From NCBI GenBank assembly GCA_944381125.1, contig CALWKB010000083.1, forward strand, positions 1 to 64,000: a stretch of DNA of 64,000 bases, given 5' to 3'. Within the stretch, counting starts at the first letter, position 1. Every line of letters begins with the position of its first letter. Both the position numbers and the translations under genes were made by a program. Positions 1 to 64,000 of the stretch are shown piece after piece. The notes beneath the pieces are model-generated. The model was not told the origin of the DNA, did not search any database, and worked only from the letters and a program-made list of their open reading frames with translations. The DNA is from an uncultured Mediterraneibacter sp. Its GTDB lineage: Bacteria > Bacillota > Clostridia > Lachnospirales > Lachnospiraceae.

Positions 1-153
1 CTGAGCGCCGACGGGCCGATCAAGCCTCCGTACGCAGTGTATTTTCAGGGCGGCCTGACCTGGGCGCACGCCCGCTTCGGCATACTGAAATCACTGCAGA
101 GCATGATAGACGCAGGAGTTGTCCCGATGGATAAAATACGGGCTCTGCTGTAA
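1..153 (+). CDS. 3' end of an unidentified protein (partial)
   Basis: The window opens inside a + strand reading frame that runs 50 codons from base 1 to a TAA at 151-153. The visible C-terminus is mildly basic and contains a Tyr-Phe-Gln-Gly-Gly-Leu-Thr-Trp segment followed by a helix-like tail ending in Lys-Ile-Arg-Ala-Leu-Leu. I do not recognise the family from this fragment. The in-frame codon use resembles the neighbouring genes and the frame stays open from the window edge, so it is probably real, but the start and function lie outside the window. Confidence 0.55.
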   Translation: MSADGPIKPPYAVYFQGGLTWAHARFGILKSLQSMIDAGVVPMDKIRALL

Positions 154-215
154 AAAACAATTCTGAGAGCCGGATCCGCCGGAATGTTTTTGAAGCGGAG
201 AAACAGGAGAGAGAA

Positions 216-1475
216 ATGAAAAAAATAATTGTGGCTGGAGCGGGAGCATCCGGTATGACGGCGGCCATTGCAGCGTCGTCGGAGGGGGCGGAGGTACTCC
301 TTCTGGAACATAAAGACAGGATCGGAAAAAAGATTCTGTCGACCGGGAACGGCAGATGTAATTTTACAAACACAAGTCAGGAGCCGGTCTGCTACCATTC
401 GGATAATCCGGGGTTCCCATGGAAAATAGTAGAAAAGTTTAATGCGAGGGACGTGATTTCCTTTTTCCTGCAGCTTGGTGTGTATTCAAAAAACAGAAAC
501 GGATATCTGTATCCGAATTCAGATCAGGCGTCCGCGGTGCTGGACGCCCTGCGCATGGAACTGGAGCGCCTGAAGGTGGAGATCCGGACGGAAACCCACT
601 GCCGGGAGATACGTCCCGGAAAAAAAGGTTTTACGGTTCTGACTGATCAGGGAAACTTCCGGGCGGATAAAGTGATTCTGGCCGCCGGCTCCAAAGCGGC
701 GCCGTCAACAGGTTCTGACGGCTCGGGGTATGATCTTGCGAAAATGCTCGGACACCGGATTGTTCCGGTGCTTCCGGCGCTTGTACAGCTCAGGTGCAGG
801 GGGGATTTTTTCAAAAGCCTGGCCGGGGTCCGGGCGGACGGGAGCGTTTCCGTCTGGTCGGAGGACGTCTGCATTGCCAGAGACAGAGGCGAGATTCAGC
901 TGACAAATTACGGAATTTCCGGAATACCTGTATTCCAGGTGAGCCGTTACGCGTCCCGGCTTATTTATGAAAAAAAAGAGGCGTACGCGGTTCTTGATTT
1001 TATGCCGGATTTCACATATGAACAGATGAATGCGTTCCTCCGCGCCAGGGCGCAGTCCAGGCCGGAAAAAACAGCAGGCCAGTTCCTGATCGGCCTTTTT
1101 CACAGGAAACTTTCGGATTTCTGGATTAAAGCAGCCGGCATTTCAGGAGAAAAAAAAGCAGGAACATTTACAGACGCGGATTTCGCCGCATTGTGCGCCT
1201 GGATTAAAAATATGAAAGTATATATTACCGGAACGAATTCATTTGAGCAGGCGCAGGTCTGCCGGGGCGGCGTGGATACCCGGGAAGTTGATCCCGATAC
1301 ACTTGAATCCCTGTATGTGCCCGGGTTGTACTTCGCGGGAGAGATTCTTGACGTGGATGGAATGTGCGGCGGCTATAATCTTACATTTGCCTGGGCCAGC
1401 GGATACACGGCCGGAAAATCCGCTGCACGCGGTATATCGAAATCGGAGGAGAAGAGAGCCTATGCTCAGGATTAA
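216..1475 (+). CDS. HI0933/BaiN-type NAD(P)/FAD-dependent oxidoreductase
   Basis: This 419-residue flavoprotein belongs to the HI0933 (YhiN, BaiN-like) family. The N-terminus carries a dinucleotide-binding Gly-x-Gly-x-x-Gly at residues 8-13. The family motif Ser-Thr-Gly-Asn-Gly-Arg-Cys-Asn follows near residues 42-49. The C-terminal FAD signature containing Gly-Glu-Ile-Leu-Asp-Val-Asp-Gly-x-Cys-Gly-Gly-Tyr-Asn lies near residues 375-390. A good ribosome site (AGGAGAGAG) precedes the ATG. It overlaps the next flavoprotein gene by 14 bases, so the two are translationally coupled. The substrate is unknown for most of the family. BaiN of bile-acid-converting clostridia is a member, but nothing else here points to bile-acid metabolism. 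Confidence 0.9.
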   Translation: MKKIIVAGAGASGMTAAIAASSEGAEVLLLEHKDRIGKKILSTGNGRCNFTNTSQEPVCYHSDNPGFPWKIVEKFNARDVISFFLQLGVYSKNRNGYLYPNSDQASAVLDALRMELERLKVEIRTETHCREIRPGKKGFTVLTDQGNFRADKVILAAGSKAAPSTGSDGSGYDLAKMLGHRIVPVLPALVQLRCRGDFFKSLAGVRADGSVSVWSEDVCIARDRGEIQLTNYGISGIPVFQVSRYASRLIYEKKEAYAVLDFMPDFTYEQMNAFLRARAQSRPEKTAGQFLIGLFHRKLSDFWIKAAGISGEKKAGTFTDADFAALCAWIKNMKVYITGTNSFEQAQVCRGGVDTREVDPDTLESLYVPGLYFAGEILDVDGMCGGYNLTFAWASGYTAGKSAARGISKSEEKRAYAQD

Positions 1476-3051
1476 TCAGCTGAAACTGCCCGTGGGACAC
1501 ACTGCGGCGCAGCTGAAAAAGAAAATCATAAAAAGCCTTCAGATCAGAGAGAATGAACTGAAGAGCTATACTGTAAGGAAAAAATCCCTTGACGCGAGAA
1601 AGAAGCCGGAGCTGTTTTACGTATATTCGGTTGATGTATCTCTGAGCGGCGAAGCCGCCGTACTCAGAAAAAGCAGGGGAAATGTGCAGAAGGTGACAGA
1701 GACGGCATACCGGATGCCGGAGTGCGGAAAGGAGAAAATGTCTCTGAGGCCTGTCGTAATCGGAAGCGGGCCGGCAGGACTTTTCTGCGCTTATCTTCTT
1801 GCCATGAAAGGATATCATCCGATTATCGCAGAGCGCGGCGCGCCGGTCCGCGAGAGGAAAGAGGACGTTGAGAACTTCTGGAAGACCGGAGTGCTAAATC
1901 CCGCGTCCAATGTTCAGTTCGGGGAAGGCGGCGCAGGGACGTTTTCCGACGGCAAGCTTAACACGCTTGTCAAGGACGCTTCCGGAAGGAACCGGTTCGT
2001 CCTGGAAACCTTTGTGTCGCTGGGCGCTCCGGAAGATATTCTGTGGGAACAGAAACCGCATATCGGCACCGACATACTGATAAATGTAGTTGAAGCTCTG
2101 CGGACCCGGATTGTCGGGCTTGGCGGCGAATTCCGGTTCTACAGCCAGGTGACGGACATCCTGCCCGGAGAAAAGACTCTTGTAATAAACGGCTGCGAAA
2201 AAATAAAAACAGAGGCTGCGGTACTTGCCATCGGACACAGCGCCAGAGATACGTTTCAGATGCTGTATGACCGGGGAATACATATGGAGGCAAAATCATT
2301 TGCCGTCGGCGTGAGAGTAGAACATCCGCAGAGTCTGATTGACAGAAATATGTACGGAGACGTCCGTAAAGAGAAGCTTCCGGCAGCCACATACAAGCTG
2401 GCCGAAAAACTGGAAAACGGAAGAGGCGTATATTCATTCTGCATGTGTCCCGGCGGCTATGTAGTCAACGCGTCTTCAGAGGAAGGCAGGCTCGCGGTCA
2501 ACGGCATGAGTTATCACGGCAGGGCCGGAGAAAATGCCAACAGCGCGATTATTGTGACGGTCGGACCGGAAGATTACGGAAGCAGCCATCCTCTTTCGGG
2601 AATCAGGTTCCAGCGTCAGCTGGAAGAGAAGGCATGGCAGGCGGGAAATGGAAAAGTGCCGGTTCAGCGGCTGGAAGACTTCAGGGAAAACCGTCCGTCT
2701 GTCTGTATCGGAAAGGTCCGGCCGAATATAAAAGGCGGATATACGCTTTCCGATGTAAGACACATTTTCCCGGAGGAACTGGCAGGGTCTCTGGAAGAAG
2801 GGATTACCCGGATGGGCAGAAAAATCCCCGGATTCGACGACGGTGATACGCTCCTTTCCGGTGTTGAAAGCCGGACGTCGTCTCCGGTGAGGATCAGCCG
2901 GAATGAACAGTTTGTTTCCACTGTTCCGTGGATATATCCCTGCGGAGAAGGAGCCGGATACGCAGGGGGAATTACTTCAGCGGCGATGGACGGCATGCGC
3001 GCCGCGGAGGCTCTGATCAGCCGTACTTATCCGGAACAGAAAGAAAACTGA
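1462..3051 (+). CDS. FAD-dependent dehydrogenase, COG2509 type
   Basis: The product is 529 residues from the ATG at 1462, which follows GGAGGAGAAG at a good distance. The frame stays open further upstream, but that part overlaps the preceding gene and has no ribosome site. Residues 1-90 form a small basic alpha/beta domain typical of COG2509 proteins. A Rossmann Gly-Ser-Gly-Pro-Ala-Gly occurs at 101-106, and a second FAD-contact region with Gly-Glu-Gly-Ala-Gly-Tyr-Ala-Gly-Gly-Ile lies near the C-terminus. The physiological substrate of this family is not established. The overlap with the gene before it suggests one transcript for the two oxidoreductases. Confidence 0.9.
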   Translation: MLRINQLKLPVGHTAAQLKKKIIKSLQIRENELKSYTVRKKSLDARKKPELFYVYSVDVSLSGEAAVLRKSRGNVQKVTETAYRMPECGKEKMSLRPVVIGSGPAGLFCAYLLAMKGYHPIIAERGAPVRERKEDVENFWKTGVLNPASNVQFGEGGAGTFSDGKLNTLVKDASGRNRFVLETFVSLGAPEDILWEQKPHIGTDILINVVEALRTRIVGLGGEFRFYSQVTDILPGEKTLVINGCEKIKTEAAVLAIGHSARDTFQMLYDRGIHMEAKSFAVGVRVEHPQSLIDRNMYGDVRKEKLPAATYKLAEKLENGRGVYSFCMCPGGYVVNASSEEGRLAVNGMSYHGRAGENANSAIIVTVGPEDYGSSHPLSGIRFQRQLEEKAWQAGNGKVPVQRLEDFRENRPSVCIGKVRPNIKGGYTLSDVRHIFPEELAGSLEEGITRMGRKIPGFDDGDTLLSGVESRTSSPVRISRNEQFVSTVPWIYPCGEGAGYAGGITSAAMDGMRAAEALISRTYPEQKEN

Positions 3052-3108
3052 TTCTGGCATGTGCGGCAGGGACGCCGCCAAATTCACAGAAAATTAATAT
3101 TAGTGTAC

Positions 3109-3137
3109 TATACACTTTTTTTAAACTGTGATAAAAT
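3109..3137 (+). promoter_or_regulatory. Candidate sigma-A promoter of the radC-mre cluster
   Basis: TATACA (3109-3114) and TAAAAT (3132-3137) are separated by 17 bases, and a TG sits one base before the -10 box (extended -10). It falls in the gap before radC. An inverted repeat with 6-base arms (AGTGTA, 3-base loop, TACACT, 3102-3116) overlaps the -35 and runs into seven Ts. That repeat could instead be a weak terminator for the upstream gene or an operator. Confidence 0.5.
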
Positions 3138-3176
3138 AAATCATTGTATTATGGCGTCGCAGCGATAAGATGCATA

Positions 3177-3884
3177 ATGAATACAAAAAAAATAAAAGAT
3201 ATGTACCGTGACGAACGGCCTTATGAAAAATGTGAACAATACGGAGCGGATAATCTGACAGACGCTGAACTGCTGGCGGTTTTGTTAAGGACGGGGACCA
3301 GGGGAGAAAACTCCCTGGAACTCGCGGGGAAGCTGCTTCATCCCGATTTTTCCGAAGGAGGCATTCTTAATATCCATAACTGGACAAGAGAAAGGCTACT
3401 CCGGGTAAAAGGAATCGGAAGAGTAAAAGCGGTTCAGATACTGTGTCTTTCCGAACTGGCAAAACGGCTGTCAAAGGCATCCGCGGCGGCAGGACTTAAT
3501 TTTTCTGCTCCGGATACGATCGCGCAGTATTACATGGAGGACATGCGGCATCAGAAAAAGGAGATCCTGAAGCTTCTTCTGCTTAATACGCGCGCAAGGC
3601 TGATCGGCGAGGTGGATATTTCTACAGGCACCGTGGATACTGCCCTGATTTCTCCACGGGAACTGTTTATAGAAGCACTGCAGCGGGGAGCTGTCTCAAT
3701 TGTGCTTCTTCACAATCATCCCAGCGGGGATCCCACTCCGAGCAAAGAGGACGTGCGGGTTACGCGGAGGATTGAGGGCGCGGGGAGTATGATCGGCATC
3801 GAACTGCTTGATCACATTATAATTGGCAACAATTGTTTTATCAGTCTGAGGGAAAAGGGATTCCTCCGGCAGAGGCAGGAGTAA
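3177..3884 (+). CDS. radC: RadC-family JAB/MPN domain protein
   Basis: The protein is 235 residues from ATG 3177; a TTG at 3144 would add 11 residues, and neither start has a clear ribosome site. A helix-hairpin-helix motif (Val-Lys-Gly-Ile-Gly-Arg-Val-Lys-Ala, 77-85) precedes the JAMM metal motif His-Asn-His-Pro-Ser-Gly-Asp-Pro-Thr-Pro-Ser-Lys-Glu-Asp (179-192), the signature of RadC/YeeS proteins. Length matches the family. RadC was named for a supposed DNA-repair role that has not held up, and its true function is uncertain. Its place directly upstream of mreB is common in Firmicutes, so it probably shares the transcript with the cell-shape genes. Confidence 0.93.
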   Translation: MNTKKIKDMYRDERPYEKCEQYGADNLTDAELLAVLLRTGTRGENSLELAGKLLHPDFSEGGILNIHNWTRERLLRVKGIGRVKAVQILCLSELAKRLSKASAAAGLNFSAPDTIAQYYMEDMRHQKKEILKLLLLNTRARLIGEVDISTGTVDTALISPRELFIEALQRGAVSIVLLHNHPSGDPTPSKEDVRVTRRIEGAGSMIGIELLDHIIIGNNCFISLREKGFLRQRQE

Positions 3885-3905
3885 AATAATAAGGGATGGA
3901 AAAAG

Positions 3906-4931
3906 ATGGCCAGGAATGTTTACGGACTGGATTTGGGCACATACGAGATAAAAGTGTTCGATAAGAAAAAGGATGAAATATGGTGCGAGAAAAATGTGAT
4001 TGCGATGAAAGACGGAAAGCATGTTTTCTCGCTGGGGGATGAAGCTTACGAAATGTTTGAAAAAGCTCCGGAAAATATCCGGGTTGTTTTTCCGATGAAA
4101 AGCGGAGTGATTGCGCATTTTGACGACATGCAGTATCTTCTGGGCAATCTTCTCGGGACGGGAAGACAGTTCGCCGGAGGAGCAGAGTATGTAATCGCCG
4201 TCCCCACTGATGTTACCGAGGTCGAAAAAAAAGCTTTTTTTGACCTTGTCTTTCATTCTGAGGCACGCGCCAGATCCGTGCGGATCGTGGAGCGGGGGCT
4301 GGCGGACGCGCTCGGATGCGGGATAGACATTATGAATGAAAAAGGCGTGTTTATCGCGAATTTCGGCGGCGGTACCACGGAGCTCTCGGTCCTTTCCTCA
4401 GGAGGCATCGTGCTGAACCGTCTTGTCAAGATCGGAGGCGACAGTTTTGACTGCGCTATTATTTCGCAGGTGCGGCACAACCTGGAGTTTCTGATCGGAA
4501 AGATGACCGCGGAGAGACTGCGAAAGAAATTCGGCATTTCCGGACAGGGCGCGGACCGCTCGATAACCGTGTCGGGCAGAAATCTGGTCACCGGAGTACC
4601 GGGACAGACGAAGATTCCGATCAGTCTTGTGAGAGCGGCTATGAAAGAGCCGGTTGACGAGTGCGCGCGCGCGATCCGGTCGATGATTGAACGGACTCCG
4701 CCGGATGTGAGGCGGGAAATTGAGGCTGCAGGAATTTATATTACAGGCGGCCTTTCGGAAATGAAAGGACTCTCTTCATATTTGAGGGAGAGCACCGGAC
4801 TTCCGGTTATAACTTCACCCGGGGCGAAGCTGTGCGCTGTGCGCGGCCTTCGGGAAATCATTTCTGATAAAATGTATTACAGACGGCTTCTTTATTCTAT
4901 GTTGGATGATAATTACAGGTGGTTGAGATAA
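3906..4931 (+). CDS. mreB: Rod shape-determining actin homologue MreB
   Basis: This 341-residue actin-fold ATPase forms membrane-associated filaments that orient the elongation machinery. Phosphate-1 (Gly-Leu-Asp-Leu-Gly-Thr, residues 7-12), phosphate-2 (Phe-Gly-Gly-Gly-Thr-Thr-Glu, near 153-159) and the adenosine motif (Ile-Thr-Gly-Gly-Leu-Ser-Glu, near 278-284) are all present in order. Length equals the family norm. It is followed one base later by mreC and then by mreD, the canonical mreBCD order, so assignment is secure. Its paralogue Mbl cannot be excluded by sequence alone, but the operon context favours MreB. Confidence 0.96.
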   Translation: MARNVYGLDLGTYEIKVFDKKKDEIWCEKNVIAMKDGKHVFSLGDEAYEMFEKAPENIRVVFPMKSGVIAHFDDMQYLLGNLLGTGRQFAGGAEYVIAVPTDVTEVEKKAFFDLVFHSEARARSVRIVERGLADALGCGIDIMNEKGVFIANFGGGTTELSVLSSGGIVLNRLVKIGGDSFDCAIISQVRHNLEFLIGKMTAERLRKKFGISGQGADRSITVSGRNLVTGVPGQTKIPISLVRAAMKEPVDECARAIRSMIERTPPDVRREIEAAGIYITGGLSEMKGLSSYLRESTGLPVITSPGAKLCAVRGLREIISDKMYYRRLLYSMLDDNYRWLR

Positions 4932-4932
4932 T

Positions 4933-5799
4933 ATGAAAAAGAAAAATCAGACATCCGTTACAAACAGATATATACTGCTGGGACTTTCCGCATTGTGCGT
5001 GCTCATGATGCTTTTGTCTTCGTTTTCGGACAAAGTGGGAGGTCCTTTTAAAGCGCTTGCAAATGTCACAGTCATTCCCCTGCAGCAGGGCATCAATCAG
5101 ATCGGCGGCTGGCTGGGGGATATGACGGATAATTTTGATACGATGGAGCAGCTGCGCGCTGAAAATACAAGGCTTCAGGAGCAGGTGGACAGCCTGATCA
5201 CAGAAAATAATTATCTTCAGGCGGATCAGTCCGAACTGGAAAGACTGCAGGACCTTTACCGGCTGGATCAGAATTACGCTGATTATGAAAAGATTGGCGC
5301 CCATGTGATCGGAAAAGATTCCGGAAACTGGTTCAACTCTTTTACAATTGATAAAGGAAGCCGGGACGGCATTGAAACAGATATGAATGTTATAGCCCAG
5401 AGCGGACTTGTCGGTATTGTTACCGATGTGGGGCCGACGTGGGCAACAGTGAGGTCTGTTATCGACGATTCTTCAAATATCAGCAGTATGTCTCTGTCTA
5501 CGTCGGATACATGTATTGTAAGCGGAGATCTTTCGCTGATGAGCGAAGGGCAGATCCGTTTCGAACAGATGGAAAATAACGACAACACAGTCAATGTGGG
5601 AGATCAGCTTGTGACGTCCTATATAAGCGATAAATATCTTCAGGGCATTCTGATCGGATATGTGAGCGAGGTGAATGTGGACGCAAACAATCTTACCCGT
5701 TCCGGATATATTATACCGGCTGTAGATTTTAAAAATCTTCAGGAGGTTCTTGTGATAACAACGACAAAAGCCGATCTTACGGGAAAGAGTGAAACATAA
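4933..5799 (+). CDS. mreC: Rod shape-determining protein MreC
   Basis: MreC is a bitopic membrane protein whose extracellular beta domain organises the elongasome. The 288-residue product has a basic cytoplasmic N-terminus, one membrane helix at about residues 14-33, a coiled coil at about 70-105 (Glu, Leu and Gln rich) and a C-terminal beta-barrel region with the expected Gly-rich turns (Gly-Leu-Val-Gly-Ile-Val). This is the family architecture and length. The ATG lies one base past the mreB stop, and mreD follows 17 bases downstream. Confidence 0.95.
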   Translation: MKKKNQTSVTNRYILLGLSALCVLMMLLSSFSDKVGGPFKALANVTVIPLQQGINQIGGWLGDMTDNFDTMEQLRAENTRLQEQVDSLITENNYLQADQSELERLQDLYRLDQNYADYEKIGAHVIGKDSGNWFNSFTIDKGSRDGIETDMNVIAQSGLVGIVTDVGPTWATVRSVIDDSSNISSMSLSTSDTCIVSGDLSLMSEGQIRFEQMENNDNTVNVGDQLVTSYISDKYLQGILIGYVSEVNVDANNLTRSGYIIPAVDFKNLQEVLVITTTKADLTGKSET

Positions 5800-5816
5800 C
5801 CGGAAGAAGAGGAGTC

Positions 5817-6359
5817 ATGATTATGATGAAATCAAAAAAAATAAAAAGAATTGCTGTCACCGCGGTATTGATTCTTGTTGTGTATCTTCTTCAGTGCACG
5901 ATTTTCCCTTCTCTGGAAATCGCGGGAATCAAACCGAATCTTCTGATCATAATCATATCGTCCGTCGGATTCATGAGAGGGCCGAGAGAGGGTATGATTA
6001 CCGGATTTGCAGCCGGGCTGCTGACAGATATTCAGTTTGGTGAGCTGATCGGGTTTTATGCTGTAATTTATCTTCTGATCGGGTATGTAAACGGGCTGTT
6101 CCGTCAGATGTATTACGACGAAGATATCAAGCTTCCGCTTTTCCTGATTACGCTCAGCGAGTTTATGTACGGAATTGTAATATATTTTCTTATGTTTCTG
6201 CTGAAAAGTGATTTTGATTTTCTGTATTATCTGAACAGGATTATTGTGCCGGAGCTTATTTACACTATCGTGGTCACACTGGTTCTTTATCCGTTTATCC
6301 TGTATATAAACCAGAAACTTGAAGCAGAAGAGAAAAGGAGTGCAAGTAAATTTGTTTAG
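5817..6359 (+). CDS. mreD: Rod shape-determining membrane protein MreD
   Basis: The 180-residue, very hydrophobic protein has about five predicted membrane segments and the motif Pro-Asn-Leu-Leu typical of MreD near residue 43. It is the third member of the mreBCD module. The ATG at 5817 follows AGAGGAG; a second ATG two codons later is possible. The 3' end overlaps the preferred start of the PBP2 gene by eight bases, suggesting translational coupling between MreD and the elongation transpeptidase. Confidence 0.94.
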   Translation: MIMMKSKKIKRIAVTAVLILVVYLLQCTIFPSLEIAGIKPNLLIIIISSVGFMRGPREGMITGFAAGLLTDIQFGELIGFYAVIYLLIGYVNGLFRQMYYDEDIKLPLFLITLSEFMYGIVIYFLMFLLKSDFDFLYYLNRIIVPELIYTIVVTLVLYPFILYINQKLEAEEKRSASKFV

Positions 6360-9210
6360 AGAAGTTATAAAGCGTATGAAAGAGGCGGGAGAATATATTA
6401 TCCGCAGCAGACTCGTGACGCTGATCGTGATATTTATTTTTACCTCCTCTATTCTTGTGGGGCGTCTTTTCTACCTGCAGATTGTGAGGGGAGAAGACTA
6501 CCTTGAGAATTATGAGCTGAAGATCAGAAAAACGAAAGAAATCGCCGCAACCCGCGGCAATATATACGACCGCAACGGAAATCTGCTGGCTTATAATGAG
6601 CTGGCATATTCGGTTACAATTGAGGACACCGTTCCTGCGGACACAGGAGCGAAAGAAAAAAATAAGATCCTGAACAATATTCTCGACAAGGTGCTTACAA
6701 TAGTGGAATCCAACGGTGATTCGGTTATAGACAGTTTTGGCATTATCCTTGACGCCTATGGCAATTATCAGTTCACCGAGACAAACGAAACGCTGCGCCT
6801 CAGATTTGTGGCCGACGTATACGGACAGGCATATATTGACAAGCTTACGGAAAAACAGAAGAATCAGTCCGCGGCTGAGATTATTCATTATCTCTGCTCG
6901 GAAAGATACGGACTGGACGATGAAAATGAAAGTCCGGAATATATACTGAAGATGATTAACATGCGGTACGCGATGGGACTCAACAGTTTTCAGCAGTTCA
7001 TGACGACGACGCTGGCTTCGGATGTTTCTGACGAGACGGCCGCGGCTATCATGGAAAACCAGAGTGTGCTTACAGGCGTTGATATTGAAGAAGATTCCCT
7101 GCGCAGATATGCGGACGGCGAATATTTCGCCTCCATAATCGGCTATACCGGCCAGATTTCGCAGGAGGAGTATGATGATCTGAGCAAGGAGGATAAAAAA
7201 CGGTATTCGCTTTCGGATATTGTCGGAAAGTCGGGAATCGAGCAGACAATGGACAGCATCCTGCAGGGAGATAAAGGAGAAACTACATTTTATGTGGACA
7301 ATCTCGGCAAGGTTACGGAAACGGTGAGCAATAAAAATCCGAAAGCCGGAAATGACGTTTATCTGACGATTGACAAAAATCTGCAGATCAGTGCGTACAG
7401 ACTTCTGGAAGAAAAACTCGCCGGCATAGTCGTTTCAAAGCTCCGGAATGTGCTGGAATATGATCCTTCACTGGAAAAGGATGAGAGCGACATTATCATT
7501 CCGGTCAGCAACGCATATAATTCGTTTATCGCAAACCGGATTATCGACATGGATCATTTCAGCAGTGAGAACGCAAAAGCGGCTGAAAAGGAAGTATATA
7601 AAATCTTCCATAATAAGAAAACAACGATCCTTCCTCAGATTATGTCTGAACTCAACAACGCCGACGCCGCGGTGTACAATGATCTGTCAGATGAAATGCA
7701 GGCATATATGGATTACATTTATGACACTGTGCTTACGGGATATCCCGGACTTATTCTCGCGGACGAGGTGGATACTTCCGACCAGATGTATATTTCCTGG
7801 AATACAGAAGGAGACGTCAGCCTGAAGGATTATCTGAATTACGCGATTGCACACAGCTGGATAGATACCGCGAGGTTTGGCGACAGTTCTTATTCAAGTT
7901 CATTGGAGATATATGGCGAACTGATGGCATATATAGAAGAATATTTGAATGAGGACAGCGGTTTCGACAAACTTCTCTATCAATATCTTATAAAATCAGG
8001 AAGTGTCACCGGAGCGCAGATCTGTTCTATTGTGTATGAGCAGGGAGTGCTGCCTATGGACGAAGCGGCCTACAACGGCCTGCGAAGCGGAAGCACGGAC
8101 GCGTATTCATGGCTCCTGGACAAGATCAGAAAGCTTGAGATTACTCCGGGCCAGCTGGCGCTTGAACCGTGTTCGGGCGGACTCGTTATAACGGATCCGG
8201 ACACCGGTGACGTACTGGCGTGTGTGTCATATCCGGGATATGACAACAACCGTCTGGCAAATACGATGGATTCGGCATACTACAATCAGCTCAATACGGG
8301 ACTGGCGAATACCTTTTACAACAGAGCGACCCAGGAAAAAACAGCCCCTGGTTCTACGTTTAAAATGGTATCTGCTGTCGCCGGTCTTACGGAAGGCGTA
8401 ATTAACGGCGACAGCTCATTCTACTGTGACGGAACGTTTACGGAAGTCACTCCAAGCCCCAGATGCTGGATATATCCAAGCGGGCACGGCTATCTGAATG
8501 TTGTCGGCGGAATCGGAAATTCATGTAATGAATTTTTCTATAATGTCGGATACAGCCTTGGGATGGACAGTGAAGGAAATTATGACAGCGAGAGAGGAAC
8601 CGAAAAACTCGCCAAATATGCGTCGATGTTCGGCCTTTCAGAAAAATCAGGAGTGGAGATACCGGAATCATCGCCGGAAATTTCCGATGAGTACGCGGTT
8701 CAGTCTGCAATCGGACAGGGTACAAACAACTTTACCGTAAGCCAGCTGAACAGATATGTTACCGCGGTCGCAAACAGCGGAACTGTCTATGACCTGACGC
8801 TTATCGACAAAACAACGGATTCCGGCGGCAATCTGATCAAAGATTATCAGGCGGATGTGCTCAGCACGATGGATGACGTGAGCGCGTCTACCTGGGATCT
8901 TGTGCACAGTGGAATGGAAAGCGTAATAGCCAATTCTGCGACATTTTCAGGCGTCGATCTTGATATGGCCGGGAAAACAGGTACGGCACAGCAGAGCAGC
9001 GTTCACTCAAACCACGCATTGTTTGTAGGATATGCCCCGACAGACTCTCCGGAGATCGCAGTTGCGGTCAGAATAGCATACGGCTACAGTTCTTCATATG
9101 CCGCGGAAGTGGCGAGGGATATCGCAAGGATCTACTTTGATCCTGATATGACGGATGAACTGATCACCGGAACTGCAGGAGAGCTTGGGTCCGCGCTTGC
9201 AGGCGATTAA
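6352..9210 (+). CDS. mrdA: Class B penicillin-binding protein 2 with a large insertion
   Basis: This is the elongation transpeptidase that cross-links peptidoglycan with RodA. The TTG at 6352 is preferred because AAAAGGAG lies 11 bases upstream, giving 952 residues; a TTG at 6319 gives 963. A signal-anchor helix at about 20-40 is followed by the dimerisation domain (Arg-Gly-Asn-Ile-Tyr-Asp-Arg-Asn-Gly near 65). The transpeptidase motifs are Ser-Thr-Phe-Lys (Ser668), Ser-Cys-Asn (724-726) and Lys-Thr-Gly (875-877). The protein is some 250 residues longer than usual because an acidic helical stretch (about 355-605) interrupts the transpeptidase domain before its first core strand. Cys and His residues around 690-710 resemble metal ligands. 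It ends the mreBCD block and precedes minC. Confidence 0.93.
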   Translation: MFREVIKRMKEAGEYIIRSRLVTLIVIFIFTSSILVGRLFYLQIVRGEDYLENYELKIRKTKEIAATRGNIYDRNGNLLAYNELAYSVTIEDTVPADTGAKEKNKILNNILDKVLTIVESNGDSVIDSFGIILDAYGNYQFTETNETLRLRFVADVYGQAYIDKLTEKQKNQSAAEIIHYLCSERYGLDDENESPEYILKMINMRYAMGLNSFQQFMTTTLASDVSDETAAAIMENQSVLTGVDIEEDSLRRYADGEYFASIIGYTGQISQEEYDDLSKEDKKRYSLSDIVGKSGIEQTMDSILQGDKGETTFYVDNLGKVTETVSNKNPKAGNDVYLTIDKNLQISAYRLLEEKLAGIVVSKLRNVLEYDPSLEKDESDIIIPVSNAYNSFIANRIIDMDHFSSENAKAAEKEVYKIFHNKKTTILPQIMSELNNADAAVYNDLSDEMQAYMDYIYDTVLTGYPGLILADEVDTSDQMYISWNTEGDVSLKDYLNYAIAHSWIDTARFGDSSYSSSLEIYGELMAYIEEYLNEDSGFDKLLYQYLIKSGSVTGAQICSIVYEQGVLPMDEAAYNGLRSGSTDAYSWLLDKIRKLEITPGQLALEPCSGGLVITDPDTGDVLACVSYPGYDNNRLANTMDSAYYNQLNTGLANTFYNRATQEKTAPGSTFKMVSAVAGLTEGVINGDSSFYCDGTFTEVTPSPRCWIYPSGHGYLNVVGGIGNSCNEFFYNVGYSLGMDSEGNYDSERGTEKLAKYASMFGLSEKSGVEIPESSPEISDEYAVQSAIGQGTNNFTVSQLNRYVTAVANSGTVYDLTLIDKTTDSGGNLIKDYQADVLSTMDDVSASTWDLVHSGMESVIANSATFSGVDLDMAGKTGTAQQSSVHSNHALFVGYAPTDSPEIAVAVRIAYGYSSSYAAEVARDIARIYFDPDMTDELITGTAGELGSALAGD

Positions 9211-9242
9211 GAGCAGGTGTCAAAAAGGAATGGTGATGTTAG

Positions 9243-9914
9243 GTGGACAGGCTTGTGACAATCCGGAGCTGCCGGTATGGAATCGACATCCGGTTCAGCC
9301 CGGATCATGAGTTCAGTGTTCTGGCTGAAGCGCTTGCCGGAAAATTCCGGGCTTCCGCGCGTTTTTTTAAAGACGCGCAGATGACTCTGAGTTTCAGCGG
9401 AAGACTGCTGAGCAGGGAGGAAGAAGACGAAGTCCTGGATATTATCAGTGCGAACACAGATATAAAAATACTGTGTATTATAAGCCGGGACGAAAAGATG
9501 GAAACGATGTACAGAAGCATAGCAGAACAGGCCCTTGCGGATATGCAGAAAAGAGAAGGGATGTTTTACAGAGGTACGCTGGCAAAAAGGCAGATTCTGG
9601 AGTCGGACGCGGGTATTGTTATACTCGGAGACGTGGAGCCCGGGGCCAGAGTTACAGCCGGTGGAAGTATCGTCATCGTCGGAACGCTTTACGGATCCGC
9701 GCACGCAGGCGCTTTCGGGGACAGAAACGCATTTGTCGCCGCGCTTTCCATGCAGCCGGGACAGCTTCGGATCGGTGATATTGAAGCGAAACGCCAGATC
9801 ATCTGCCAGGAGAGCCTTTCTATAAAAGGGCCTCAGATTGCGGTTGTCGACGGCAGACGCATCTATCTTGATCCGCTTGCGGATGATGCTGCCGGATGTA
9901 TTAGATTTATCTGA
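9243..9914 (+). CDS. minC: Septum site-determining protein MinC
   Basis: MinC inhibits FtsZ assembly away from midcell. The 223-residue product begins at GTG 9243, with AAGGAA about 12 bases upstream. Residues 1-100 fit the N-terminal FtsZ-inhibiting domain. Residues 110-215 form the Gly-rich beta-helix typical of the C-terminal domain, with the run Gly-Asp-Val-Glu-Pro-Gly-Ala near residue 130 and repeated Gly-Gly/Ile-Val-Ile turns. It is followed by minD and minE in the standard order. Confidence 0.93.
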   Translation: MDRLVTIRSCRYGIDIRFSPDHEFSVLAEALAGKFRASARFFKDAQMTLSFSGRLLSREEEDEVLDIISANTDIKILCIISRDEKMETMYRSIAEQALADMQKREGMFYRGTLAKRQILESDAGIVILGDVEPGARVTAGGSIVIVGTLYGSAHAGAFGDRNAFVAALSMQPGQLRIGDIEAKRQIICQESLSIKGPQIAVVDGRRIYLDPLADDAAGCIRFI

Positions 9915-9936
9915 AGTGTAGGAGGAGAAAAGCAGC

Positions 9937-10743
9937 ATGGGAGAAGTAATCGTTATTACATCAGGAAAAGGCGGTGTCGGAAAGACGACAACGACAGCGA
10001 ATATTGGCATCGGTCTGTCTCAAATGGGCAAAAAAGTGCTTGTTATCGATACGGATCTGGGTCTGAGGAATCTGGACGTTGTTATGGGGCTGGAGAACAG
10101 AATCATTTATAATCTGGTGGATGTAATCGCCGGGAACTGCCGCCTGAAGCAGGCTCTGATCCGTGACAAACGTTTTCCGGAACTCTGTCTGCTTCCGTCA
10201 GCCCAGACAAAAGATAAGACAAGCGTTTCTCCGGAACAGATGAAAAAACTGGTGGATGAGCTCAGAGATGAGTATGATTATGTACTTCTGGACTGTCCGG
10301 CCGGGATCGAACAGGGATTTCAGAATGCGATCGCGGGCGCGCGCCGTTCTATTGTCGTCACAACTCCGGAAGTTTCCGCAATCCGTGACGCAGACCGGAT
10401 CATAGGTCTTCTGGAAGCGTCGGGCATCAGAAATAATCAGCTTCTGATTAACCGGCTGCGGGTGGATATGGTACGCCGAGGAGACATGATGTCTGTGGAT
10501 GACGTTACGGAAATACTCGCTGTGGAACTTCTTGGAGTAATACCGGATGACGAGCAGGTTGTGATTGCAACAAATCAGGGCGAACCTGTGGTGGGCGATG
10601 GAAGTCAGGCCGGCGCCGCATACGAAAGAATATGCAGGCGGCTTGCCGGAGAAGAGATTCCGATCTGCGACTTCTCCAGGCCGGAAGGCATTCTGGGGAG
10701 AATATCCGGTTTCTTTCACAGAAACCAGGGAGGCGGATTATGA
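9937..10743 (+). CDS. minD: Septum site-determining ATPase MinD
   Basis: This 268-residue ParA/MinD-family ATPase recruits MinC to the membrane. The deviant Walker A is Gly-Lys-Gly-Gly-Val-Gly-Lys-Thr-Thr at residues 10-18, and the switch region Leu-Asp-Cys-Pro-Ala-Gly-Ile occurs near 118-124. The C-terminus carries an amphipathic membrane-targeting helix (Ile-Leu-Gly-Arg-Ile-Ser-Gly-Phe-Phe). AGGAGGAG precedes the ATG. Its stop overlaps the minE start as ATGA, so MinD and MinE synthesis is coupled. Confidence 0.96.
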   Translation: MGEVIVITSGKGGVGKTTTTANIGIGLSQMGKKVLVIDTDLGLRNLDVVMGLENRIIYNLVDVIAGNCRLKQALIRDKRFPELCLLPSAQTKDKTSVSPEQMKKLVDELRDEYDYVLLDCPAGIEQGFQNAIAGARRSIVVTTPEVSAIRDADRIIGLLEASGIRNNQLLINRLRVDMVRRGDMMSVDDVTEILAVELLGVIPDDEQVVIATNQGEPVVGDGSQAGAAYERICRRLAGEEIPICDFSRPEGILGRISGFFHRNQGGGL

Positions 10744-10949
10744 GTTCTCCGTCTGTCGCCGTCGCCAAAGAGCGGCTGAAAAATCTTCTTGTGTCAGACA
10801 GGATCAGGTGCGCTCCGGACGCCGTGGACAGGCTTTCAAACGACCTTTACTATACTGTTTCAAAATATATGGAGATTACACCGGAAGATTTTAACATAGA
10901 GATAACACGTACAGATATACATATCAGGTATACAGGAGAAAAAAATTGA
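10740..10949 (+). CDS. minE: Cell division topological specificity factor MinE
   Basis: MinE stimulates MinD ATPase and produces the polar oscillation that frees midcell for FtsZ. The ATG at 10740 overlaps the minD stop and gives 69 residues, shorter than the 88 of Escherichia coli but in the range seen in clostridia. The N-terminal MinD-contact helix is visible (Ala-Lys-Glu-Arg-Leu-Lys-Asn-Leu-Leu), followed by a topological-specificity domain with strands ending in Ile-His-Ile-Arg-Tyr. The frame is open upstream inside minD, but that extension has no ribosome site of its own. Its stop overlaps the rodA TTG start. Confidence 0.9.
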   Translation: MSSPSVAVAKERLKNLLVSDRIRCAPDAVDRLSNDLYYTVSKYMEITPEDFNIEITRTDIHIRYTGEKN

Positions 10950-12076
10950 AACATTTTGTGAGAAAAATCAAGACTCAATACAACATAAAGGATTACCGTT
11001 TCAGTCTTGTCATTCTTGTGACAATTTTATCGGTTCTTGGCATTTTTATGGTGCGCAGCGCAAGACCTGATCTGATGGACCGCCAGATCATGGGAGTTGC
11101 TCTCGGACTGGCGGCAATGGCGGTTATTTCACTTATTGATTATAAATGGGTGCTCGGCCTGTACTGGCCGCTGTACGCCCTGAATATTCTCATGCTTATT
11201 GCGGTTCCGGTTTTCGGAATAGAGGCGAACGGCGCGAAGAGATGGCTGGATCTCGGATTTACGCAGTTTCAGCCGTCAGATCTGACAAAAATTCTTATGA
11301 TTCTCTTTTTTGCCAGATTTCTCATGGACCGGGAGGAAAAGATCAACAGCCCGAAGACACTGCTGCAGGCGGCCGCCCTGATTCTGCCGTCGCTGTTTCT
11401 GATTTACGAACAGCCGAACCTGTCTACTACAATATGTATAGCAGGTCTGTTCTGCGCGTTGATTTTTCTCGGCGGACTCAGTTATAAGTATATTCTTCCG
11501 GTTATCGCTGTGATTGTTCCTTCTTTTATCATACTTCTGGCGGTAGCGGTGCAGCCGAATCAGCCGTTCCTCAAGGATTATCAGCAGGACAGAATTCTGG
11601 CATGGCTTGATCCGGAGGAATACGCGGATGACAGCGCTTATCAGGCGCTTAATTCAGTCATGGCGATCGGGTCGGGACAGCTTTCAGGCAAAGGATACAA
11701 TAATGACGAGACGACTTCTGTTAAAAACAGTAATTTCGTGTCAGAGCCTCAGACAGATTTTATTTTTGCAATTATCGGAGAAGAATTAGGATTTGTGGGT
11801 TGTTGTGCCGTCATATTTTTGCTATTATTAATTGTGATAGATTGTATTTTGATCGGCTTAAAGGCAAAAGATACAGGTGGGCGGATTATCTGTGGCGGGG
11901 TCGCCTCGCTGATTGGCATACAGAGTTTCATTAATATCGGTGTGGCTACTATGATCCTTCCCAACACGGGTTTATCACTTCCGTTTGTAAGCTACGGACT
12001 GACATCCCTTGTGTGCTTTTTTATGGGTATCGGTTTTGTGCTGAATGTCGGCTTGCAGCCGAATAAATATCAGTAA
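10946..12076 (+). CDS. rodA: Peptidoglycan polymerase RodA (SEDS family)
   Basis: This 376-residue SEDS glycosyltransferase polymerises lipid II during elongation, in partnership with a class B PBP. About ten membrane helices are evident. Conserved SEDS signatures include Phe-Gln-Pro-Ser-Asp near 109-113, the catalytic-region motif Ala-Ile-Gly-Ser-Gly-Gln near 240, and the C-terminal Leu-Pro-Phe-Val-Ser-Tyr-Gly. Translation starts at TTG 10946, overlapping the minE stop as TTGA. Its position at the end of the mre-pbp2-min block argues for RodA rather than FtsW. Confidence 0.93.
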   Translation: MKHFVRKIKTQYNIKDYRFSLVILVTILSVLGIFMVRSARPDLMDRQIMGVALGLAAMAVISLIDYKWVLGLYWPLYALNILMLIAVPVFGIEANGAKRWLDLGFTQFQPSDLTKILMILFFARFLMDREEKINSPKTLLQAAALILPSLFLIYEQPNLSTTICIAGLFCALIFLGGLSYKYILPVIAVIVPSFIILLAVAVQPNQPFLKDYQQDRILAWLDPEEYADDSAYQALNSVMAIGSGQLSGKGYNNDETTSVKNSNFVSEPQTDFIFAIIGEELGFVGCCAVIFLLLLIVIDCILIGLKAKDTGGRIICGGVASLIGIQSFINIGVATMILPNTGLSLPFVSYGLTSLVCFFMGIGFVLNVGLQPNKYQ

Positions 12077-12092
12077 GGAGAGGATAGCGGTT

Positions 12093-12488
12093 ATGAATAT
12101 CGGTTTAGTAGCACACGACGCAAAGAAGAAACTGATGCAGAATTTCTGTATCGCGTACCGGGGGATACTCAGCAAACACGAGCTGTATGCGACCGGTACC
12201 ACGGGAAATCTTGTGGAGAGCGTCACAAATCTGACAATCCACAAATTTCTTGCCGGACATCTGGGCGGAAAACAGCAGCTTGGATCACAGATTGAGAATA
12301 ATAACATTGATCTCCTGATTTTTTTCAGAGATCCGCTGACGCCGCATTCACATGAACCGGATGTCAATGACATTGTTCAGCTTTGTGATAAATATAATAT
12401 TCCGATCGCAACAAATATAGCAACTGCCGAGGCATTGATCCTGGCGTTGGACAGAGGAGATTTAGACTGGCGTGAAATGTACAAATAA
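12093..12488 (+). CDS. mgsA: Methylglyoxal synthase
   Basis: MgsA converts dihydroxyacetone phosphate to methylglyoxal and phosphate, a bypass that relieves phosphate-limited glycolysis. The 131-residue product from ATG 12093 (AAGGAGAGG upstream) has the N-terminal Leu-Val-Ala-His-Asp-x-Lys-Lys, the phosphate loop Ala-Thr-Gly-Thr-Thr-Gly, the catalytic-region Phe-Phe-Arg-Asp-Pro-Leu near 86-91 and a conserved His cluster in His-Ser-His-Glu-Pro-Asp. It is sandwiched between rodA and a D,D-carboxypeptidase gene and overlaps the latter by 17 bases. Confidence 0.95.
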   Translation: MNIGLVAHDAKKKLMQNFCIAYRGILSKHELYATGTTGNLVESVTNLTIHKFLAGHLGGKQQLGSQIENNNIDLLIFFRDPLTPHSHEPDVNDIVQLCDKYNIPIATNIATAEALILALDRGDLDWREMYK

Positions 12489-13509
12489 TAATTACAGGAG
12501 AAGGCGCAGGAGAAGAAGGAGAAGGAGAAGTCACGCAGGGAAGATAGCGGGACTGCTCCTTTGTCTTGTGCTTATTGCAGGAGGAGTAACAGCAGGGGCT
12601 GCCTTTTTCCTGTCTTCAAATAATAATGCTGTTGGAAAATATGAAAGCAGAGCCTATACGGCGAATCTGTATCAGGGAGAAATGTTCGCGGAAGATCTCT
12701 GCGTATCAACCGGAGATGTCGCCCTTAACGGCATGCAGGATGACGCTTCGGTTCACGGCGCGGGGCTCTTTAATATGAAAGATGAAAATGTCGTCTACGG
12801 ATATCATCTTTATGACAGGCTGTATCCGGCGAGCACGACAAAAATTCTGACCGCGTATATCGCTCTGAAATACGGGAATATGGATGATCAGGTTACTGTC
12901 AGCGCCCATGCGACTGATTTTAACTGGGATGAGTCTGTGTGCGGCCTGCGCACAGGGGATACTGTCTCCATGTATGACCTTGTATGCGGACTTATGCTTC
13001 ATTCCGGAAACGACGCCGCTGTGGCGATTGCTGAACACATATCCGGAAGTGAAGAGGCGTTTGTCGAACTGATGAACAGTGAAGCTGCCGCGCTGGGGGC
13101 TACCGGCTCGCACTTTATGAATCCGCACGGACTGCATGACGAGAACCATTATACAACTGCCTACGATCTGTATCTGATCTTCAATGAATGTCTGAAAGAT
13201 GACAGATTCGTGGAGATCATTTCCCTGAACCCCTATACGGCGTCGCTGAAAGGAGCGGACGGTACGGTCAGGACAGAAACATGGATTCCCTCACATTTTT
13301 ACGGTTCCGGCGACGCGAAGGCTCCGGAAGGCGTGCGTGTAATAGGCGGGAAGACCGGGACGACGTCCCAGGCGGGCAATTGTGTGATCCTTTATGACGA
13401 AAATGCGGACGGCACTCCGTATATTTCAGTTATTATGGGCGCCGAAGACAAGACGCTGCTGTATGAAGAGATGAACGAACTCTTTACCGCAGGTATACTG
13501 ACAGAATAA
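12472..13509 (+). CDS. D-alanyl-D-alanine carboxypeptidase with poly-Arg anchor
   Basis: This serine peptidase of family S11 removes the terminal D-Ala from peptidoglycan stems. The GTG at 12472 follows GAGGAG at 12 bases and gives 345 residues. Residues 9-19 are eleven consecutive arginines, followed by a membrane anchor at about 25-47. Active-site motifs are Ser-Thr-Thr-Lys (121-124), Ser-Gly-Asn (178-180) and Lys-Thr-Gly (294-296). The short beta-rich C-terminal domain of classical DacA is missing, as in many clostridial members. The Arg run is encoded by repeated AGG/AGA codons and overlaps the end of mgsA. No other in-frame start lies before the membrane helix. Confidence 0.9.
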   Translation: MKCTNNNYRRRRRRRRRRRSHAGKIAGLLLCLVLIAGGVTAGAAFFLSSNNNAVGKYESRAYTANLYQGEMFAEDLCVSTGDVALNGMQDDASVHGAGLFNMKDENVVYGYHLYDRLYPASTTKILTAYIALKYGNMDDQVTVSAHATDFNWDESVCGLRTGDTVSMYDLVCGLMLHSGNDAAVAIAEHISGSEEAFVELMNSEAAALGATGSHFMNPHGLHDENHYTTAYDLYLIFNECLKDDRFVEIISLNPYTASLKGADGTVRTETWIPSHFYGSGDAKAPEGVRVIGGKTGTTSQAGNCVILYDENADGTPYISVIMGAEDKTLLYEEMNELFTAGILTE

Positions 13510-13510
13510 A

Positions 13511-13559
13511 AGCCTTACGCAGTTCTGATAGTTCAGAGCTGCGAAAGGCCATTTCTTTA
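13511..13559. terminator. Bidirectional terminator between dacA-like and DUF378 genes
   Basis: The arms at 13511-13528 and 13533-13550 pair over 18 positions with a few mismatches around a TAGT loop. T-rich tails follow on both strands (ATTTCTTT on +, TTTATT on -). It serves both convergent genes. Confidence 0.85.
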
Positions 13560-13760
13560 TTCTGACATACCTCTGATTCTTCCAAACAGACTGATCAGGT
13601 ACAGTCCGCACAAACCAACGACTGTATAGACGATCCTTGACAGCCAGCTCAGATTCCCGAACAGGTACGCGACAAGGTCGAAACGGAAGATTCCAACCAA
13701 CAGCCAGTTTACTGCACCTATAATAACAATTGTCAATGCAGTGTTATCGAACCATTTCAT
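13557..13760 (-). CDS. DUF378 small membrane protein
   Basis: The ATG at 13760 follows GGAGGAAA at good spacing and gives 67 residues. An upstream ATG at 13784 has no ribosome site. The protein has two predicted membrane helices, about residues 7-25 and 37-58, with Ala-Val-Asn-Trp-Leu-Leu-Val-Gly near residue 14. That is the signature of DUF378 (YuzA-like) proteins, which have no known function. It is the only - strand gene in the first 19 kb and lies between convergent and divergent neighbours, so it is a single-gene unit. Confidence 0.88.
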   Translation of the reverse strand: MKWFDNTALTIVIIGAVNWLLVGIFRFDLVAYLFGNLSWLSRIVYTVVGLCGLYLISLFGRIRGMSE

Positions 13761-13808
13761 GATATTTCCTCCTTTATATGTCAATGCTTTTATTATTTCC
13801 TTTAAAAC

Positions 13809-13837
13809 TGGAAATATACATCCGGAAATGGTATACT
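13809..13837 (+). promoter_or_regulatory. Candidate extended -10 promoter of the hlyD-like to lspA cluster
   Basis: TGGAAA (13809-13814, four of six consensus bases) and TATACT (13832-13837) are 17 bases apart. TG one base before the -10 compensates for the weak -35. It lies in the divergent gap, 37 bases before the preferred start of the next + strand gene. Confidence 0.5.
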
Positions 13838-13873
13838 GTTAAAGTTATAAATTACAGGAGGTGTCACGGAATT

Positions 13874-15265
13874 TTGGCATCAAAGAAAAATAAATCTGTC
13901 AGCATAAAACAATATAAGAATAAGAGAGAGATGAACCTTGGCATTTTTCTTTTTGCGATCGTTTTTCTTTATCTGATCATCACGGTTATTTCTTATTTCG
14001 CAAATGATACGGTGTCTGTTTACGAGGTGAGAAAAGGCAGTATTGTCAGAGATACTTCTTACACGGGGCTCGTTATAAGAAATGAGTCTGTAATCAACGC
14101 CGAACAGGACGGTTATGTAAGCTTTTATCAGAATGAGAACAGCAAAGTGAAAAAAGGCGCGAAAGTTTATGCGCTCACCGCCAGCGAGCTGGATGTAGAC
14201 GAAAGCGATGCCGGCGATGATGAAGCGGAGCTGCGCGACGAAGTACAGTCCGGTATTGTAAGACAGATTCAGGACTTCAATGAAAGCTACAGAGAATCTG
14301 ATTTTTCCGCGGTCTATCTTCTGAAAAATGAGATTTCGATATCACTGCAGAATGAACTCAGCCAGTCAAAGACGGAACATCTTGACGCGGTGCTTGAGGA
14401 AAGCAAGATGGAAGCGGAAACATATACGGCGGACCGCGACGGTATTATCGCTTATACAATAGACGGATACGAAAATCTGACAAAAGATACGTTCAGTGAT
14501 GATGATTTTGACCGGTCGGGTTATGAGAGCACGATAATCGAAGATAAAATGAGAGTTGCCACCGGAAGTCCTGTTTACAAAATGATTACAGGAGAATCGT
14601 GGTCCGTGATTGTTCCCCTTGATGAAGAAACGGCAAATGAATTGATGGAGAAGGAGATATCATCAATAAAGGCCCGCATAGATAAAGACAGTGAAACAGT
14701 TACCGCTTCATTCTCGGTAATGGAGCGTGACGGTAAATATTACGGATGTCTTGATTTAAGTAATTCCATGATCAGATACGCGGAAGACCGGTATCTTAAT
14801 GTCGAGCTTATACTGGAAGACCAGAGCGGCCTGAAAATACCTAAGACAGCGGTTGTGCAGGAAGAATTTTATCTTATACCTGAAGACTATCTGACATACG
14901 GAGGAAACAGTTCTTCCAGAGGTGTTATGATAAAAGAAGGCGATGATAAAGATAATTTTGAGCCGCTTGATATTTATAATATTACAGAGGACGGGTACGC
15001 GTGCATCAGCAAGAAGGATCTGAAAGAAGGGGATATTCTTATAAAGCCGGAAGCCGCGGATACTTATTATTCCGTAAGAGATTCGATAACACTTGACGGT
15101 GTTTATAACATTAACAAAGGATATTCCGTTTTCCGCAAAGTAACCATACTCTGTGAAAATGACGAGTACTGCATCGTCCGTGAAGGCGAGGACTACGGGC
15201 TTTCAAATTATGATCACATCGTACAGAACGGGGAAAGCGTGGAACCGGAAGAAGTTGTATACTAG
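13874..15265 (+). CDS. HlyD-like membrane adaptor protein
   Basis: The TTG at 13874 follows AGGAGGTG and gives 463 residues; the frame extends upstream to 13778 but through the promoter region. The basic N-terminus is followed by one membrane helix (about residues 21-42). Then come a biotinyl/lipoyl-like half (Gly-Tyr-Val-Ser-Phe-Tyr), a helical segment and a beta-rich C-terminal half. This matches clostridial HlyD-family periplasmic-adaptor-like proteins. No transporter gene is adjacent. The conserved position ahead of yggS-sepF-ylmH suggests an envelope role, which is inference. Confidence 0.75.
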   Translation: MASKKNKSVSIKQYKNKREMNLGIFLFAIVFLYLIITVISYFANDTVSVYEVRKGSIVRDTSYTGLVIRNESVINAEQDGYVSFYQNENSKVKKGAKVYALTASELDVDESDAGDDEAELRDEVQSGIVRQIQDFNESYRESDFSAVYLLKNEISISLQNELSQSKTEHLDAVLEESKMEAETYTADRDGIIAYTIDGYENLTKDTFSDDDFDRSGYESTIIEDKMRVATGSPVYKMITGESWSVIVPLDEETANELMEKEISSIKARIDKDSETVTASFSVMERDGKYYGCLDLSNSMIRYAEDRYLNVELILEDQSGLKIPKTAVVQEEFYLIPEDYLTYGGNSSSRGVMIKEGDDKDNFEPLDIYNITEDGYACISKKDLKEGDILIKPEAADTYYSVRDSITLDGVYNINKGYSVFRKVTILCENDEYCIVREGEDYGLSNYDHIVQNGESVEPEEVVY

Positions 15266-15272
15266 TATACAA
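15255..15272. repeat. Perfect 18-bp palindrome over the hlyD-like stop codon
   Basis: The sequence TTGTATACTAGTATACAA equals its own reverse complement and includes the TAG stop of the preceding gene (15263-15265). It is AT-rich with no T-tract, so it does not look like a terminator. It could be an operator for the yggS-sepF transcript starting just downstream. Confidence 0.5.
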
Positions 15273-15332
15273 TTGCATCCACGCACCTGTCCGTCAGCAG
15301 AATACGCAGAATTATACAGGAGGCAATAGATT

Positions 15333-16025
15333 ATGTTAAAAGAAAATCTGCAGGAAGTTGAAAAGAGAATTACCGCCGCGTGCGAGAGAGCCGGAAGGTC
15401 ACGCGGGGAGGTGACGCTTGTCTCAGTGAGCAAGACAAAGCCTGTGGAGATGCTTCGGGAGGCGTACAGTCTCGGGGTACGTGTTTTCGGAGAAAATAAA
15501 GTACAGGAACTTACGGAAAAGTATGATGCGCTGCCAGACGATATCCGATGGCATATGATCGGCCATCTCCAGACAAATAAAGTCAAATATCTGATTGGAA
15601 AGACAGAACTTATTCATTCCGTAGATTCTCTGAAACTGGCCGGTGTGATAGAAAAAGAATCAGAAAAGCGCGGCTGTGTGACGGACATCCTCATAGAAGT
15701 CAATGTCGCTCAGGAAGAAAGCAAGTTCGGATTGAAAATGGAAGAGGTAATTCCATTCATCAAAAAAGCAGCTCAATTTCCCCATATAAATGTCCGCGGA
15801 CTTATGACAATTGCGCCTTTTGTTGAAAATCCAGAAAAAAATCGTACAATTTTCGCAGATTTACATAAATTATATGTTGACATTAAGGATAAAAACATTG
15901 ATAATGGTACTGTGAATATACTTTCAATGGGGATGACCAATGATTATGAGGTTGCGATTGAAGAAGGCGCAACAATGGTCAGAATCGGAACCGGGATCTT
16001 TGGTGCCAGAAACTACAACATCTAA
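15333..16025 (+). CDS. YggS-family pyridoxal-phosphate homeostasis protein
   Basis: This 230-residue single-domain PLP-binding protein of the COG0325 family helps maintain free PLP and amino-acid balance; no enzymatic reaction is established. The PLP lysine lies in Val-Ser-Val-Ser-Lys-Thr-Lys-Pro near residues 31-38. The family motifs Phe-Gly-Glu-Asn-Lys-Val-Gln-Glu, Trp-His-Met-Ile-Gly-His-Leu-Gln-Thr-Asn-Lys and Ser-Met-Gly-Met-Thr-Asn-Asp are all present. AGGAGGCAA precedes the ATG. In Gram-positive bacteria it commonly precedes sepF, as here. Confidence 0.94.
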   Translation: MLKENLQEVEKRITAACERAGRSRGEVTLVSVSKTKPVEMLREAYSLGVRVFGENKVQELTEKYDALPDDIRWHMIGHLQTNKVKYLIGKTELIHSVDSLKLAGVIEKESEKRGCVTDILIEVNVAQEESKFGLKMEEVIPFIKKAAQFPHINVRGLMTIAPFVENPEKNRTIFADLHKLYVDIKDKNIDNGTVNILSMGMTNDYEVAIEEGATMVRIGTGIFGARNYNI

Positions 16026-16068
16026 TCATGAAGTAGTGTTCTGGATCAGAAAGTATTAAATAAAAAAA

Positions 16069-16091
16069 TTGCGCGGTTAGAATGCGCGCAA
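16069..16091 (+). other. Stem-loop in the sepF 5' leader
   Basis: TTGCGCG at 16069-16075 pairs with CGCGCAA at 16085-16091 around a 9-base loop, ending four bases before the sepF ribosome site. There is no T-run after it on the + strand. On the - strand it is followed by seven Ts, but no - strand gene ends here. Confidence 0.45.
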
Positions 16092-16107
16092 GATAGGAGT
16101 GTAAAAG

Positions 16108-16644
16108 ATGGGTGTGTTTGATAAATTTCTGGACATCATGAAACTGAACGACGACGAATATGATGACGATGAGTTCTATGATGATGATGAGTATTATGGG
16201 GAAGAATATGAAGAAAAACCCCGTCGCTCACTGTTCGGAAAGAAAAGTGCAAAAGAAGAGAAGTTTGACGACTTTGACATGGGAGAGGAGAAGAATGCTC
16301 AGCCAGCTCCCAATAAAGTGACGCCGATGCGCCCGGCGCCGAAGAGGGGCGGAAATATGGAAGTCTGCGTTGTAAAACCGACTTCTGTAGACGATTCCAG
16401 AGAGATTACGGAGACGCTTCTCTCAGGACGTACTGTTATTCTCAATCTTGAGGGTATGGATCTGGAGATTGCGCAGAGAATCATTGATTTTGTTTCGGGA
16501 GCTACTTTCGCGATCAGCGGAAATCTTCAGAAGATTTCCAATTACATATTCCTTGTAACGCCTACAAATGTAGATATTTCCGGAGATCTTCAGGATCTTC
16601 TGGGCGGTTCAATGGAAACTCCCAGCGTAAAGGGAAGATATTAA
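16108..16644 (+). CDS. sepF: Cell division protein SepF
   Basis: SepF binds the membrane and FtsZ and bundles the Z ring. The 178-residue product has an N-terminal amphipathic helix (Met-Gly-Val-Phe-Asp-Lys-Phe-Leu-Asp-Ile-Met), a highly acidic Asp/Glu/Tyr linker at 12-65 and the C-terminal SepF fold from about 86. That fold carries Val-Ile-Leu-Asn-Leu-Glu-Gly, Arg-Ile-Ile-Asp-Phe and Phe-Leu-Val-Thr-Pro motifs. TAGGAGTG precedes the ATG. Its neighbours yggS and ylmH match the Gram-positive division cluster. Confidence 0.95.
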   Translation: MGVFDKFLDIMKLNDDEYDDDEFYDDDEYYGEEYEEKPRRSLFGKKSAKEEKFDDFDMGEEKNAQPAPNKVTPMRPAPKRGGNMEVCVVKPTSVDDSREITETLLSGRTVILNLEGMDLEIAQRIIDFVSGATFAISGNLQKISNYIFLVTPTNVDISGDLQDLLGGSMETPSVKGRY

Positions 16645-16650
16645 TTTTTC

Positions 16651-17451
16651 ATGCAGAAGAATATTCAGGAAAAAGAAATGCAGTTTCTGGAAAAGCGTCT
16701 GATAGAGCTTTCCAGAACTGCTTTTCAGCGTGATATAATAACTTATTCGGATTTTATGAATCTGAACGAACAGAATATTTTGCACAGCCTGCCGAAGAAC
16801 CGGTTGTTTACCCGGTATCAGTGTTTTGGCGGGTATGATACGGCAGAGCGTCAGATGGCTGCATTTATCCCTGATGCTCTTTATTTGCGTTACGGAAAAG
16901 ATCGGCTGGATCCTGAAGATGCCGTTTATCCGTTCTGCGCCGTAAAAATCGCGCCTCTTCACAGGAAATACGCGGAACAGCTGAGTCACAGAGACTATCT
17001 CGGAACAGTTCTTGGACTGGGAATTGAACGCTCAAAAACGGGTGATATTATTCTGGGTGATGAAGACGCGGTTATTTTTGTTCATAAGGACATGAAAGAT
17101 CTGCTTCTTAATGAGCTTGACCGTGTCCGGCATACTTCGGTCAGCTCCTGCGTCGTGCTCCCGGAAGAGATAAGCTATGCTCCACGCTGTGAAGAAATAC
17201 GCGGAACAGTTGCCTCGATCAGACTGGATTCGCTCCTTGCGCTTGCTTTTTCTTCATCCAGGACAAAGCTTTCAGGCCTGATAGAAGGAGCCCGTGTTTT
17301 TGTAAATGGAAAGCTTATTACAGAAAACGGCTACCAGCCGAATGAAGGCGATGTTATTTCGGTAAGAGGGATGGGAAAATTCCGTTTTGCTGAAACAGGG
17401 GGGCGTACAAAAAAGAACAGACAGTACGTGGTGCTGTATAAATATATTTGA
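16651..17451 (+). CDS. ylmH: YlmH-type S4-domain RNA-binding protein
   Basis: This 266-residue protein has an RNA-binding N-terminal and middle region and an S4 domain from about 183 (Val-Ala-Ser-Ile-Arg-Leu-Asp-Ser to Gly-Asp-Val-Ile-Ser-Val-Arg-Gly). The family occurs in Gram-positive division clusters. Bacillus YlmH (RqcP) assists ribosome-associated quality control. The ATG at 16651 is six bases after sepF; an ATG at 16678 with AGGAAAAAGAA directly upstream is an equally plausible start. Confidence 0.9.
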   Translation: MQKNIQEKEMQFLEKRLIELSRTAFQRDIITYSDFMNLNEQNILHSLPKNRLFTRYQCFGGYDTAERQMAAFIPDALYLRYGKDRLDPEDAVYPFCAVKIAPLHRKYAEQLSHRDYLGTVLGLGIERSKTGDIILGDEDAVIFVHKDMKDLLLNELDRVRHTSVSSCVVLPEEISYAPRCEEIRGTVASIRLDSLLALAFSSSRTKLSGLIEGARVFVNGKLITENGYQPNEGDVISVRGMGKFRFAETGGRTKKNRQYVVLYKYI

Positions 17452-17466
17452 GGATGGAAGAGAATA

Positions 17467-17994
17467 ATGAACAAGACGGACAGAAAGAAAATATGGATGA
17501 GCTGTATCGCCGCTCTTCTCGGATTTGCCGCAGCTTTATCCGCGGATCAGTTTACGAAATATCTGGCGGAAAAGTATCTGAAAGGCGGACAGCCTTTTGT
17601 ATTAATCGACGGCGTTTTTCAGCTGCGCTATCTGGAAAACAGGGGAGCGGCTTTCGGAATGATGCAGAACATGCAGTATATATTTGTTGCGGGAGCAGTA
17701 ATTATTATGATTGCTTTTGCTGTAATCTATGCAAGGATGCCTGCGCTCAGACGATATATTCCGCTGAGAATCTGCGGGGTTCTGCTCTGCGCCGGAGCCG
17801 CGGGAAATATGATCGACCGGATCAGACTGAATTACGTAATCGATTTCTTTTATTTTAATCTGATTGATTTTCCGATTTTTAATGTTGCGGACTGTTATGT
17901 CGTATGTGCATGCATCATGTTTATTCTGCTGATTCTCTTTTATTACAAAGAGGATGATGATTTCAGTTTTCTGAGCAGAAAAACGGGGAAATAG
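17467..17994 (+). CDS. lspA: Prolipoprotein signal peptidase II
   Basis: LspA removes signal peptides from lipoproteins after lipid modification. The 175-residue product has four membrane helices. The conserved segments are Ser-Ala-Asp-Gln-Phe-Thr-Lys in helix 1, Glu-Asn-Arg-Gly-Ala-Ala-Phe-Gly near 58-65, and the catalytic aspartates in Gly-Asn-Met-Ile-Asp-Arg (near 117) and Phe-Asn-Val-Ala-Asp (near 140). A GAGGATGGAAG ribosome site precedes the ATG. Confidence 0.96.
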   Translation: MNKTDRKKIWMSCIAALLGFAAALSADQFTKYLAEKYLKGGQPFVLIDGVFQLRYLENRGAAFGMMQNMQYIFVAGAVIIMIAFAVIYARMPALRRYIPLRICGVLLCAGAAGNMIDRIRLNYVIDFFYFNLIDFPIFNVADCYVVCACIMFILLILFYYKEDDDFSFLSRKTGK

Positions 17995-18030
17995 CCCGTA
18001 CAGACAGCGTGTTTGAGAAAAGGTGTGGAA

Positions 18031-18942
18031 ATGGAAGAAGAATTTGAACTGATATGTGAAAAACCCGGTGAAAGAATCGACCGTTTCCTTAGCGGAGAAA
18101 TGGAGAACCTTTCGCGGTCATATATACAGAAACTGATTAAAGACGGTAATCTGAGCGTAAACGGCGCGGCTGTGAAACCAAATTATAAAGTTGTCAGAGG
18201 AGACAGTATCTGTGTGCGTATTCCCGGACCGGAAGTACTGGACGTTCTTCCGGAGAATATACCGCTGGATATTTTATATGAAGACGATGATATACTTGTA
18301 GTGAATAAGCCGAAGGGAATGGTTGTACATCCTGCTCCCGGCCACAGCAGCCACACACTGGTAAATGCGGTTCTCTATCACTGCGGAAATGAGCTTTCCG
18401 GAATTAACGGAGTTATCCGTCCCGGAATCGTCCACAGGATTGATATGGATACGACAGGTTCGCTTGTCATATGCAAAAACGACCGCGCTCATCAGATTCT
18501 GGCGGAACAGTTGAAGGAGCATTCAATTACAAGAAAATATCATGCGATTGTTCATGGAAATTTCAGGGAGGACAGCGGAACAGTCAATGCTTCCATAGGA
18601 AGGCATCCGACGGACCGGAAAAAAATGAGTACAAAGTCTTCATCCGGGAGACCTGCGGTTACGCACTACAGAGTTCTGGAACGGTTTGGAAATTACACTT
18701 ATATTGAATGTGAACTGGAGACCGGAAGGACTCACCAGATTCGCGTTCATATGAGCAGCATCGGCCATCCGATTCTCGGCGACAGCGTTTACGGACCGTC
18801 AAAGTGTCCGTTTTCGCTTCAGGGGCAGACGCTGCACGCTAAAATTCTCGGATTCCGGCATCCGTCAACGGGAGAATATGTAGAATTTGACGCCCCGCTT
18901 CCGGATTATTTCGTCAGACTTTTATCCGCATTGCGAAGCTGA
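18031..18942 (+). CDS. RluA-family pseudouridine synthase (RluD-like)
   Basis: The ATG at 18031 follows AAAAGGTG and gives 303 residues; a TTG at 18013 is less likely. An S4 RNA-binding domain spans about residues 8-65. The catalytic domain contains His-Arg-Ile-Asp-Met-Asp-Thr-Thr-Gly with the active-site Asp, and the RluA motif Glu-Thr-Gly-Arg-Thr-His-Gln-Ile-Arg-Val-His. The gene follows lspA, as rluD-type genes do in Bacillus. 23S rRNA is the likely target, but the exact uridine cannot be read from sequence. Confidence 0.93.
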   Translation: MEEEFELICEKPGERIDRFLSGEMENLSRSYIQKLIKDGNLSVNGAAVKPNYKVVRGDSICVRIPGPEVLDVLPENIPLDILYEDDDILVVNKPKGMVVHPAPGHSSHTLVNAVLYHCGNELSGINGVIRPGIVHRIDMDTTGSLVICKNDRAHQILAEQLKEHSITRKYHAIVHGNFREDSGTVNASIGRHPTDRKKMSTKSSSGRPAVTHYRVLERFGNYTYIECELETGRTHQIRVHMSSIGHPILGDSVYGPSKCPFSLQGQTLHAKILGFRHPSTGEYVEFDAPLPDYFVRLLSALRS

Positions 18943-18964
18943 AGAGAAAGAATAAATTTTTTAA

Positions 18965-18993
18965 TTGTAATATACAGATGTATTCGTTATAAT
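18965..18993 (+). promoter_or_regulatory. Sigma-A promoter of the cytidylate-kinase-like gene
   Basis: TTGTAA (18965-18970) and a perfect TATAAT (18988-18993) are separated by 17 bases, in the 127-base gap before the kinase-like gene. Confidence 0.75.
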
Positions 18994-19069
18994 ACTCATA
19001 TAATAAATGATGATACGTCATTTTTTTATGCAAAATGATGATATCTGCGGCAAGGAGAGTGGACAGACT

Positions 19070-19717
19070 ATGACGACAAACACTATTATTACAATCGGAC
19101 GTGAATTCGGCAGCGCAGGCAGGGAGATCGGTTACAAAGTAGCTGAAGCATTCGGCATTAAACTGTATGATAAGGAAATGCTTGCAAGAGCGGCGAAAGA
19201 GAGCGGGATCTGCGAAGAAATATTCGAATCCCATGACGAAAAACCAACGAACAGTTTTTTGTACTCTCTTGTAATGGATACGTACTCCATGGGATATTCT
19301 GGAAACACTTACACAGATATGCCGATCAATCACAAGGTATTTCTTGCGCAGTTTGACGCAATTAAAAAAATCGCATCCGAAGGCCCGTGCATTCTCGTCG
19401 GCCGCTGCGCCGATTACGCGCTTGAATCTTTCGGAAATGTTGTCAGTGTGTTTATACATGCGGATATGAGCGCAAGAATACGGCGCATCGCCAGAATTTA
19501 TGATGTGACGGACGCCAAGGCGAAAGATATGATAGTAAAGACAGATAAAAAACGCGCCAGCTATTATAATTACTACACAAATAAAAAATGGTCCAATGCG
19601 GACAGCTATGAACTATGTCTGAACAGTTCCGAGCTCGGCATCGAGGGAACGGCAAAGATTATTGAAGAGTATGTTATGCTGAAGGAAAAAATAAAAAAAG
19701 AAGACAAAGCGCTCTGA
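19070..19717 (+). CDS. Cytidylate kinase-like protein
   Basis: The ATG at 19070 has AAGGAGAG upstream and gives 215 residues. The N-terminus (Ile-Thr-Ile-Gly-Arg-Glu-Phe-Gly-Ser-Ala-Gly-Arg-Glu-Ile) replaces the usual P-loop and is typical of the AAK6/cytidylate-kinase-like family of clostridia. A lid-like Arg segment and Asp-Lys-Lys-Arg-Ala-Ser-Tyr-Tyr-Asn-Tyr-Tyr near 160-170 also match. Its substrate is not established, and it should not be called Cmk. It has its own promoter and ends at a strong terminator. Confidence 0.87.
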   Translation: MTTNTIITIGREFGSAGREIGYKVAEAFGIKLYDKEMLARAAKESGICEEIFESHDEKPTNSFLYSLVMDTYSMGYSGNTYTDMPINHKVFLAQFDAIKKIASEGPCILVGRCADYALESFGNVVSVFIHADMSARIRRIARIYDVTDAKAKDMIVKTDKKRASYYNYYTNKKWSNADSYELCLNSSELGIEGTAKIIEEYVMLKEKIKKEDKAL

Positions 19718-19735
19718 TCGCAGTGTCGGCGAAAT

Positions 19736-19792
19736 AAAAAGGGAGATTTTCCGGAAACGTGTTATCCGTTTCAGTGGAAAATCTCCCTTTTT
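19736..19792. terminator. Strong bidirectional terminator at the polarity switch
   Basis: Seventeen bases at 19736-19752 (A5, GGGAGATTTTCC) pair perfectly with 19776-19792 (GGAAAATCTCCC, T5). The two convergent genes end on either side, and the A/T flanks give a U-tract in both directions. Confidence 0.9.
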
Positions 19793-19798
19793 CAGAAT

Positions 19799-20539
19799 TC
19801 AGGACCGTGGCGTGCGAAGCTGGCGCTGCGGCCATCCTTTGATATTTCCGTTCAGTATCGCATGAAACATCCTTTCTTTTGCTCCGGGATGCTCCCGGTT
19901 AATTTCACGGAGCAGTTCTTTTGCGTACTGTCTCTTGGTATAGCCGTCCACCGGGCACTTGCTTTTCACTACGGGCAGATTATACTTATTTTTAAAACCG
20001 ATTACGTCCATTTCATCGACAAACATAAGCGGGCGTATTACGGTCAGGTCCATGCGGTCAAGCCAAGTTTTCGGAGAAAAAGAATAAAAACGGCCTTCAA
20101 AAATCATTGAGAGGAGCATAGTTTCCACGATGTCGTCTTTGTGATGGGCGTAAGCCACTTTATTGCAGCCCATTTCCTTTACCGCCTGATTCAGCGCTCC
20201 CTTGCGCATTTTCGCGCACAGAGAACAGGGATTGGATTCCTTCCTGATATCAAAGAGTATCTGGTAAATATCAGACTTGACAATGCGGTACGGTATCTCC
20301 ATTTCGCCGCACAGTTCCTTTACAGGAGAAAGATCAAAATCATCAAACCCCAGATCTACCGTGACGGCGCTTAATTCAAATTTCTGCGGGTAAAACCTCT
20401 TCAGTCCGTGAAGGGCATAAAGAAGAGTCAGACTGTCTTTTCCGCCGGAAATTCCGACGGCAATATGATCGCCTTCCTGAATCAGGGAATATTCGTCAAC
20501 TGCTTTTCGCGCAAAGCTTAATAATCTCTGTAACTGCAT
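19799..20539 (-). CDS. TtcA-family tRNA thiolation ATPase
   Basis: The 246-residue product is a PP-loop ATPase: Ser-Gly-Gly-Lys-Asp-Ser at about 30-35. The Cys-Ser-Leu-Cys pair near 106-109 and a further Cys in Lys-Ser-Lys-Cys-Pro near 195 match the Cys pattern of TtcA-like enzymes, which thiolate tRNA using an iron-sulfur cluster. Whether position 32 cytidine is the target in this organism is inference. It has its own promoter and terminator. Confidence 0.85.
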   Translation of the reverse strand: MQLQRLLSFARKAVDEYSLIQEGDHIAVGISGGKDSLTLLYALHGLKRFYPQKFELSAVTVDLGFDDFDLSPVKELCGEMEIPYRIVKSDIYQILFDIRKESNPCSLCAKMRKGALNQAVKEMGCNKVAYAHHKDDIVETMLLSMIFEGRFYSFSPKTWLDRMDLTVIRPLMFVDEMDVIGFKNKYNLPVVKSKCPVDGYTKRQYAKELLREINREHPGAKERMFHAILNGNIKGWPQRQLRTPRS

Positions 20540-20576
20540 AAAAACATCCTTTCTTTTGTAAGCTGCACATTGTTAT

Positions 20577-20605
20577 ATTATAATAATCAATTGCGGCAAA
20601 TACAA
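20577..20605 (-). promoter_or_regulatory. Sigma-A promoter of the ttcA-like gene
   Basis: Reading the - strand, TTGTAT (20605-20600) and TATAAT (20582-20577) are 17 bases apart, 38 bases before the start codon. Confidence 0.75.
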
Positions 20606-20648
20606 GAAAAACAGTAACAAATTCATGGAAGAAAGGAACTGCGCGGTT

Positions 20649-21719
20649 TTACACGTCGCGAAGTTTTACGGCGCCGGCCGCCTGACGGCGCCGGTTCTCG
20701 TCAATAGCGGCATAGTGCTTTCTTGTTGTATTTACGTCTTTATGCCCCAGTACGTCCGCGACAAGGTATATGTCGCCGGTTTCCTTATATAAAGCGGTTC
20801 CGTATGTGCTTCGAAGCTTATGAGGGGTGATTTTCTTATTCGGCGTGATCTCTTTCGCATACTTTTTAACCATGTTTTCGACCGCCTGAACGCCCATGCG
20901 TTTCCTCTGAGTAGAAAGGAAGAGGGCGTCTTCATGTCCGGGCAGAGCAGCCGCAGCTTTTCGTGTTGTAAAGAGATAAGTCTTCAGCGCGTTTTCCACC
21001 TCTTCGCCAAAATACACAACCATTTCATTGCCGCCTTTCCTGGTGACTTTTATACCGTTGTTTTTGAAATCAACATCCTGGATATCAAGTCCGACGCATT
21101 CTGAAACACGTATGCCGGTTCCGAGAAGAAGAGTAAGGATGGCGAGGTCGCGGGTTTTTGTTTTTTCATAATAAACCTTTCTCTGTCCGGTCAGCCTGTC
21201 GCCGCCGTGATCCACATAATCAAGCAGCATGGCGACCTCATCGGCATCCAGACGTATGATCGCCTTTTCGTGGAGTTTCGGCATATCCACCAGAAGTGTC
21301 GGGTTCCTGCTGATGACGCGGTGCCTGAAATAATATCCGTAGAAACTCCGCAGAGCGGACATTTTTCTCGCAAGGCCTTTTTCGGTATTTGTAATCTGCC
21401 GTTTATCCTTATTTTCATAAACTTTCAGATATTCCTGATATTCCTCGATATCAACAGGCTCCAGCTTTTCTAGATCATGGGCGGTAAACTGATCCATAGT
21501 ATAATTTTTGTATACAGGATTATTTTCCATCAGAAAATTAAAAAAAACACGTATGTCATATGCATAGGAAATTCTTGTGCGCGCAGACATCGTCGGTTCC
21601 GCGGCGCGGAAATAATCTTTTGCAAACGGAGGAAGCGTGTTGAGAACTGAACGAAGACGAAGCGTATTGTCGATGTATTTCTGTTCGTGGTATGATTTGT
21701 TTTCCTGTTGTACAGCCAT
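20649..21719 (-). CDS. XerS-like tyrosine recombinase
   Basis: This 356-residue site-specific recombinase has a SAM-like N-terminal DNA-binding domain (about 25-140) and the full catalytic set: Arg204 (Gly-Ile-Arg-Val-Ser-Glu), Lys228, His300 and Arg303 (His-Lys-Leu-Arg), His326 (Leu-Gly-His) and Tyr336. Length, the long N-terminal extension and the Thr-Arg-Asp-Leu-Ala-Ile-Leu block resemble XerS, the single chromosome-dimer recombinase of streptococci, more than the roughly 300-residue XerC/XerD. There is no phage or plasmid context. It has a solid promoter and sits close to the convergent strand switch. A mobile-element integrase is possible but less likely. Confidence 0.82.
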   Translation of the reverse strand: MAVQQENKSYHEQKYIDNTLRLRSVLNTLPPFAKDYFRAAEPTMSARTRISYAYDIRVFFNFLMENNPVYKNYTMDQFTAHDLEKLEPVDIEEYQEYLKVYENKDKRQITNTEKGLARKMSALRSFYGYYFRHRVISRNPTLLVDMPKLHEKAIIRLDADEVAMLLDYVDHGGDRLTGQRKVYYEKTKTRDLAILTLLLGTGIRVSECVGLDIQDVDFKNNGIKVTRKGGNEMVVYFGEEVENALKTYLFTTRKAAAALPGHEDALFLSTQRKRMGVQAVENMVKKYAKEITPNKKITPHKLRSTYGTALYKETGDIYLVADVLGHKDVNTTRKHYAAIDENRRRQAAGAVKLRDV

Positions 21720-21763
21720 TGTAAAAACTCCTTTTTGAGGTGAATTTCAGTTTCCTGTGGCTA

Positions 21764-21792
21764 ATTATATCATATCATTGTTTTTCAGTCCA
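21764..21792 (-). promoter_or_regulatory. Promoter of the xerS-like gene, overlapping an inverted repeat
   Basis: On the - strand, TGGACT (21792-21787) and TATAAT (21769-21764) are 17 bases apart. The short arms TTTTTC (21781-21786) and GAAAAA (21802-21807) flank the -35 region and could be a recombinase or regulator site. Confidence 0.6.
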
Positions 21793-21896
21793 TATCTTTT
21801 GGAAAAATCAGTATTTGTCGTATAGATCAATCTACTGCTGTTATACAGTCATAATTAAGTCCGGATGTACGATGAGGATCATTGCTGCATATTAAA

Positions 21897-21945
21897 GAAA
21901 AAACACCGGGAAGATCTGTAAAACAGGCTCTTCTCCGGTGTTTTT
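21897..21945 (-). terminator. Terminator after the yneA-like gene
   Basis: The arms are AAACACCGG with GAAGA on one side and TCTTC with CCGGTGTTT on the other, around a 14-base loop. The stem is flanked by A-runs and T-runs that give a U-tract on the - strand. Confidence 0.8.
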
Positions 21946-21990
21946 CCGGGAGTGTAAACAATCTATAAGGAATGATCTGCGCAGATATCT

Positions 21991-22308
21991 TCAGTCCTGG
22001 CATACTACGATAAGGTATTGCCCGGACTGAATAAAATCAGAATTAAGTGTGTTAATCTCTTTCAGGTCTCTGATATATTCATCTACGGAATCATATTCGT
22101 CAGTCATGTAATCCTCGGCGATATTCCATAAAGTATCGCCGGACTGGATCTGTATGCTTTTATAATATCTGCGGCCTGAATCGGATTCACTTTCTTCAGC
22201 CATAACAAGAAATGCTCCGGATAACAGGAAGACAGAAATTATAATGATCATACCGCTCAGTAAAAACGTAACAGGATTTCTTCTTTTTTTATGTGCTGTT
22301 CTTCTCAT
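21991..22308 (-). CDS. yneA: YneA-like SOS division inhibitor (membrane plus LysM)
   Basis: The 105-residue protein has a basic N-terminus, one membrane helix (about 14-36) and a LysM domain from about 50 (Gln-Ser-Gly-Asp-Thr-Leu-Trp-Asn-Ile-Ala to Gly-Gln-Tyr-Leu-Ile-Val-Val). It is divergent from lexA, the arrangement of Bacillus yneA, whose product arrests division during the SOS response. Its promoter is a perfect consensus with LexA-like boxes in the spacer and near the start site. Function is inferred from architecture, location and regulation; primary-sequence identity to YneA proteins could not be measured. Confidence 0.8.
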   Translation of the reverse strand: MRRTAHKKRRNPVTFLLSGMIIIISVFLLSGAFLVMAEESESDSGRRYYKSIQIQSGDTLWNIAEDYMTDEYDSVDEYIRDLKEINTLNSDFIQSGQYLIVVCQD

Positions 22309-22379
22309 TTAAAAGTACCCCCTTGAATCGATGCCAGAATAATATTTTGTATACATGTATGTATCTCTATAATTTGTAA

Positions 22380-22475
22380 CGAACAACTGTTCTGTACATA
22401 TTATATTGCACGAACATCTGTTTGTCAATGGCTTTACGGCACAAAAATCGAACATATTTTCGCAACAAATGTTTG
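22380..22475. promoter_or_regulatory. Four LexA (SOS) boxes between yneA-like and lexA
   Basis: Gram-positive LexA binds CGAAC-N4-GTTYG-like sites. Four matches are visible. CGAACAACTGTTCT at 22380-22393 and CGAACATCTGTTTG at 22411-22424 are strong. CGAACATATTTTCG at 22449-22462 is a half-match. GCAACAAATGTTTG at 22462-22475 has good inner bases. The first two cover the yneA-like promoter spacer and start region, and the last overlaps the lexA -35. Confidence 0.85.
22400..22428 (-). promoter_or_regulatory. Perfect consensus promoter of the yneA-like gene
   Basis: On the - strand, TTGACA (22428-22423) and TATAAT (22405-22400) are separated by exactly 17 bases. The second LexA box occupies most of the spacer and the first lies just downstream of the -10, so repression would be tight. 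Confidence 0.9.
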
Positions 22476-22501
22476 ATTTTTAAAAGTCACTGTGTTAGTA
22501 T
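22473..22501 (+). promoter_or_regulatory. Candidate promoter of lexA
   Basis: TTGATT (22473-22478) and TAGTAT (22496-22501) are 17 bases apart, with TG one base ahead of the -10. The fourth LexA box overlaps the -35, as expected for autoregulation. Confidence 0.65.
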
Positions 22502-22532
22502 TGATATATGAATAATTTGCGGAGGGTCGATA

Positions 22533-23150
22533 ATGTCACAGGGTAAAATTAGCAAAAAACAGCTGGAAATTCTTGAATATATCAAGTCGCAGATTCTTGA
22601 ACGGGGATTTCCCCCCGCAGTCCGGGAGATCTGTGAAGCGGTGAATCTGAAGTCCACTTCTTCTGTACATTCTCATCTTGAGACGCTGGAGAAGAACGGT
22701 TATATAAGAAGGGATCCCACGAAGCCGAGGGCGATAGAGATTCTGGATGATAATTTTAATCTGACCCGGAGAGAGATGGTTAACGTACCGATTGTCGGTC
22801 AGGTCGCTGCGGGCGAACCTATTCTTGCCCAGCAGAATATTGAGAACTACTTCCCTATTCCGGTGGACTTTATGCCGAATAATCAGACATTTCTTCTCAA
22901 GGTAAAAGGAGAAAGCATGATCAATGCAGGCATCCTTGACGGCGACATGGTGCTGGTGGAGGAATGCCGCACAGCTTCCAACGGAGACATGGTTGTCGCC
23001 ATGATTGACGACGGCGCCACGGTGAAGACGTTTTATAAAGAAGAAGGTATTTTCCGTCTGCAGCCGGAAAATGATTTCATGGATCCTATCATTGTTACCG
23101 AAGTGACAATTCTCGGAAAAGTGATCGGTGTATTCCGGTTTTTCAGATGA
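22533..23150 (+). CDS. lexA: SOS repressor LexA
   Basis: LexA represses DNA-damage genes and self-cleaves when RecA forms filaments. The 205-residue product has a winged-helix N-terminal domain (about 1-70). The cleavage site Ala93-Gly94 lies in Val-Ala-Ala-Gly-Glu-Pro. The catalytic dyad is Ser128 (Gly-Glu-Ser-Met) and Lys165 (Thr-Val-Lys-Thr). GGAGGG precedes the ATG. It is one of very few + strand genes in the right part of the window and ends at a strong hairpin. Confidence 0.97.
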   Translation: MSQGKISKKQLEILEYIKSQILERGFPPAVREICEAVNLKSTSSVHSHLETLEKNGYIRRDPTKPRAIEILDDNFNLTRREMVNVPIVGQVAAGEPILAQQNIENYFPIPVDFMPNNQTFLLKVKGESMINAGILDGDMVLVEECRTASNGDMVVAMIDDGATVKTFYKEEGIFRLQPENDFMDPIIVTEVTILGKVIGVFRFFR

Positions 23151-23155
23151 GCCCT

Positions 23156-23221
23156 TAAAAAAATCCCTCGGGTACGCATGTATGGACTTCGCCGTCCATA
23201 CGCGTATCTGAGGGATTTTTT
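23156..23221. terminator. Bidirectional terminator between lexA and rsfS
   Basis: A long stem is built from AAAAATCCCTC and GAGGGATTTTT outer arms and TACGC...GGAC / GTCC...GCGTA inner arms, with A and T tracts at the two ends. Both converging genes stop beside it. Confidence 0.88.
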
Positions 23222-23224
23222 CGT

Positions 23225-23575
23225 CTACAGCTCTTCTATTCCGATTGTTCTTCCGTCCTTCCAGATTCTCTCAAGATCATAAAACAACCGGTTCTCTTTG
23301 TCGAATACATGGACAATAATGTCGCCGAAATCAAGAAGAACCCAGCTTCCTGAAGCCTGTCCTTCGCGCTGCTTCAGGGCGAATCCGGCTTTGTGAAGCT
23401 CCTCTTCCACATTGTCTACCAGGGCGTTTACCTGGCTGTCGTTTGTTCCGTTTGCAATTATAAAATAATCAGCAAGGACGGAGATTCCGGTGATATCAAT
23501 GATTTTGATGTCCTCTCCCTTTTTGTCGTTGAGGGCATTCCAGGCTATACGCGCCATTTCTTTGGACTGATTCAT
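23225..23575 (-). CDS. rsfS: Ribosomal silencing factor RsfS
   Basis: RsfS binds L14 on the 50S subunit and blocks subunit joining when nutrients are short. The 116-residue product matches family length and shows Ile-Ala-Asn-Gly-Thr-Asn-Asp-Ser-Gln-Val near 40-49 and Gly-Ser-Trp-Val-Leu-Leu-Asp-Phe-Gly-Asp near 81-90, the diagnostic block. It is the last gene of the obg-yhbY-nadD-yqeK-rsfS run, starting one base after the yqeK stop. Confidence 0.95.
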   Translation of the reverse strand: MNQSKEMARIAWNALNDKKGEDIKIIDITGISVLADYFIIANGTNDSQVNALVDNVEEELHKAGFALKQREGQASGSWVLLDFGDIIVHVFDKENRLFYDLERIWKDGRTIGIEEL

Positions 23576-23576
23576 A

Positions 23577-24152
23577 TCACTCCTCCTTTTTTTTATAAAA
23601 ATTATATGTGTTTATTGTCATGGGGTCAACTGCTTTCCCTCCGTTTTTCAAATATCGTACAGTGGAACCGGCAGACATGCATACGGCTTTGTCAATATCG
23701 GTAAATACGATTTTACGGATGGCTGCAAGCCCCGGTATTTCCTTTCTGTTCGGCTCGATATAATCGGCGATATATACGATCTTTTCCAGCAGCGTCATAT
23801 CCGGGCGGCCGGTTGTGTGATATGTAATCGCGTTCAGTATTTCTTCGTCGTTTATGTCATATTCATGTCTTGCCAGATAAGCGCCGAGTTTTGCGTGTAC
23901 GAGAGCCGGCATTTCCAGTTCTGATTCTGTGAGAGTGATTTTTTTCTTTTCGCAGAAATGTATCTGCTCTTTGGATGACAGATATTTCCCGCAGTCATGG
24001 AGCAGACCTGCTGTCATGGCTTTCTGTACGTCCGCTCCGTAGCACATCGCAAGAGCGGCTGATGTGTACATAACTCCCAGAGTATGGTCGTAACGGTCTT
24101 TTTTCAGTACTTTCGATAGTTTTTTACTGATTTTTTTGAGTTCGTCTGTCAT
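23577..24152 (-). CDS. yqeK: YqeK-type HD-domain dinucleoside tetraphosphatase
   Basis: YqeK hydrolyses diadenosine tetraphosphate symmetrically to ADP. The 191-residue protein has the HD metal motif: Arg-Tyr-Asp-His-Thr near 20-24, Leu-Leu-His-Asp-Cys-Gly-Lys near 50-56, and a later His/Asp set in Thr-Tyr-His-Thr-Thr and Tyr-Ile-Ala-Asp-Tyr-Ile-Glu-Pro. It lies directly between nadD and rsfS, the normal Gram-positive order. Confidence 0.94.
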   Translation of the reverse strand: MTDELKKISKKLSKVLKKDRYDHTLGVMYTSAALAMCYGADVQKAMTAGLLHDCGKYLSSKEQIHFCEKKKITLTESELEMPALVHAKLGAYLARHEYDINDEEILNAITYHTTGRPDMTLLEKIVYIADYIEPNRKEIPGLAAIRKIVFTDIDKAVCMSAGSTVRYLKNGGKAVDPMTINTYNFYKKKEE

Positions 24153-24159
24153 AGCACGT

Positions 24160-24780
24160 TCAGCTCCTGTCTGTGTTATCTTTATAGAGATGATTTGTTT
24201 TTATGTATTCCGCAACAGAGTCCGGGACCATATAGCGTACGCCGAGATTTCTGGACGCCCGGCCGCGTATAGCGGTGGATGAGATTTCCAGAAGAGGCGC
24301 CTGTAAAAGGCGGATCCGTGCGCGGTATTTCCGGGTCAGATAGTCGATCTGACGGCGCATTTCATCCGCATCCTTATCATCGCGCATCGCGGCGAGAATC
24401 GTACAGGTCGGAAAAATCTCCCGAAAATAACGCCACTGTTCGATTGAGAACAGTGAATCCGCTCCAAGTATAAAGAAAAATTCATGTTCCGGGTACATCC
24501 GGTTAAATGCCTGCATCGTCTGGTAAGTATAGGAATGCCGCGAGGTGTCCGCCTCATAAAGGCTGAGGCGGAAATAAGGCACTCCCTCTATTGCTTTCTG
24601 AATCATATTGATCCGGTGGCCCAGGGCTTTTTTTGAATCTTCCGTTTCTTTGTGCGGCGGATTGCCGTTAGGCAGAAACCAGATTTCGTCAAGTCCGAAA
24701 TCCTCATAAGCAAATTCACCAAGAAGCAGATGCCCGATATGAATCGGGTCAAATGTTCCTCCCATGATTCCGATTTTCAT
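24160..24780 (-). CDS. nadD: Nicotinate-nucleotide adenylyltransferase
   Basis: NadD adenylates nicotinate mononucleotide on the route to NAD. The 206-residue product has the nucleotidyltransferase signature Gly-Gly-Thr-Phe-Asp-Pro-Ile-His-Ile-Gly-His near 7-17. The substrate loop contains Asn-Pro-Pro-His-Lys near 40-44, and the C-terminal Ile-Ser-Ser-Thr-Ala-Ile-Arg follows near 168-174. Length and neighbours are typical. Confidence 0.97.
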   Translation of the reverse strand: MKIGIMGGTFDPIHIGHLLLGEFAYEDFGLDEIWFLPNGNPPHKETEDSKKALGHRINMIQKAIEGVPYFRLSLYEADTSRHSYTYQTMQAFNRMYPEHEFFFILGADSLFSIEQWRYFREIFPTCTILAAMRDDKDADEMRRQIDYLTRKYRARIRLLQAPLLEISSTAIRGRASRNLGVRYMVPDSVAEYIKTNHLYKDNTDRS

Positions 24781-24818
24781 TACAGAATAGTCCCTTCCTG
24801 CTGCAAAAACGCAGCAAA

Positions 24819-25112
24819 TTACAGCGGCAGAAGTATTTTCTTCTTATCGTCTTTTCCTTCTCTGTACAGAACAATCTTCTTGCCGATTACCTGCACAACC
24901 TGTGACCGGGTGCGTTCGGAAATGATTTCGGCAAGCTCTCTGGGGTCGTCCGCGCAGTTTTTAAGAACGCTGATTTTAATCAGTTCCCGTGCTTCAAGCG
25001 CTTCAGAGATAGCCTGGGTGAGTCCCGGCGTCATACTTGCTTTGCCCACCTGAAAGATCGGTTCCATTGTCATGGCAAGACTCTTAAGGTAAGCCCTCTG
25101 TTTTGTCGTCAT
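24819..25112 (-). CDS. yhbY: YhbY-type CRM-domain RNA-binding protein
   Basis: The ATG at 25112 follows GAGAGGAAC and gives 97 residues. This is the single CRM (CRS1-YhbY) domain with Leu-Thr-Lys/Gln-like N-terminal helix, the Gly-Lys-Ala-Ser-x-Thr loop and Gly-Lys-Lys-Ile-Val-Leu-Tyr-Arg near the end. The family associates with pre-50S particles. Its location between obg and nadD supports a ribosome-assembly role. Confidence 0.92.
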   Translation of the reverse strand: MTTKQRAYLKSLAMTMEPIFQVGKASMTPGLTQAISEALEARELIKISVLKNCADDPRELAEIISERTRSQVVQVIGKKIVLYREGKDDKKKILLPL

Positions 25113-25165
25113 AGTTCCTCTCCTTTCATGCTGCTGCTCTTCCCGCCGCGCGGGAAAAAGGAGCA

Positions 25166-26452
25166 TTATTTATAATAGTCAAACTGCAGTCCGTACATTC
25201 TGACTGTATCGCCTTCCTGAATCCCTCTTGATTCCAGCTCGTCCAGAATTCCGGTTTCTTTGAGAAATTTCTGGAAAAAAGCAAATCCTTTTTCGGAATC
25301 CAGATTCGTATATCCGAGCATCTTTTCGATCTTCGGCCCTTCCACAACATACATGCCGTCTTCGATTTCTACTGTATACGGAAGTTCCTCATATATAAGT
25401 TCCTCATCCGGGAAATACTCCTGCTCAAATACGACAGGTGTTCTGTCCATTGTATCAAGCTGAGCGCTTACATAATATAAAAGTTCGGATATGCCTTTCC
25501 CTGTTGCTCCTGAGATCGGGAATACCTTTATTCCCTTTGGCTCAAACTCGGTCCGCAGCCGTTCTACCGGGTCCTCTTCCGGCGTGCTGCAGATCAGATC
25601 TGTCTTATTTGCCGCGATGACCTGGGGACGTTTTGCTATTTCAGGATTGTAGGCTTCAAGTTCTGCGTTGATTTTGTAAATATCGTCGATCGGATCACGG
25701 CCTTCTGTTCCAGCAGCGTCGACAACGTGAATCATCATTTTGGTCCGCTCAATGTGGCGGAGGAATTCATGTCCCAGGCCCACGCCTTCAGAGGCGCCCT
25801 CGATAAGTCCGGGAATATCAGCCATGACAAAGCCTTTCGCACCGTCCAGATCCACAACGCCGAGGTTTGGATTCAGTGTTGTGAAATGATAATTCGCGAT
25901 TTTCGGCTCGGCATTGGTGACGCGGGAAAGAAGGGTGGATTTTCCGACGTTCGGGAAGCCGATCAGACCGACGTCCGCGATTACCTTCAGCTCAAGGCTG
26001 ACTTCAAGTTCCCTGGCGGGCTGGCCGGGCTGAGCGTATTTTGGAACCTGCATTGTAGCTGTGGCAAAATGCTGATTTCCAAGCCCTCCCTTTCCTCCTT
26101 TAAGAACTGTCTGACGTCTGTTTTCACCGGACATATCCGCGATGACTTTTCCGGTGACGGCTTCCTTAATAACAGTCCCTTCCGGAACGTAGAGAACCAG
26201 GTCTTTTCCGTCTTTTCCGTGGCAGCGCCGCTTCCCGCCCGGTTCGCCGTCTCCTGCCGCGAATTTTCTTTTATGTCTGTAGTCCGCAAGAGTGTTCAGC
26301 CCTTCATCTACTTCAAAAATGAGATCTCCGCCGCGGCCGCCGTCTCCTCCGTCCGGTCCGCCGTTCGGCACGTAAAGCTCCCGGCGGAAGCTGCAGTGGC
26401 CGTCGCCGCCTTTTCCGGATCTGATATATATTTTCGCTCTGTCTGCAAACAT
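25166..26452 (-). CDS. obg: Ribosome-assembly GTPase Obg
   Basis: Obg (CgtA) is an essential GTPase of 50S assembly and stress signalling. The 428-residue protein has the Gly-rich Obg fold (1-158), with many Gly-Gly-Asp-Gly-Gly repeats. The G domain shows Gly-Phe-Pro-Asn-Val-Gly-Lys-Ser-Thr near 165, Asp-Ile-Pro-Gly-Leu-Ile-Glu-Gly near 212 and Asn-Lys-Thr-Asp near 282. An OCT domain sits at the C-terminus (about 340-428). AGGAGCAC precedes the ATG. Confidence 0.97.
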   Translation of the reverse strand: MFADRAKIYIRSGKGGDGHCSFRRELYVPNGGPDGGDGGRGGDLIFEVDEGLNTLADYRHKRKFAAGDGEPGGKRRCHGKDGKDLVLYVPEGTVIKEAVTGKVIADMSGENRRQTVLKGGKGGLGNQHFATATMQVPKYAQPGQPARELEVSLELKVIADVGLIGFPNVGKSTLLSRVTNAEPKIANYHFTTLNPNLGVVDLDGAKGFVMADIPGLIEGASEGVGLGHEFLRHIERTKMMIHVVDAAGTEGRDPIDDIYKINAELEAYNPEIAKRPQVIAANKTDLICSTPEEDPVERLRTEFEPKGIKVFPISGATGKGISELLYYVSAQLDTMDRTPVVFEQEYFPDEELIYEELPYTVEIEDGMYVVEGPKIEKMLGYTNLDSEKGFAFFQKFLKETGILDELESRGIQEGDTVRMYGLQFDYYK

Positions 26453-26520
26453 AATGTGCTCCTTTACGGGTAGAATTGTCTTTTACAGTATCGTCTTTTG
26501 GAATCAGAGTCACGGTTGAC

Positions 26521-26546
26521 AAAAGCCCCAGACAAAAAGTCTGGGG
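26521..26546 (-). terminator. Attenuator or terminator between rpmA and obg
   Basis: AGCCCCAGAC (26524-26533) pairs perfectly with GTCTGGGGCT (26539-26548 region) around an A/T loop, followed on the - strand by TTTTGTC. The short T-run suggests partial termination that would lower obg expression relative to the ribosomal proteins. Confidence 0.7.
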
Positions 26547-26597
26547 CTGTGACTGTTATATCCAGGTGAAAAGTTTTCTCAGAACTTTTCTGTCTGA

Positions 26598-26882
26598 TTA
26601 CTCGGCTGTCGGATAGATAGAAACCTGTTTCTTATCTCTTCCTTTTCTTTCATATCTTACTACGCCGTCAACCAGTGCGAACAGAGTGTCGTCTCCGCCG
26701 CGGCCTACGTTAAGACCCGGATGGATCTTTGTTCCGCGCTGTCTGTAGAGGATGTTTCCAGCCTTTACAAACTGTCCGTCAGCTCTTTTTGCGCCCAGTC
26801 TCTTCGCCTCTGAGTCACGTCCGTTCTTTGTGGATCCAACTCCTTTTTTATGAGCAAAAAACTGAAGATTCATATTCATCAT
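26598..26882 (-). CDS. rpmA: 50S ribosomal protein L27 with cleavable leader
   Basis: L27 sits at the peptidyl-transferase centre. The 94-residue product begins with the Firmicute leader Met-Asn-Met-Asn-Leu-Gln-Phe-Phe directly before Ala-His-Lys-Lys-Gly. In Staphylococcus the protease Prp cuts after the Phe-Phe, and prp is the adjacent upstream gene here. The rest (Gly-Ser-Thr-Lys-Asn-Gly-Arg-Asp-Ser and Gly-Arg-Gly-Gly-Asp-Asp-Thr-Leu-Phe) is standard L27. A second ATG three bases later is equally possible. Confidence 0.97.
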
Positions 26883-26887
26883 GGTAC

Positions 26888-27220
26888 CTACACCTCCTTG
26901 AAAATTATGTCAATGTATGGTTCGTATTCGCTGTCTTCTTCGATTCCCTGAAGTCCGAGAATCATAGAATCCAGCAGAAGCGAGGCATCGTGGGACGGCC
27001 TGCCGTCAAACCGGAACCGGATCGTTCCGCTTTCATCATCGGAAACACAGCTTGTTTTATCCTGTGTAAATTTTTCAACGGAATTTACAGTATTGATTAC
27101 AAGCGCTGATACAGCCGCACATACAATATCAGAACCATGTTCGCTGTATCCTGCGTGTCCCGACAGGTCAAACCCTGCATACTCCTGTCTCGCGGTCTTA
27201 TAAACAGTTACCCTGATCAT
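26888..27220 (-). CDS. prp: Ribosomal-processing cysteine protease Prp
   Basis: Prp removes the N-terminal leader of L27, essential in Staphylococcus. The 110-residue protein shows the catalytic His in Leu-Ser-Gly-His-Ala-Gly-Tyr (near 22) and Cys in [10 protein letters not shown] (near 34). It is located between L21 and L27, the conserved position in Firmicutes. Length matches the family. Confidence 0.94.
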
Positions 27221-27229
27221 GCGGACTGC

Positions 27230-27538
27230 TTATGCGTTGATCTTGTCGATCTTAACAGCTGTGTACTGCTGTCTGTGTCCGTTTTTCTTATGGTATCCAG
27301 TTTTTCTCTTATACTTGTAAACGATAACTTTTTTTGCTTTTCCGTCACCGATTACAGAAGCTGTAACTGTTGCTCCTTCAACAGTCGGATTACCAACGAC
27401 CAGTTTGTCATTGTTTACGGCAAGCACCTGGTCAAATGTATAAGTCTCTCCAGCTTCAACACCAAGTTTCTCCACTTTAATGATATCGCCTTCGGCTACT
27501 TTGTACTGTTTACCACCTGTTGCTATAATCGCGTACAT
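27230..27538 (-). CDS. rplU: 50S ribosomal protein L21
   Basis: The ATG at 27538 has AGGAGGTG upstream and gives 102 residues, beginning Met-Tyr-Ala-Ile-Ile. It contains the diagnostic [10 protein letters not shown] and the basic C-terminal [14 protein letters not shown]. It is the first gene of the rplU-prp-rpmA operon. Confidence 0.97.
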
Positions 27539-27618
27539 ATGGCACCTCCTATTATCATTACTCGCCAATTACGGTGTCCGCCGTTATAGCGGAACTTAAA
27601 ACCTCATTGTGCGGCATA
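27539..27618 (-). promoter_or_regulatory. L21 leader RNA region
   Basis: The transcript from the L21 promoter would begin near 27618 and carry about 80 untranslated bases. It contains a short GC stem (TCCGC with GCGGA around TATAACG, about 27575-27595 on this strand). The position and size fit the autoregulatory L21 leader known in Firmicutes. The match to the family structure was not computed. Confidence 0.5.
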
Positions 27619-27625
27619 CTGGTAT

Positions 27626-27655
27626 AGTATAGCACGGGAAATTTCACCCCGTCAA
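27626..27655 (-). promoter_or_regulatory. Promoter of the rplU-prp-rpmA operon
   Basis: On the - strand, TTGACG (27655-27650) and TATACT (27631-27626) are 18 bases apart. The -35 overlaps the last codons of the upstream CBS-domain gene. Confidence 0.75.
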
Positions 27656-28071
27656 GAGTTTTCCCTGATTTTTTTGAGCTTTTCATAGCAGTATTCGATG
27701 ATGCTGCGCCGGGTAATAATACCGATAAATTTTCCACCGTCGTCTACTACCGGAACAAAGTTCTGATTCATTGCTTTCTGAATCAGGTCTTCCATATCAG
27801 AATCTGCCGTCACCGCGGCATAATCGGCCTTTCTCGGAAAGTCTTTGATGAAAATATTTTCCGCTTCCTTCAGATTCAGGTTTGTATACCGCTTAATGCC
27901 CCACAGAAGATCACCCTCCGTTATGGTTCCAACATACTCTCCCCTGCGGTTCAGCATCGGAATGGACGCATATTTGTGATATTCCATGGATTCCAGCACC
28001 TGCCGGAGCGTGCAGTGGTCATAGATGAAGGCCACTTCGCTTTTGGGTTTTAAAAAGAACAGTATATTCAT
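27652..28071 (-). CDS. Paired CBS-domain protein
   Basis: The 139-residue product consists of two CBS motifs, about residues 20-70 and 80-130, the fold that binds adenosine-type ligands. Repeated motifs Gly-x-Ile-Thr-x-Gly-Asp-Leu-Leu and Gly-Ile-Ile-Thr-Arg-Arg mark the two halves. No partner domain is fused, so this is a stand-alone regulator or sensor of unknown target. It is on the same strand as lysC and rplU. Whether it shares their transcript is unclear. Confidence 0.88.
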   Translation of the reverse strand: MNILFFLKPKSEVAFIYDHCTLRQVLESMEYHKYASIPMLNRRGEYVGTITEGDLLWGIKRYTNLNLKEAENIFIKDFPRKADYAAVTADSDMEDLIQKAMNQNFVPVVDDGGKFIGIITRRSIIEYCYEKLKKIRENS

Positions 28072-28140
28072 TGTAAGCTGTCTCCCGCCTTTCTGGTGTT
28101 TTGTCCCCCCGGAATAGTATCTGTTAATCAGTCAGTCATC

Positions 28141-29460
28141 TTAAATCTGTGTTACGACAAAGATTTCATAAAGAGCACGGATCGCATTTTTGAAATCATC
28201 GTGGCGCACTCCGACAATAATGTTGAGCTCGCTGGAACCCTGATCAATCATTTTAACATTGATGTGGGCGTGGGCGAGAGCCGAGAAAATTCTTCCGGCC
28301 GTTCCTCTTGTGGAGCGCATGCCTCTTCCCACGACTGCAATCAGGGCGAGATCGGATTCGAGCTCTATATGGTCCGGATTAACAGCTTTATGGATCTGCG
28401 CAAGTATTTTCTGCTCTTTTTCCTCAAAAGCGTCTTTGTGCACGAATATGGACATTGTATCAATGCCGGAAGGCATGTGCTCGATGGAAATCTCGTTTTC
28501 TTCAAAAATCTGAAGAACCTTGCGGCAGAAACCGATTTCGGAATTCATCATTGCCTTTTCAATTGTAATTGCGACAAAGCCGTCTGTGCCTGCGATACCG
28601 GTGATCGTGTATTTTGACTGACGGCATGTGCCTTCGACGATCAGGGTGCCTTTGTCCTGAGGAGCATTTGTATTTCTTATATTAATCGGGATGCCTGCTT
28701 TTCTGACGGGGAAAATAGCGTCCTCATGGAGTACGCTTGCGCCCATGTAGGACAGCTCCCGGAGCTCTTTGTAGGTAATCGTTTCGATGGACTTTGGCTT
28801 TTTGACAATGCGCGGATCGGCAATCAGGAATCCTGATACATCGGTCCAGTTCTCATACAGGTCGGCGTTTACGGCCAGAGCGACAAGGGAACCGCTCACA
28901 TCAGAGCCGCCGCGGGAAAACGTAACTACTGTTCCGTCTTCTTTCGCTCCGTAGAAGCCGGGGATTACAGCATTTTCCATTGCGTTAAGCTTTGCGGAAA
29001 GAAGCTCGTTTGTAACCTCGGGGTTAAAGGAACCATCGTCGTTAAAGCGTACGACTTCCGCTGCGTCGACAAATTCAAATCCAAGATATGCGGCCATAAC
29101 TTTTCCATTCAGATATTCTCCGCGGGAAGCAGCGTAGTCACGGCCGATTTTTTTGCTGAAATTTATCCGGATTGTGTCGAAGTCGTCATCCAGGGAAAAA
29201 TCAAGGCCGAGTCCGTCTATGATCTCCTGATATCTTTCTTTTATCTGCTCCAGCTGTTCTGCAAATTTCTTCTCTTTCACTGCAGCCGCGTAACAGCCAT
29301 AGAGCATATCCGTCACTTTCGTATCGTCTGAAAAACGTTTGCCGGGCGCGGAAGGAACCACATATCTTCTGGATGGATCCTTGCGGATAATGTCGCCTAC
29401 TTTCTTAAACTGGGCGGCGCTGGCAAGGGAACTTCCGCCGAATTTTACTACCTTTTTCAT
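28141..29460 (-). CDS. lysC: Aspartate kinase
   Basis: Aspartate kinase phosphorylates aspartate, the first step towards lysine, threonine and methionine. The 439-residue product has the N-terminal Lys-Phe-Gly-Gly-Ser-Ser-Leu motif, the Phe-Ser-Arg-Gly-Gly-Ser-Asp substrate block and two C-terminal ACT domains that bind amino-acid effectors. Its organisation is that of a monofunctional enzyme. No homoserine dehydrogenase domain follows. GGAGGAAGATG precedes the ATG. Confidence 0.95.
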   Translation of the reverse strand: MKKVVKFGGSSLASAAQFKKVGDIIRKDPSRRYVVPSAPGKRFSDDTKVTDMLYGCYAAAVKEKKFAEQLEQIKERYQEIIDGLGLDFSLDDDFDTIRINFSKKIGRDYAASRGEYLNGKVMAAYLGFEFVDAAEVVRFNDDGSFNPEVTNELLSAKLNAMENAVIPGFYGAKEDGTVVTFSRGGSDVSGSLVALAVNADLYENWTDVSGFLIADPRIVKKPKSIETITYKELRELSYMGASVLHEDAIFPVRKAGIPINIRNTNAPQDKGTLIVEGTCRQSKYTITGIAGTDGFVAITIEKAMMNSEIGFCRKVLQIFEENEISIEHMPSGIDTMSIFVHKDAFEEKEQKILAQIHKAVNPDHIELESDLALIAVVGRGMRSTRGTAGRIFSALAHAHINVKMIDQGSSELNIIVGVRHDDFKNAIRALYEIFVVTQI

Positions 29461-29531
29461 TTCTCATCTTCCTCCAATGTAAAATAATGTATAATTTCCT
29501 GAAACAGTTAAAGGAACTCAGATATCTTTTA

Positions 29532-29566
29532 CCGTATGTTTTCCGGTTTATATATGGAAAATACGG
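29532..29566 (-). other. Unassigned hairpin in the lysC leader
   Basis: CCGTA-TG-TTTTCC (29532-29544) pairs with GGAAAA-TACGG (29556-29566) with a small bulge. No T-run follows on the - strand. The leader is about 120 bases, too short for a complete lysine riboswitch, whose length is around 175 bases. Its purpose is unknown. Confidence 0.4.
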
Positions 29567-29590
29567 TTTCCGACATATTCTCGAATCCAT

Positions 29591-29619
29591 ATTATAACGC
29601 TTTGCCGTCAGGTTGTAAA
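29591..29619 (-). promoter_or_regulatory. Sigma-A promoter of lysC
   Basis: On the - strand, TTTACA (29619-29614) and perfect TATAAT (29596-29591) are 17 bases apart. It gives a leader of about 120 bases. The rest of this 283-base gap holds the hairpin and the terminator of rng, and I see nothing else in it. Confidence 0.78.
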
Positions 29620-29700
29620 TGTTATTTTCTTAAATACGAATATTGATTTCTATATTTTATTTTATCAGTATAAAACTAAAGAAATCAGAAGGATGAATAT

Positions 29701-29735
29701 AAAAAAGTCGTCCTGATACCATGGCATCAGGACGG
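29701..29735 (-). terminator. Terminator of the radical-SAM/rng operon
   Basis: CCGTCCTGAT pairs with ATCAGGACGA on the - strand around a CCATGG-containing loop, followed by six Ts. It directly follows the rng stop codon. Confidence 0.85.
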
Positions 29736-29743
29736 ATCTTCAG

Positions 29744-30988
29744 CTAAGATAAATCTGATGAAGCGTTCTGTATATAACTCTGATCAGCGGCTCGCTTCGT
29801 TACCTGCTCATACAGAGGCTTGTGAACTTTTTTTCGTGTTACTTCCACCAGATTGAGCGGGGTAATATCTACCAGTGTTGTCTGGATCGGGTCTTTTGCA
29901 AGACAGGCGCGGAATTCCTGCATGAGGTATTCCACATGCTCTTCTGCGTCCATGTTTATAAAATCGATTATGATTATGCCGGAGAGGTTTCTGAGGCGGA
30001 TCTGCCGGGCTGCTTCTCTTGCAGCCTCCAGATTGATCTTCAGAATTCCTTCTTCGTTCTTCCCCTTTCCGGCAATGCTCTTTCCTGAATTTACATCAAT
30101 TACGGTAAGGGCTTCTGTAGGCTGTATGATAAGATAGCCGCCGGTTTTCAGCCAGGCCTTTTCCCGCAGTGCTTTTTCCAGTGCTGTCCTGGTGCTGTAC
30201 AGCTTGCCAAGGGGGAAGCCGGCATCGTCATACAGGCGGAGAAGCCTGCTTTTTTCCGGCATTTCCATATCAAAATAAGAATGTATCCGTGTATACAGTT
30301 CTCTGTCTCCTACCAGAATTTCTTCCATGCCTTCCATATATACATTTTTCAGATCTGATATGTAAGAAGGAGGCGCTGACTTCAGACAGGAAAAACAGGT
30401 TCTTGCAGGCGCGATGGCTGCAATATGCAGATATTCGCTGCGGAGCGTCTCAATCTCATCCAGTACGTCCTGAAAGGAAGCATCTTTTGCGTTTGTACGG
30501 ACGATGATGCCAAAGCTGCCGTTCTGGTATTCGCGCAGCTTCTCTTTATAATCGTCCCGCAGGCTTTTCGGCAGTTTGGAAGATACGCCGATTCTTGTGT
30601 TCCCGTGGGTCAGCACAGCATATCTTCCGGTAAAACTGATATTGCCGGTTACGGTAGGCGCCTTTGTCTTTACAGCTTCTTTGCTGATCTGTACAACCAG
30701 CTCATCGCCGATACAGAGCGGCTTTTTTCCGATCTTATTTGTAAAAAGAGCCTTGGAGACATCTTTCATATCGTAGTAGCAGCTGACCCCGTTTTCAATT
30801 TCAACGAAAGCAGCGCCGATATTGGGGACAATATTTTTTACCTTTCCGATATAGATATCGCCAAGACGGTGGGCGCCCGCCCGGTCCCCGTCTGCATCTG
30901 CGCAGTGAATCTCAACGATATCCCCGTTTTCCAGAAAAAAAGTCCGTATCTGTCCTTCTGTTTTTTCGATCAAAATCTTTCGTTTCAT
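29744..30988 (-). CDS. rng: Ribonuclease G/E family endonuclease lacking the zinc link
   Basis: This 414-residue enzyme cleaves single-stranded RNA with a preference for 5' monophosphate ends. An S1 domain (about 38-125) follows a short N-terminus. The catalytic aspartates lie in Val-Ile-Asp-Val-Asn-Ser-Gly-Lys and Ile-Ile-Ile-Asp-Phe-Ile-Asn-Met near 297-345. The protein ends shortly after Glu-Val-Thr-Arg-Lys-Lys, where other family members continue with a Cys-Pro-x-Cys zinc link. A terminator follows directly, so this is the natural end and not a frameshift. Confidence 0.9.
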   Translation of the reverse strand: MKRKILIEKTEGQIRTFFLENGDIVEIHCADADGDRAGAHRLGDIYIGKVKNIVPNIGAAFVEIENGVSCYYDMKDVSKALFTNKIGKKPLCIGDELVVQISKEAVKTKAPTVTGNISFTGRYAVLTHGNTRIGVSSKLPKSLRDDYKEKLREYQNGSFGIIVRTNAKDASFQDVLDEIETLRSEYLHIAAIAPARTCFSCLKSAPPSYISDLKNVYMEGMEEILVGDRELYTRIHSYFDMEMPEKSRLLRLYDDAGFPLGKLYSTRTALEKALREKAWLKTGGYLIIQPTEALTVIDVNSGKSIAGKGKNEEGILKINLEAAREAARQIRLRNLSGIIIIDFINMDAEEHVEYLMQEFRACLAKDPIQTTLVDITPLNLVEVTRKKVHKPLYEQVTKRAADQSYIQNASSDLS

Positions 30989-31061
30989 TTCCCGTTTATA
31001 TTTTCCTTTTCTGTTGCTTTTCTGGCGGAAAGTCGTATGGCATGCAGAAGTTTATGGTTTA

Positions 31062-31793
31062 TTATGCAATTTCTGTTCCGAGGGACTCCAGTGTAACCAG
31101 TTTCCTTTCCGTATCCGTTCCCGCGTCTGCATACATTTCAAGACGGCGGTAAGAAAAATCTTCCGGAACGGCAGAAGTTTCTGATGTGTCTGCAGCAGGA
31201 TCCAGATACCGGCAGAACGCTTCCATTACCAGATCCGGTTTCAGATTCTGTGAGCTGCCTGCCGCAAGCTGCAGATAAACAGCGCCGTCTCGAACAGTCC
31301 AGTTGTAGACCATGGGACGAATGTCCACTTCTTTTTCGCTTCGCTTCGTCTGTTTGATAATCCGGATTTCCGGCTGAGCAAGAAATGCTTCAAACCGGGC
31401 GGTCCAGTCTTCCGGAAGAATGCGCCGCTGTTCAAGAGGCTGTACCAGATAGTCGGCGGCTGCAAGAATGGTCATGCCGGTCATTTTCTTTTCTTCCGGG
31501 ATCTGACGGAAACTTAAAACTTCTATCCCTTCCACACAGGCTTCGTTCATTTTTCGCACTGCCTCACTGCTGCTGACGGGGGCGGTAAGTTCGATATCAA
31601 AGTATTCCCCGTCGCTGCTCAGGCCGATTCCCAGAGGACTGGCAAAAGACATAATCATATGCGGACTGTATCCTCCGGTAAATGCGATGGGAATGTCGGC
31701 TCTGCGCATTACTTTCTGAAAAAAACGCATCACGTCAAGATGTCCGATAAAGCGCAGAGCGCCGTATTTTCTGAATTTAATTCTTGCTTTCAC
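31062..31793 (-). CDS. TIGR03936-family protein (DUF2344)
   Basis: GTG at 31793 is preferred because GGAGGAGG lies eight bases upstream, giving 243 residues that begin Lys-Ala-Arg-Ile-Lys-Phe-Arg-Lys. The conserved Leu-Arg-Phe-Ile-Gly-His-Leu-Asp near 13-20 and Gly-Tyr-Ser-Pro-His near 44-48 are diagnostic. Proteins of this family occur next to the TIGR03960 radical SAM enzyme and upstream of rng/rplU. Their substrate is unknown, and a tRNA or rRNA modification role is only suspected. It overlaps the radical-SAM gene by 17 bases. Confidence 0.9.
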   Translation of the reverse strand: MKARIKFRKYGALRFIGHLDVMRFFQKVMRRADIPIAFTGGYSPHMIMSFASPLGIGLSSDGEYFDIELTAPVSSSEAVRKMNEACVEGIEVLSFRQIPEEKKMTGMTILAAADYLVQPLEQRRILPEDWTARFEAFLAQPEIRIIKQTKRSEKEVDIRPMVYNWTVRDGAVYLQLAAGSSQNLKPDLVMEAFCRYLDPAADTSETSAVPEDFSYRRLEMYADAGTDTERKLVTLESLGTEIA

Positions 31794-33642
31794 AGCAGAC
31801 ACCTCCTCCGAAACGCGCGGCGCCGCAGCCGGAACACTGCTGGCGGCAGTTGGGGGTTACGGTCTCTTTTATCGCGTTTTCCCACTCCCTGCGCAGAAAT
31901 TTTCTGGTTACGCCTGTGTCGATAAAATCCCACGGAAAGAGCTCGTCCTCTTCTCTTTCACGCAGGTTATAAAAGTTAGGATCAATGCCTGTATTTTCAA
32001 AAGCCTGCATCCACAGATCGTTGTGAAAGCTTTCCGTCCAGGAGTCAAACAGACATCCCAGCCGGTACGCCTCTTCAACGACTTTTCCGACTTTGCGGTC
32101 TCCCCGTGCCATGACGCCTTCCAGTACTGTCACCTGTGCGTCGTGCCAGTTATATTTCAGGCTTTTTCTGTTCAGCTGATTCTGAAATTCGTCTTTAACG
32201 ATATCTGCCCTGCGCATATATTCTTCCGCAGTGCACATGGAGGCCCACTGAAACGGGGTAAACGGCTTGGGAACAAAGAAGGAGGAACTGGCAGTGATCT
32301 GGCACTTTCCGCTTCTCTGTTCTTTTGGAATTTCATAATACCTTCTGGCCACCCGGTCGGAAAGGCGGGCGATCTCTCTCATATCTTCTTCTGTCTCTGT
32401 GGGCAGGCCGAGCATGAAGTACAGTTTTACTTTGGACCATCCGCCTTCAAAGGCCTGTCCGGCCCCGTCGAGAATATCTTCTTCCGTAAGCCCTTTATTG
32501 ATTACGTTGCGCATGCGCTGGGAGCCGGCTTCCGGAGCGAAAGTCAGACTACTTTTGCGGATATCCTGTACCCGGCTCATAACATCCAGAGAAAAGGCGT
32601 CGATTCGCAGCGACGGCAGAGAAATATTAATTCCTTTGCCTTTGAATTCATCAATCAGAAACGTAACAAGCTCCTTTAGCTCCGAATAGTCGCTGGAACT
32701 CAGAGAACTGAGGGAAATCTCCTCGTGGCCGGTAGTTTTCAACATTGTGCGGGCGTATTCCTTTAACTTATTCACATTCCGCTCCCGCGTCGGTCGATAG
32801 ATCATTCCTGCCTGGCAGAAGCGGCACCCGCGGATGCATCCTCTCTGGATCTCGAGAACTACGCGGTCCTGAGTTGCTTTGATAAAGGGGACAACCGGCT
32901 TCATCGGATAGGAAGCGTCCGTCACATCCATGACAACCTGTTTTCTGACCGAAGAAGGCGCGTGAAGGTTATTCGGCGTAAAGGATTTCAGCGTGCCGTC
33001 TCCGTTGTAAACGGGATCATAGAAAGCAGGTACATACAGGCCTTCAATCTGAGCCGCTGATTCCAGAAATTCTTTTCTGCTTTTTCCGGATTTTTTCCAT
33101 TCTTTATAGGCGTCCAGAAGCTCATCGTAAACGGTCTCGCCTTCCCCGATATAAAAGATGTCGAAAAACTCCGCAAGTGGTTCCGGATTGTAGGTACAGG
33201 GCCCCCCTCCGATGACGAACGGATCATCCTTCGTCCTCTCTGACGCATGGAGAGGTATGCCGGAAAGCTCCAGAATCTGCAGAATATTTGTATAGCACAT
33301 CTCAAACTGGATGGTAATCCCGAGAAAATCAAAATCCCGGATCGGATCCTGGGATTCCAGAGCAAAAAGCGGAATCTTCTTTTCCCGTAATACTTTATCC
33401 AGATCAAGCCACGGAGAATATACACGCTCGCACCAGGTGTCTTCTCTGCGGTTAAACATATCGTAAAGAATCTGAATGCCCAGATGGGACATGCCGATCT
33501 CATAGATGTCGGGAAAACACATGGCGAAACGGATATCCACTTTCTCCGGGTCTTTCATTACTGAATTGACTTCGCCGCCGATATAGCGTGCGGGCTTTTC
33601 TATATTTAATAAAATATCGTCGTTTAAGGCTAAACTGCGCAT
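31777..33642 (-). CDS. TIGR03960-family B12-binding radical SAM protein
   Basis: The 621-residue enzyme has an N-terminal cobalamin-binding-like domain (about 30-190) and a radical SAM core whose cluster motif Cys-Ile-Arg-Gly-Cys-Arg-Phe-Cys lies near 268-275. A Cys-rich C-terminus (Cys-Arg-Gln-Gln-Cys-Ser-Gly-Cys-Gly) may bind a second metal. The reaction is not known. Strict pairing with the TIGR03936 protein and proximity to rng/rplU are conserved in clostridia. Confidence 0.92.
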   Translation of the reverse strand: MRSLALNDDILLNIEKPARYIGGEVNSVMKDPEKVDIRFAMCFPDIYEIGMSHLGIQILYDMFNRREDTWCERVYSPWLDLDKVLREKKIPLFALESQDPIRDFDFLGITIQFEMCYTNILQILELSGIPLHASERTKDDPFVIGGGPCTYNPEPLAEFFDIFYIGEGETVYDELLDAYKEWKKSGKSRKEFLESAAQIEGLYVPAFYDPVYNGDGTLKSFTPNNLHAPSSVRKQVVMDVTDASYPMKPVVPFIKATQDRVVLEIQRGCIRGCRFCQAGMIYRPTRERNVNKLKEYARTMLKTTGHEEISLSSLSSSDYSELKELVTFLIDEFKGKGINISLPSLRIDAFSLDVMSRVQDIRKSSLTFAPEAGSQRMRNVINKGLTEEDILDGAGQAFEGGWSKVKLYFMLGLPTETEEDMREIARLSDRVARRYYEIPKEQRSGKCQITASSSFFVPKPFTPFQWASMCTAEEYMRRADIVKDEFQNQLNRKSLKYNWHDAQVTVLEGVMARGDRKVGKVVEEAYRLGCLFDSWTESFHNDLWMQAFENTGIDPNFYNLREREEDELFPWDFIDTGVTRKFLRREWENAIKETVTPNCRQQCSGCGAARFGGGVCCESKN

Positions 33643-33660
33643 ACTATCCTTTCTTCAAAA

Positions 33661-35334
33661 TTACGGGCGGTTTTGCAGTACAAGGGCTTCATACGGCCGG
33701 ACAGTTATTGTCTTTTCTACTGCGGCGTCGCTGTAATTTGCAATCAGTATTTTTGTTTTCCGGGAGTCCCATTCTTCCGGAAGTTCAAAGCATCTGGTAT
33801 TTCCGTAAAAATTACAGATAACAAGGAGCTTCTCGGTGCCGAGAGCCCTGGTATACACAAAAAGCTCTTTATCTTCAGGGAGAAGCAGATCATAGCTTCC
33901 GTAAACAATGATTTCATGCTGTTTTCTGAGCCGGATCAGTTTCTGATAATAGCAGAAAACAGAAGTCTCTCTTTTCATCTGTTCTTCGGCGTTTATTTCC
34001 GTATAATTCGGATTTACCATAATCCATGGTTCGCCTGTTGTGAAACCGGCGTTTTCTTCACTGTTCCACTGAAATGGAGTGCGTGCGTTGTCGCGGCTTT
34101 TATACCGCAGAAAACGGAGCATCTGCTCTTTGGTAAATATACCCCGGCCGGTCAGCTCATAATACGCGTTTATACTGTCCAGGTCGCGGAAATCGCTGAT
34201 ATCACAAAATGGAACGTTTGTCATGCCGAGTTCTTCACCCTGATAGATATACGGCGTACCCTGCATCATATGCAGACAGGTGGCCAGCATTTTTGCCGAC
34301 GTCTCCCTGTATCTGCCGTCATCGCCGAATCTTGACACTGAGCGGGGCTGATCGTGGTTCTCCCAGAACAGGCTGTTCCAGGCAACCGTATCCAGTCCTT
34401 TCTGCCATTTTGTCATAATCTTTTTTAATTCTCTTAAGTCCATCTTTTTGTCGGACCATTTATTGCTGCCGTCAGCGTCAACGTCCATATGCTCGAACTG
34501 GAATACCATATTGAGTTCTCTGCCGTCGCTGCGCGCGTATTTTTTTGCTTCTTCGAGTGTGACGCCGGAGCATTCGCCTACTGTCAGTGTGTCCCGGCCG
34601 TCCAGGACTTTTTTTCGCATCTCCTGCAGATATTCATGTACATGCGGACCGTTTGCCGGTTCAGTAAAGGAGGCATATCCGTTGATGCCGGGTACCCCGT
34701 CAGGGAAGTCCGGATCTTTGGAGATAAGGCTGATTACATCCATGCGGAAGCCGTCTGCCCCTTTGTCCAGCCACCAGTTCATCATATCAAAAACTTCTTC
34801 TCTTACTTCAGGATTATCCCAGTTCAGGTCCGGCTGTTTTTTGGAAAAGAGATGCAGATAGTACATATCGGTCCGGGCGTCATATTCCCAGGCGGATCCT
34901 GAGAAACAGGAACCCCAGTTATTCGGCGGACGGCCGTTCCGGGCCGGGCGCCAGATATAGAAATCGCGGTACGGGTTGTCTTCGGACTTTCTGCTTTCGA
35001 CAAACCAGGGATGTTCGTCTGAAGTATGATTCACCACAAGATCCATGACAATGCGGATGCCGCGTCTGTGCGCTTCGTCAAGCAGCCTGTCAAAATCTGA
35101 CATTGTTCCGAAATCATCCATTATTGCGCGGTAGTCGCTGATGTCGTATCCGTTGTCGTCGTTTGGAGACCGGTATACCGGAGAGAGCCATATCACGTCG
35201 ATGCCAAGTTTTGCCAGGTAATCAAGCTTTTCCGTGATCCCGTTCAGATCTCCGACGCCGTCGCCATTGCTGTCCTTAAAGCTTCTCGGATAAATCTGAT
35301 ATACGACGCTTTCTTTCCACCACTTCTTTTCCAT
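33661..35334 (-). CDS. Alpha-glucosidase, glycoside hydrolase family 13
   Basis: The 557-residue cytoplasmic enzyme (no signal peptide) cleaves alpha-glucosides such as isomaltose or maltose. Family GH13 regions are visible: Asp-Leu-Val-Val-Asn-His near 98, Gly-Phe-Arg-Met-Asp-Val with the nucleophile near 196-201, Thr-Val-Gly-Glu-Cys with the acid/base near 251-255, and Asn-His-Asp-Gln-Pro with the third Asp near 320. Length equals oligo-1,6-glucosidases. Exact substrate (1,6 versus 1,4 links) cannot be read reliably. Confidence 0.92.
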   Translation of the reverse strand: MEKKWWKESVVYQIYPRSFKDSNGDGVGDLNGITEKLDYLAKLGIDVIWLSPVYRSPNDDNGYDISDYRAIMDDFGTMSDFDRLLDEAHRRGIRIVMDLVVNHTSDEHPWFVESRKSEDNPYRDFYIWRPARNGRPPNNWGSCFSGSAWEYDARTDMYYLHLFSKKQPDLNWDNPEVREEVFDMMNWWLDKGADGFRMDVISLISKDPDFPDGVPGINGYASFTEPANGPHVHEYLQEMRKKVLDGRDTLTVGECSGVTLEEAKKYARSDGRELNMVFQFEHMDVDADGSNKWSDKKMDLRELKKIMTKWQKGLDTVAWNSLFWENHDQPRSVSRFGDDGRYRETSAKMLATCLHMMQGTPYIYQGEELGMTNVPFCDISDFRDLDSINAYYELTGRGIFTKEQMLRFLRYKSRDNARTPFQWNSEENAGFTTGEPWIMVNPNYTEINAEEQMKRETSVFCYYQKLIRLRKQHEIIVYGSYDLLLPEDKELFVYTRALGTEKLLVICNFYGNTRCFELPEEWDSRKTKILIANYSDAAVEKTITVRPYEALVLQNRP

Positions 35335-35372
35335 CTGTCTGTCCCTGCCTTTTCATATGTTCTTGTTCCGCG

Positions 35373-35693
35373 TTATAAAGCCTTCCATACTTCCCGGATT
35401 GTATCCGCGTCCACATTTTTTTCAATCTCATTAATAATAGCCCGGCTGTCGACATTCGCCACCTTCGTTTTGCTCTGATCCATGTAGACAAAACAGACAA
35501 AGCAGAAAATTCCGATGGCGAGACGTATATAGAATGTACTGCCGGCGGTATGTCCGGACGTTTCCGCGTCTTTGTACAGGTCATGATATATCCTGCCGTA
35601 TCTGGGATGAACGGCAGGAATCTCCCGATTGTCGCTGTAAAGCTTCCGTGTCTGGCGGAGCAGCTCTTTTCTGCGCGCTTCCGAATCATTCAT
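35373..35693 (-). CDS. Unknown single-pass membrane protein
   Basis: The 106-residue protein has a charged N-terminal half (many Arg, Lys and Tyr), one membrane helix at about 54-71 and an acidic C-terminus ending in Asp-Thr-Ile-Arg-Glu-Val-Trp-Lys-Ala-Leu. I do not recognise a domain. No strong ribosome site precedes the ATG. It lies between the his operon and the glucosidase gene on the same strand. Whether its C-terminus is outside the cell depends on topology that I cannot determine, though the positive-inside rule suggests it. Confidence 0.6.
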   Translation of the reverse strand: MNDSEARRKELLRQTRKLYSDNREIPAVHPRYGRIYHDLYKDAETSGHTAGSTFYIRLAIGIFCFVCFVYMDQSKTKVANVDSRAIINEIEKNVDADTIREVWKAL

Positions 35694-35780
35694 ACAGACG
35701 TCACCGAATAATCTGTGTTTGTGATATTTTATGATCGCCGCGCCGGGGATATGTCTGCCGGCAGGCAGGGAGGGCAGGCT

Positions 35781-37064
35781 TTAGCGGTCAGCCAGTTCAT
35801 TTGTGATATCCTCCCACGTCACGCCTCGTTCTACCATAAGTACCATGGCGTGGTAAAGGAAATCGGCAATCTCATATTTGATTTCCTCGGGATTCGGATT
35901 TTTTGCGGCGATAACGATTTCTGTCGCTTCTTCGCCGACTTTTTTCAGGATTTTATCAATGCCTTTGTCAAAAAGATAGTTCGTGTAGGAACCTTCTTTC
36001 GGGTGAAGTCTTCTGTCTTCAATTGTATTATAGACAGATTCAAATACCTGCAGCGGGTTTTTGGCGTCATAATCGGCTCCGACAATTGTTGTATAGAAGC
36101 ATGACCGGTTTCCGGTATGACACGCGGCTCCGACCTGGTCTACTTTTGCCAGAAGAGTATCCCGGTCACAGTCGATGGAAAGGGATCTGACGTACTGAAA
36201 ATGTCCGGACGTTTCGCCCTTTACCCACTGGCACTGTCTGCTTCTGCTGAAATAAGTCATACGTCCGGTTTTTACCGTATTATCAAAAGCTTCTTCATTC
36301 ATATAAGCCATCATGAGCACTTCATTTGTTTTATAATCCTGTACGATAACCGGGATCAGGCCGTCGGAATTCAGTTTAAATTCACTGAAATCCATCATGC
36401 TTTCAAATGAAGTCATCTGAATGCCTGCGTCCGCGCAGATTTCCTTGAATTCGTTGAAATCCATATTCAGACTGCTTACAAACATGCCGGATACACCTTT
36501 TATTCCGCTGCATTTGAGAATTCTGAGAATCTCGCTCTGTTCCATTGTATCTGTCAGAACCACGCACGGAAGCTCTGTTATATTCATGACGGAAGCCAGA
36601 TCCAGCCTGTGCATGAATACGATTTCCGTGCTGAACTCTTCGATCAGATGCTGCTGTTTGAAAAGCGCGTCAAAATCATTGAGTGAAACTGCGATTCTTT
36701 CTTTGCCGAATCGCCTGGATACCTCTTCGATCAGATCGATGGACAGAGGTTTTGAAAAGTTCAGGATGGCTCTTTTGGCTCCGGCGTACAGGATTTTTTT
36801 GACGTCTTCTGTTCTTCTTATATTTCCTCCCGCTATCATCGGGATGCTGATTACACGATTGATTTTTTTGATCAGGTCGATGGCTTCATCGTGATCTTCA
36901 TCCGAGTCCGACAGATCGAAAACGATCAGTTCGTCCGCTCCCCTGTCGCTGTACTGTTTTGCCAGTCCGACTACGTCTGCTGACAGGACGGTAGCGTCGT
37001 CGAACCAGGTCACTGCTTTTCCTCCGCTGATAAATATACACGGGGTCAGTCGTTTATAACTCAT
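35781..37064 (-). CDS. hisIE: HisIE fused to a degenerate HisF/HisA-like barrel
   Basis: The C-terminal half is bifunctional HisIE. HisI (about 232-335) has the metal motifs Asp-Cys-Asp-Arg-Asp (298-302) and Cys-His-Thr-Gly...Ser-Cys-Phe (315-323). HisE (about 340-427) has Glu-Glu-Ala-Thr-Glu and Asp-Phe-Leu-Tyr-His. They catalyse the cyclohydrolase and pyrophosphatase steps of histidine synthesis. Residues 1-220 resemble HisF but lack its key acids: position 11 is Phe in Cys-Ile-Phe, and the second Asp region reads Leu-Asn-Asp. AGAAGGAG precedes the ATG. It is the last gene of the his operon, which holds no separate hisA, hisF, hisH or hisC. Confidence 0.9.
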
Positions 37065-37107
37065 CTGTTTTTCTCCTTCTTCTGCTGTGCGTCCGCGCTG
37101 TGTAAAA

Positions 37108-37698
37108 TTACAGCGTCCCTTTTGTGGACCACACTTCTTTTATCCGGGGTTCCTCTCCGGACGCCATATCAAGGGCTTTTCCAAATGCCTTGAACAGCGC
37201 TTCGGCCATGTGATGGCTGTTGCCGCCGTCCAGAATCTTCAGGTGCAGATTCATCGAAGCGCTGTATGAAACGGCGTAGAAAAATTCCCGGATCATTTCC
37301 GTATCCAGATCTCCGATTCTGGGAACCGTAAACTCGGCGTCATATTTAAAGAACGGTCTTCCTGACAGATCGACGGCGCACAGCGCCAGCGTCTCATCCA
37401 TCGGGAGAATAAAGTATCCGTACCGCCGGATGCCTTCTTTCGCGCCGAGCGCTTCTGCGATTGCCTGTCCGAGTACGATTCCGGTATCTTCCACAGTGTG
37501 GTGACAGTCCACGTTCAGATCTCCTGTGACCTTTACGCTTAAGTCAAAGAGTCCGTGACGGGCAAATCCGTCCAGCATATGGTCAAGAAAGGGAATTCCT
37601 GTATCTATCCGGTTATTTCCGCTGCCGTCAAGGCACAGGGTCAGGGAGATATCAGTTTCTTTTGTCTTTCTTGCGCATTTTGCGATTCTTTTTTCCAT
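37108..37698 (-). CDS. hisB: Imidazoleglycerol-phosphate dehydratase
   Basis: HisB dehydrates imidazoleglycerol phosphate to imidazole-acetol phosphate. The 196-residue monofunctional enzyme has the two internal repeats with metal-binding motifs: [15 protein letters not shown] and a later Gly-Gly-Asn-Ser-His-His-Met-Ala-Glu. Length is standard. GGAGGTATGAT precedes the ATG. Confidence 0.96.
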
Positions 37699-37713
37699 AT
37701 CATACCTCCTGCT

Positions 37714-39009
37714 TCAGTCTTCCTGGAAACGGACGCGGACCGAATTGGCGTGCGCCGTCAGGCGCTCCGCTTCCGCAAATGCTTCAATGTCTCTGTGCGC
37801 GGCTTCAAGCGCTTCACGCGAATACGAAATGATGCTTGATTTTTTAATAAAGTCGTCCACTGAGAGCGGTGAGAAAAATCTTGCCGTTCCGTTCGTGGGA
37901 AGCACATGATTCGGGCCGGCGAAATAATCGCCAAGAGGCTCGCTGGAATTTTCACCGATAAATATCGCGCCGGCGTTTCGGATCCGCGTCATAACCTCAA
38001 ACGGATTTGCGGTCATAATTTCCAGATGTTCGGATGCAATTTCGTTTGCCGCGTCGATGGCGTCCTCAAGCGTATCCGCCACAAGAATATGTCCGTAATT
38101 GTCCAGTGATTTACGGATAATTTCACCTCTTGAAAGTTCACGGACAAATATGTCGGTCTGCTCAGAAACTTTTTCCGCCAGTTCCATGCTTGTCGTAACA
38201 AGAATAGCGCTGGCCATTTCGTCGTGTTCCGCCTGTGACAGCAGGTCTGCGGCCACGTACCGCGGATTTGCCGTCTCGTCCGCCAGGACGAGTATCTCGC
38301 TTGGGCCGGCGATGGAGTCAATGTTTACATAACCGTATACGGATTTTTTTGCAAGCGCCACATATATATTGCCCGGGCCGACGATTTTATCCACTTTCGG
38401 AATGCTTTCCGTGCCGAATGCCAGCGCGGCGACTGCCTGCGCCCCTCCGACTTTGTATATTCTGCCGGCTCCCGCTTCCTTTGCCGCAACAAGCGTGGTC
38501 GGGGTTACTTTCCCGTCTTTCCCCGGGGGCGTAACCATGATAATTTCATCCACACCGGCTACTTTTGCCGGCATGATATTCATCAGCACAGAAGACGGGT
38601 ATGCGGCTTTCCCGCCGGGCACATAGACGCCCACACGCTCCAGAGGAGTAATTTTCTGGCCGAGTATCGTGCCGTCGGGTTTGCTGTCAAACCAGCTGTA
38701 CTGACGCTGCTTCTCATGATAAACACGGATGTTTTCTTTTGATTTCCGTATGACGGCAAGCAGGGATTCGTCCACAAGTCCGTACGCTTCCTGAATCTCC
38801 TCTTCTGTCACCTGAATATTGGAGGCGTCTGTCACGGCGCCGTCAAATTGTTTTGTATACGCGAATACCGCTTCGTCTCCTCTGTTTTTTACGCAGTCAA
38901 GTATTTCCTTTACGCTGGCTTCGTATTTCCCGTAGCTGTTGGGGCTGCGTTTCAGGAGATCTTCGAGCAGGTTTTTCTTTGTGCTGCTGTCAAGTTTTTC
39001 TATACGCAT
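37714..39009 (-). CDS. hisD: Histidinol dehydrogenase
   Basis: HisD oxidises histidinol to histidine in two NAD-dependent steps. The ATG at 39009 gives 431 residues. The longer open frame runs back through hisG in the wrong context. Characteristic segments are Val-Pro-Gly-Gly-Lys-Ala-Ala-Tyr-Pro-Ser-Ser, Gly-Pro-Gly-Asn and the zinc-region Ser-Gln-Ala-Glu-His-Asp. It overlaps the end of hisG by about ten bases. Confidence 0.97.
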   Translation of the reverse strand: MRIEKLDSSTKKNLLEDLLKRSPNSYGKYEASVKEILDCVKNRGDEAVFAYTKQFDGAVTDASNIQVTEEEIQEAYGLVDESLLAVIRKSKENIRVYHEKQRQYSWFDSKPDGTILGQKITPLERVGVYVPGGKAAYPSSVLMNIMPAKVAGVDEIIMVTPPGKDGKVTPTTLVAAKEAGAGRIYKVGGAQAVAALAFGTESIPKVDKIVGPGNIYVALAKKSVYGYVNIDSIAGPSEILVLADETANPRYVAADLLSQAEHDEMASAILVTTSMELAEKVSEQTDIFVRELSRGEIIRKSLDNYGHILVADTLEDAIDAANEIASEHLEIMTANPFEVMTRIRNAGAIFIGENSSEPLGDYFAGPNHVLPTNGTARFFSPLSVDDFIKKSSIISYSREALEAAHRDIEAFAEAERLTAHANSVRVRFQED

Positions 39010-39656
39010 ATCTGTTCCTCCCTGATCAGGTCGCGCAGGCTGCTGATCAGCTCGCGGATCCTGTCGTTTTCCATTCGCATGCTGACCGGATTGACAATCA
39101 TCCGGGCAGACAGCGGGCATACCTCATCAAGAACCATAAGTCCGTTTTCCTTCAGCGTGGATCCGGTTTCCACGATATCCACTATGACTTCGGACAGTCC
39201 TACGATGGGAGCCAGTTCAATAGAGCCGTTCATTTTGATAATTTCAACAGTCTGATGCCGTTTATTATAAAAATAATCTTTGGCGATGTTCGGGTATTTA
39301 GTCGCCACGCGGATCAGTTCGCGGTGTTCGAGAAGTTCCGCCGCTTCCTCATATCCGCATACGCACATCCGGCATTTCCCGAAACGCAGATCGAGCACTT
39401 CATGAACCTTACGTCCCGCTTCTATAATCGTATCCTTTCCGACAACGCCGATATCAGCCGCGCCGTATTCCACATAAGTAGGAACATCCGGTCCTTTTGC
39501 GAGAAAGAATTTAAGTTTCAGTTCTTCATTGGTAAAAATCAGTTTTCTCGAGTGTTTGTCCTTCATCTCGTCGCATGTGACGCCAAGTTTTTCCAGCATG
39601 GAGAGCGTTTTTTCGGCGAGACGCCCTTTTGTAAGGGCAAATGTCAGATATTTCAT
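39000..39656 (-). CDS. hisG: ATP phosphoribosyltransferase, short catalytic subunit
   Basis: HisG condenses ATP and PRPP, the first step of histidine synthesis. The 218-residue product is the short form, without the C-terminal regulatory domain, and so needs HisZ, which is encoded immediately upstream. Motifs include the N-terminal Ala-Leu-Thr-Lys-Gly-Arg-Leu, Val-Tyr-Gly... Gly-Val-Val-Gly-Lys-Asp, and the PRPP loop Ile-Val-Glu-Thr-Gly-Ser-Thr-Leu near 160. Confidence 0.96.
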   Translation of the reverse strand: MKYLTFALTKGRLAEKTLSMLEKLGVTCDEMKDKHSRKLIFTNEELKLKFFLAKGPDVPTYVEYGAADIGVVGKDTIIEAGRKVHEVLDLRFGKCRMCVCGYEEAAELLEHRELIRVATKYPNIAKDYFYNKRHQTVEIIKMNGSIELAPIVGLSEVIVDIVETGSTLKENGLMVLDEVCPLSARMIVNPVSMRMENDRIRELISSLRDLIREEQICV

Positions 39657-39671
39657 AGGTAGGCCTCTTTT

Positions 39672-40919
39672 CTACTGCTTTTTCGCGGTAACAGTTTTTT
39701 CTTCCCCTGTGATCAGGTTTACCATCTCAATCCGGCAGTCGTCCAGAAGATAGAGCATGCTCATAATAGAATTTTTCTTCGCGTAATCTTCGTATTTTTT
39801 TCTTATGTCTTCCGGTTCCCGCATGATGATCTCAATATTTTTCCCTTTGGAACGGAAATTCATTGCAAGATTTATCGCCCATTCCTCCGTTGAGCGGGTA
39901 TATACTATCAGATTGCGGTAGTTTGTATCCACCGGTATCTTCTGCCTGCTGAGCGCGCTCATCAGTTCATCGACAATAATGGCGAATCCGATTGAAGGCG
40001 TGTTTTTTCCGAATTTTGCGAGGAGATGGTCATAACGCCCGCCTCTTACAACGGCGTCTCCTGTCCCGTATGTGTATGCGCGGAAAATAATTCCCGAATA
40101 ATAACCGTAGCTGCCGCTCATGCTCAGGTCAAACGTAATGTGCTCCTCGGCGTGGTACAGCCTGAGAAGTCTGTATATCTTACGAAGGCGTGCGACGGCG
40201 AGTTCCGCGTCTGCGTTCGGGGCCAGACGGGACGCCTGATCGAGAATCTCCGGCCCGCCTGTCAGTTCAGGAAGAATTCTGAACGCTTCTTTTACGCTCT
40301 CTTTTACCTGTCGGTTTTCCAGGATTTCCTCGACTCCGAAATAATTCCGGTTGGCGATCAGCTCCCGGATTTCTTCGATCTGCGCGTCGTCAAATCCGGT
40401 TGTTTCCAGCAGGCTCTGTATGAAGTCGACATGGCCGATGCTGACCTGGAATTCTTTCAGGCCGACTTTTTTAAGACCGTCGACGACCATGGCAAGCATT
40501 TCAGCGTCCGCCTCGATTGAGTCCGGCCCGATCAGTTCGGCGCCCAGCTGGGTATTCTCTTTTAAACGTCCCAGATAGCTGCTGTGATTGATAAAAGTAT
40601 TTCCGACATAGCAGAGACGGATCGGCATTTCTTCTTCTTCAAAAAGCGTCGCTGCGGCACGTGCGACAGACGGGGTTATATCCGGCCTGAGCGCAAGAGT
40701 GTTGCCGTCCCTGTCAAAAAATTTATACATTTCGCGGGAGGAAATCGAGCCGATTTCTTTTCTGAAAACGTCGAAGTATTCAAAGGTCGGGGTCTGTATA
40801 TCCTGATATCCGTACTGATGAAGTACTGTGTTCAGTTTTTTCTGCAGTGCAAGTTTGATTTCACATTCTCTGTTGTAAATGTCCCGGACTCCTTCCGGCG
40901 TATGCAATTTTTGTTCCAT
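39672..40919 (-). CDS. hisZ: ATP phosphoribosyltransferase regulatory subunit HisZ
   Basis: HisZ is a histidyl-tRNA synthetase paralogue that activates the short HisG and mediates histidine feedback. The 415-residue product has class II synthetase-like motifs (Arg-Pro-Asp-Ile-Thr-Pro-Ser near 77-83 and Arg-Gly-Gly-Arg-Tyr-Asp near 283-288) but no anticodon-binding end. Its position as first gene before hisG confirms HisZ over HisS. Confidence 0.95.
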   Translation of the reverse strand: MEQKLHTPEGVRDIYNRECEIKLALQKKLNTVLHQYGYQDIQTPTFEYFDVFRKEIGSISSREMYKFFDRDGNTLALRPDITPSVARAAATLFEEEEMPIRLCYVGNTFINHSSYLGRLKENTQLGAELIGPDSIEADAEMLAMVVDGLKKVGLKEFQVSIGHVDFIQSLLETTGFDDAQIEEIRELIANRNYFGVEEILENRQVKESVKEAFRILPELTGGPEILDQASRLAPNADAELAVARLRKIYRLLRLYHAEEHITFDLSMSGSYGYYSGIIFRAYTYGTGDAVVRGGRYDHLLAKFGKNTPSIGFAIIVDELMSALSRQKIPVDTNYRNLIVYTRSTEEWAINLAMNFRSKGKNIEIIMREPEDIRKKYEDYAKKNSIMSMLYLLDDCRIEMVNLITGEEKTVTAKKQ

Positions 40920-40969
40920 TGAAAATCTCCCTTCACTTTACTGTGCTAATACGTTAAAATTCTTTTGTC

Positions 40970-40998
40970 ATTATACGAAGTTTCCATCTGTCTGTCAA
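40970..40998 (-). promoter_or_regulatory. Perfect consensus promoter of the his operon
   Basis: On the - strand, TTGACA (40998-40993) and TATAAT (40975-40970) are exactly 17 bases apart. The start site would be about 45 bases before hisZ, leaving no room for a T-box or attenuator. Confidence 0.88.
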
Positions 40999-41006
40999 TC
41001 CCCGTA

Positions 41007-41546
41007 TTACTGCGCGTCTCTGCGGTTAAGGTCTTTCTGCAGCAGTTCCAGATAAGGCACGAAATATCCGTTCTTCAGAGAAAGAAACCATCCGGGTTCC
41101 AGTTCGTCAAAGCGGAAGCTTTTTCTGCCGCCTTCGACGGATCGGTCCCAGTATTTGCGGATCTGCGCATACGTCATATAATAAAGCTCGTCTCTTGCCG
41201 TGAAATATATGAGAAGAAAGGAAATGCCTCCCTGCTGCTCAAAACGGCCCATAAAGTCTATCTGATGTTCATGAATATTCTGAAGCGGAAATGTATCCGC
41301 ACAGCATTCTTTTGCGTCAAAGCATACCGGAATTCCCTGTACCGCTCCGATGTAGTCTACTGTACTGATCTTGTCAAAATACGCAAGAGTAATGTGCCGG
41401 TGTTCCTTGTCGATTTTCACCGGAGTAATCGGAGTCGGTATTTTCTGGATCAGGGCAAGTCCTGTTTCGGCGTAGCGTTCATTTGTACGGTTGATCAGCT
41501 CTTCAAGAGTTGATCCTCTGAGTCCTCTTGAGTTCCATGTAGCCAT
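41007..41546 (-). CDS. recU: Holliday junction resolvase RecU
   Basis: RecU resolves Holliday junctions in Firmicutes and works with RuvAB. The 179-residue protein shows Gly-x-Thr-Leu-Glu-Glu-Leu-Ile near 11-17, Pro-Thr-Pro-Ile, the active-site block Ser-Thr-Val-Asp-Tyr-Ile-Gly near 61 and Cys-Phe-Asp-Ala-Lys-Glu-Cys near 75-81. In Bacillus recU precedes pbp1. Here it follows a pseudouridine synthase gene closely. Confidence 0.94.
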   Translation of the reverse strand: MATWNSRGLRGSTLEELINRTNERYAETGLALIQKIPTPITPVKIDKEHRHITLAYFDKISTVDYIGAVQGIPVCFDAKECCADTFPLQNIHEHQIDFMGRFEQQGGISFLLIYFTARDELYYMTYAQIRKYWDRSVEGGRKSFRFDELEPGWFLSLKNGYFVPYLELLQKDLNRRDAQ

Positions 41547-41547
41547 T

Positions 41548-42549
41548 TTACATCACTCCCAGGTCGCGGCAGATTTTTGAAAACAGTTCCGGAGGATCAG
41601 CGCGAAGTTCCTTTCCCGAAAGAGCGGACAACGCTCCTTCACATTGCGGAAAACAGAGCCTGTATGAATGAAGGAGCTGCGACTGAAGTCCGTAGGATTG
41701 TCTGAATGAGTCGTTGGTTTGTTTGTCTCCGTATTTGTAATCACCGATCAGCGGATGCCCCTGCGAGGCCAGATGAGCCCGGATCTGATGCGTTTTTCCT
41801 GTGATCAGATGAACTTCCAGCAGTGTTGCGCCGCCTGCTGATTTCAGCGGCCTGTAGCCGGTTTCTATGAATGAGGAACCTGAAGCCTCCGGTCTGTTTC
41901 CTGCCGGATTAAGGCTCTGTATGTCTACTTTGTTTGTTCTGCTGTTTTTGGTCAGATATCCTCTGATCCGGTCCGGTCCGGAAACAGTGCCCTTTACAAG
42001 ACAGAGATAATATTTCCGTATGGTGCGGTCACGGAACAATGCACTTAATTCCTGCAGCGCGGCCAGTGATTTCCCCGCCGCCACAATGCCGCTTGTATTG
42101 CGGTCGAGGCGGTTGCACACGGCAGGATGAAACGTATGAAGACTTTCTGCTGTGATCTGGCCGGTGCCGATAAGATAGGCGGTCAGATGTTCCACAAGCG
42201 AGATGTCGGATTCCTTTGCTTTCTGCGACAGCATCCCGACAGGTTTATTTATAAAAAGCGTATGCCTGTCTTCATATATTATGTCCAGATTTCCGGATGC
42301 CCGGGAAAGAGAAACGCTATAATCCGTGCGTCCTGTAAAACGCTCTATTGTCTCGTCCGAAAGAAAAAATTTTACTTTATCGCCCGGCAGAAGTATTTCT
42401 TTCCCTTCCGCCTTTTTGCCGTTCAGGGTAATGTTCTTCTTTCGGAGCATCTTGTAGAAGAAGCTTTTTGGAGCCTGGTTCATATATTTGCAAAGGAATT
42501 TATCCAGCCGCTGGCCGGCTTCGTTTTCTCGGATTGTCAGTTCTTTCAT
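41548..42549 (-). CDS. RluA-family pseudouridine synthase (RluC-like)
   Basis: The 333-residue enzyme has an N-terminal S4 domain (about 12-70) and a pseudouridine synthase domain. It contains Asn-Arg-Leu-Asp-Arg-Asn-Thr-Ser-Gly with the catalytic Asp and His-Leu-Ile-Thr-Gly-Lys-Thr-His-Gln-Ile-Arg-Ala-His. It is a second RluA paralogue, distinct from the one near 18 kb. Its start overlaps the upstream dehydrogenase gene by 50 bases, and it ends one base before recU. Confidence 0.91.
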   Translation of the reverse strand: MKELTIRENEAGQRLDKFLCKYMNQAPKSFFYKMLRKKNITLNGKKAEGKEILLPGDKVKFFLSDETIERFTGRTDYSVSLSRASGNLDIIYEDRHTLFINKPVGMLSQKAKESDISLVEHLTAYLIGTGQITAESLHTFHPAVCNRLDRNTSGIVAAGKSLAALQELSALFRDRTIRKYYLCLVKGTVSGPDRIRGYLTKNSRTNKVDIQSLNPAGNRPEASGSSFIETGYRPLKSAGGATLLEVHLITGKTHQIRAHLASQGHPLIGDYKYGDKQTNDSFRQSYGLQSQLLHSYRLCFPQCEGALSALSGKELRADPPELFSKICRDLGVM

Positions 42550-43318
42550 TCCTGTTTTCCTGCTTATATCCTTTCATAATGAGTCGGTGAGGCAGCAGCT
42601 TTGCTCCTGCCATGGCTGCCTTCATGACAGGCCCGAAGACGGACAGTTCTTTCTTTGCCAGGCTGTCCTTCAAAGCCTGCCGGACAACATCCGGCGCGTC
42701 GGCGGCAATCCGCTTTTTCAAAGGACCGGTCGGTCCGCCGCTGATCTGGAAAAATTCTGTTTTTACCGGTCCCGGGCAGACGGCCGTCACGTAGATTTTT
42801 TTCTGCTTCAGCTCTTTGGCAAGCGCCCTGGAAAAGCTCAGGACGTATGCTTTTGTCGCCGCGTAGACGGCAAAATAAGGCTGCGGGCAGAAAGCTGCCG
42901 CAGAAGCAAGGTTAATGATCCGGCTGCCGCGGCGCATAAATGGAAGGCAGATTTCTGTAATCCGGGTCAGCGCCCGGCAGTTCAGGCTGATCATGTCAGT
43001 CTGCATGGCGGGATTTTCCGCGGCGATTTTTTCTACACTTCCGGTTCTGCCGAATCCGGCCGCATTTATAAGGACGCGGACGACAGGTTTCTGCTCTTCC
43101 AGCAAATCTTTCAGACGGCGGCATATTTTCTTTTTGGTAATATCTCCTTCCAGAATGCGAAGAGGCACTCTGCTCTGAAGGGCCAGCCGTTCCAGCCTTC
43201 CGCCTCTTCTGGCCATAACCCAGATTTCATCCAGTCCGGGACAAAAGGAATTAAGCTGAAGGACAAATTCGCGTCCCATGCCGGAAGAAGCGCCTGTTAC
43301 AACTGCGATCTGCTTCAT
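42500..43318 (-). CDS. Short-chain dehydrogenase/reductase
   Basis: The 272-residue protein has the classical SDR cofactor motif Thr-Gly-Ala-Ser-Ser-Gly-Met-Gly near 8-15. Asn-Ala-Ala-Gly lies near 86 and the catalytic Tyr-Ala-Ala-Thr-Lys near 148-152, with the active Ser upstream. The Arg-rich loop after strand 2 suggests NADP preference, which is inference. Substrate unknown. Its 3' end overlaps the pseudouridine synthase start by 50 bases. Confidence 0.9.
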   Translation of the reverse strand: MKQIAVVTGASSGMGREFVLQLNSFCPGLDEIWVMARRGGRLERLALQSRVPLRILEGDITKKKICRRLKDLLEEQKPVVRVLINAAGFGRTGSVEKIAAENPAMQTDMISLNCRALTRITEICLPFMRRGSRIINLASAAAFCPQPYFAVYAATKAYVLSFSRALAKELKQKKIYVTAVCPGPVKTEFFQISGGPTGPLKKRIAADAPDVVRQALKDSLAKKELSVFGPVMKAAMAGAKLLPHRLIMKGYKQENRNERTDNPRKRSRPAAG

Positions 43319-43322
43319 GGTC

Positions 43323-45191
43323 TCACTTCTTTCTGTGAATATTACGTATCGTTTTTTTCTTTTTTCTGACGCGCCTGTCAGGCTCTTTTTTTCCGCCTTC
43401 CGGATGAAGCAGGCATCTGGGGCCGTATCCGATCAGATCTGTCCGGCCGGCTTTCTTAAGAGCTTCATATACAAGGGGCCGCAGTCTTGGGTCGCGGTAC
43501 TGGATAAGCGCCCTCTGCATAGCTTTTTCGTGCGGACTTTTCGGCACATAAACCGGTTTCATTGTACGCGGATCCAGGCCGGTATAGTACATACAGGTGG
43601 AAAGCGTGGAAGGGGTCGGATAAAAATCCTGCACCTGCTCCGGCATATATCCGAGATCCCGGCAGTATTCGGCGAGCTCTACCGCCTCCCGAAGTGTGGA
43701 ACCGGGATGGGAAGACATGAGATAAGGCACAAGATATTGCTTTTTCCCGAGTTTCCTGTTCATTTTGTCAAATGCTTCCACAAAAGACTCATATACGCGG
43801 TGCTCCGGTTTCCCCATCAGGGAAAGCACCGGCCCCGCAACATGTTCGGGCGCTACTTTGAGCTGTCCGCTTACGTGATGCATACAGAGTTCTTTCAGAA
43901 AATCCCGTCTGCTGTCCGCAAGCAGGTAGTCGAAGCGGATGCCTGAGCGGATGAACACTTTTTTTACGCCGGGAAGTTCGCGGAGTTTTTTCAGAAGCGC
44001 CACGTAATCGGAGTGGTCTGCGTTCAGATTTGCGCATGGCTTCGGGAAAAGGCACTGCCTGTTTGCGCATACTCCGCGCTCCATCTGTTTTGCGCAGGAC
44101 GGATGACGGAAATTTGCCGTCGGACCGCCCACGTCATGGATATATCCTTTGAACTCATCGTCTTCTGTCATGGCTTCTGCTTCGCGGATAAGTGATTCAT
44201 GGCTTCTTACCTGCACAATGCGTCCCTGATGAAACGTCAGGGCGCAGAAACTGCATCCGCCGAAGCAGCCTCTGCTGCTGATGAGACTGAATTTTACTTC
44301 GGAAACAGCCGGAACGCCCCCTTTTTCTTTATAGGAAGGGTGAAATGTGCGGGCGTACGGAAGGTCGTAAACGTCGTCCATCTCCGTCTGTGTAAGAGGC
44401 ATTGCCGGCGGATTCTGCACGACATACAGGCGGTCGCTGTATTTTTCCGCCAGGCGTCGTCCGGTATGCGGATCAGTGTTCAGGTACTGGGTGTAAAAAC
44501 TTTCCGCATACGCGCGTTTGTTTTCTTTGATTTCGTCAAAAGAAGGAAGAAAGTCAGCGTCGTAAATATCTTCCCGGTTCTTTATTTTCACAACTGTCCC
44601 GCTGATATAGGTCAGATCTCTGACGTCAATGCCTGAGTCGAGCGCGTCCGCGATCTCAACGATGGATCTCTCTCCCATCCCGTATGAAATCATATCTGCG
44701 CCTGAATCCAGAAGCACGGAACGCTTTACGCGGTCCGACCAGTAATCATAATGAGCCAGGCGCCGCAGACTTGCCTCGATGCCTCCAAGTATGACCGGCA
44801 CGTCTTTATATGTCTGACGGATCAGATTGCCGTATACGACACAGGCGTAATCCGGTCTTTTCCCCATCTCTCCGCCGGGCGTATAGGCGTCCGTTTTTCT
44901 CCTTTTTTTTGATACTGAATAGTGGTTTACCATGGAATCCATATTGCCGGCGGAAACAAGAAACGCAAGCCTCGGCCGGCCGAATATACTGATGCTGGCC
45001 GGATCTTTCCAGTCCGGCTGAGAAATAATGGCGACCTTATATCCTCTTGATTCCAGAACACGGCTGATGACTGCGTGTCCGAAGGACGGATGGTCTACGT
45101 AGGCGTCTCCGATAATATATACGAAATCAGCCTGCTCCCAGCCTCTTGATTCCATATCTTTCCTGCATACAGGCAAAAACGAATGTTCCAT
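43323..45191 (-). CDS. YgiQ-family radical SAM protein
   Basis: The 622-residue enzyme is a large UPF0313/YgiQ member. The radical SAM cluster motif Cys-Phe-Gly-Gly-Cys-Ser-Phe-Cys lies near 310-317 and a family-specific Cys set (Cys-Ala-Asn-Arg-Gln-Cys-Leu-Phe-Pro-Lys-Pro-Cys) near 372-383. The C-terminus is very basic. The substrate is not known. A GGGAGACG site precedes the ATG. Confidence 0.92.
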   Translation of the reverse strand: MEHSFLPVCRKDMESRGWEQADFVYIIGDAYVDHPSFGHAVISRVLESRGYKVAIISQPDWKDPASISIFGRPRLAFLVSAGNMDSMVNHYSVSKKRRKTDAYTPGGEMGKRPDYACVVYGNLIRQTYKDVPVILGGIEASLRRLAHYDYWSDRVKRSVLLDSGADMISYGMGERSIVEIADALDSGIDVRDLTYISGTVVKIKNREDIYDADFLPSFDEIKENKRAYAESFYTQYLNTDPHTGRRLAEKYSDRLYVVQNPPAMPLTQTEMDDVYDLPYARTFHPSYKEKGGVPAVSEVKFSLISSRGCFGGCSFCALTFHQGRIVQVRSHESLIREAEAMTEDDEFKGYIHDVGGPTANFRHPSCAKQMERGVCANRQCLFPKPCANLNADHSDYVALLKKLRELPGVKKVFIRSGIRFDYLLADSRRDFLKELCMHHVSGQLKVAPEHVAGPVLSLMGKPEHRVYESFVEAFDKMNRKLGKKQYLVPYLMSSHPGSTLREAVELAEYCRDLGYMPEQVQDFYPTPSTLSTCMYYTGLDPRTMKPVYVPKSPHEKAMQRALIQYRDPRLRPLVYEALKKAGRTDLIGYGPRCLLHPEGGKKEPDRRVRKKKKTIRNIHRKK

Positions 45192-45194
45192 AAA

Positions 45195-45872
45195 TTAACG
45201 TCTCCCGCATCTTTCATATGTATTGTCACGGATTTCGTAAAAATCATGAATGAAATAATCCGCCAGCCGTTTCTTCTCTTCTTCGTCCGGCTTTGAAAAC
45301 GGATCATCTACAGCGCATACTTCCATTCCGGCATTTTTGCCGGCAAGAATGCCGTTTGGCACGTCTTCAAATACAAGACAGTCTTCCGGCGCGACGCTCA
45401 GGTCGCCCGCCACTTTAAGGTACACATCCGGGGCCGGTTTTCCGGCGGCAACTTCGCATGAAGTGCGGACGGAATCAAAAAAACCGGACAGATTCTGCGC
45501 CTTAAGCGCTGCTTCCGCGATTTCCCGGTTATTGCTTGTCGCAATGCCGAGCTTTACTCCCGAACGGCGCATTGATTCCAGAAATTCTACTGCGCCGGGT
45601 TTTGGAAAAACCTTTGTGGCGTAGAGATGGATAGTCATATCCCGCCATTCCTGCATGACCTGTTCTACCGTGCGGTTCAGGCCGGAAAAAGTTTCCACAA
45701 AATACTGAGCGGTTTCGGTGTAGCTTCTCCCCTCAATGTCTTTGTGAAACGTGTCCGGCGGGGTCAGATTATATTTGCCCATGTAGATACGGTCGACTTC
45801 CGGCCAGATCCACATGGAATCCACAAGCGAGCCGTCCATATCAAAAATTACTGCTTTTTTTCCGGTAAGCAT
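45195..45872 (-). CDS. HAD-superfamily hydrolase, beta-phosphoglucomutase-like
   Basis: The 225-residue protein has HAD motif I Phe-Asp-Met-Asp-Gly-Ser-Leu-Val-Asp-Ser near 10-19, motif II Ala-Thr-Ser-Asn near 115, motif III Lys and motif IV Val-Phe-Glu-Asp-Val-Pro near 170, with a helical cap at 20-80. It could be a phosphatase or phosphomutase of a sugar phosphate; the cap type resembles beta-phosphoglucomutases. It overlaps the rsuA-like gene upstream by about 25 bases. GGAGGAATT precedes the ATG. Confidence 0.88.
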   Translation of the reverse strand: MLTGKKAVIFDMDGSLVDSMWIWPEVDRIYMGKYNLTPPDTFHKDIEGRSYTETAQYFVETFSGLNRTVEQVMQEWRDMTIHLYATKVFPKPGAVEFLESMRRSGVKLGIATSNNREIAEAALKAQNLSGFFDSVRTSCEVAAGKPAPDVYLKVAGDLSVAPEDCLVFEDVPNGILAGKNAGMEVCAVDDPFSKPDEEEKKRLADYFIHDFYEIRDNTYERCGRR

Positions 45873-46573
45873 AATTCCTCCACTTCTTTCTCTGTCAGTT
45901 TTCGGTATTCTCCGGGCTTCAGGGCCTCGTCGAGTTTCAATGAGCCCATCTGAAGACGTTTCAGATACAGGACTTCTTTTCCCGTCGCGTGAAACATCCG
46001 TTTGATCTGGTGGAAACGGCCTTCGCAGACGGTGACCCGGACGAAGGAGCGCTCTGCAGAACGCAGAATTTCAAGCCGGGCGGGAAGCGTCTTTTTTTCA
46101 TCTCCGATATCAATGCCTTCAGAAAAAAGCACGGCGTCTTCAGGGGTGACTTTTCCGTCGATTTCTGCGTAATATATTTTATCTACATGTTTGCCGGGTG
46201 CAAGGAGCCGGTGCGCCAGCCCACCGTCATTGGTAATCAGAAGAAGGCCTTCTGTATCTTTGTCAAGGCGGCCTGCCGGGAAAAGATCCTTTCGTTTCCT
46301 TCCCTCAAACAGATCAAGCACTGTCTTTTCTTTCCTGTCTTCCGTCGCGGATACAACTCCCGCCGGTTTGTTGAGCATATAGTATTCATACTGCTCATAA
46401 ACAGTTTCCGCGCCGCAGAATAAGACGCGGTCTGTCTCCGTGTCGATCCGTGTCTCGGGCCGCTTTGCCGTACTGCCGTTTACGGATACATTTCCCTTTG
46501 AAATATGCTGTTTTACCTGGGAACGGGTGCCGTATCCAAGCTCCGCCAGGTATTTGTCGAGACGTATTTTCAT
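45848..46573 (-). CDS. RsuA/RluB-family pseudouridine synthase
   Basis: ATG 46573 overlaps the upstream stop as ATGA and gives 241 residues, starting Met-Lys-Ile-Arg-Leu-Asp-Lys. An S4 domain (about 1-60) is followed by the family motif Gly-Arg-Leu-Asp-Lys-Asp-Thr-Glu-Gly-Leu with the catalytic Asp near 101 and Gly-Arg-Phe-His-Gln-Ile-Lys-Arg-Met. The family modifies 16S or 23S rRNA. This is the third pseudouridine synthase in the window. Confidence 0.92.
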   Translation of the reverse strand: MKIRLDKYLAELGYGTRSQVKQHISKGNVSVNGSTAKRPETRIDTETDRVLFCGAETVYEQYEYYMLNKPAGVVSATEDRKEKTVLDLFEGRKRKDLFPAGRLDKDTEGLLLITNDGGLAHRLLAPGKHVDKIYYAEIDGKVTPEDAVLFSEGIDIGDEKKTLPARLEILRSAERSFVRVTVCEGRFHQIKRMFHATGKEVLYLKRLQMGSLKLDEALKPGEYRKLTEKEVEELCLPEKKQ

Positions 46574-47958
46574 GCCGACTGCCACCGCCATCCGGGCAGA
46601 TATTTGTTTTTCAGAGTCTGGTTTACCAGTTTGCCGAACCCGAGCGGATACCCGTCTGTGCAGACCAGATACCAGCCTTTTTCTTTCGGGCCGGTAAGAT
46701 CTTCAACATCAAGTGTCTCGCCTTTGAGATATTTAATTACCCTCTGGTCTTCCGCTGATAAATTGAGTATAAAGGGGTATTCTTCTTTCTTCAGGTTCAT
46801 GGCCAGCGCCTGGCTTGGCTCAAAACGGTTCTTTTTCATTTCGCCCATCAGAAGTCCGGTCCGCAGGAACCGTATTCCTTTCATATCCGGAAGTCCTTCC
46901 GGCATGAAGTATACTTTCCCGCCGTGAATGTCTATCCGCGAGACGTCGAATTTCCTGGAAATGAGAGAAAGGAATTGTTCAAGCTCTGCGGGAAGCTTTT
47001 TTCTGCCCGTTCCTGTGCGGGAAAATTCCTGCCGCTTCGGCCGCTCCCCGTTTTTCCTGAGAAGCGCGAGGAAATGACCTTCGCCTTCCATGCGGTGCGG
47101 GAAGATGCGCACCGTTTTCGCAAGTGCGGGGTTTCCGCTGACGGATTCTCCGGGGATGCCCTGGGAAAATCCTTCATACGGGCGGATATCACAGATCTCA
47201 AACTCCGGATATTCCTGAAGGAGATATTCGATTATTTTTTCATTTTCCTCCGGATCAAATGTACAGGTGGAATATAACAGCATCCCGCCGGGCGCAAGCA
47301 TCTGCGCCGCCTGGGTTATGATGCTTTTCTGAATTCTGGAAAAGTATTCGGGGCCGTGTTCTTCCCATGCGCGGATCATTTTTCTGTCTTTCCGGAACAT
47401 GCCTTCCCCGGAACAGGGGGCGTCTATCAGTATTTTATCAAAATATTCCCGGAAGAAAGGAACGAGCCTGCCGGGCTCCTCGCTGAGAGTCAGCACATTT
47501 CCGATTCCGAACAGCTCCAGATTTTTAAGCAGTCCTTTTGCACGGGAACTGCTCAGATCGTTGGCTGCGAGCACGCCCGTTCCGTTTAATCTGGCGCCAA
47601 GTTCCGTCGCTTTTCCTCCCGGGGCGGCGCAGACGTCCAGCACCCGGTCACCGGGCTCTACGGGAAGACGGCTGGCGGGCGTCATGGCGCTGGGCTCCTG
47701 AAGATAGTACAGACCGGCAAAGTAATACGGGTGCCGTGCCGGCTGATACTGCTCTCCGTCATAATAAAAGCCATTTTCTATCCAGGGAACCGGACGCAGC
47801 GGCCAGGGCGCGATCCTGAGGAACTCCTCCACGGATATTTTCGACGTATTAACCCGCAGTCCGTAATAGCGAGGCTGCTCAAAGCATTTTTCGTAATCTG
47901 CATAATCGGATCCGAGCAGATGTTTCATCTTCAGGACAAACGCGTCTGGTAAATTCAT
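46570..47958 (-). CDS. RsmF-like rRNA m5C methyltransferase
   Basis: The 462-residue NOL1/NOP2/Sun enzyme methylates cytosine C5. SAM-binding Asp-Val-Cys-Ala-Ala-Pro-Gly-Gly-Lys-Ala-Thr lies near 109-118. The Asp-Ala-Pro-Cys-Ser-Gly-Glu-Gly motif and the second Cys in Ser-Thr-Cys-Thr-Phe (catalytic pair) lie near 175-245. A C-terminal extension (about 315-460) resembles the RsmF PUA-like tail. GGAGGAAATGAA precedes the ATG. Confidence 0.9.
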   Translation of the reverse strand: MNLPDAFVLKMKHLLGSDYADYEKCFEQPRYYGLRVNTSKISVEEFLRIAPWPLRPVPWIENGFYYDGEQYQPARHPYYFAGLYYLQEPSAMTPASRLPVEPGDRVLDVCAAPGGKATELGARLNGTGVLAANDLSSSRAKGLLKNLELFGIGNVLTLSEEPGRLVPFFREYFDKILIDAPCSGEGMFRKDRKMIRAWEEHGPEYFSRIQKSIITQAAQMLAPGGMLLYSTCTFDPEENEKIIEYLLQEYPEFEICDIRPYEGFSQGIPGESVSGNPALAKTVRIFPHRMEGEGHFLALLRKNGERPKRQEFSRTGTGRKKLPAELEQFLSLISRKFDVSRIDIHGGKVYFMPEGLPDMKGIRFLRTGLLMGEMKKNRFEPSQALAMNLKKEEYPFILNLSAEDQRVIKYLKGETLDVEDLTGPKEKGWYLVCTDGYPLGFGKLVNQTLKNKYLPGWRWQSA

Positions 47959-48108
47959 TTCATTTCCTCCGGAATTTGTAAGTAATCAGTATTTCAAAAC
48001 ATTTCAATAAATAAGTATATCATGAATTATGTGAAGGGAAAACCCTTTTTCTTTTACTCTGTGCGGCAAACATAAATACAGGATGCGGATCATATAACTG
48101 AATTAACC

Positions 48109-49077
48109 ATGAGTAAAGGAGCAGCTCCCTCTGTGCGACGTCTTTCCTCCTCTTTTCTTATTGCGTTTTTATTTACAGTTATGCTTCTTTTTCCGAATGC
48201 CGTATTTGACGGAGCCAGCGAGGGACTGCTTCTGTGGTTTCAGATTGTATTCCCTACTTTGTTTCCGTTCATGGTGGTTACAAATCTTCTCCTGGCGTCG
48301 GGAACGATTTTTACTATTGCCGGAATAATACGCCGGCCGGCCGCCCGGTTATTCGGAGTGTCCGCGAACGGTTCTTTTGCCGTTCTCGCCGGTTTTCTGT
48401 GCGGCTATCCGATGGGTGCAAAGATAACAGGCGATCTTCTTCGGACAAACCTGATTACCGTGGAAGAAGGCCGTTATCTTCTTTCTTTCTGTAATAATAC
48501 GAGTCCTGTATTTATTATGAACTTTATCGTGTGGAAGACTCTCGGAGAAAAAGAACTGCTTTTCCCAAGTCTTGCGGTGCTTATGGGGACGCCGGTTCTT
48601 CTTAGTTTTATTTTCCGCAGATTTTATCTTCCGAAAGGGAGTACGGTTTTTCCGGAACCCGGCCGGTCTGAAAAACATGAAGAAAGAAAAAAGGATTTTA
48701 ACCTTCTGGATTCGTGTATGATGAACAGCTTTGAAGCCATTGTAAAAGTAGGCGGATATATTATTCTTTTTTCTGTGATTTTATCGCTTCTGACCAGGAT
48801 GAAGCGGACAGGATACGTTTTTTCCGGACTGTCCGCCGCTTTAGAAGTTACAAACGGAATTCTGCTCATTGCAGAGGCATTTCCGTCTCCCGAAGCGGCC
48901 TGGCCCGCGATTATGGGCCTGACAGCGTTCGGAGGACTCTGTTCCGCGGCGCAGACACGGTGCATGGTGCAGGGAACCGGACTTAAAATCAGAGATTACG
49001 TCATACAAAAACTGGCTGCCGCAGCGGCAGCCAGTCTGATGGCGTTTTTATATATAAATATGATACAGTCAGTTTAG
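48109..49077 (+). CDS. ylbJ: YlbJ-like sporulation integral membrane protein
   Basis: The 322-residue protein has about eight membrane segments and a nucleoside-recognition-like core with Gly-Phe-Leu-Cys-Gly-Tyr-Pro-Met-Gly-Ala-Lys near 99-109 and Asn-Thr-Ser-Pro-Val-Phe-Ile. YlbJ is needed for spore cortex in Bacillus. As there, it is linked to coaD and rsmD. A GTG at 48133 preceded by AAAGGAG is a credible shorter start (314 residues). It is convergent with the coiled-coil gene and overlaps it by 4 bases. Confidence 0.88.
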   Translation: MSKGAAPSVRRLSSSFLIAFLFTVMLLFPNAVFDGASEGLLLWFQIVFPTLFPFMVVTNLLLASGTIFTIAGIIRRPAARLFGVSANGSFAVLAGFLCGYPMGAKITGDLLRTNLITVEEGRYLLSFCNNTSPVFIMNFIVWKTLGEKELLFPSLAVLMGTPVLLSFIFRRFYLPKGSTVFPEPGRSEKHEERKKDFNLLDSCMMNSFEAIVKVGGYIILFSVILSLLTRMKRTGYVFSGLSAALEVTNGILLIAEAFPSPEAAWPAIMGLTAFGGLCSAAQTRCMVQGTGLKIRDYVIQKLAAAAAASLMAFLYINMIQSV

Positions 49078-49655
49078 AAGTTTTCGTCGCCTGAGGATGA
49101 GTAATTATCCTCGTCAGGAATGTCCAGCTCCGCGCGATTGGTACGTACGGTATCATAACACTCCTGAAGTGAATTGATCAGTCCGTCATATTTCGTTGTA
49201 TAACTGTCAAGCGTATGGCCGATGATGCTTTCCGCATTTGCGAGCAGATCGTCCGTATACTGAATCGCGCCGATCCGGATGGCATTTGCGTCGGCTGTGG
49301 CATTGTCGATAATCTCCTGCGCCTGGGCCGTAGCCTGGGTAACGATCTCGTTCGCCTGAGCGTATGCCTGCTGCATGATCTCGTGTTCGCTGACAAGTTC
49401 TGTTGTCTGCACCTGTGCTTCCTCAATCATGGAGTCGGCTTTTGCCTTCGCGTCGGCGAGGATAGCATCGCGATTTGCAATAATCTTCTGATATCTCTTA
49501 ATCTCTTCCGGTGTTTTCAGGCGAAGCTCCCTCAGCAATTCTTCAAGATGTTCCTTATTAACGACAATCTTGGTTGTGGACAGCGGCTGGTATTTACAAT
49601 CCCTGTCAATGTACTCCTCGATTTCATCAATGATCTGTTCGATACGGCTGCTCAT
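49074..49655 (-). CDS. Coiled-coil protein of unknown function downstream of coaD
   Basis: The 193-residue protein is mostly helical. A long, alanine- and glutamate-rich coiled coil with heptad-like spacing runs from about 60 to 160, flanked by a basic/acidic N-terminus and an acidic, disordered end. It resembles the ATP-synthase b-subunit/DivIVA-like proteins often annotated as 'ATPase' in this family. No nucleotide-binding motif is seen, so ATPase is not supported. The coaD stop and its start overlap as ATGA, so they are probably cotranscribed. Confidence 0.7.
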
Positions 49656-50149
49656 GGTTTACACTCTCCTTTTGTATTCATCTTTTTCTTAAGTTCCACA
49701 GCGACCGCCTCCGGCACAAACTGTGACAAATCTCCCCCAAAAGCGGCAATTTCTCTCACTGTGGTGGAACTCAAATAGGAATATTGTATACTCGTAGTCA
49801 GAAACATAGTCTCAACCTTTGGTTCCAGTTTATGATTGGTCTGTGACATCTGCAGTTCATACTCAAAATCTGTGATTGCGCGCAGGCCTCTTATGATGAG
49901 TCGTGCTTCTGTCCGGGCCGCGAAATCAACCAGCAGTCCGTCGAAAGGTACAATCTTAACATTTGGTAAGCTGCCTGTCACTTCCTTTAACATTTTAACA
50001 CGTTCTTCAACAGAAAACAACGGCATTTTCGCTTTATTATTCAGTACTCCTACAATTAATTCATCCACGATTTTACAGGATCTCTGAATAATATCACAGT
50101 GGCCGTATGTGACCGGGTCAAAGCTCCCCGGATAGATTGCCCTTAACAT
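49652..50149 (-). CDS. coaD: Phosphopantetheine adenylyltransferase
   Basis: CoaD transfers AMP to 4'-phosphopantetheine, the penultimate step of coenzyme A synthesis. The 165-residue product has [12 protein letters not shown] near 6-17, the Arg-Gly-Leu-Arg block near 92 and the C-terminal Tyr-Leu-Ser-Ser-Thr-x-Val-Arg-Glu. It overlaps the start of the coiled-coil gene and the end of rsmD. Confidence 0.97.
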
Positions 50150-50712
50150 ATTTCTTCCTTCCCTGCCTTTTCAATAAAGACATGTTTATTTGTTTTATAT
50201 ATTTTTTCGCGGAAGACGTGAAATCCCAGATCTTCTGCATAGGAAAAATCAGTATCCTTTGAAGCTTCCGCGATAATGACGGTGTCTTCATATACAAGCG
50301 CAGAACCGGCGAGATATCTGAGAACATGTTCCTCAAAGCCCTTATCATACGGCGGATCCATAAAAATCAGATCAAAAACTTTTTCGCCTTCCAGTCTGTA
50401 AAGAGCGTCCATGACGTCGGAAGTCATGGTCAGCGCTTTCGGTGCGAGTCTGGTAAATCTGAGATTGTCTCTGACACAGGCCATAGCTTTAGGATTTTTT
50501 TCTACAAACACGGCTTCCTTCGCGCCGCGGCTGAGAGCTTCAATTCCGATGCCGCCGCTTCCGCTGAACAGATCAAGAAAAATGCAGTCATATACGGAAG
50601 GACCTATGATATTGAAAAGCGTTTCTTTAATCCGGTCTGTAGTAGGCCGTGTTTCCATTCCGTCAAGGGTTTTTAACCGGAGGCTTCTTGCGCTTCCTGC
50701 AATAACTCTCAT
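50143..50712 (-). CDS. rsmD: 16S rRNA guanine-966 N2-methyltransferase
   Basis: RsmD methylates G966 of 16S rRNA. The 189-residue enzyme has [11 protein letters not shown] near 47-57 for SAM and the catalytic-type Asp-Pro-Pro-Tyr near 122-125. It is paired with coaD as in Bacillus ylbH-ylbI. GAGAGGTG precedes the ATG. Its promoter lies in the terminator of the spore-protein gene. Confidence 0.96.
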
Positions 50713-50746
50713 AAAACGACACCTCTCTTACATTTGGATATGGTGA

Positions 50747-50775
50747 ATTTTAGCAGAAAAAAGCACTCAGGTCAA
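50747..50775 (-). promoter_or_regulatory. Extended -10 promoter of rsmD-coaD, inside a terminator
   Basis: On the - strand, TTGACC (50775-50770) and TAAAAT (50752-50747) are 17 bases apart, with TG one base before the -10. The -35 sits in the loop of the spore-protein terminator stem. Confidence 0.65.
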
Positions 50776-50789
50776 TCCTGAGTGCTTTT
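50758..50789 (-). terminator. Terminator of the spore-protein gene
   Basis: AAAAGCACTCAGG (50777-50789 on the complement) pairs with CCTGAGTGCTTTT around a five-base loop. The 3' arm runs into a T-run on the - strand. Confidence 0.88.
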
Positions 50790-50813
50790 CCCGCATTTCC
50801 TGTCAGGCGTAGG

Positions 50814-51020
50814 TTATTTGCCTGCCATCTGTTTTTCCTGCTGTTCGATCATTTTTTTGACCATATATCCGCCGACAGATCCGTTCTGTTTGGACGTAAG
50901 GTCCCCGTTGTAGCCGTCAGACAGCGGCACTCCGAGTTCATTTGCAACTTCGTACTTGAATTTGTCCAGAGCGCCTTTTGCCTCAGGCACCGCCGCTCTG
51001 TTGGATGAACGATTTGCCAT
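50814..51020 (-). CDS. Alpha/beta-type small acid-soluble spore protein
   Basis: SASPs coat and protect spore DNA. The ATG at 51020 follows GAAGGAGG and gives 68 residues; the extra upstream codons are not translated in related genes. The protein shows the GPR-protease site region Glu-Val-Ala-Asn-Glu-Leu-Gly-Val and the strongly conserved Asn-Gly-Ser-Val-Gly-Gly-Tyr-Met-Val-Lys-Lys-Met-Ile near the C-terminus. A single copy is seen in this window. Confidence 0.93.
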   Translation of the reverse strand: MANRSSNRAAVPEAKGALDKFKYEVANELGVPLSDGYNGDLTSKQNGSVGGYMVKKMIEQQEKQMAGK

Positions 51021-51046
51021 GATCTTTTTCCTCCTTCTGCAACTTT

Positions 51047-51062
51047 GTAACAGTACTGTTAC
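51047..51062. repeat. Perfect 16-bp palindrome upstream of the spore-protein gene
   Basis: GTAACAGTACTGTTAC equals its reverse complement and lies about 27 bases before the spore-protein start codon. It could be an operator or a hairpin in the leader. Confidence 0.5.
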
Positions 51063-51223
51063 TTTTTCTGTGTTCTGCAACATAATCTTCCGGCTGCGTC
51101 TGTATGTAATCTTCTGCTTTCCGCAGCCGGTTACGATACATCCGCTTCCGCTGTTTTATGTTGCGATGTTAGTATATGGAGGATTGTTTCTTTTAAACTG
51201 GAAATTCATAACAGTTCTTTTAT

Positions 51224-53293
51224 TTATAAAGTGGTTTCCAGCATGATCTGATTCATTTTACTGTCGATCCACTTTTTCAGTCCTGCATGTTCCGGAGATT
51301 TAAGCTCCGGGTCCGCACTCAGTATCATATCCGCCGCCGAGCCGGCCGCCTGAAGAAGTTTTGCGTCCTGAAAGATATCCGCGACCTGAAAATTCAGTAT
51401 GCCGCTCTGGCGGATGCCGAACAGATCGCCGGGGCCGCGCAGACGAAGATCTTCTCCTGCGATGAAAAAGCCGTCGTTGGAACGGTTCAGTATTTCAAGC
51501 CGTTCTTTTGTCTCTTTTGATCTGGAAGGCGACATAAAGATGCAGTAGGACTGATATTTTCCTCTGCCTACGCGCCCTCTGAGCTGATGGAGCTGGGCCA
51601 GACCGAAACGCTCTGCGTTCTCAATCAGAATTACAGTCGCATTCGGAACGTCAATGCCTACTTCAACGACGGTTGTGGAAACAAGAATCTGTATTTCATT
51701 ACGGCTGAAACTGTCCATAACTTCATCTTTTTCCTGCTGCTTCATTCGTCCGTGAAGGCATCCGACGCGTATCTGACTTCCCATCGCTTCAGACAGCGAG
51801 GCGGAATAGTCAAGAACGTTTTCCGCTTCCATACTTTCGCTTTCCTCTACCATGGGGCAGATGACGTAGCATTGACGGCCTTCGGCAACCTGTTTTTTCA
51901 TAAAACGATACGCCGTTTCTCTGTAGCCTGTATCAACTACGCAGTTTTTGATCGGAAGACGGTTTTTCGGCATCTCGTCAATAACCGAAATATCCAGGTC
52001 TCCATAAAGAATAATGGCCAGTGTCCGCGGGATAGGCGTGGCGCTCATAACAAGAATATGAGGCGTATGCCCCTTTCCGGCAAGCGCTTCCCTCTGCCGT
52101 ACTCCGAACCGGTGCTGCTCGTCCGTCACGACGAGCGCGAGATTATTATAATCAACTTTTTCCTGAATCAGCGCATGCGTTCCGATAATTACTGCCGCCC
52201 TGCCTTCCCGTATCATGCCGTATACTTCTTTCTTCTGCGCCGCCGTCATGGAGCCGGTGAGCAGAACAGCTTTCAGTGGAATCGAATATTTGTCCAGCAT
52301 GCCGCTTATATTTTCATAGTGCTGTCTGGCCAGTACTTCCGTCGGCGCCATCAGAGCTCCCTGGCAGCCGTTGAGTCCGGCAAGAAGCAGCGCAAGAAAC
52401 GCCACCACTGTTTTTCCGGAACCGACGTCGCCCTGTACAAGACGGGACATAACTGTTTTCCCCTGCATGTCAGAACGGATTTCATGCCATACCTTTTCCT
52501 GTGCTTTTGTAAGCCGGTAGGGAAGCTGATCCAGAAATGTGTTTATCAGCGGATGATCCGGCAGAGAAAACGGGGTTTCAGCCCTGGCTTCCGAATGCTT
52601 TGTCATGCGCAGAGTCAGAATAAAGACCAGAAATTCCTCAAATACGATTCTTTCACGGGCCCTTGCGAAAGCCTCTCTGCTTTTCGGAAAGTGCATTTCC
52701 CCAAGAGCCTGTTCCCACTGAAGCAGGCCGTATTGGTTTTCCACTTCATGAGGCAGAATATCCTCTGTCGTGCCGACAGAGGATAATGCCTGTTTTACCG
52801 CCCGTATAACGGTGTTATTGGTCAGGCCGGCCGTCAGAGAATAGACCGGCTGCATGGAATGAAGTTTTTCGTCATATTTTGATGCGGGATAATAGATCTC
52901 CGGATGCTCCATCACAAGAGAATCCCGCCTGCGGACAACCCGCCCCCTGAGCGTAATCGTCCCGCCTTTCCCGAGTGTGCCTCGCAGAAAAGGCATTCGG
53001 AACCAGATTACTTTCAGAGTGCCGCCTGAGTCCTTTAAGAAAAGGGTCGTAATCGGGATCCGCTGATTCCCGGACACCTGTATCCGGCCGGATACAACGC
53101 CTGTTACCGCGGAAATTTTTCCTTCTTCCAGTTCGCTGATCGGAACGGGTTCTTCAAAAATGTCGTATCCTCTCGGATAAAAGCGAAGCAGTTCGCCGAT
53201 GGTGCGCACACCGATCCGCGCGAACAGAGCTTCTGTTTTTTCACCGATTCCTTTCAGTTTTCCGATGCTGCTTCTCTCGTTCATATTACTCAC
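51224..53293 (-). CDS. recG: ATP-dependent DNA helicase RecG
   Basis: RecG remodels stalled forks and Holliday junctions. The 689-residue protein has the N-terminal wedge/OB domain (about 60-150) and helicase motifs in order: Gly-Asp-Val-Gly-Ser-Gly-Lys-Thr-Val near 290, Asp-Glu-Gln-His-Arg near 392, Ser-Ala-Thr-Pro-Ile-Pro-Arg near 420 and Gln-Leu-Arg-Gly-Arg-Val-Gly-Arg near 590. It starts three bases after fakA ends. Confidence 0.97.
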   Translation of the reverse strand: MSNMNERSSIGKLKGIGEKTEALFARIGVRTIGELLRFYPRGYDIFEEPVPISELEEGKISAVTGVVSGRIQVSGNQRIPITTLFLKDSGGTLKVIWFRMPFLRGTLGKGGTITLRGRVVRRRDSLVMEHPEIYYPASKYDEKLHSMQPVYSLTAGLTNNTVIRAVKQALSSVGTTEDILPHEVENQYGLLQWEQALGEMHFPKSREAFARARERIVFEEFLVFILTLRMTKHSEARAETPFSLPDHPLINTFLDQLPYRLTKAQEKVWHEIRSDMQGKTVMSRLVQGDVGSGKTVVAFLALLLAGLNGCQGALMAPTEVLARQHYENISGMLDKYSIPLKAVLLTGSMTAAQKKEVYGMIREGRAAVIIGTHALIQEKVDYNNLALVVTDEQHRFGVRQREALAGKGHTPHILVMSATPIPRTLAIILYGDLDISVIDEMPKNRLPIKNCVVDTGYRETAYRFMKKQVAEGRQCYVICPMVEESESMEAENVLDYSASLSEAMGSQIRVGCLHGRMKQQEKDEVMDSFSRNEIQILVSTTVVEVGIDVPNATVILIENAERFGLAQLHQLRGRVGRGKYQSYCIFMSPSRSKETKERLEILNRSNDGFFIAGEDLRLRGPGDLFGIRQSGILNFQVADIFQDAKLLQAAGSAADMILSADPELKSPEHAGLKKWIDSKMNQIMLETTL

Positions 53294-53296
53294 GAT

Positions 53297-54970
53297 TTAC
53301 TCTACAGAAAGTACATAATAGTAAATCGGCTGACCGCCGGAATGGAGGTCAACGTCAACGTCCGGATAAAGCTCTTCTACTGCCTGCGCGAAGTTTTCCG
53401 CGTCTTCCTCCGCAACGTCCTGTCCGTAATAAAGACTGATCAGTTCAGAATTTTCATCGACAAGATTTGCAAGCATTTCTTTTGCGGCGTCTTCAACGGA
53501 CTGGCTGACTGCCAGGATGCCCTGGTCGCCGATGCCCATGATATCGCCTTCATGAATCTCTTTATCGTCAATGTGCGTGTCGCGCACGGCATAGGTTACC
53601 TGTCCGGTTTTTACGTGGGCAATGCCCTCTTTCATCGCTTCAATGTTTGTATCCACGTCCGCCTCCGGCATATAACTGATCACGGCCGTAATTCCCTGCG
53701 GCACTGTTTTTGTCGGAATTACGATAATATCTTTGTCTTTCGTAAGGCTCTGCGCCTGGTTTGCCGCAAGAATAATATTTTTGTTGTTCGGGAAGATGAA
53801 AATATGGTCCGCGTTTACATTGTCGATCGCAGTCAGCATATCATCCGTACTCGGATTCATTGTCTGCCCGCCTTCGATAATATAATCGACGCCGAGTTCA
53901 CGGAAGATTTCATTCATACCGTCGCCAATGGATACGGCGATAAAACCTACCGGCTTTCTGGTCTCTTTTTCCTTTTTGAGTTCGGCTGCCCGGGCCTGCT
54001 GTTTCGCGACATTTTCCGCGTCGCGGATCAGTTTTTCCTGATGCTCTTCACGCATATTGTCAATTTTCATTCTTGAAAGCTGTCCGTAGGTAAGAGCCTT
54101 CTGGATCGCAAGACCGGGATCATTTGTATGAACATGAATTTTCACTATATCATCATCCGCCACGCATACAATGGAATCGCCGATTGATTCAAGATAGCCT
54201 TTGAACTCCGTCTCGTCCTTTTCTGTAAAAGGTTTTTCTGTCATGATAATAAATTCCGTACAGTATCCGAATTTAATATCCGCCTCTGCCTGCTGGGAAG
54301 GTTTAACCATCTTTGTCCCGGCGCTGGCGTCAATGGCAGTATAATCAATCTCTTTGCCGGAAAAAGCGTCGTAGGCGCCGTGAAGAATTTCAATCAGGCC
54401 CTGTCCGCCGGAATCCACAACGCCCGCTTCTTTCAGGACCGGAAGCATTTCCGGAGTCTGTGCCAGCACTTCTTCCGCGTAACGGATAATCTCCGGAATA
54501 AATATTTCCAGATCTTCCGTAGTCTCCGCCAGTTCGCCCGCCTTCTGAGCGATTCCCTTCGCGACGGTGAGAATGGTTCCCTCTTTCGGCTTCATTACGG
54601 CTTTGTATGCCGTGGCGGTTGCCCGTTCGCATGCCCTGGCCAGAATCGGCACGTCAATTTCGTCATAGTCGCGGATCTCTTTTGTAAATCCTCTTAAAAG
54701 CTGCGAAAGAATTACTCCGGAATTTCCGCGGGCGCCCCGGAGCGAGCCGGAGGAAATTGCTTTTGCAGTGGAAAGCATGTCCGGATTTTCAATGGCTTTT
54801 ACTTCTTTTGCCGCTGACATGATTGTCAGGGTCATATTTGTACCTGTATCTCCGTCCGGCACCGGAAATACATTTAATTCATTGATGACTTCTTTTTTTG
54901 CTTCCAGATTTGCCGCGCCGGCAAGAAACATCTTCTGAAGCATCTGTGTATTTATCGTCTTAACAGCCAC
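53297..54970 (-). CDS. fakA: FakA-type DAK2-domain kinase subunit
   Basis: FakA (YloV) is the ATP-binding subunit of fatty-acid kinase, which phosphorylates acyl groups presented by DegV-like FakB proteins. The 557-residue protein begins at GTG 54970 after AAGGAGGAT. The DAK2 N-terminus has Val-Pro-Asp-Gly-Asp-Thr-Gly-Thr-Asn-Met near 37-46 and Gly-Ala-Arg-Gly-Asn-Ser-Gly-Val near 79-86. The C-terminal EDD-like part completes the family architecture. Gene order asp23-fakA-recG is normal for Firmicutes. No FakB gene is seen nearby. Confidence 0.9.
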   Translation of the reverse strand: MAVKTINTQMLQKMFLAGAANLEAKKEVINELNVFPVPDGDTGTNMTLTIMSAAKEVKAIENPDMLSTAKAISSGSLRGARGNSGVILSQLLRGFTKEIRDYDEIDVPILARACERATATAYKAVMKPKEGTILTVAKGIAQKAGELAETTEDLEIFIPEIIRYAEEVLAQTPEMLPVLKEAGVVDSGGQGLIEILHGAYDAFSGKEIDYTAIDASAGTKMVKPSQQAEADIKFGYCTEFIIMTEKPFTEKDETEFKGYLESIGDSIVCVADDDIVKIHVHTNDPGLAIQKALTYGQLSRMKIDNMREEHQEKLIRDAENVAKQQARAAELKKEKETRKPVGFIAVSIGDGMNEIFRELGVDYIIEGGQTMNPSTDDMLTAIDNVNADHIFIFPNNKNIILAANQAQSLTKDKDIIVIPTKTVPQGITAVISYMPEADVDTNIEAMKEGIAHVKTGQVTYAVRDTHIDDKEIHEGDIMGIGDQGILAVSQSVEDAAKEMLANLVDENSELISLYYGQDVAEEDAENFAQAVEELYPDVDVDLHSGGQPIYYYVLSVE

Positions 54971-54983
54971 GATAAGATCCTCC

Positions 54984-55346
54984 TTAATCTATCACTCTCA
55001 CACCTTCGACGAAGATGTTGATTTTCTCAACCGACATTCCGGTAAATTCCTCAACTTTATATTTCACGTTGCTCATCAGGTTGTCGGAGACAGAAAGAAT
55101 ATTTACTCCATAAGAGACGATCACATGAAAATTGAGGGTAATGGCGTTGTCTTCCGAGAGCTCCACCTGGATGCCGTGCGTGAGGCTGTCTCTTTTCAGA
55201 AGACGGACCAGTCCGTCCTTCATGCTGACGGCGGCCATGCCTACGATGCCGAAACATTCCACAGCCACGGAACCCGCGTATTTGGTGATCACTTCTGGAT
55301 TGACAGTAATGATTCCAAGATTTGTGCTCATACTTCCTTTCATCAT
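54984..55346 (-). CDS. Asp23/Gls24-family envelope stress protein
   Basis: The 120-residue protein (YloU type) has the Asp23 fold with Asn-Pro-Glu-Val-Ile, Val-Glu-Cys-Phe-Gly-Ile-Val-Gly-Met near 30-38 and Val-Ile-Val-Ser-Tyr-Gly-Val-Asn near 77-84. GGAGGTAAT precedes the ATG at 55346. Members anchor at the membrane or regulate FakA-type partners. A divergent promoter separates it from rpmB. Confidence 0.92.
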   Translation of the reverse strand: MMKGSMSTNLGIITVNPEVITKYAGSVAVECFGIVGMAAVSMKDGLVRLLKRDSLTHGIQVELSEDNAITLNFHVIVSYGVNILSVSDNLMSNVKYKVEEFTGMSVEKINIFVEGVRVID

Positions 55347-55394
55347 ATATTACCTCCAGTTCTTATATGGATTTTTACCATAAATAACATGATT

Positions 55395-55423
55395 ATTATA
55401 CTATCACTTCATAGATTTTACAA
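55395..55423 (-). promoter_or_regulatory. Promoter of the asp23-fakA-recG operon
   Basis: On the - strand, TTGTAA (55423-55418) and TATAAT (55400-55395) are 17 bases apart. Confidence 0.78.
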
Positions 55424-55450
55424 TACAGATTCGTTTTTTTTAAAAAATAC

Positions 55451-55479
55451 TTGCAATAGGAGAATGTTTCTGATAGAAT
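55451..55479 (+). promoter_or_regulatory. Promoter of rpmB
   Basis: TTGCAA (55451-55456) and TAGAAT (55474-55479) are 17 bases apart, back to back with the asp23 promoter. Confidence 0.75.
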
Positions 55480-55530
55480 ATCATTGTTATGAGTCTATAC
55501 GACCAGTTCAGATTGTTAGGAGGTGCAGTC

Positions 55531-55716
55531 ATGGCAAAATGTGCTATTTGTGAAAAGGGCGCTCACTTTGGTAACAACGTAAGCCACTCTCATAGAAAAA
55601 CACCAAAAATGTGGAAATCAAATGTGAAATCCGTCAGAGTAAAAACAGAAGGCGGTTCCAAAAAAATGTATGTTTGTACATCATGCCTGAAATCAGGACG
55701 TGTTGAAAGAGCATAA
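55531..55716 (+). CDS. rpmB: 50S ribosomal protein L28 (zinc-binding form)
   Basis: The ATG at 55531 follows AGGAGGTG, giving 61 residues; an ATG at 55489 would add 14. Two Cys-x-x-Cys pairs, Cys-Ala-Ile-Cys and Cys-Thr-Ser-Cys, mark the zinc-ribbon form of L28, which contrasts with zinc-free paralogues some bacteria use under zinc limitation. Asn-Asn-Val-Ser-His-Ser-His-Arg-Lys-Thr is the family signature. Confidence 0.97.
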   Translation: MAKCAICEKGAHFGNNVSHSHRKTPKMWKSNVKSVRVKTEGGSKKMYVCTSCLKSGRVERA

Positions 55717-55746
55717 TCTGTTCCACATATTCAGAAATGAAATCAG

Positions 55747-55779
55747 ACCCGTATCTGCGAAAACCAGATGCGGGTTTTT
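55747..55779 (+). terminator. Terminator of rpmB
   Basis: ACCCGTATCTG (55747-55757) pairs with CAGATGCGGGT (55765-55775) with one G-T pair, followed by five Ts. Confidence 0.85.
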
Positions 55780-55840
55780 GTTATGGCATAAACAAGTACA
55801 TAAAGAACTGTTCTGCCGCAGCGTTCAAAACCGCGCCTGT

Positions 55841-55978
55841 TCAGCAGCAGAACAGCCTGTATCCCAGTATCACAAATATAAGGAGCAGAATCACACCCCA
55901 CACAAGATTCGGGAGCATCATCATAATGAACATGCCTATGGCAATCCAGAAGAGCGCGAAACCGCATACTTTTTTCAT
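55841..55978 (-). CDS. 45-residue membrane microprotein, unknown
   Basis: The ATG at 55978 is preceded by GGAGCGGAAAGA and the frame ends at TGA 55841-55843. The product is almost entirely hydrophobic, with one or two membrane helices (about residues 4-24 and 27-42), two Lys at the N-terminus and a Cys-Cys end. It occupies the 350-base interval between rpmB and gerW. The remainder of that interval holds only the rpmB terminator. It is downstream of gerW on the same strand, which could link it to sporulation, but that is inference. Confidence 0.6.
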   Translation of the reverse strand: MKKVCGFALFWIAIGMFIMMMLPNLVWGVILLLIFVILGYRLFCC

Positions 55979-56067
55979 TCTTTCCGCTCCGAATCTGTGT
56001 CTGTTAATCTATACTATGCGCGGAGGAAGAATACTATGCCGTCCTCTTCGCATAATACAAATCTCTT

Positions 56068-56466
56068 CTATTTGTCATCATCCGAGTCAAGAATGTCCAT
56101 CACATCCTCTTCCGTCATCTTTTCGTCCCCGCCTGAAGTAAACCGGTCTACAACGTCGGGAACCATATCCAGAATCTTCGTAATTGTGTCCTGGTTTTTA
56201 ATATTTACAAGCTTTGTTCTTCCGTCCTGGATAACGATAACAGCGCTGGGGGACATCTTTCCTCCGATACCGCCCATGCCCCGCTCTTTCTTGTCGCCCG
56301 TAAATGAACCGGCTCCGATTCCGAACGATACGTCTACAAGCGGCAGGATAATCGTCCCGTTGATATGGATTGCTTCGCCAACTACTGTTTTTGACGAAAC
56401 CACGCCGTCCATCCCGTGAAACAGCGCCTCCACGGTTGCCTTAAAATTATTGTTTCCTTCAGCCAT
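56068..56466 (-). CDS. gerW: Spore germination protein GerW (YtfJ)
   Basis: The 132-residue protein has the GerW core: Val-Val-Gly-Glu-Ala-Ile near 29, Gly-Gly-Ile-Gly-Gly-Lys-Met-Ser-Pro-Ser-Ala-Val near 65-76 and a Gly-rich loop. In Bacillus YtfJ is made in the forespore and supports germination. It neighbours a DUF2953 gene, the same order as Bacillus ytfI-ytfJ. GAGGAAATGTACT precedes the ATG. Confidence 0.93.
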   Translation of the reverse strand: MAEGNNNFKATVEALFHGMDGVVSSKTVVGEAIHINGTIILPLVDVSFGIGAGSFTGDKKERGMGGIGGKMSPSAVIVIQDGRTKLVNIKNQDTITKILDMVPDVVDRFTSGGDEKMTEEDVMDILDSDDDK

Positions 56467-56522
56467 AGTACATTTCCTCCTCTTTCATGCCTGCTTTCTT
56501 ATATTTTTCTGCGTTTAAATAT

Positions 56523-57527
56523 TTATAATCTGAATTTTCTTATATGACGGTATGTTGCGCGGACATTCCGGTCAAAAAACAGATTCCATGCCGGAATCAC
56601 AAAATACAGAAGACGTATCTTCCCTGAAGCCGTTACAGTTCCGTTTAACACTTCATGTTCAAAATCCGGCCGGATGTCGGTGTATTCGCCGATCAGCGGA
56701 TAAATAATGCCAAGCCCCGCCAGAACGTATCCTGTATGCGACGGATCACGGAAGCCGAATTCAATATCAGCTTTCAGTTTTTCGGGCCGCAGGGAACGGA
56801 TAAGACGTCTTGCCTCTCCCAGCGTGTGGGAAAAAGCTTTTTTATGAATCTCATCTGTGAAAAACCGTTTAATTTTATCTTTTTTCTTCGAAAGTGATTT
56901 TATCGTATCACATAATTTGTGAAAAGTATATTTTATCTTTTCCAGCCGCAAACAAAATTTTTCATACAGAGACTTTTTTTCCCGGCTGTTTTCCGGTTTC
57001 TCATTTTTGAATCTGTTTTTTCTGTGATTTTCACGGCTATTCGTATTTTTATCCGGTGTCTCTTTGGACGTATTTTCCGGATGCGCCGGGGAGCTTTCCG
57101 ATATGCTGCTTTTCACTTCTCCGGAGCGGGAAGCGGATTTTTCCGCCTTTGTTTCGGTTGTCTCTCTGCTGGTATATTTTTCCGGGGATTTTCCCGGGTG
57201 CGGTCCGGCAGTATCAGAACCGGGTTTTGTCCTCCGTGAAATGCTGTCCGCATTATCGCTTCCGCCGTCGTCGAATTTCTTCCATGCCGCCCGGAACCGC
57301 CAGGAAAGCGTTCCGTTTTCATAAACGGTTTCTCCGGCGATCAGATGCACAAGCCAGTGAAATTTTATCCTGCACCGGACGGAATCAGCGCTCCCCTTCC
57401 AGGACGCCGCGGCCGTGTACTTCAGAGGAAGCAGGATAAGGGCTGCCAGCAGAAGAAGAACTGCCGCGACAATTGTAAGAACTATTATTCCCAGTATTTT
57501 AAGGATAAAGAAAATAATATGTAACAT
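56523..57527 (-). CDS. DUF2953 membrane-anchored protein (YtfI-like)
   Basis: The 334-residue protein has a strong membrane helix at the N-terminus (about 3-35), then a folded beta segment. A charged Ser/Lys/Glu-rich linker of about 90 residues (about 100-190) follows, then the DUF2953 C-terminal domain. The function is unknown. The adjacency to gerW is conserved and suggests sporulation or germination. The ATG at 57527 shares bases with the upstream stop (TGATG); a GTG at 57530 is also possible. Confidence 0.82.
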   Translation of the reverse strand: MLHIIFFILKILGIIVLTIVAAVLLLLAALILLPLKYTAAASWKGSADSVRCRIKFHWLVHLIAGETVYENGTLSWRFRAAWKKFDDGGSDNADSISRRTKPGSDTAGPHPGKSPEKYTSRETTETKAEKSASRSGEVKSSISESSPAHPENTSKETPDKNTNSRENHRKNRFKNEKPENSREKKSLYEKFCLRLEKIKYTFHKLCDTIKSLSKKKDKIKRFFTDEIHKKAFSHTLGEARRLIRSLRPEKLKADIEFGFRDPSHTGYVLAGLGIIYPLIGEYTDIRPDFEHEVLNGTVTASGKIRLLYFVIPAWNLFFDRNVRATYRHIRKFRL

Positions 57528-57877
57528 CACGCTTTACCGCCCTGTTTTTCAAATTCTTCCTGCCGTTCCAGTATAAAACGGCGGATATCTGCTGTTCCTG
57601 TTTTACGGAATGTGTCTTTCGTCAGTTGTTCAAGATATTCAAGCGCATTATCATAGCCGTCCGTTATTCCAACTACAAAGAGTTCCGCATGGTCGAATAC
57701 ATGCTGGCGAAGCAGCAAAGAAGAGAAAATCTCTACCTGGTTCTGCTCTCCCTGGGACAGGGCGACGACGTAAAAGGGAGGAAACAGTCTTTTCTGTTTC
57801 AGCTTCCTTTTCAGCGCGGCCTTTTTATTTTGCCATCCCCTGCTTATATAGAGATCACAGTAATATTTTACACGCAT
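57527..57877 (-). CDS. Unknown basic cytoplasmic protein
   Basis: The 116-residue protein has a Lys/Arg-rich stretch near 20-30 (Lys-Lys-Ala-Ala-Leu-Lys-Arg-Lys-Leu-Lys-Gln-Lys-Arg) followed by an alpha/beta domain with Val-Val-Gly-Ile-Thr-Asp-Gly-Tyr near 68-75. I do not recognise the family. A good GGCGGAGAA site precedes the ATG. It is translationally coupled to the DUF2953 gene downstream, which suggests a shared process. Confidence 0.65.
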   Translation of the reverse strand: MRVKYYCDLYISRGWQNKKAALKRKLKQKRLFPPFYVVALSQGEQNQVEIFSSLLLRQHVFDHAELFVVGITDGYDNALEYLEQLTKDTFRKTGTADIRRFILERQEEFEKQGGKA

Positions 57878-57893
57878 AGTTATTCTCCGCCTG

Positions 57894-59399
57894 TCAGTTA
57901 TAATAAGAATCCAGAATCTGCCCTGCCAGAGAGACTGCCTTCCCTCCGGCGCTTCCGTCAGAACCTTCTGTTACAACGGTGATTACAAGTTCGGGGTTGT
58001 CCACATTCGTAAAGCCGACAAACCAGGAATGCGTTTTGTCTTTGTCGGACATGCTGTACTCTGCCGTTCCTGTTTTCCCTGCGACAGTATATGATCTTCC
58101 GCTTAATACCGAAGCGGTGCCTTCTTCTACTACTTTTGTCATATATTCGGTCAGCTGAGCCGCTTCTTCCGAGGTCATCAGTCTGCGATAACTCTTCGGA
58201 ACGTTTTTGCGCACTTCTGCTCCGGAATAATTCGTCACGCTGTCTACAAGATAAGGCTCCATAAGCGTCCCGCCGTTGGCAACAGCCTGAGTAATCAGAG
58301 CCATGTGGTACGGGCTTGCCATTGTATTTCCCTGCCCCATCGCCGTCATCATAATTTCGGCTGTGCTGGAATCTTCGGAGAGTGTGAACGAACTTTTTGT
58401 ATAACCGAGTACGCCGGGAAGCGACTGATTAAAAAGCAGATCCTCTGCGGTTTCTCTGTATTCCGAAATATCAAGAGACAGTCCGATATTGGAAAATGAG
58501 GTGTTGCATGAATTTGCCAGAGAAGTTCCGAGGTCTTCATGCCCGTGAACGCTGCCGCCGGCGCAGTGTATTGTTGTGTTATCTACGGTAATCTCACCGT
58601 CACAGTCGTAGCTGTAATCCGCGTAATCACTGTTCTGCCTCATGTAGGCCAGCGTCGTTACGATTTTAAACGAAGAGCCCGGCGCGTATGAGCCGTTTGT
58701 GGCGCGGTTCAGAAGCGGGCTGTTTTCATCGTCTGAATTCAGTGATTCCCAGGCGGAATATATTTCATTCGGATCATAGGACGGCTTGGATACCATGGCC
58801 AGAATTTTACCGGTATCTGCCTCCATGACGATTGCGGCGCCTTTATTGTCGCCAAGCGCGTCATAGGCGGCCTGCTGGAGATCGGCGTCCAGCGTGGTGA
58901 CAACTGTATCTCCTGTATTCTTTTTACCGCTGAATTCATTTTGTATTTTTTCCACAAAAAATGCGTTGGATGTGAGAAGGTCAAAATTTTCCGCCGATTC
59001 GAGGCCTGTCCTGCCAAGCTCTGTGTCGCTGTATCCGACGACATGAGCAAATACAGAACCGTACGGATAATTTCTTGTTTCGGTTCCGTCGTCGTTTACT
59101 TCCGTCTCGGCCAGTATATTTCCGTTTCTGTCAACAATATTTCCGCGGACTACCGACTCCGCAAAAAGATCCTGCCGCTTATTGTACGGACTGTTTACAA
59201 AAGTATCTGCCCGGACGATGGTAAAATATACAATATAAATCATAAGAGCGATAAAAAGAATTACAAAGAAGTAGGTGACTCTTGCAAATTCTTTATTTTG
59301 AGCGTGATCTCTGCTTCTGCCGCGGTCTCTGCCTCTGGACTTCTTCGAATTTCGGCCCTGTTTTGGCTCTCGTTTGCCTGGTACTTCTTCCCAGCTCAT
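57894..59399 (-). CDS. Class B penicillin-binding protein (transpeptidase)
   Basis: The 501-residue protein has a basic tail (1-40), a membrane anchor (about 41-62), a short dimerisation module and the transpeptidase domain: Ser-Ser-Phe-Lys at 242-245, Ser-Cys-Asn near 318 and Lys-Thr-Gly near 450. A Cys/His set near 283-301 could bind metal. GGGAG lies eight bases before the ATG. It overlaps the FtsW/RodA-type gene by 107 bases, which implies a partner pair. It is smaller than the PBP2 at 6.3 kb and may serve division or sporulation. Confidence 0.9.
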   Translation of the reverse strand: MSWEEVPGKREPKQGRNSKKSRGRDRGRSRDHAQNKEFARVTYFFVILFIALMIYIVYFTIVRADTFVNSPYNKRQDLFAESVVRGNIVDRNGNILAETEVNDDGTETRNYPYGSVFAHVVGYSDTELGRTGLESAENFDLLTSNAFFVEKIQNEFSGKKNTGDTVVTTLDADLQQAAYDALGDNKGAAIVMEADTGKILAMVSKPSYDPNEIYSAWESLNSDDENSPLLNRATNGSYAPGSSFKIVTTLAYMRQNSDYADYSYDCDGEITVDNTTIHCAGGSVHGHEDLGTSLANSCNTSFSNIGLSLDISEYRETAEDLLFNQSLPGVLGYTKSSFTLSEDSSTAEIMMTAMGQGNTMASPYHMALITQAVANGGTLMEPYLVDSVTNYSGAEVRKNVPKSYRRLMTSEEAAQLTEYMTKVVEEGTASVLSGRSYTVAGKTGTAEYSMSDKDKTHSWFVGFTNVDNPELVITVVTEGSDGSAGGKAVSLAGQILDSYYN

Positions 59400-60756
59400 T
59401 TATTTGCTCCCTTTCTTTTTTTCGTACTAATTTTTCTTCTTCGTCTTCTCTGAGAATATAAAGGCCCTGAATTATGCCGAACATTATCATTGTGCTCAGC
59501 ATGGAACTTCCTCCGTAGCTGACAAAAGGAAGCGTCATTCCCGTTGAAGGAATGAACTTGGTCACTCCTCCGATCTGGAGGAATACCTGAAAGATATAGC
59601 ATGTGCCCAGTCCGAGCGCGACAAGCTTATAAAACTGATTTCTGAGTTCCATTGCAATATTCAGGAACATGACATAACAGCTTACGCAGATCAGGATAAG
59701 GCACAGGGCGAAAATAACTCCCATTTCCTCGGTAATCGCTGAAAAAATAAAATCTGTTTCCGATACCGGAATCATGTCCGGCTGTCCTTTGAAAAGACCT
59801 GTCCCGAACCAGCCGCCTGTCCCGATCGCGAAAAGCGACTGGGCGACCTGGTATCCGCTCCCGCTGTAGGAAGCGATCGGATCCTGCCATGCCTCCACAC
59901 GCACCTGAATATGGGAAAACAGATGATATCCGGCAACTGCCGCCGCGCATCCCGCGGCAAGCCCGGCGAAAACATACAGGGGCTGTCTTGTAGCTACGTA
60001 CAGCATAATCAGGTATACGACAAAAAATATCAGCGCCGCGCCCAGATCGGTGGACACTACGAGAATAAGAACATGCGCCGCCGCAATGGCTGTAGTAACC
60101 GCGACATTTTTAAAATCCGTTGATTTTTTCAGGCTTGCAGCCACAAAGAAAACGAAAAGTATTTTTACAAATTCAGACGGCTGTATATTGACTCCGAAGA
60201 TGCTGAAACCAAGTTTCGCCCCTCCGGACGCTGTGGCAAACACAGCCACAACGAGCAGCGCCGCTCCTCCAACGCCCGCGTAGATATATGTCCACCGGTC
60301 AAGGAAGGTCAGCCTGCGGATCAGCACCGGGACAATCAGTCCGAATATTACGCCCAGGATGACAAAAATCATCTGCTTTACCGCGCTTCCGTAAGGAGAA
60401 GGGTTGTCCGCGGAAAGCCGGGTAATCATAATCATGCCTGCTGTGATAAGCATACACATGTTGTTCACTACAAGCCTCGAAACATTCGGATATATAAGGT
60501 TATAAAGAAGAATAACCGTCAAAAGTACAACGAAAAGAACTCCGCAAATAATCAGAATCCCGGTGTCTTTAACCGCGAGAAACATGGCGCCGAAAGCCGC
60601 TGCTTCGATGAGGAACATTAATACATTCTGACGGATCAGAACTCTGTTTTCCTCGTCTTCATAATTTCTGGTAAAGATGGAAAAACAGGAAAATGTATAT
60701 GCAGCCATGAGTATAATAATGATGTATTTTGATAATTGTATCGTTATATTTGCCAC
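59293..60756 (-). CDS. FtsW/RodA/SpoVE-type SEDS polymerase
   Basis: This 487-residue membrane enzyme has about ten helices, Asn-Ile-Gln-Pro-Ser-Glu-Phe near 180 and the C-terminal Leu-Pro-Phe-Val-Ser-Tyr-Gly-Gly-Ser-Ser. It is longer than RodA because of extra N-terminal helices and a basic C-tail. AGGTG precedes the GTG start. Its 3' end, a charged cytoplasmic tail of Arg, Gln and Lys, overlaps the PBP start by 107 bases. Being next to a class B PBP is the usual SEDS-PBP pairing. Confidence 0.9.
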   Translation of the reverse strand: MANITIQLSKYIIIILMAAYTFSCFSIFTRNYEDEENRVLIRQNVLMFLIEAAAFGAMFLAVKDTGILIICGVLFVVLLTVILLYNLIYPNVSRLVVNNMCMLITAGMIMITRLSADNPSPYGSAVKQMIFVILGVIFGLIVPVLIRRLTFLDRWTYIYAGVGGAALLVVAVFATASGGAKLGFSIFGVNIQPSEFVKILFVFFVAASLKKSTDFKNVAVTTAIAAAHVLILVVSTDLGAALIFFVVYLIMLYVATRQPLYVFAGLAAGCAAAVAGYHLFSHIQVRVEAWQDPIASYSGSGYQVAQSLFAIGTGGWFGTGLFKGQPDMIPVSETDFIFSAITEEMGVIFALCLILICVSCYVMFLNIAMELRNQFYKLVALGLGTCYIFQVFLQIGGVTKFIPSTGMTLPFVSYGGSSMLSTMIMFGIIQGLYILREDEEEKLVRKKEREQINELGRSTRQTRAKTGPKFEEVQRQRPRQKQRSRSK

Positions 60757-60768
60757 TTTTTCACCTGC

Positions 60769-63180
60769 TTATAAAATTCCTTTTTTAAAATGTCCTTCCG
60801 TAAACGCAAAGCCCGGCTCTTCCTTCTTTGATTCGTCTGTGTTTTCGTTCTCAAAAAGAGAAAGGATTCCGGCCATCTGATCCGCGCTTTCAAGAGAAAA
60901 CTGGATGCGAAGACGCTTTGCGCCGACACCGGAAATCTCTTCCGCCCGGTTTCCCAGATAAACAGGAAGGCTGTTGTAAATCACATTATAACAGGAATCA
61001 CACTTGTTTTTCACCGGATATCTGTTCCGGAACCGGTCTTCCATATAAAGGAGGCCGGGTTTCTTCATGCAGCCTGAAGCTGTTGAGGCAATACACTGGG
61101 CGGATACCATAACCGGAAGATAACCGAAAACGATAAGTTCTCCGGTTTCAAGTCCGAGTTTTTTAAGTTCCCGGCAGTTCAGTTCCGTCGGAGCGGTAAA
61201 CTCTGTAATGCCGTATTCTGTCCAGAAAACTTTTGCCAGATGGTTAAATACATATAAATTATGGTCCAGAATTATATTTTTGTCAAATCCGAAGCGCTTT
61301 AAAACACCGATTTCATCATAACTGCGGACAAGTATGCCGTCCATGGGGAATTCGGAAAAATTATTTATATCTGCTTCCAGACGCATCCGGTCAATATCCC
61401 GAAGCACAATCGGAAGCGCCGGGAAAATTTCTTTTCCGAGAGAACGGATTTTCTCCAGTGAACGGATAATCTTCCTGTCTGTAAAAAAACGGTTTTCCAT
61501 ACAGATGTCCGCGTAAATCCTGCTGATGCTGGATGACGGGCGGTCCGTCAGATAATGTTCCATTTCATACAGCTGTTCCGCCGTCGAGACGAGAACAGAA
61601 AGAGCAGATCCTTTATCAGCCACGCCGTCTATATCGGAGTACGGTGCTCCATTCCGGACATGCCGGATGGAATCTCTCCTTCCGGGCCGGTAAAATGAAG
61701 AAATTATTTTTGATTTCAGCTGTTCCAGCGCCTCCCTGCGCATACTGTTCAGTTCCTGCACGGGAAGAAATACCTGCCCTTCTGTATGGATTTCAAGGCG
61801 GTTAAAACAAAAATCGGTTCCGCCGGTTTTTGACAGGCGCTTTTTCAGCTGCTCTTCGTCAAGAGGCCGGTTTTCCGCAATCTGAACATTGCCGTTCGAA
61901 TGAACCGCGCAGGAATATTCTCCGCACGATACCGTCAGCAGGGCAGGACTTCCCGGTATAAGATTAAGCAGCCCGTCCGCTTTTCTCTGAGGTTTTGCGG
62001 AAAGCACCTCATGCTGCAGACGCTGTATCAGGCGCTCATTGCGCGTTCGAGGGAAAACGGTTCCGGTTTCCGCCTTTGCCCCTCTGGGAAGCAGAAAGGT
62101 CAGCTTTTCCCCTTTTTTAATATCTGTGCCGATAGTATAGTTGTCTTTTTTCCCCGAACCCAGTTCGATTACGTCCCCTCTGCCAAGATCTGTCAAAGCG
62201 GTACCGAATATTTTCCGCCCGCGGCGGATATCGGCGCGGACTGCCGGAACGCCTGCGTGATTCGGACGATCCGTGCAAATCATATCCGGGCCGTTATGCT
62301 GTCTGTAATATCCGGACTTAAATCCGCCTCTGTTGTACAGATCCATGAGAATCTCCCGGTCATTCTGGCTGACCCGGAATCCTTCTCTTCCATACCTGGT
62401 CCAGAGATCTGTGTATTTCCGGTACATCGAGGTGACCGCCGCCACGTATTCCGGTTTTTTCATTCTCCCTTCAATTTTAAATGAATCTATTCCGGCTTCC
62501 GCCAGATCGGGAATCAGATCAAGCGTACACATATCTTTCAGACTCATATAATACTTCTGCGTGCCGTTTACAGTCCATGGAAGCCGGCACGGCTGGGCGC
62601 ACTGCCCTCTGTTGCCGCTTCTGCCTCCGATCATACTGCTGAGCAGGCACTGACCAGAGTAACAATAGCAGAGCGCGCCGTGAACAAAACATTCGATTTC
62701 CATATCTGTATGTTCTCTTATTTCCCGTATTTCCTGAAGGGAAAGCTCTCTTGCCGGCACCACGCGGCTGGCTCCCGCCTGTTCAAGAAAAGCGGCGCCC
62801 GGAAATCCGGCGACTGTCATCTGAGTGCTGGCATGAATCTCCATGTCCGGGAAAAATTTTCTCACATATTCAAAAACACCTGCGTCCTGTACGATTACAG
62901 CGTCAAGTCCTTTTTCATACAACGGCTCCAGATAATCATAAAGTTCACTTGTCTCTTCGTCTTTGAGAAGCGTATTTACCGTAAGATAGAATCGCTTCCC
63001 GAACAGATGGGATTCTTCTATCGCCTGTATGAGCTGATCCTCTGTAAAGTTTACGGCGTAAGCTCTGGCTCCGAACTTTGATCCGCCGGCGTATACGGCG
63101 TCCGCTCCGGCCGCAATGGCGGCGCGGAAACACTCATATGACCCTGCCGGCGCAAGGACTTCGATCCGTCTGCTACTCAT
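60769..63180 (-). CDS. U32-family peptidase with DUF3656
   Basis: The ATG at 63180 (GGAGAACAAA upstream) gives 803 residues. The U32 domain (about 1-320) has Leu-Ala-Pro-Ala-Gly-Ser-Tyr near 7, Tyr-Ala-Gly-Gly near 29 and the Cys set Glu-Cys-Phe-Val-His-Gly-Ala-Leu-Cys-Tyr...Cys. A DUF3656 region follows, and the tail ends in a Cys-rich C-terminus. Relatives include RlhA, which hydroxylates 23S rRNA, so RNA modification is more likely than proteolysis. Confidence 0.88.
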   Translation of the reverse strand: MSSRRIEVLAPAGSYECFRAAIAAGADAVYAGGSKFGARAYAVNFTEDQLIQAIEESHLFGKRFYLTVNTLLKDEETSELYDYLEPLYEKGLDAVIVQDAGVFEYVRKFFPDMEIHASTQMTVAGFPGAAFLEQAGASRVVPARELSLQEIREIREHTDMEIECFVHGALCYCYSGQCLLSSMIGGRSGNRGQCAQPCRLPWTVNGTQKYYMSLKDMCTLDLIPDLAEAGIDSFKIEGRMKKPEYVAAVTSMYRKYTDLWTRYGREGFRVSQNDREILMDLYNRGGFKSGYYRQHNGPDMICTDRPNHAGVPAVRADIRRGRKIFGTALTDLGRGDVIELGSGKKDNYTIGTDIKKGEKLTFLLPRGAKAETGTVFPRTRNERLIQRLQHEVLSAKPQRKADGLLNLIPGSPALLTVSCGEYSCAVHSNGNVQIAENRPLDEEQLKKRLSKTGGTDFCFNRLEIHTEGQVFLPVQELNSMRREALEQLKSKIISSFYRPGRRDSIRHVRNGAPYSDIDGVADKGSALSVLVSTAEQLYEMEHYLTDRPSSSISRIYADICMENRFFTDRKIIRSLEKIRSLGKEIFPALPIVLRDIDRMRLEADINNFSEFPMDGILVRSYDEIGVLKRFGFDKNIILDHNLYVFNHLAKVFWTEYGITEFTAPTELNCRELKKLGLETGELIVFGYLPVMVSAQCIASTASGCMKKPGLLYMEDRFRNRYPVKNKCDSCYNVIYNSLPVYLGNRAEEISGVGAKRLRIQFSLESADQMAGILSLFENENTDESKKEEPGFAFTEGHFKKGIL

Positions 63181-63258
63181 GTTTTGTTCTCCTTTTCTTT
63201 TCCGGGGCTTCGCGGCCCGCCGGGGATATGGCTGCAATTCTCCTATAACACGAAGCAG

Positions 63259-63285
63259 GCTGTCGATTATGACAGCCCGCCCACA
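63259..63285 (-). other. GC stem-loop between zapA and the U32 gene
   Basis: GCAGGCTGTC pairs with GACAGCCCGC around an ATTATC loop. No T-run follows on the - strand, so it may be an mRNA-stabilising or processing structure. Confidence 0.4.
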
Positions 63286-63286
63286 T

Positions 63287-63697
63287 TTACCTTCTGCGGT
63301 TTTTCATCTCTGTCTCCAGCTTGACGATCTGCATCTGGAGATCATTGTTTTCTTCCTTCATCTTCGCAAGTTCTTTTTCCGCGTTTTCAAGCCGGATCTG
63401 CGCGGAGATAAGTTCATGCTTCAGATCATACATTTCCTTGTCTTTCAGCTCGATATCGTTTTCAAGGGAATCCCCCTGCTTTTTGGCCTTGAAATAGTCG
63501 TCAGCAATATTTAATGCGAGGAGTACATTGCGCGTATCAGCGCTCTGCTTTCTGTAACCTTCGCTGTTAGCGCACTCTGTGATTTTGTGGTTGAGGTAGG
63601 AAGATACTTTCTGCAGGTACTCCTCGCCTTCAAACCCGCTTAAGGTATATACCTTCCCCCCGATTAATACTTCTGTAAAATGTTTTGCCGAACTCAT
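63287..63697 (-). CDS. zapA: Cell division protein ZapA
   Basis: ZapA bundles FtsZ at midcell. The 136-residue protein has a compact N-terminal domain (Val-Leu-Ile-Gly-Gly-Lys-Val-Tyr-Thr-Leu-Ser-Gly) and a long coiled coil from about 80 to 135. It starts 5' of the U32 gene on the same strand and downstream of ruvB. GCGAGGAGG precedes the ATG. Confidence 0.9.
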   Translation of the reverse strand: MSSAKHFTEVLIGGKVYTLSGFEGEEYLQKVSSYLNHKITECANSEGYRKQSADTRNVLLALNIADDYFKAKKQGDSLENDIELKDKEMYDLKHELISAQIRLENAEKELAKMKEENNDLQMQIVKLETEMKNRRR

Positions 63698-63725
63698 AGC
63701 ATCCTCCTCGCGTTTCTTATCTGCT

Positions 63726-63754
63726 ATTATAAACTATTTGGCAGTAAAACCCAA
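63726..63754 (-). promoter_or_regulatory. Candidate promoter of zapA
   Basis: On the - strand, a perfect TATAAT (63731-63726) is 17 bases after a weak TTGGGT (63754-63749). Confidence 0.5.
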
Positions 63755-63810
63755 CAGTTTTTTTGCCGAAATCGGCTGTCGTATCACTGTTTCTGTTAAA
63801 AACGCGTCTG

Positions 63811-64000
63811 TCATTCGTCATTGCCCGGCATCGGAACGCCCAGATGCCGGCAGGCAAGTTCTGTGACCACGCGGCCTCTGGGAGTGCGCTGAATGAAACC
63901 GTTTTTCAGCAGATACGGTTCATAGACGTCTTCCAGCGTGCCGGCGTCTTCCGATATTGATGCGGCAAGCGTGTCAAGCCCTACCGGACCGCCCTGAAAT
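63811..64000 (-). CDS. ruvB: Holliday junction helicase RuvB, 3' end (partial)
   Basis: The last 63 codons of a - strand gene are in the window. The sequence contains [19 protein letters not shown] and Arg-Thr-Pro-Arg-Gly-Arg-Val, the winged-helix end of RuvB. RuvB drives branch migration of junctions that RecU resolves. The stop TGA is at 63811-63813 and the 5' part lies beyond the window. Confidence 0.93.

Follow-up and report, generated by a model that had tools for sequence, protein, structure and literature searches.

A histidine biosynthesis gene in the window (the whole 64,000-nucleotide stretch of Mediterraneibacter DNA analysed here) raises the question of what a degenerate HisF-like barrel does in front of a HisIE enzyme. 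The fusion ORF (35781..37064, minus strand) encodes 427 aa and is the last gene of the row hisZ-hisG-hisD-hisB-fusion. It comprises a degenerate HisF-type barrel (residues 1-226; 36387..37064, minus), a HisI domain (phosphoribosyl-AMP cyclohydrolase; residues 226-335; 36060..36389, minus; PF01502, E 8.8e-35) and a HisE domain (phosphoribosyl-ATP diphosphatase; residues 339-427; 35784..36050, minus; PF01503, E 1.2e-21). Pfam places His_biosynth at residues 5-132 (E 1.9e-23, covering only profile positions 1-132 of 228), HisI at 251-324 and HisE at 343-427. Residues 225-427, the part shared with the bifunctional HisIE enzyme, score 268.3 bits against the equivalog model NF002747 (cut-off 187) and are thus by score an ordinary HisIE, with predicted cyclohydrolase and diphosphatase activities; the fusion differs from that enzyme by the 225-residue barrel in front. 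The upstream genes, all on the minus strand, pass their own NCBIfam cut-offs: hisB (37108..37698; NF002111, 271.5 bits, cut-off 231), 43 bases upstream of the fusion, hisD (37714..39120; TIGR00069, 557 bits, cut-off 244, from residue 70 on), hisG (39000..39656; TIGR00070, 201 bits, cut-off 75.8) and hisZ (39672..40919; TIGR00443, 331 bits, cut-off 272). The hisD ORF overlaps hisG by 120 bases; because the HisD model begins only at residue 70, the true start of hisD probably lies downstream, inside the ORF.

The initial annotation had described about 220 HisF/HisA-like residues ahead of HisI and HisE in one gene, an arrangement confirmed by the Pfam assignments and by PDB HisF chains, which match fusion residues 3-129 with E-values down to 6e-20, far above chance. 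The N-domain obtains its best NCBIfam score with the WbuZ/HisF2 model (TIGR03572; 78.5 bits, cut-off 299.7), just above HisF (TIGR00735; 74.7 bits, cut-off 294.6), and 56.7 bits with HisA (TIGR00007; cut-off 228.95). It thus stays far below the WbuZ/HisF2 cut-off, and its gene lies in a his operon rather than in a polysaccharide locus. HisF-type models match residues 1-225 over the first half only, while the predicted fold of the N-domain is a HisF-type (beta/alpha)8 barrel. Sixty of 61 non-redundant fused domains, L206 being the exception, score higher with purpose-built HisF models than with HisA models. Judged from sequence, the N-domain (~225 residues) is of HisF descent. It shares with HisF the first-half sequence and the predicted fold, but lacks Asp11, Asp130 and the second Gly-Gly loop, and is joined to HisIE instead of being paired with hisH.

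These residues were compared in an alignment with 47 HisF and 10 HisA sequences. Phe11 (37032..37034, minus) occupies the column of the HisF catalytic Asp11, which is D in 47/47 HisF and 10/10 HisA. Asn129-Asp130 (36675..36680, minus) stands in place of the catalytic Asp130: the aligned column, again D in all 47 HisF and 10 HisA, is N in the fusion, and an Asp follows one residue later. At the site of the second phosphate loop the fusion reads Leu-Thr-Asp-Thr-Met-Glu-Gln (residues 170-176; 36537..36557, minus), its Leu-Thr-Asp lying where 47/47 HisF have Ser-Gly-Gly. All three substitutions had been noticed in the initial annotation, and each holds in the alignment. The fusion retains part of the first phosphate loop, as Gly-Gly-Asn, and also Asn103; it thus has GGN and LTD where HisF has two Gly-rich phosphate loops. 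Most of the loop sequence following beta5 and beta6 is missing.

Seven catalytic or phosphate-binding positions are all kept in 47/47 HisF and 10/10 HisA. Across the 61 fused domains, the number kept was zero in 7 copies, one in 26, two in 21, three in 5, four in 1 and five in 1. These 61 represent 168 domains reduced at 75% identity; the other 14 of 182 N-domains were eight intact fusions, two domains cut by contig ends and four frames without a recognisable barrel, separately, 5 of 80 named loci were dropped for lack of a motif match. In two Lachnospiraceae copies (L297 and L314) both aspartates survive, but the beta1-alpha1 loop is gone. With its catalytic residues lost and, by a rough estimate given below, its sequence retained under purifying selection, the fused barrel is, on alignment evidence, a pseudoenzyme for HisF/HisA chemistry, and the missing residues suggest that it would have no catalytic activity.

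The operon had also been described as lacking hisA, hisF, hisH and hisC, and none of them appears in the window's ORF list. The proposed search for intact copies elsewhere was run on 35 same-genus genomes: the fusion, a full HisF and HisH occur in 35/35, and a further HisA-type match (84-105 bits), read as the eukaryotic type, in 34/35, a result that favours a pseudoenzyme. Because relatives carry separate HisF and HisA-type genes, the fused domain is not the pathway's HisF or HisA, and we reject the idea that it substitutes for either as a working enzyme. In the source genome, a eukaryotic-type hisA lies on contig C139 (L084:4986-5768; TIGR02129, 319 bits, cut-off 229), standing alone, away from the his operon. 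Nine eukaryotic-type copies from the genus share 64-72% identity with it; the remaining matches in the 34 genomes are unclassified. The source genome has hisC on contig C112 (299.6 bits, cut-off 276.6), while its contigs yielded no HisF above cut-off and no HisH. A 13-kb stretch of a neighbour containing hisHF aligns to the last base of contig C38 (15086 of 15086) and resumes at base 100 of C37, its hisHF portion being without match in the source genome. Since the neighbour's locus aligns up to the end of C38 and from near the start of C37, the missing hisHF is an assembly gap; a real loss in this strain is rejected, as the flanks end at contig edges.

The fusion is widespread in the family. 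With one Lachnospiraceae genome per genus (n=140), HisI was found in 131 genera, where the open frame, an upper bound on protein length, is at least 380 aa in 104, 300-379 aa in 8 and shorter in 19. Of the 51 genera retrieved, 48 have a degenerate barrel, truncated at a contig end in two cases, and three have an intact HisA fused to HisI. Plain "HisIE" database names therefore hide a conserved pseudoenzyme domain, present in 48/51 retrieved genera. In the three exceptions (L277, L279 and L294) HisA is joined to HisI alone, and these genomes have one other HisA/HisF-type match, read as HisF by exclusion. In L278, a degenerate barrel is followed by HisI in an open frame ending soon afterwards, apparently without HisE.

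Among 139 genomes sampled across the phylum (HisI in 120), where ordinary HisIE frames are mostly 200-320 aa, intact HisF-HisIE fusions occur in 4/4 genomes of family f101 and in G611. The intact fusions L284-L287 (family f101) and L290 have a HisA gene directly upstream. This neighbour, which scores as HisA, is the sole additional HisA/HisF-type match of these genomes, so that no HisF was found there besides the fused barrel; G610 holds a further partial match, unclassified. L284 passes both the HisF (310, cut-off 294.6) and the HisIE (260, cut-off 187) thresholds, and L290 falls slightly below both (282 and 173). At the other extreme, the fused domains of L281-L283 are shrunken, some copies measuring ~145 aa; L281 and L282 have an ordinary bacterial-type hisA directly upstream. 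HisA/F-HisIE fusions have been reported in four archaeal metagenome assemblies (PMC11237513) and isomerase-HisIE proteins in some Gammaproteobacteria and Spirochaetia (PMC8102479). They have a HisA/HisF barrel and HisIE in common with our protein, but the passages concerned describe enzyme activities and no dead barrel, so that their counterparts are the intact L284-L287 and L290, not the degenerate Lachnospiraceae protein. A literature search whose reach excludes most subscription papers found no paper linking a HisF-HisIE fusion to Lachnospiraceae, and none on a HisF pseudoenzyme in histidine biosynthesis.

In a quick tree, ten fused domains branch outside 31 standalone HisF (SH-aLRT 99), although long branches may mislead; a recent duplication of the resident hisF is accordingly unsupported. 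Nor do the trees trace the Lachnospiraceae fusion back to the intact one of f101, the two barrels grouping with support 0 and the HisIE tree placing them in separate clades. The HisIE tree, which left out 1 of 20 plain HisIE and 3 of 61 fused HisIE, contained no plain Lachnospiraceae HisIE, and its single clade of 58 fused HisIE therefore cannot by itself date the fusion. Kinship with fungi could not be sought in this tree, where they form a long branch that makes placement impossible.

The barrel is retained under strong purifying selection within the genus. Among 36 sequences, the two halves of the barrel had median dN/dS values of 0.044 and 0.055, HisI 0.030 and HisE 0.026; for seven less diverged pairs, the medians were 0.027, 0.009, 0.020 and 0.011, respectively. 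Because synonymous sites are near saturation, these values are rough. Across the family, conservation peaks in helix alpha3 (residues 84-95; 36780..36815, minus), the proposed contact surface, with E86 in 61, D87 in 59, K89 in 60, K90 in 60, Y93 in 60 and G95 in 61 of the 61 copies, joined at the end of alpha4 by F119 (60) and G120 (61). In the same columns, the 47 HisF have E (27) or D (19) at position 86, D (46) at 87, R (38) or K (5) at 89, A (24) or K (15) at 90, R (27) at 93, where Tyr is outside the four commonest residues, and G (47) at both 95 and 120. These counts indicate that K90 and Y93 are the family's additions and that the other motif residues are at least partly inherited. Family-wide, this outer helix is better conserved than the pocket: in the half of the barrel with the first phosphate loop, G79, G80, N81 and N102 do not vary among 12 genus sequences, whereas among the 61 copies the second Gly of that loop is G in 50 and the Asn103 column holds N in 30 copies and D in 13.

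The initial annotation offered a dead scaffold, a regulator or an enzyme with altered chemistry. A scaffold is the best-supported of the three, since what the family keeps constant is a surface on the outer helix and not the pocket; a regulator keeps some probability and altered chemistry gained no support. We consider it probable that the N-domain is a catalytically dead HisF-type scaffold that docks via its alpha3/alpha4 face onto HisIE or the dimer partner. The motif would be the contact surface and HisIE its likely partner, although HisIE is poorly modelled in the predicted structure. In a plausible history, which the trees do not show, a working HisF-HisIE fusion like that of family f101 would have been the starting point. 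A separate HisF would have made the fused one redundant, and catalysis would have been lost while structural contact was kept. Across the family the pocket has decayed, the patch on alpha3 and the alpha4 end has stayed and HisIE has remained intact, for which the simplest reading is a dead barrel that persists as a structural component of HisIE. Some observations count against this reading: the first phosphate loop, invariant in the genus, is not needed by a pure scaffold, and the conserved stretch is partly HisF inheritance (D87 in 46/47, G95 and G120 in 47/47, a basic residue at position 89 in 43/47).

That same invariant loop makes metabolite sensing the main rival. A half-barrel with the first phosphate loop could bind ProFAR, PRFAR, AICAR or PRPP and tune HisIE, and the family-wide retention of the second Gly and of Asn or Asp at column 103 fits such a role; we nevertheless regard it as unlikely, given that the pocket is less conserved than the outer helix, that the second phosphate site is gone and that copies have shrunk to ~145 aa. 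We find it rather improbable that the barrel serves as a docking platform for HisH, HisA or HisB, assembling pathway enzymes. The fusion does retain the HisF residues R5, E46 and E167, which lie at the bottom of the barrel, but R5 is R in only 12/61 and K in 32/61, and the column of HisF Asp98, a HisH contact, is Lys in the fusion and D in only 3/61. It is very improbable that the barrel is active, whether with altered chemistry or as a backup HisF/HisA: no copy keeps more than five of the seven positions, the beta5/beta6 loops are largely deleted and all 35 relatives have a separate full HisF, against which stand the Asp directly after the lost Asp130 position and the two aspartates of L297 and L314. 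Finally, the shortened domains of L281-L283 and the short open frames in 19/131 genera might suggest a functionless, neutral remnant of gene fusion, a view to which we give almost no credence, because the genus shows strong purifying selection and the surface motif hardly varies across the family. Those short frames and shrunken domains also count against the scaffold reading, since they show it to be dispensable in some lineages.

A similar architecture is predicted in fungi. HIS4 (N-domain, HisI, HisE and HisD) and the Lachnospiraceae fusion both have a decayed HisA/HisF-like barrel, predicted in the case of HIS4, before HisIE; HIS4 differs in carrying HisD and a more diverged N-domain, and the likeness need not reflect a common origin of the fusions. 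The HIS4 N-domain was reported in 2007 as being of unknown function and without homologues. A profile of 100 long HIS4 N-domains, from final sets in which 223 of 231 proteins could be cut, matched the HisF profile at 90-91.5% (P 8.8e-7 at 91.5%), with controls on the same domains at 0.6 (TrpC), 0.6 (Dus) and at most 2.2 (shuffles). Matches to eukaryotic-type HisA (42.5%) and HisA (10.4%) were weaker. All 162 fungal domains, regardless of length, gave 51% with HisF and 15% with a genus-rich bacterial profile, to which the 100 long domains matched at 14%. The 61-copy bacterial profile reached 79-80% with the 100 long domains and 38% with the 162; because it also matches TrpC (88%) and Dus (96%), the match between bacteria and fungi has, taken alone, lower specificity than that between fungi and HisF. 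Earlier fungal sets gave 6.5%, out of register (70 N-domains, many of them short Saccharomycotina), 0.2% (14 long) and 47% (80), and a 111-row set with a shortened lead row matched HisF at 79-86% but the bacterial domain at only 18%. In Foldseek searches with whole fungal HIS4, only HisD, the HisD-like HpsN, HisIE and PutA were among the matches listed, and barrel matches came from a second look.

A decayed HisA/HisF-like barrel is predicted at the front of fungal HIS4. We tentatively propose, while leaning slightly towards doubt, that histidine biosynthesis has repeatedly come to carry a HisA/HisF-type barrel fused before HisIE and later inactivated, that the Lachnospiraceae protein is a bacterial counterpart of fungal HIS4, whose N-domain would be the same kind of dead barrel, and that in both the barrel stayed on in the HisI/HisE machine, in a structural or allosteric role, once its catalysis was redundant. 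In a search leaving out most subscription papers, queries on HIS4 and TIM barrel, or trifunctional HIS4 and HisA, returned nothing beyond PMC1963479; HIS4 and pseudoenzyme returned other subjects only, and trifunctional protein N-terminal structure returned nothing on the HIS4 N-domain by title or abstract start. The proposal would give an identity to the N-terminal part of HIS4, a classic gene of yeast to whose front the papers found assign no origin. Living genomes hold an active HisF-HisIE as sole HisF, partly decayed barrels and shrunken copies, making the step from enzyme to scaffold testable within one protein family, and simple experiments are possible in yeast and E. coli. An Arg before strand beta5 of the HIS4 N-domain (P0321 residue 100, alignment A3) is invariant in 100/100 fungal proteins; its apparent bacterial equivalent, position 123, is K in 43/61 and R in 14/61 copies.
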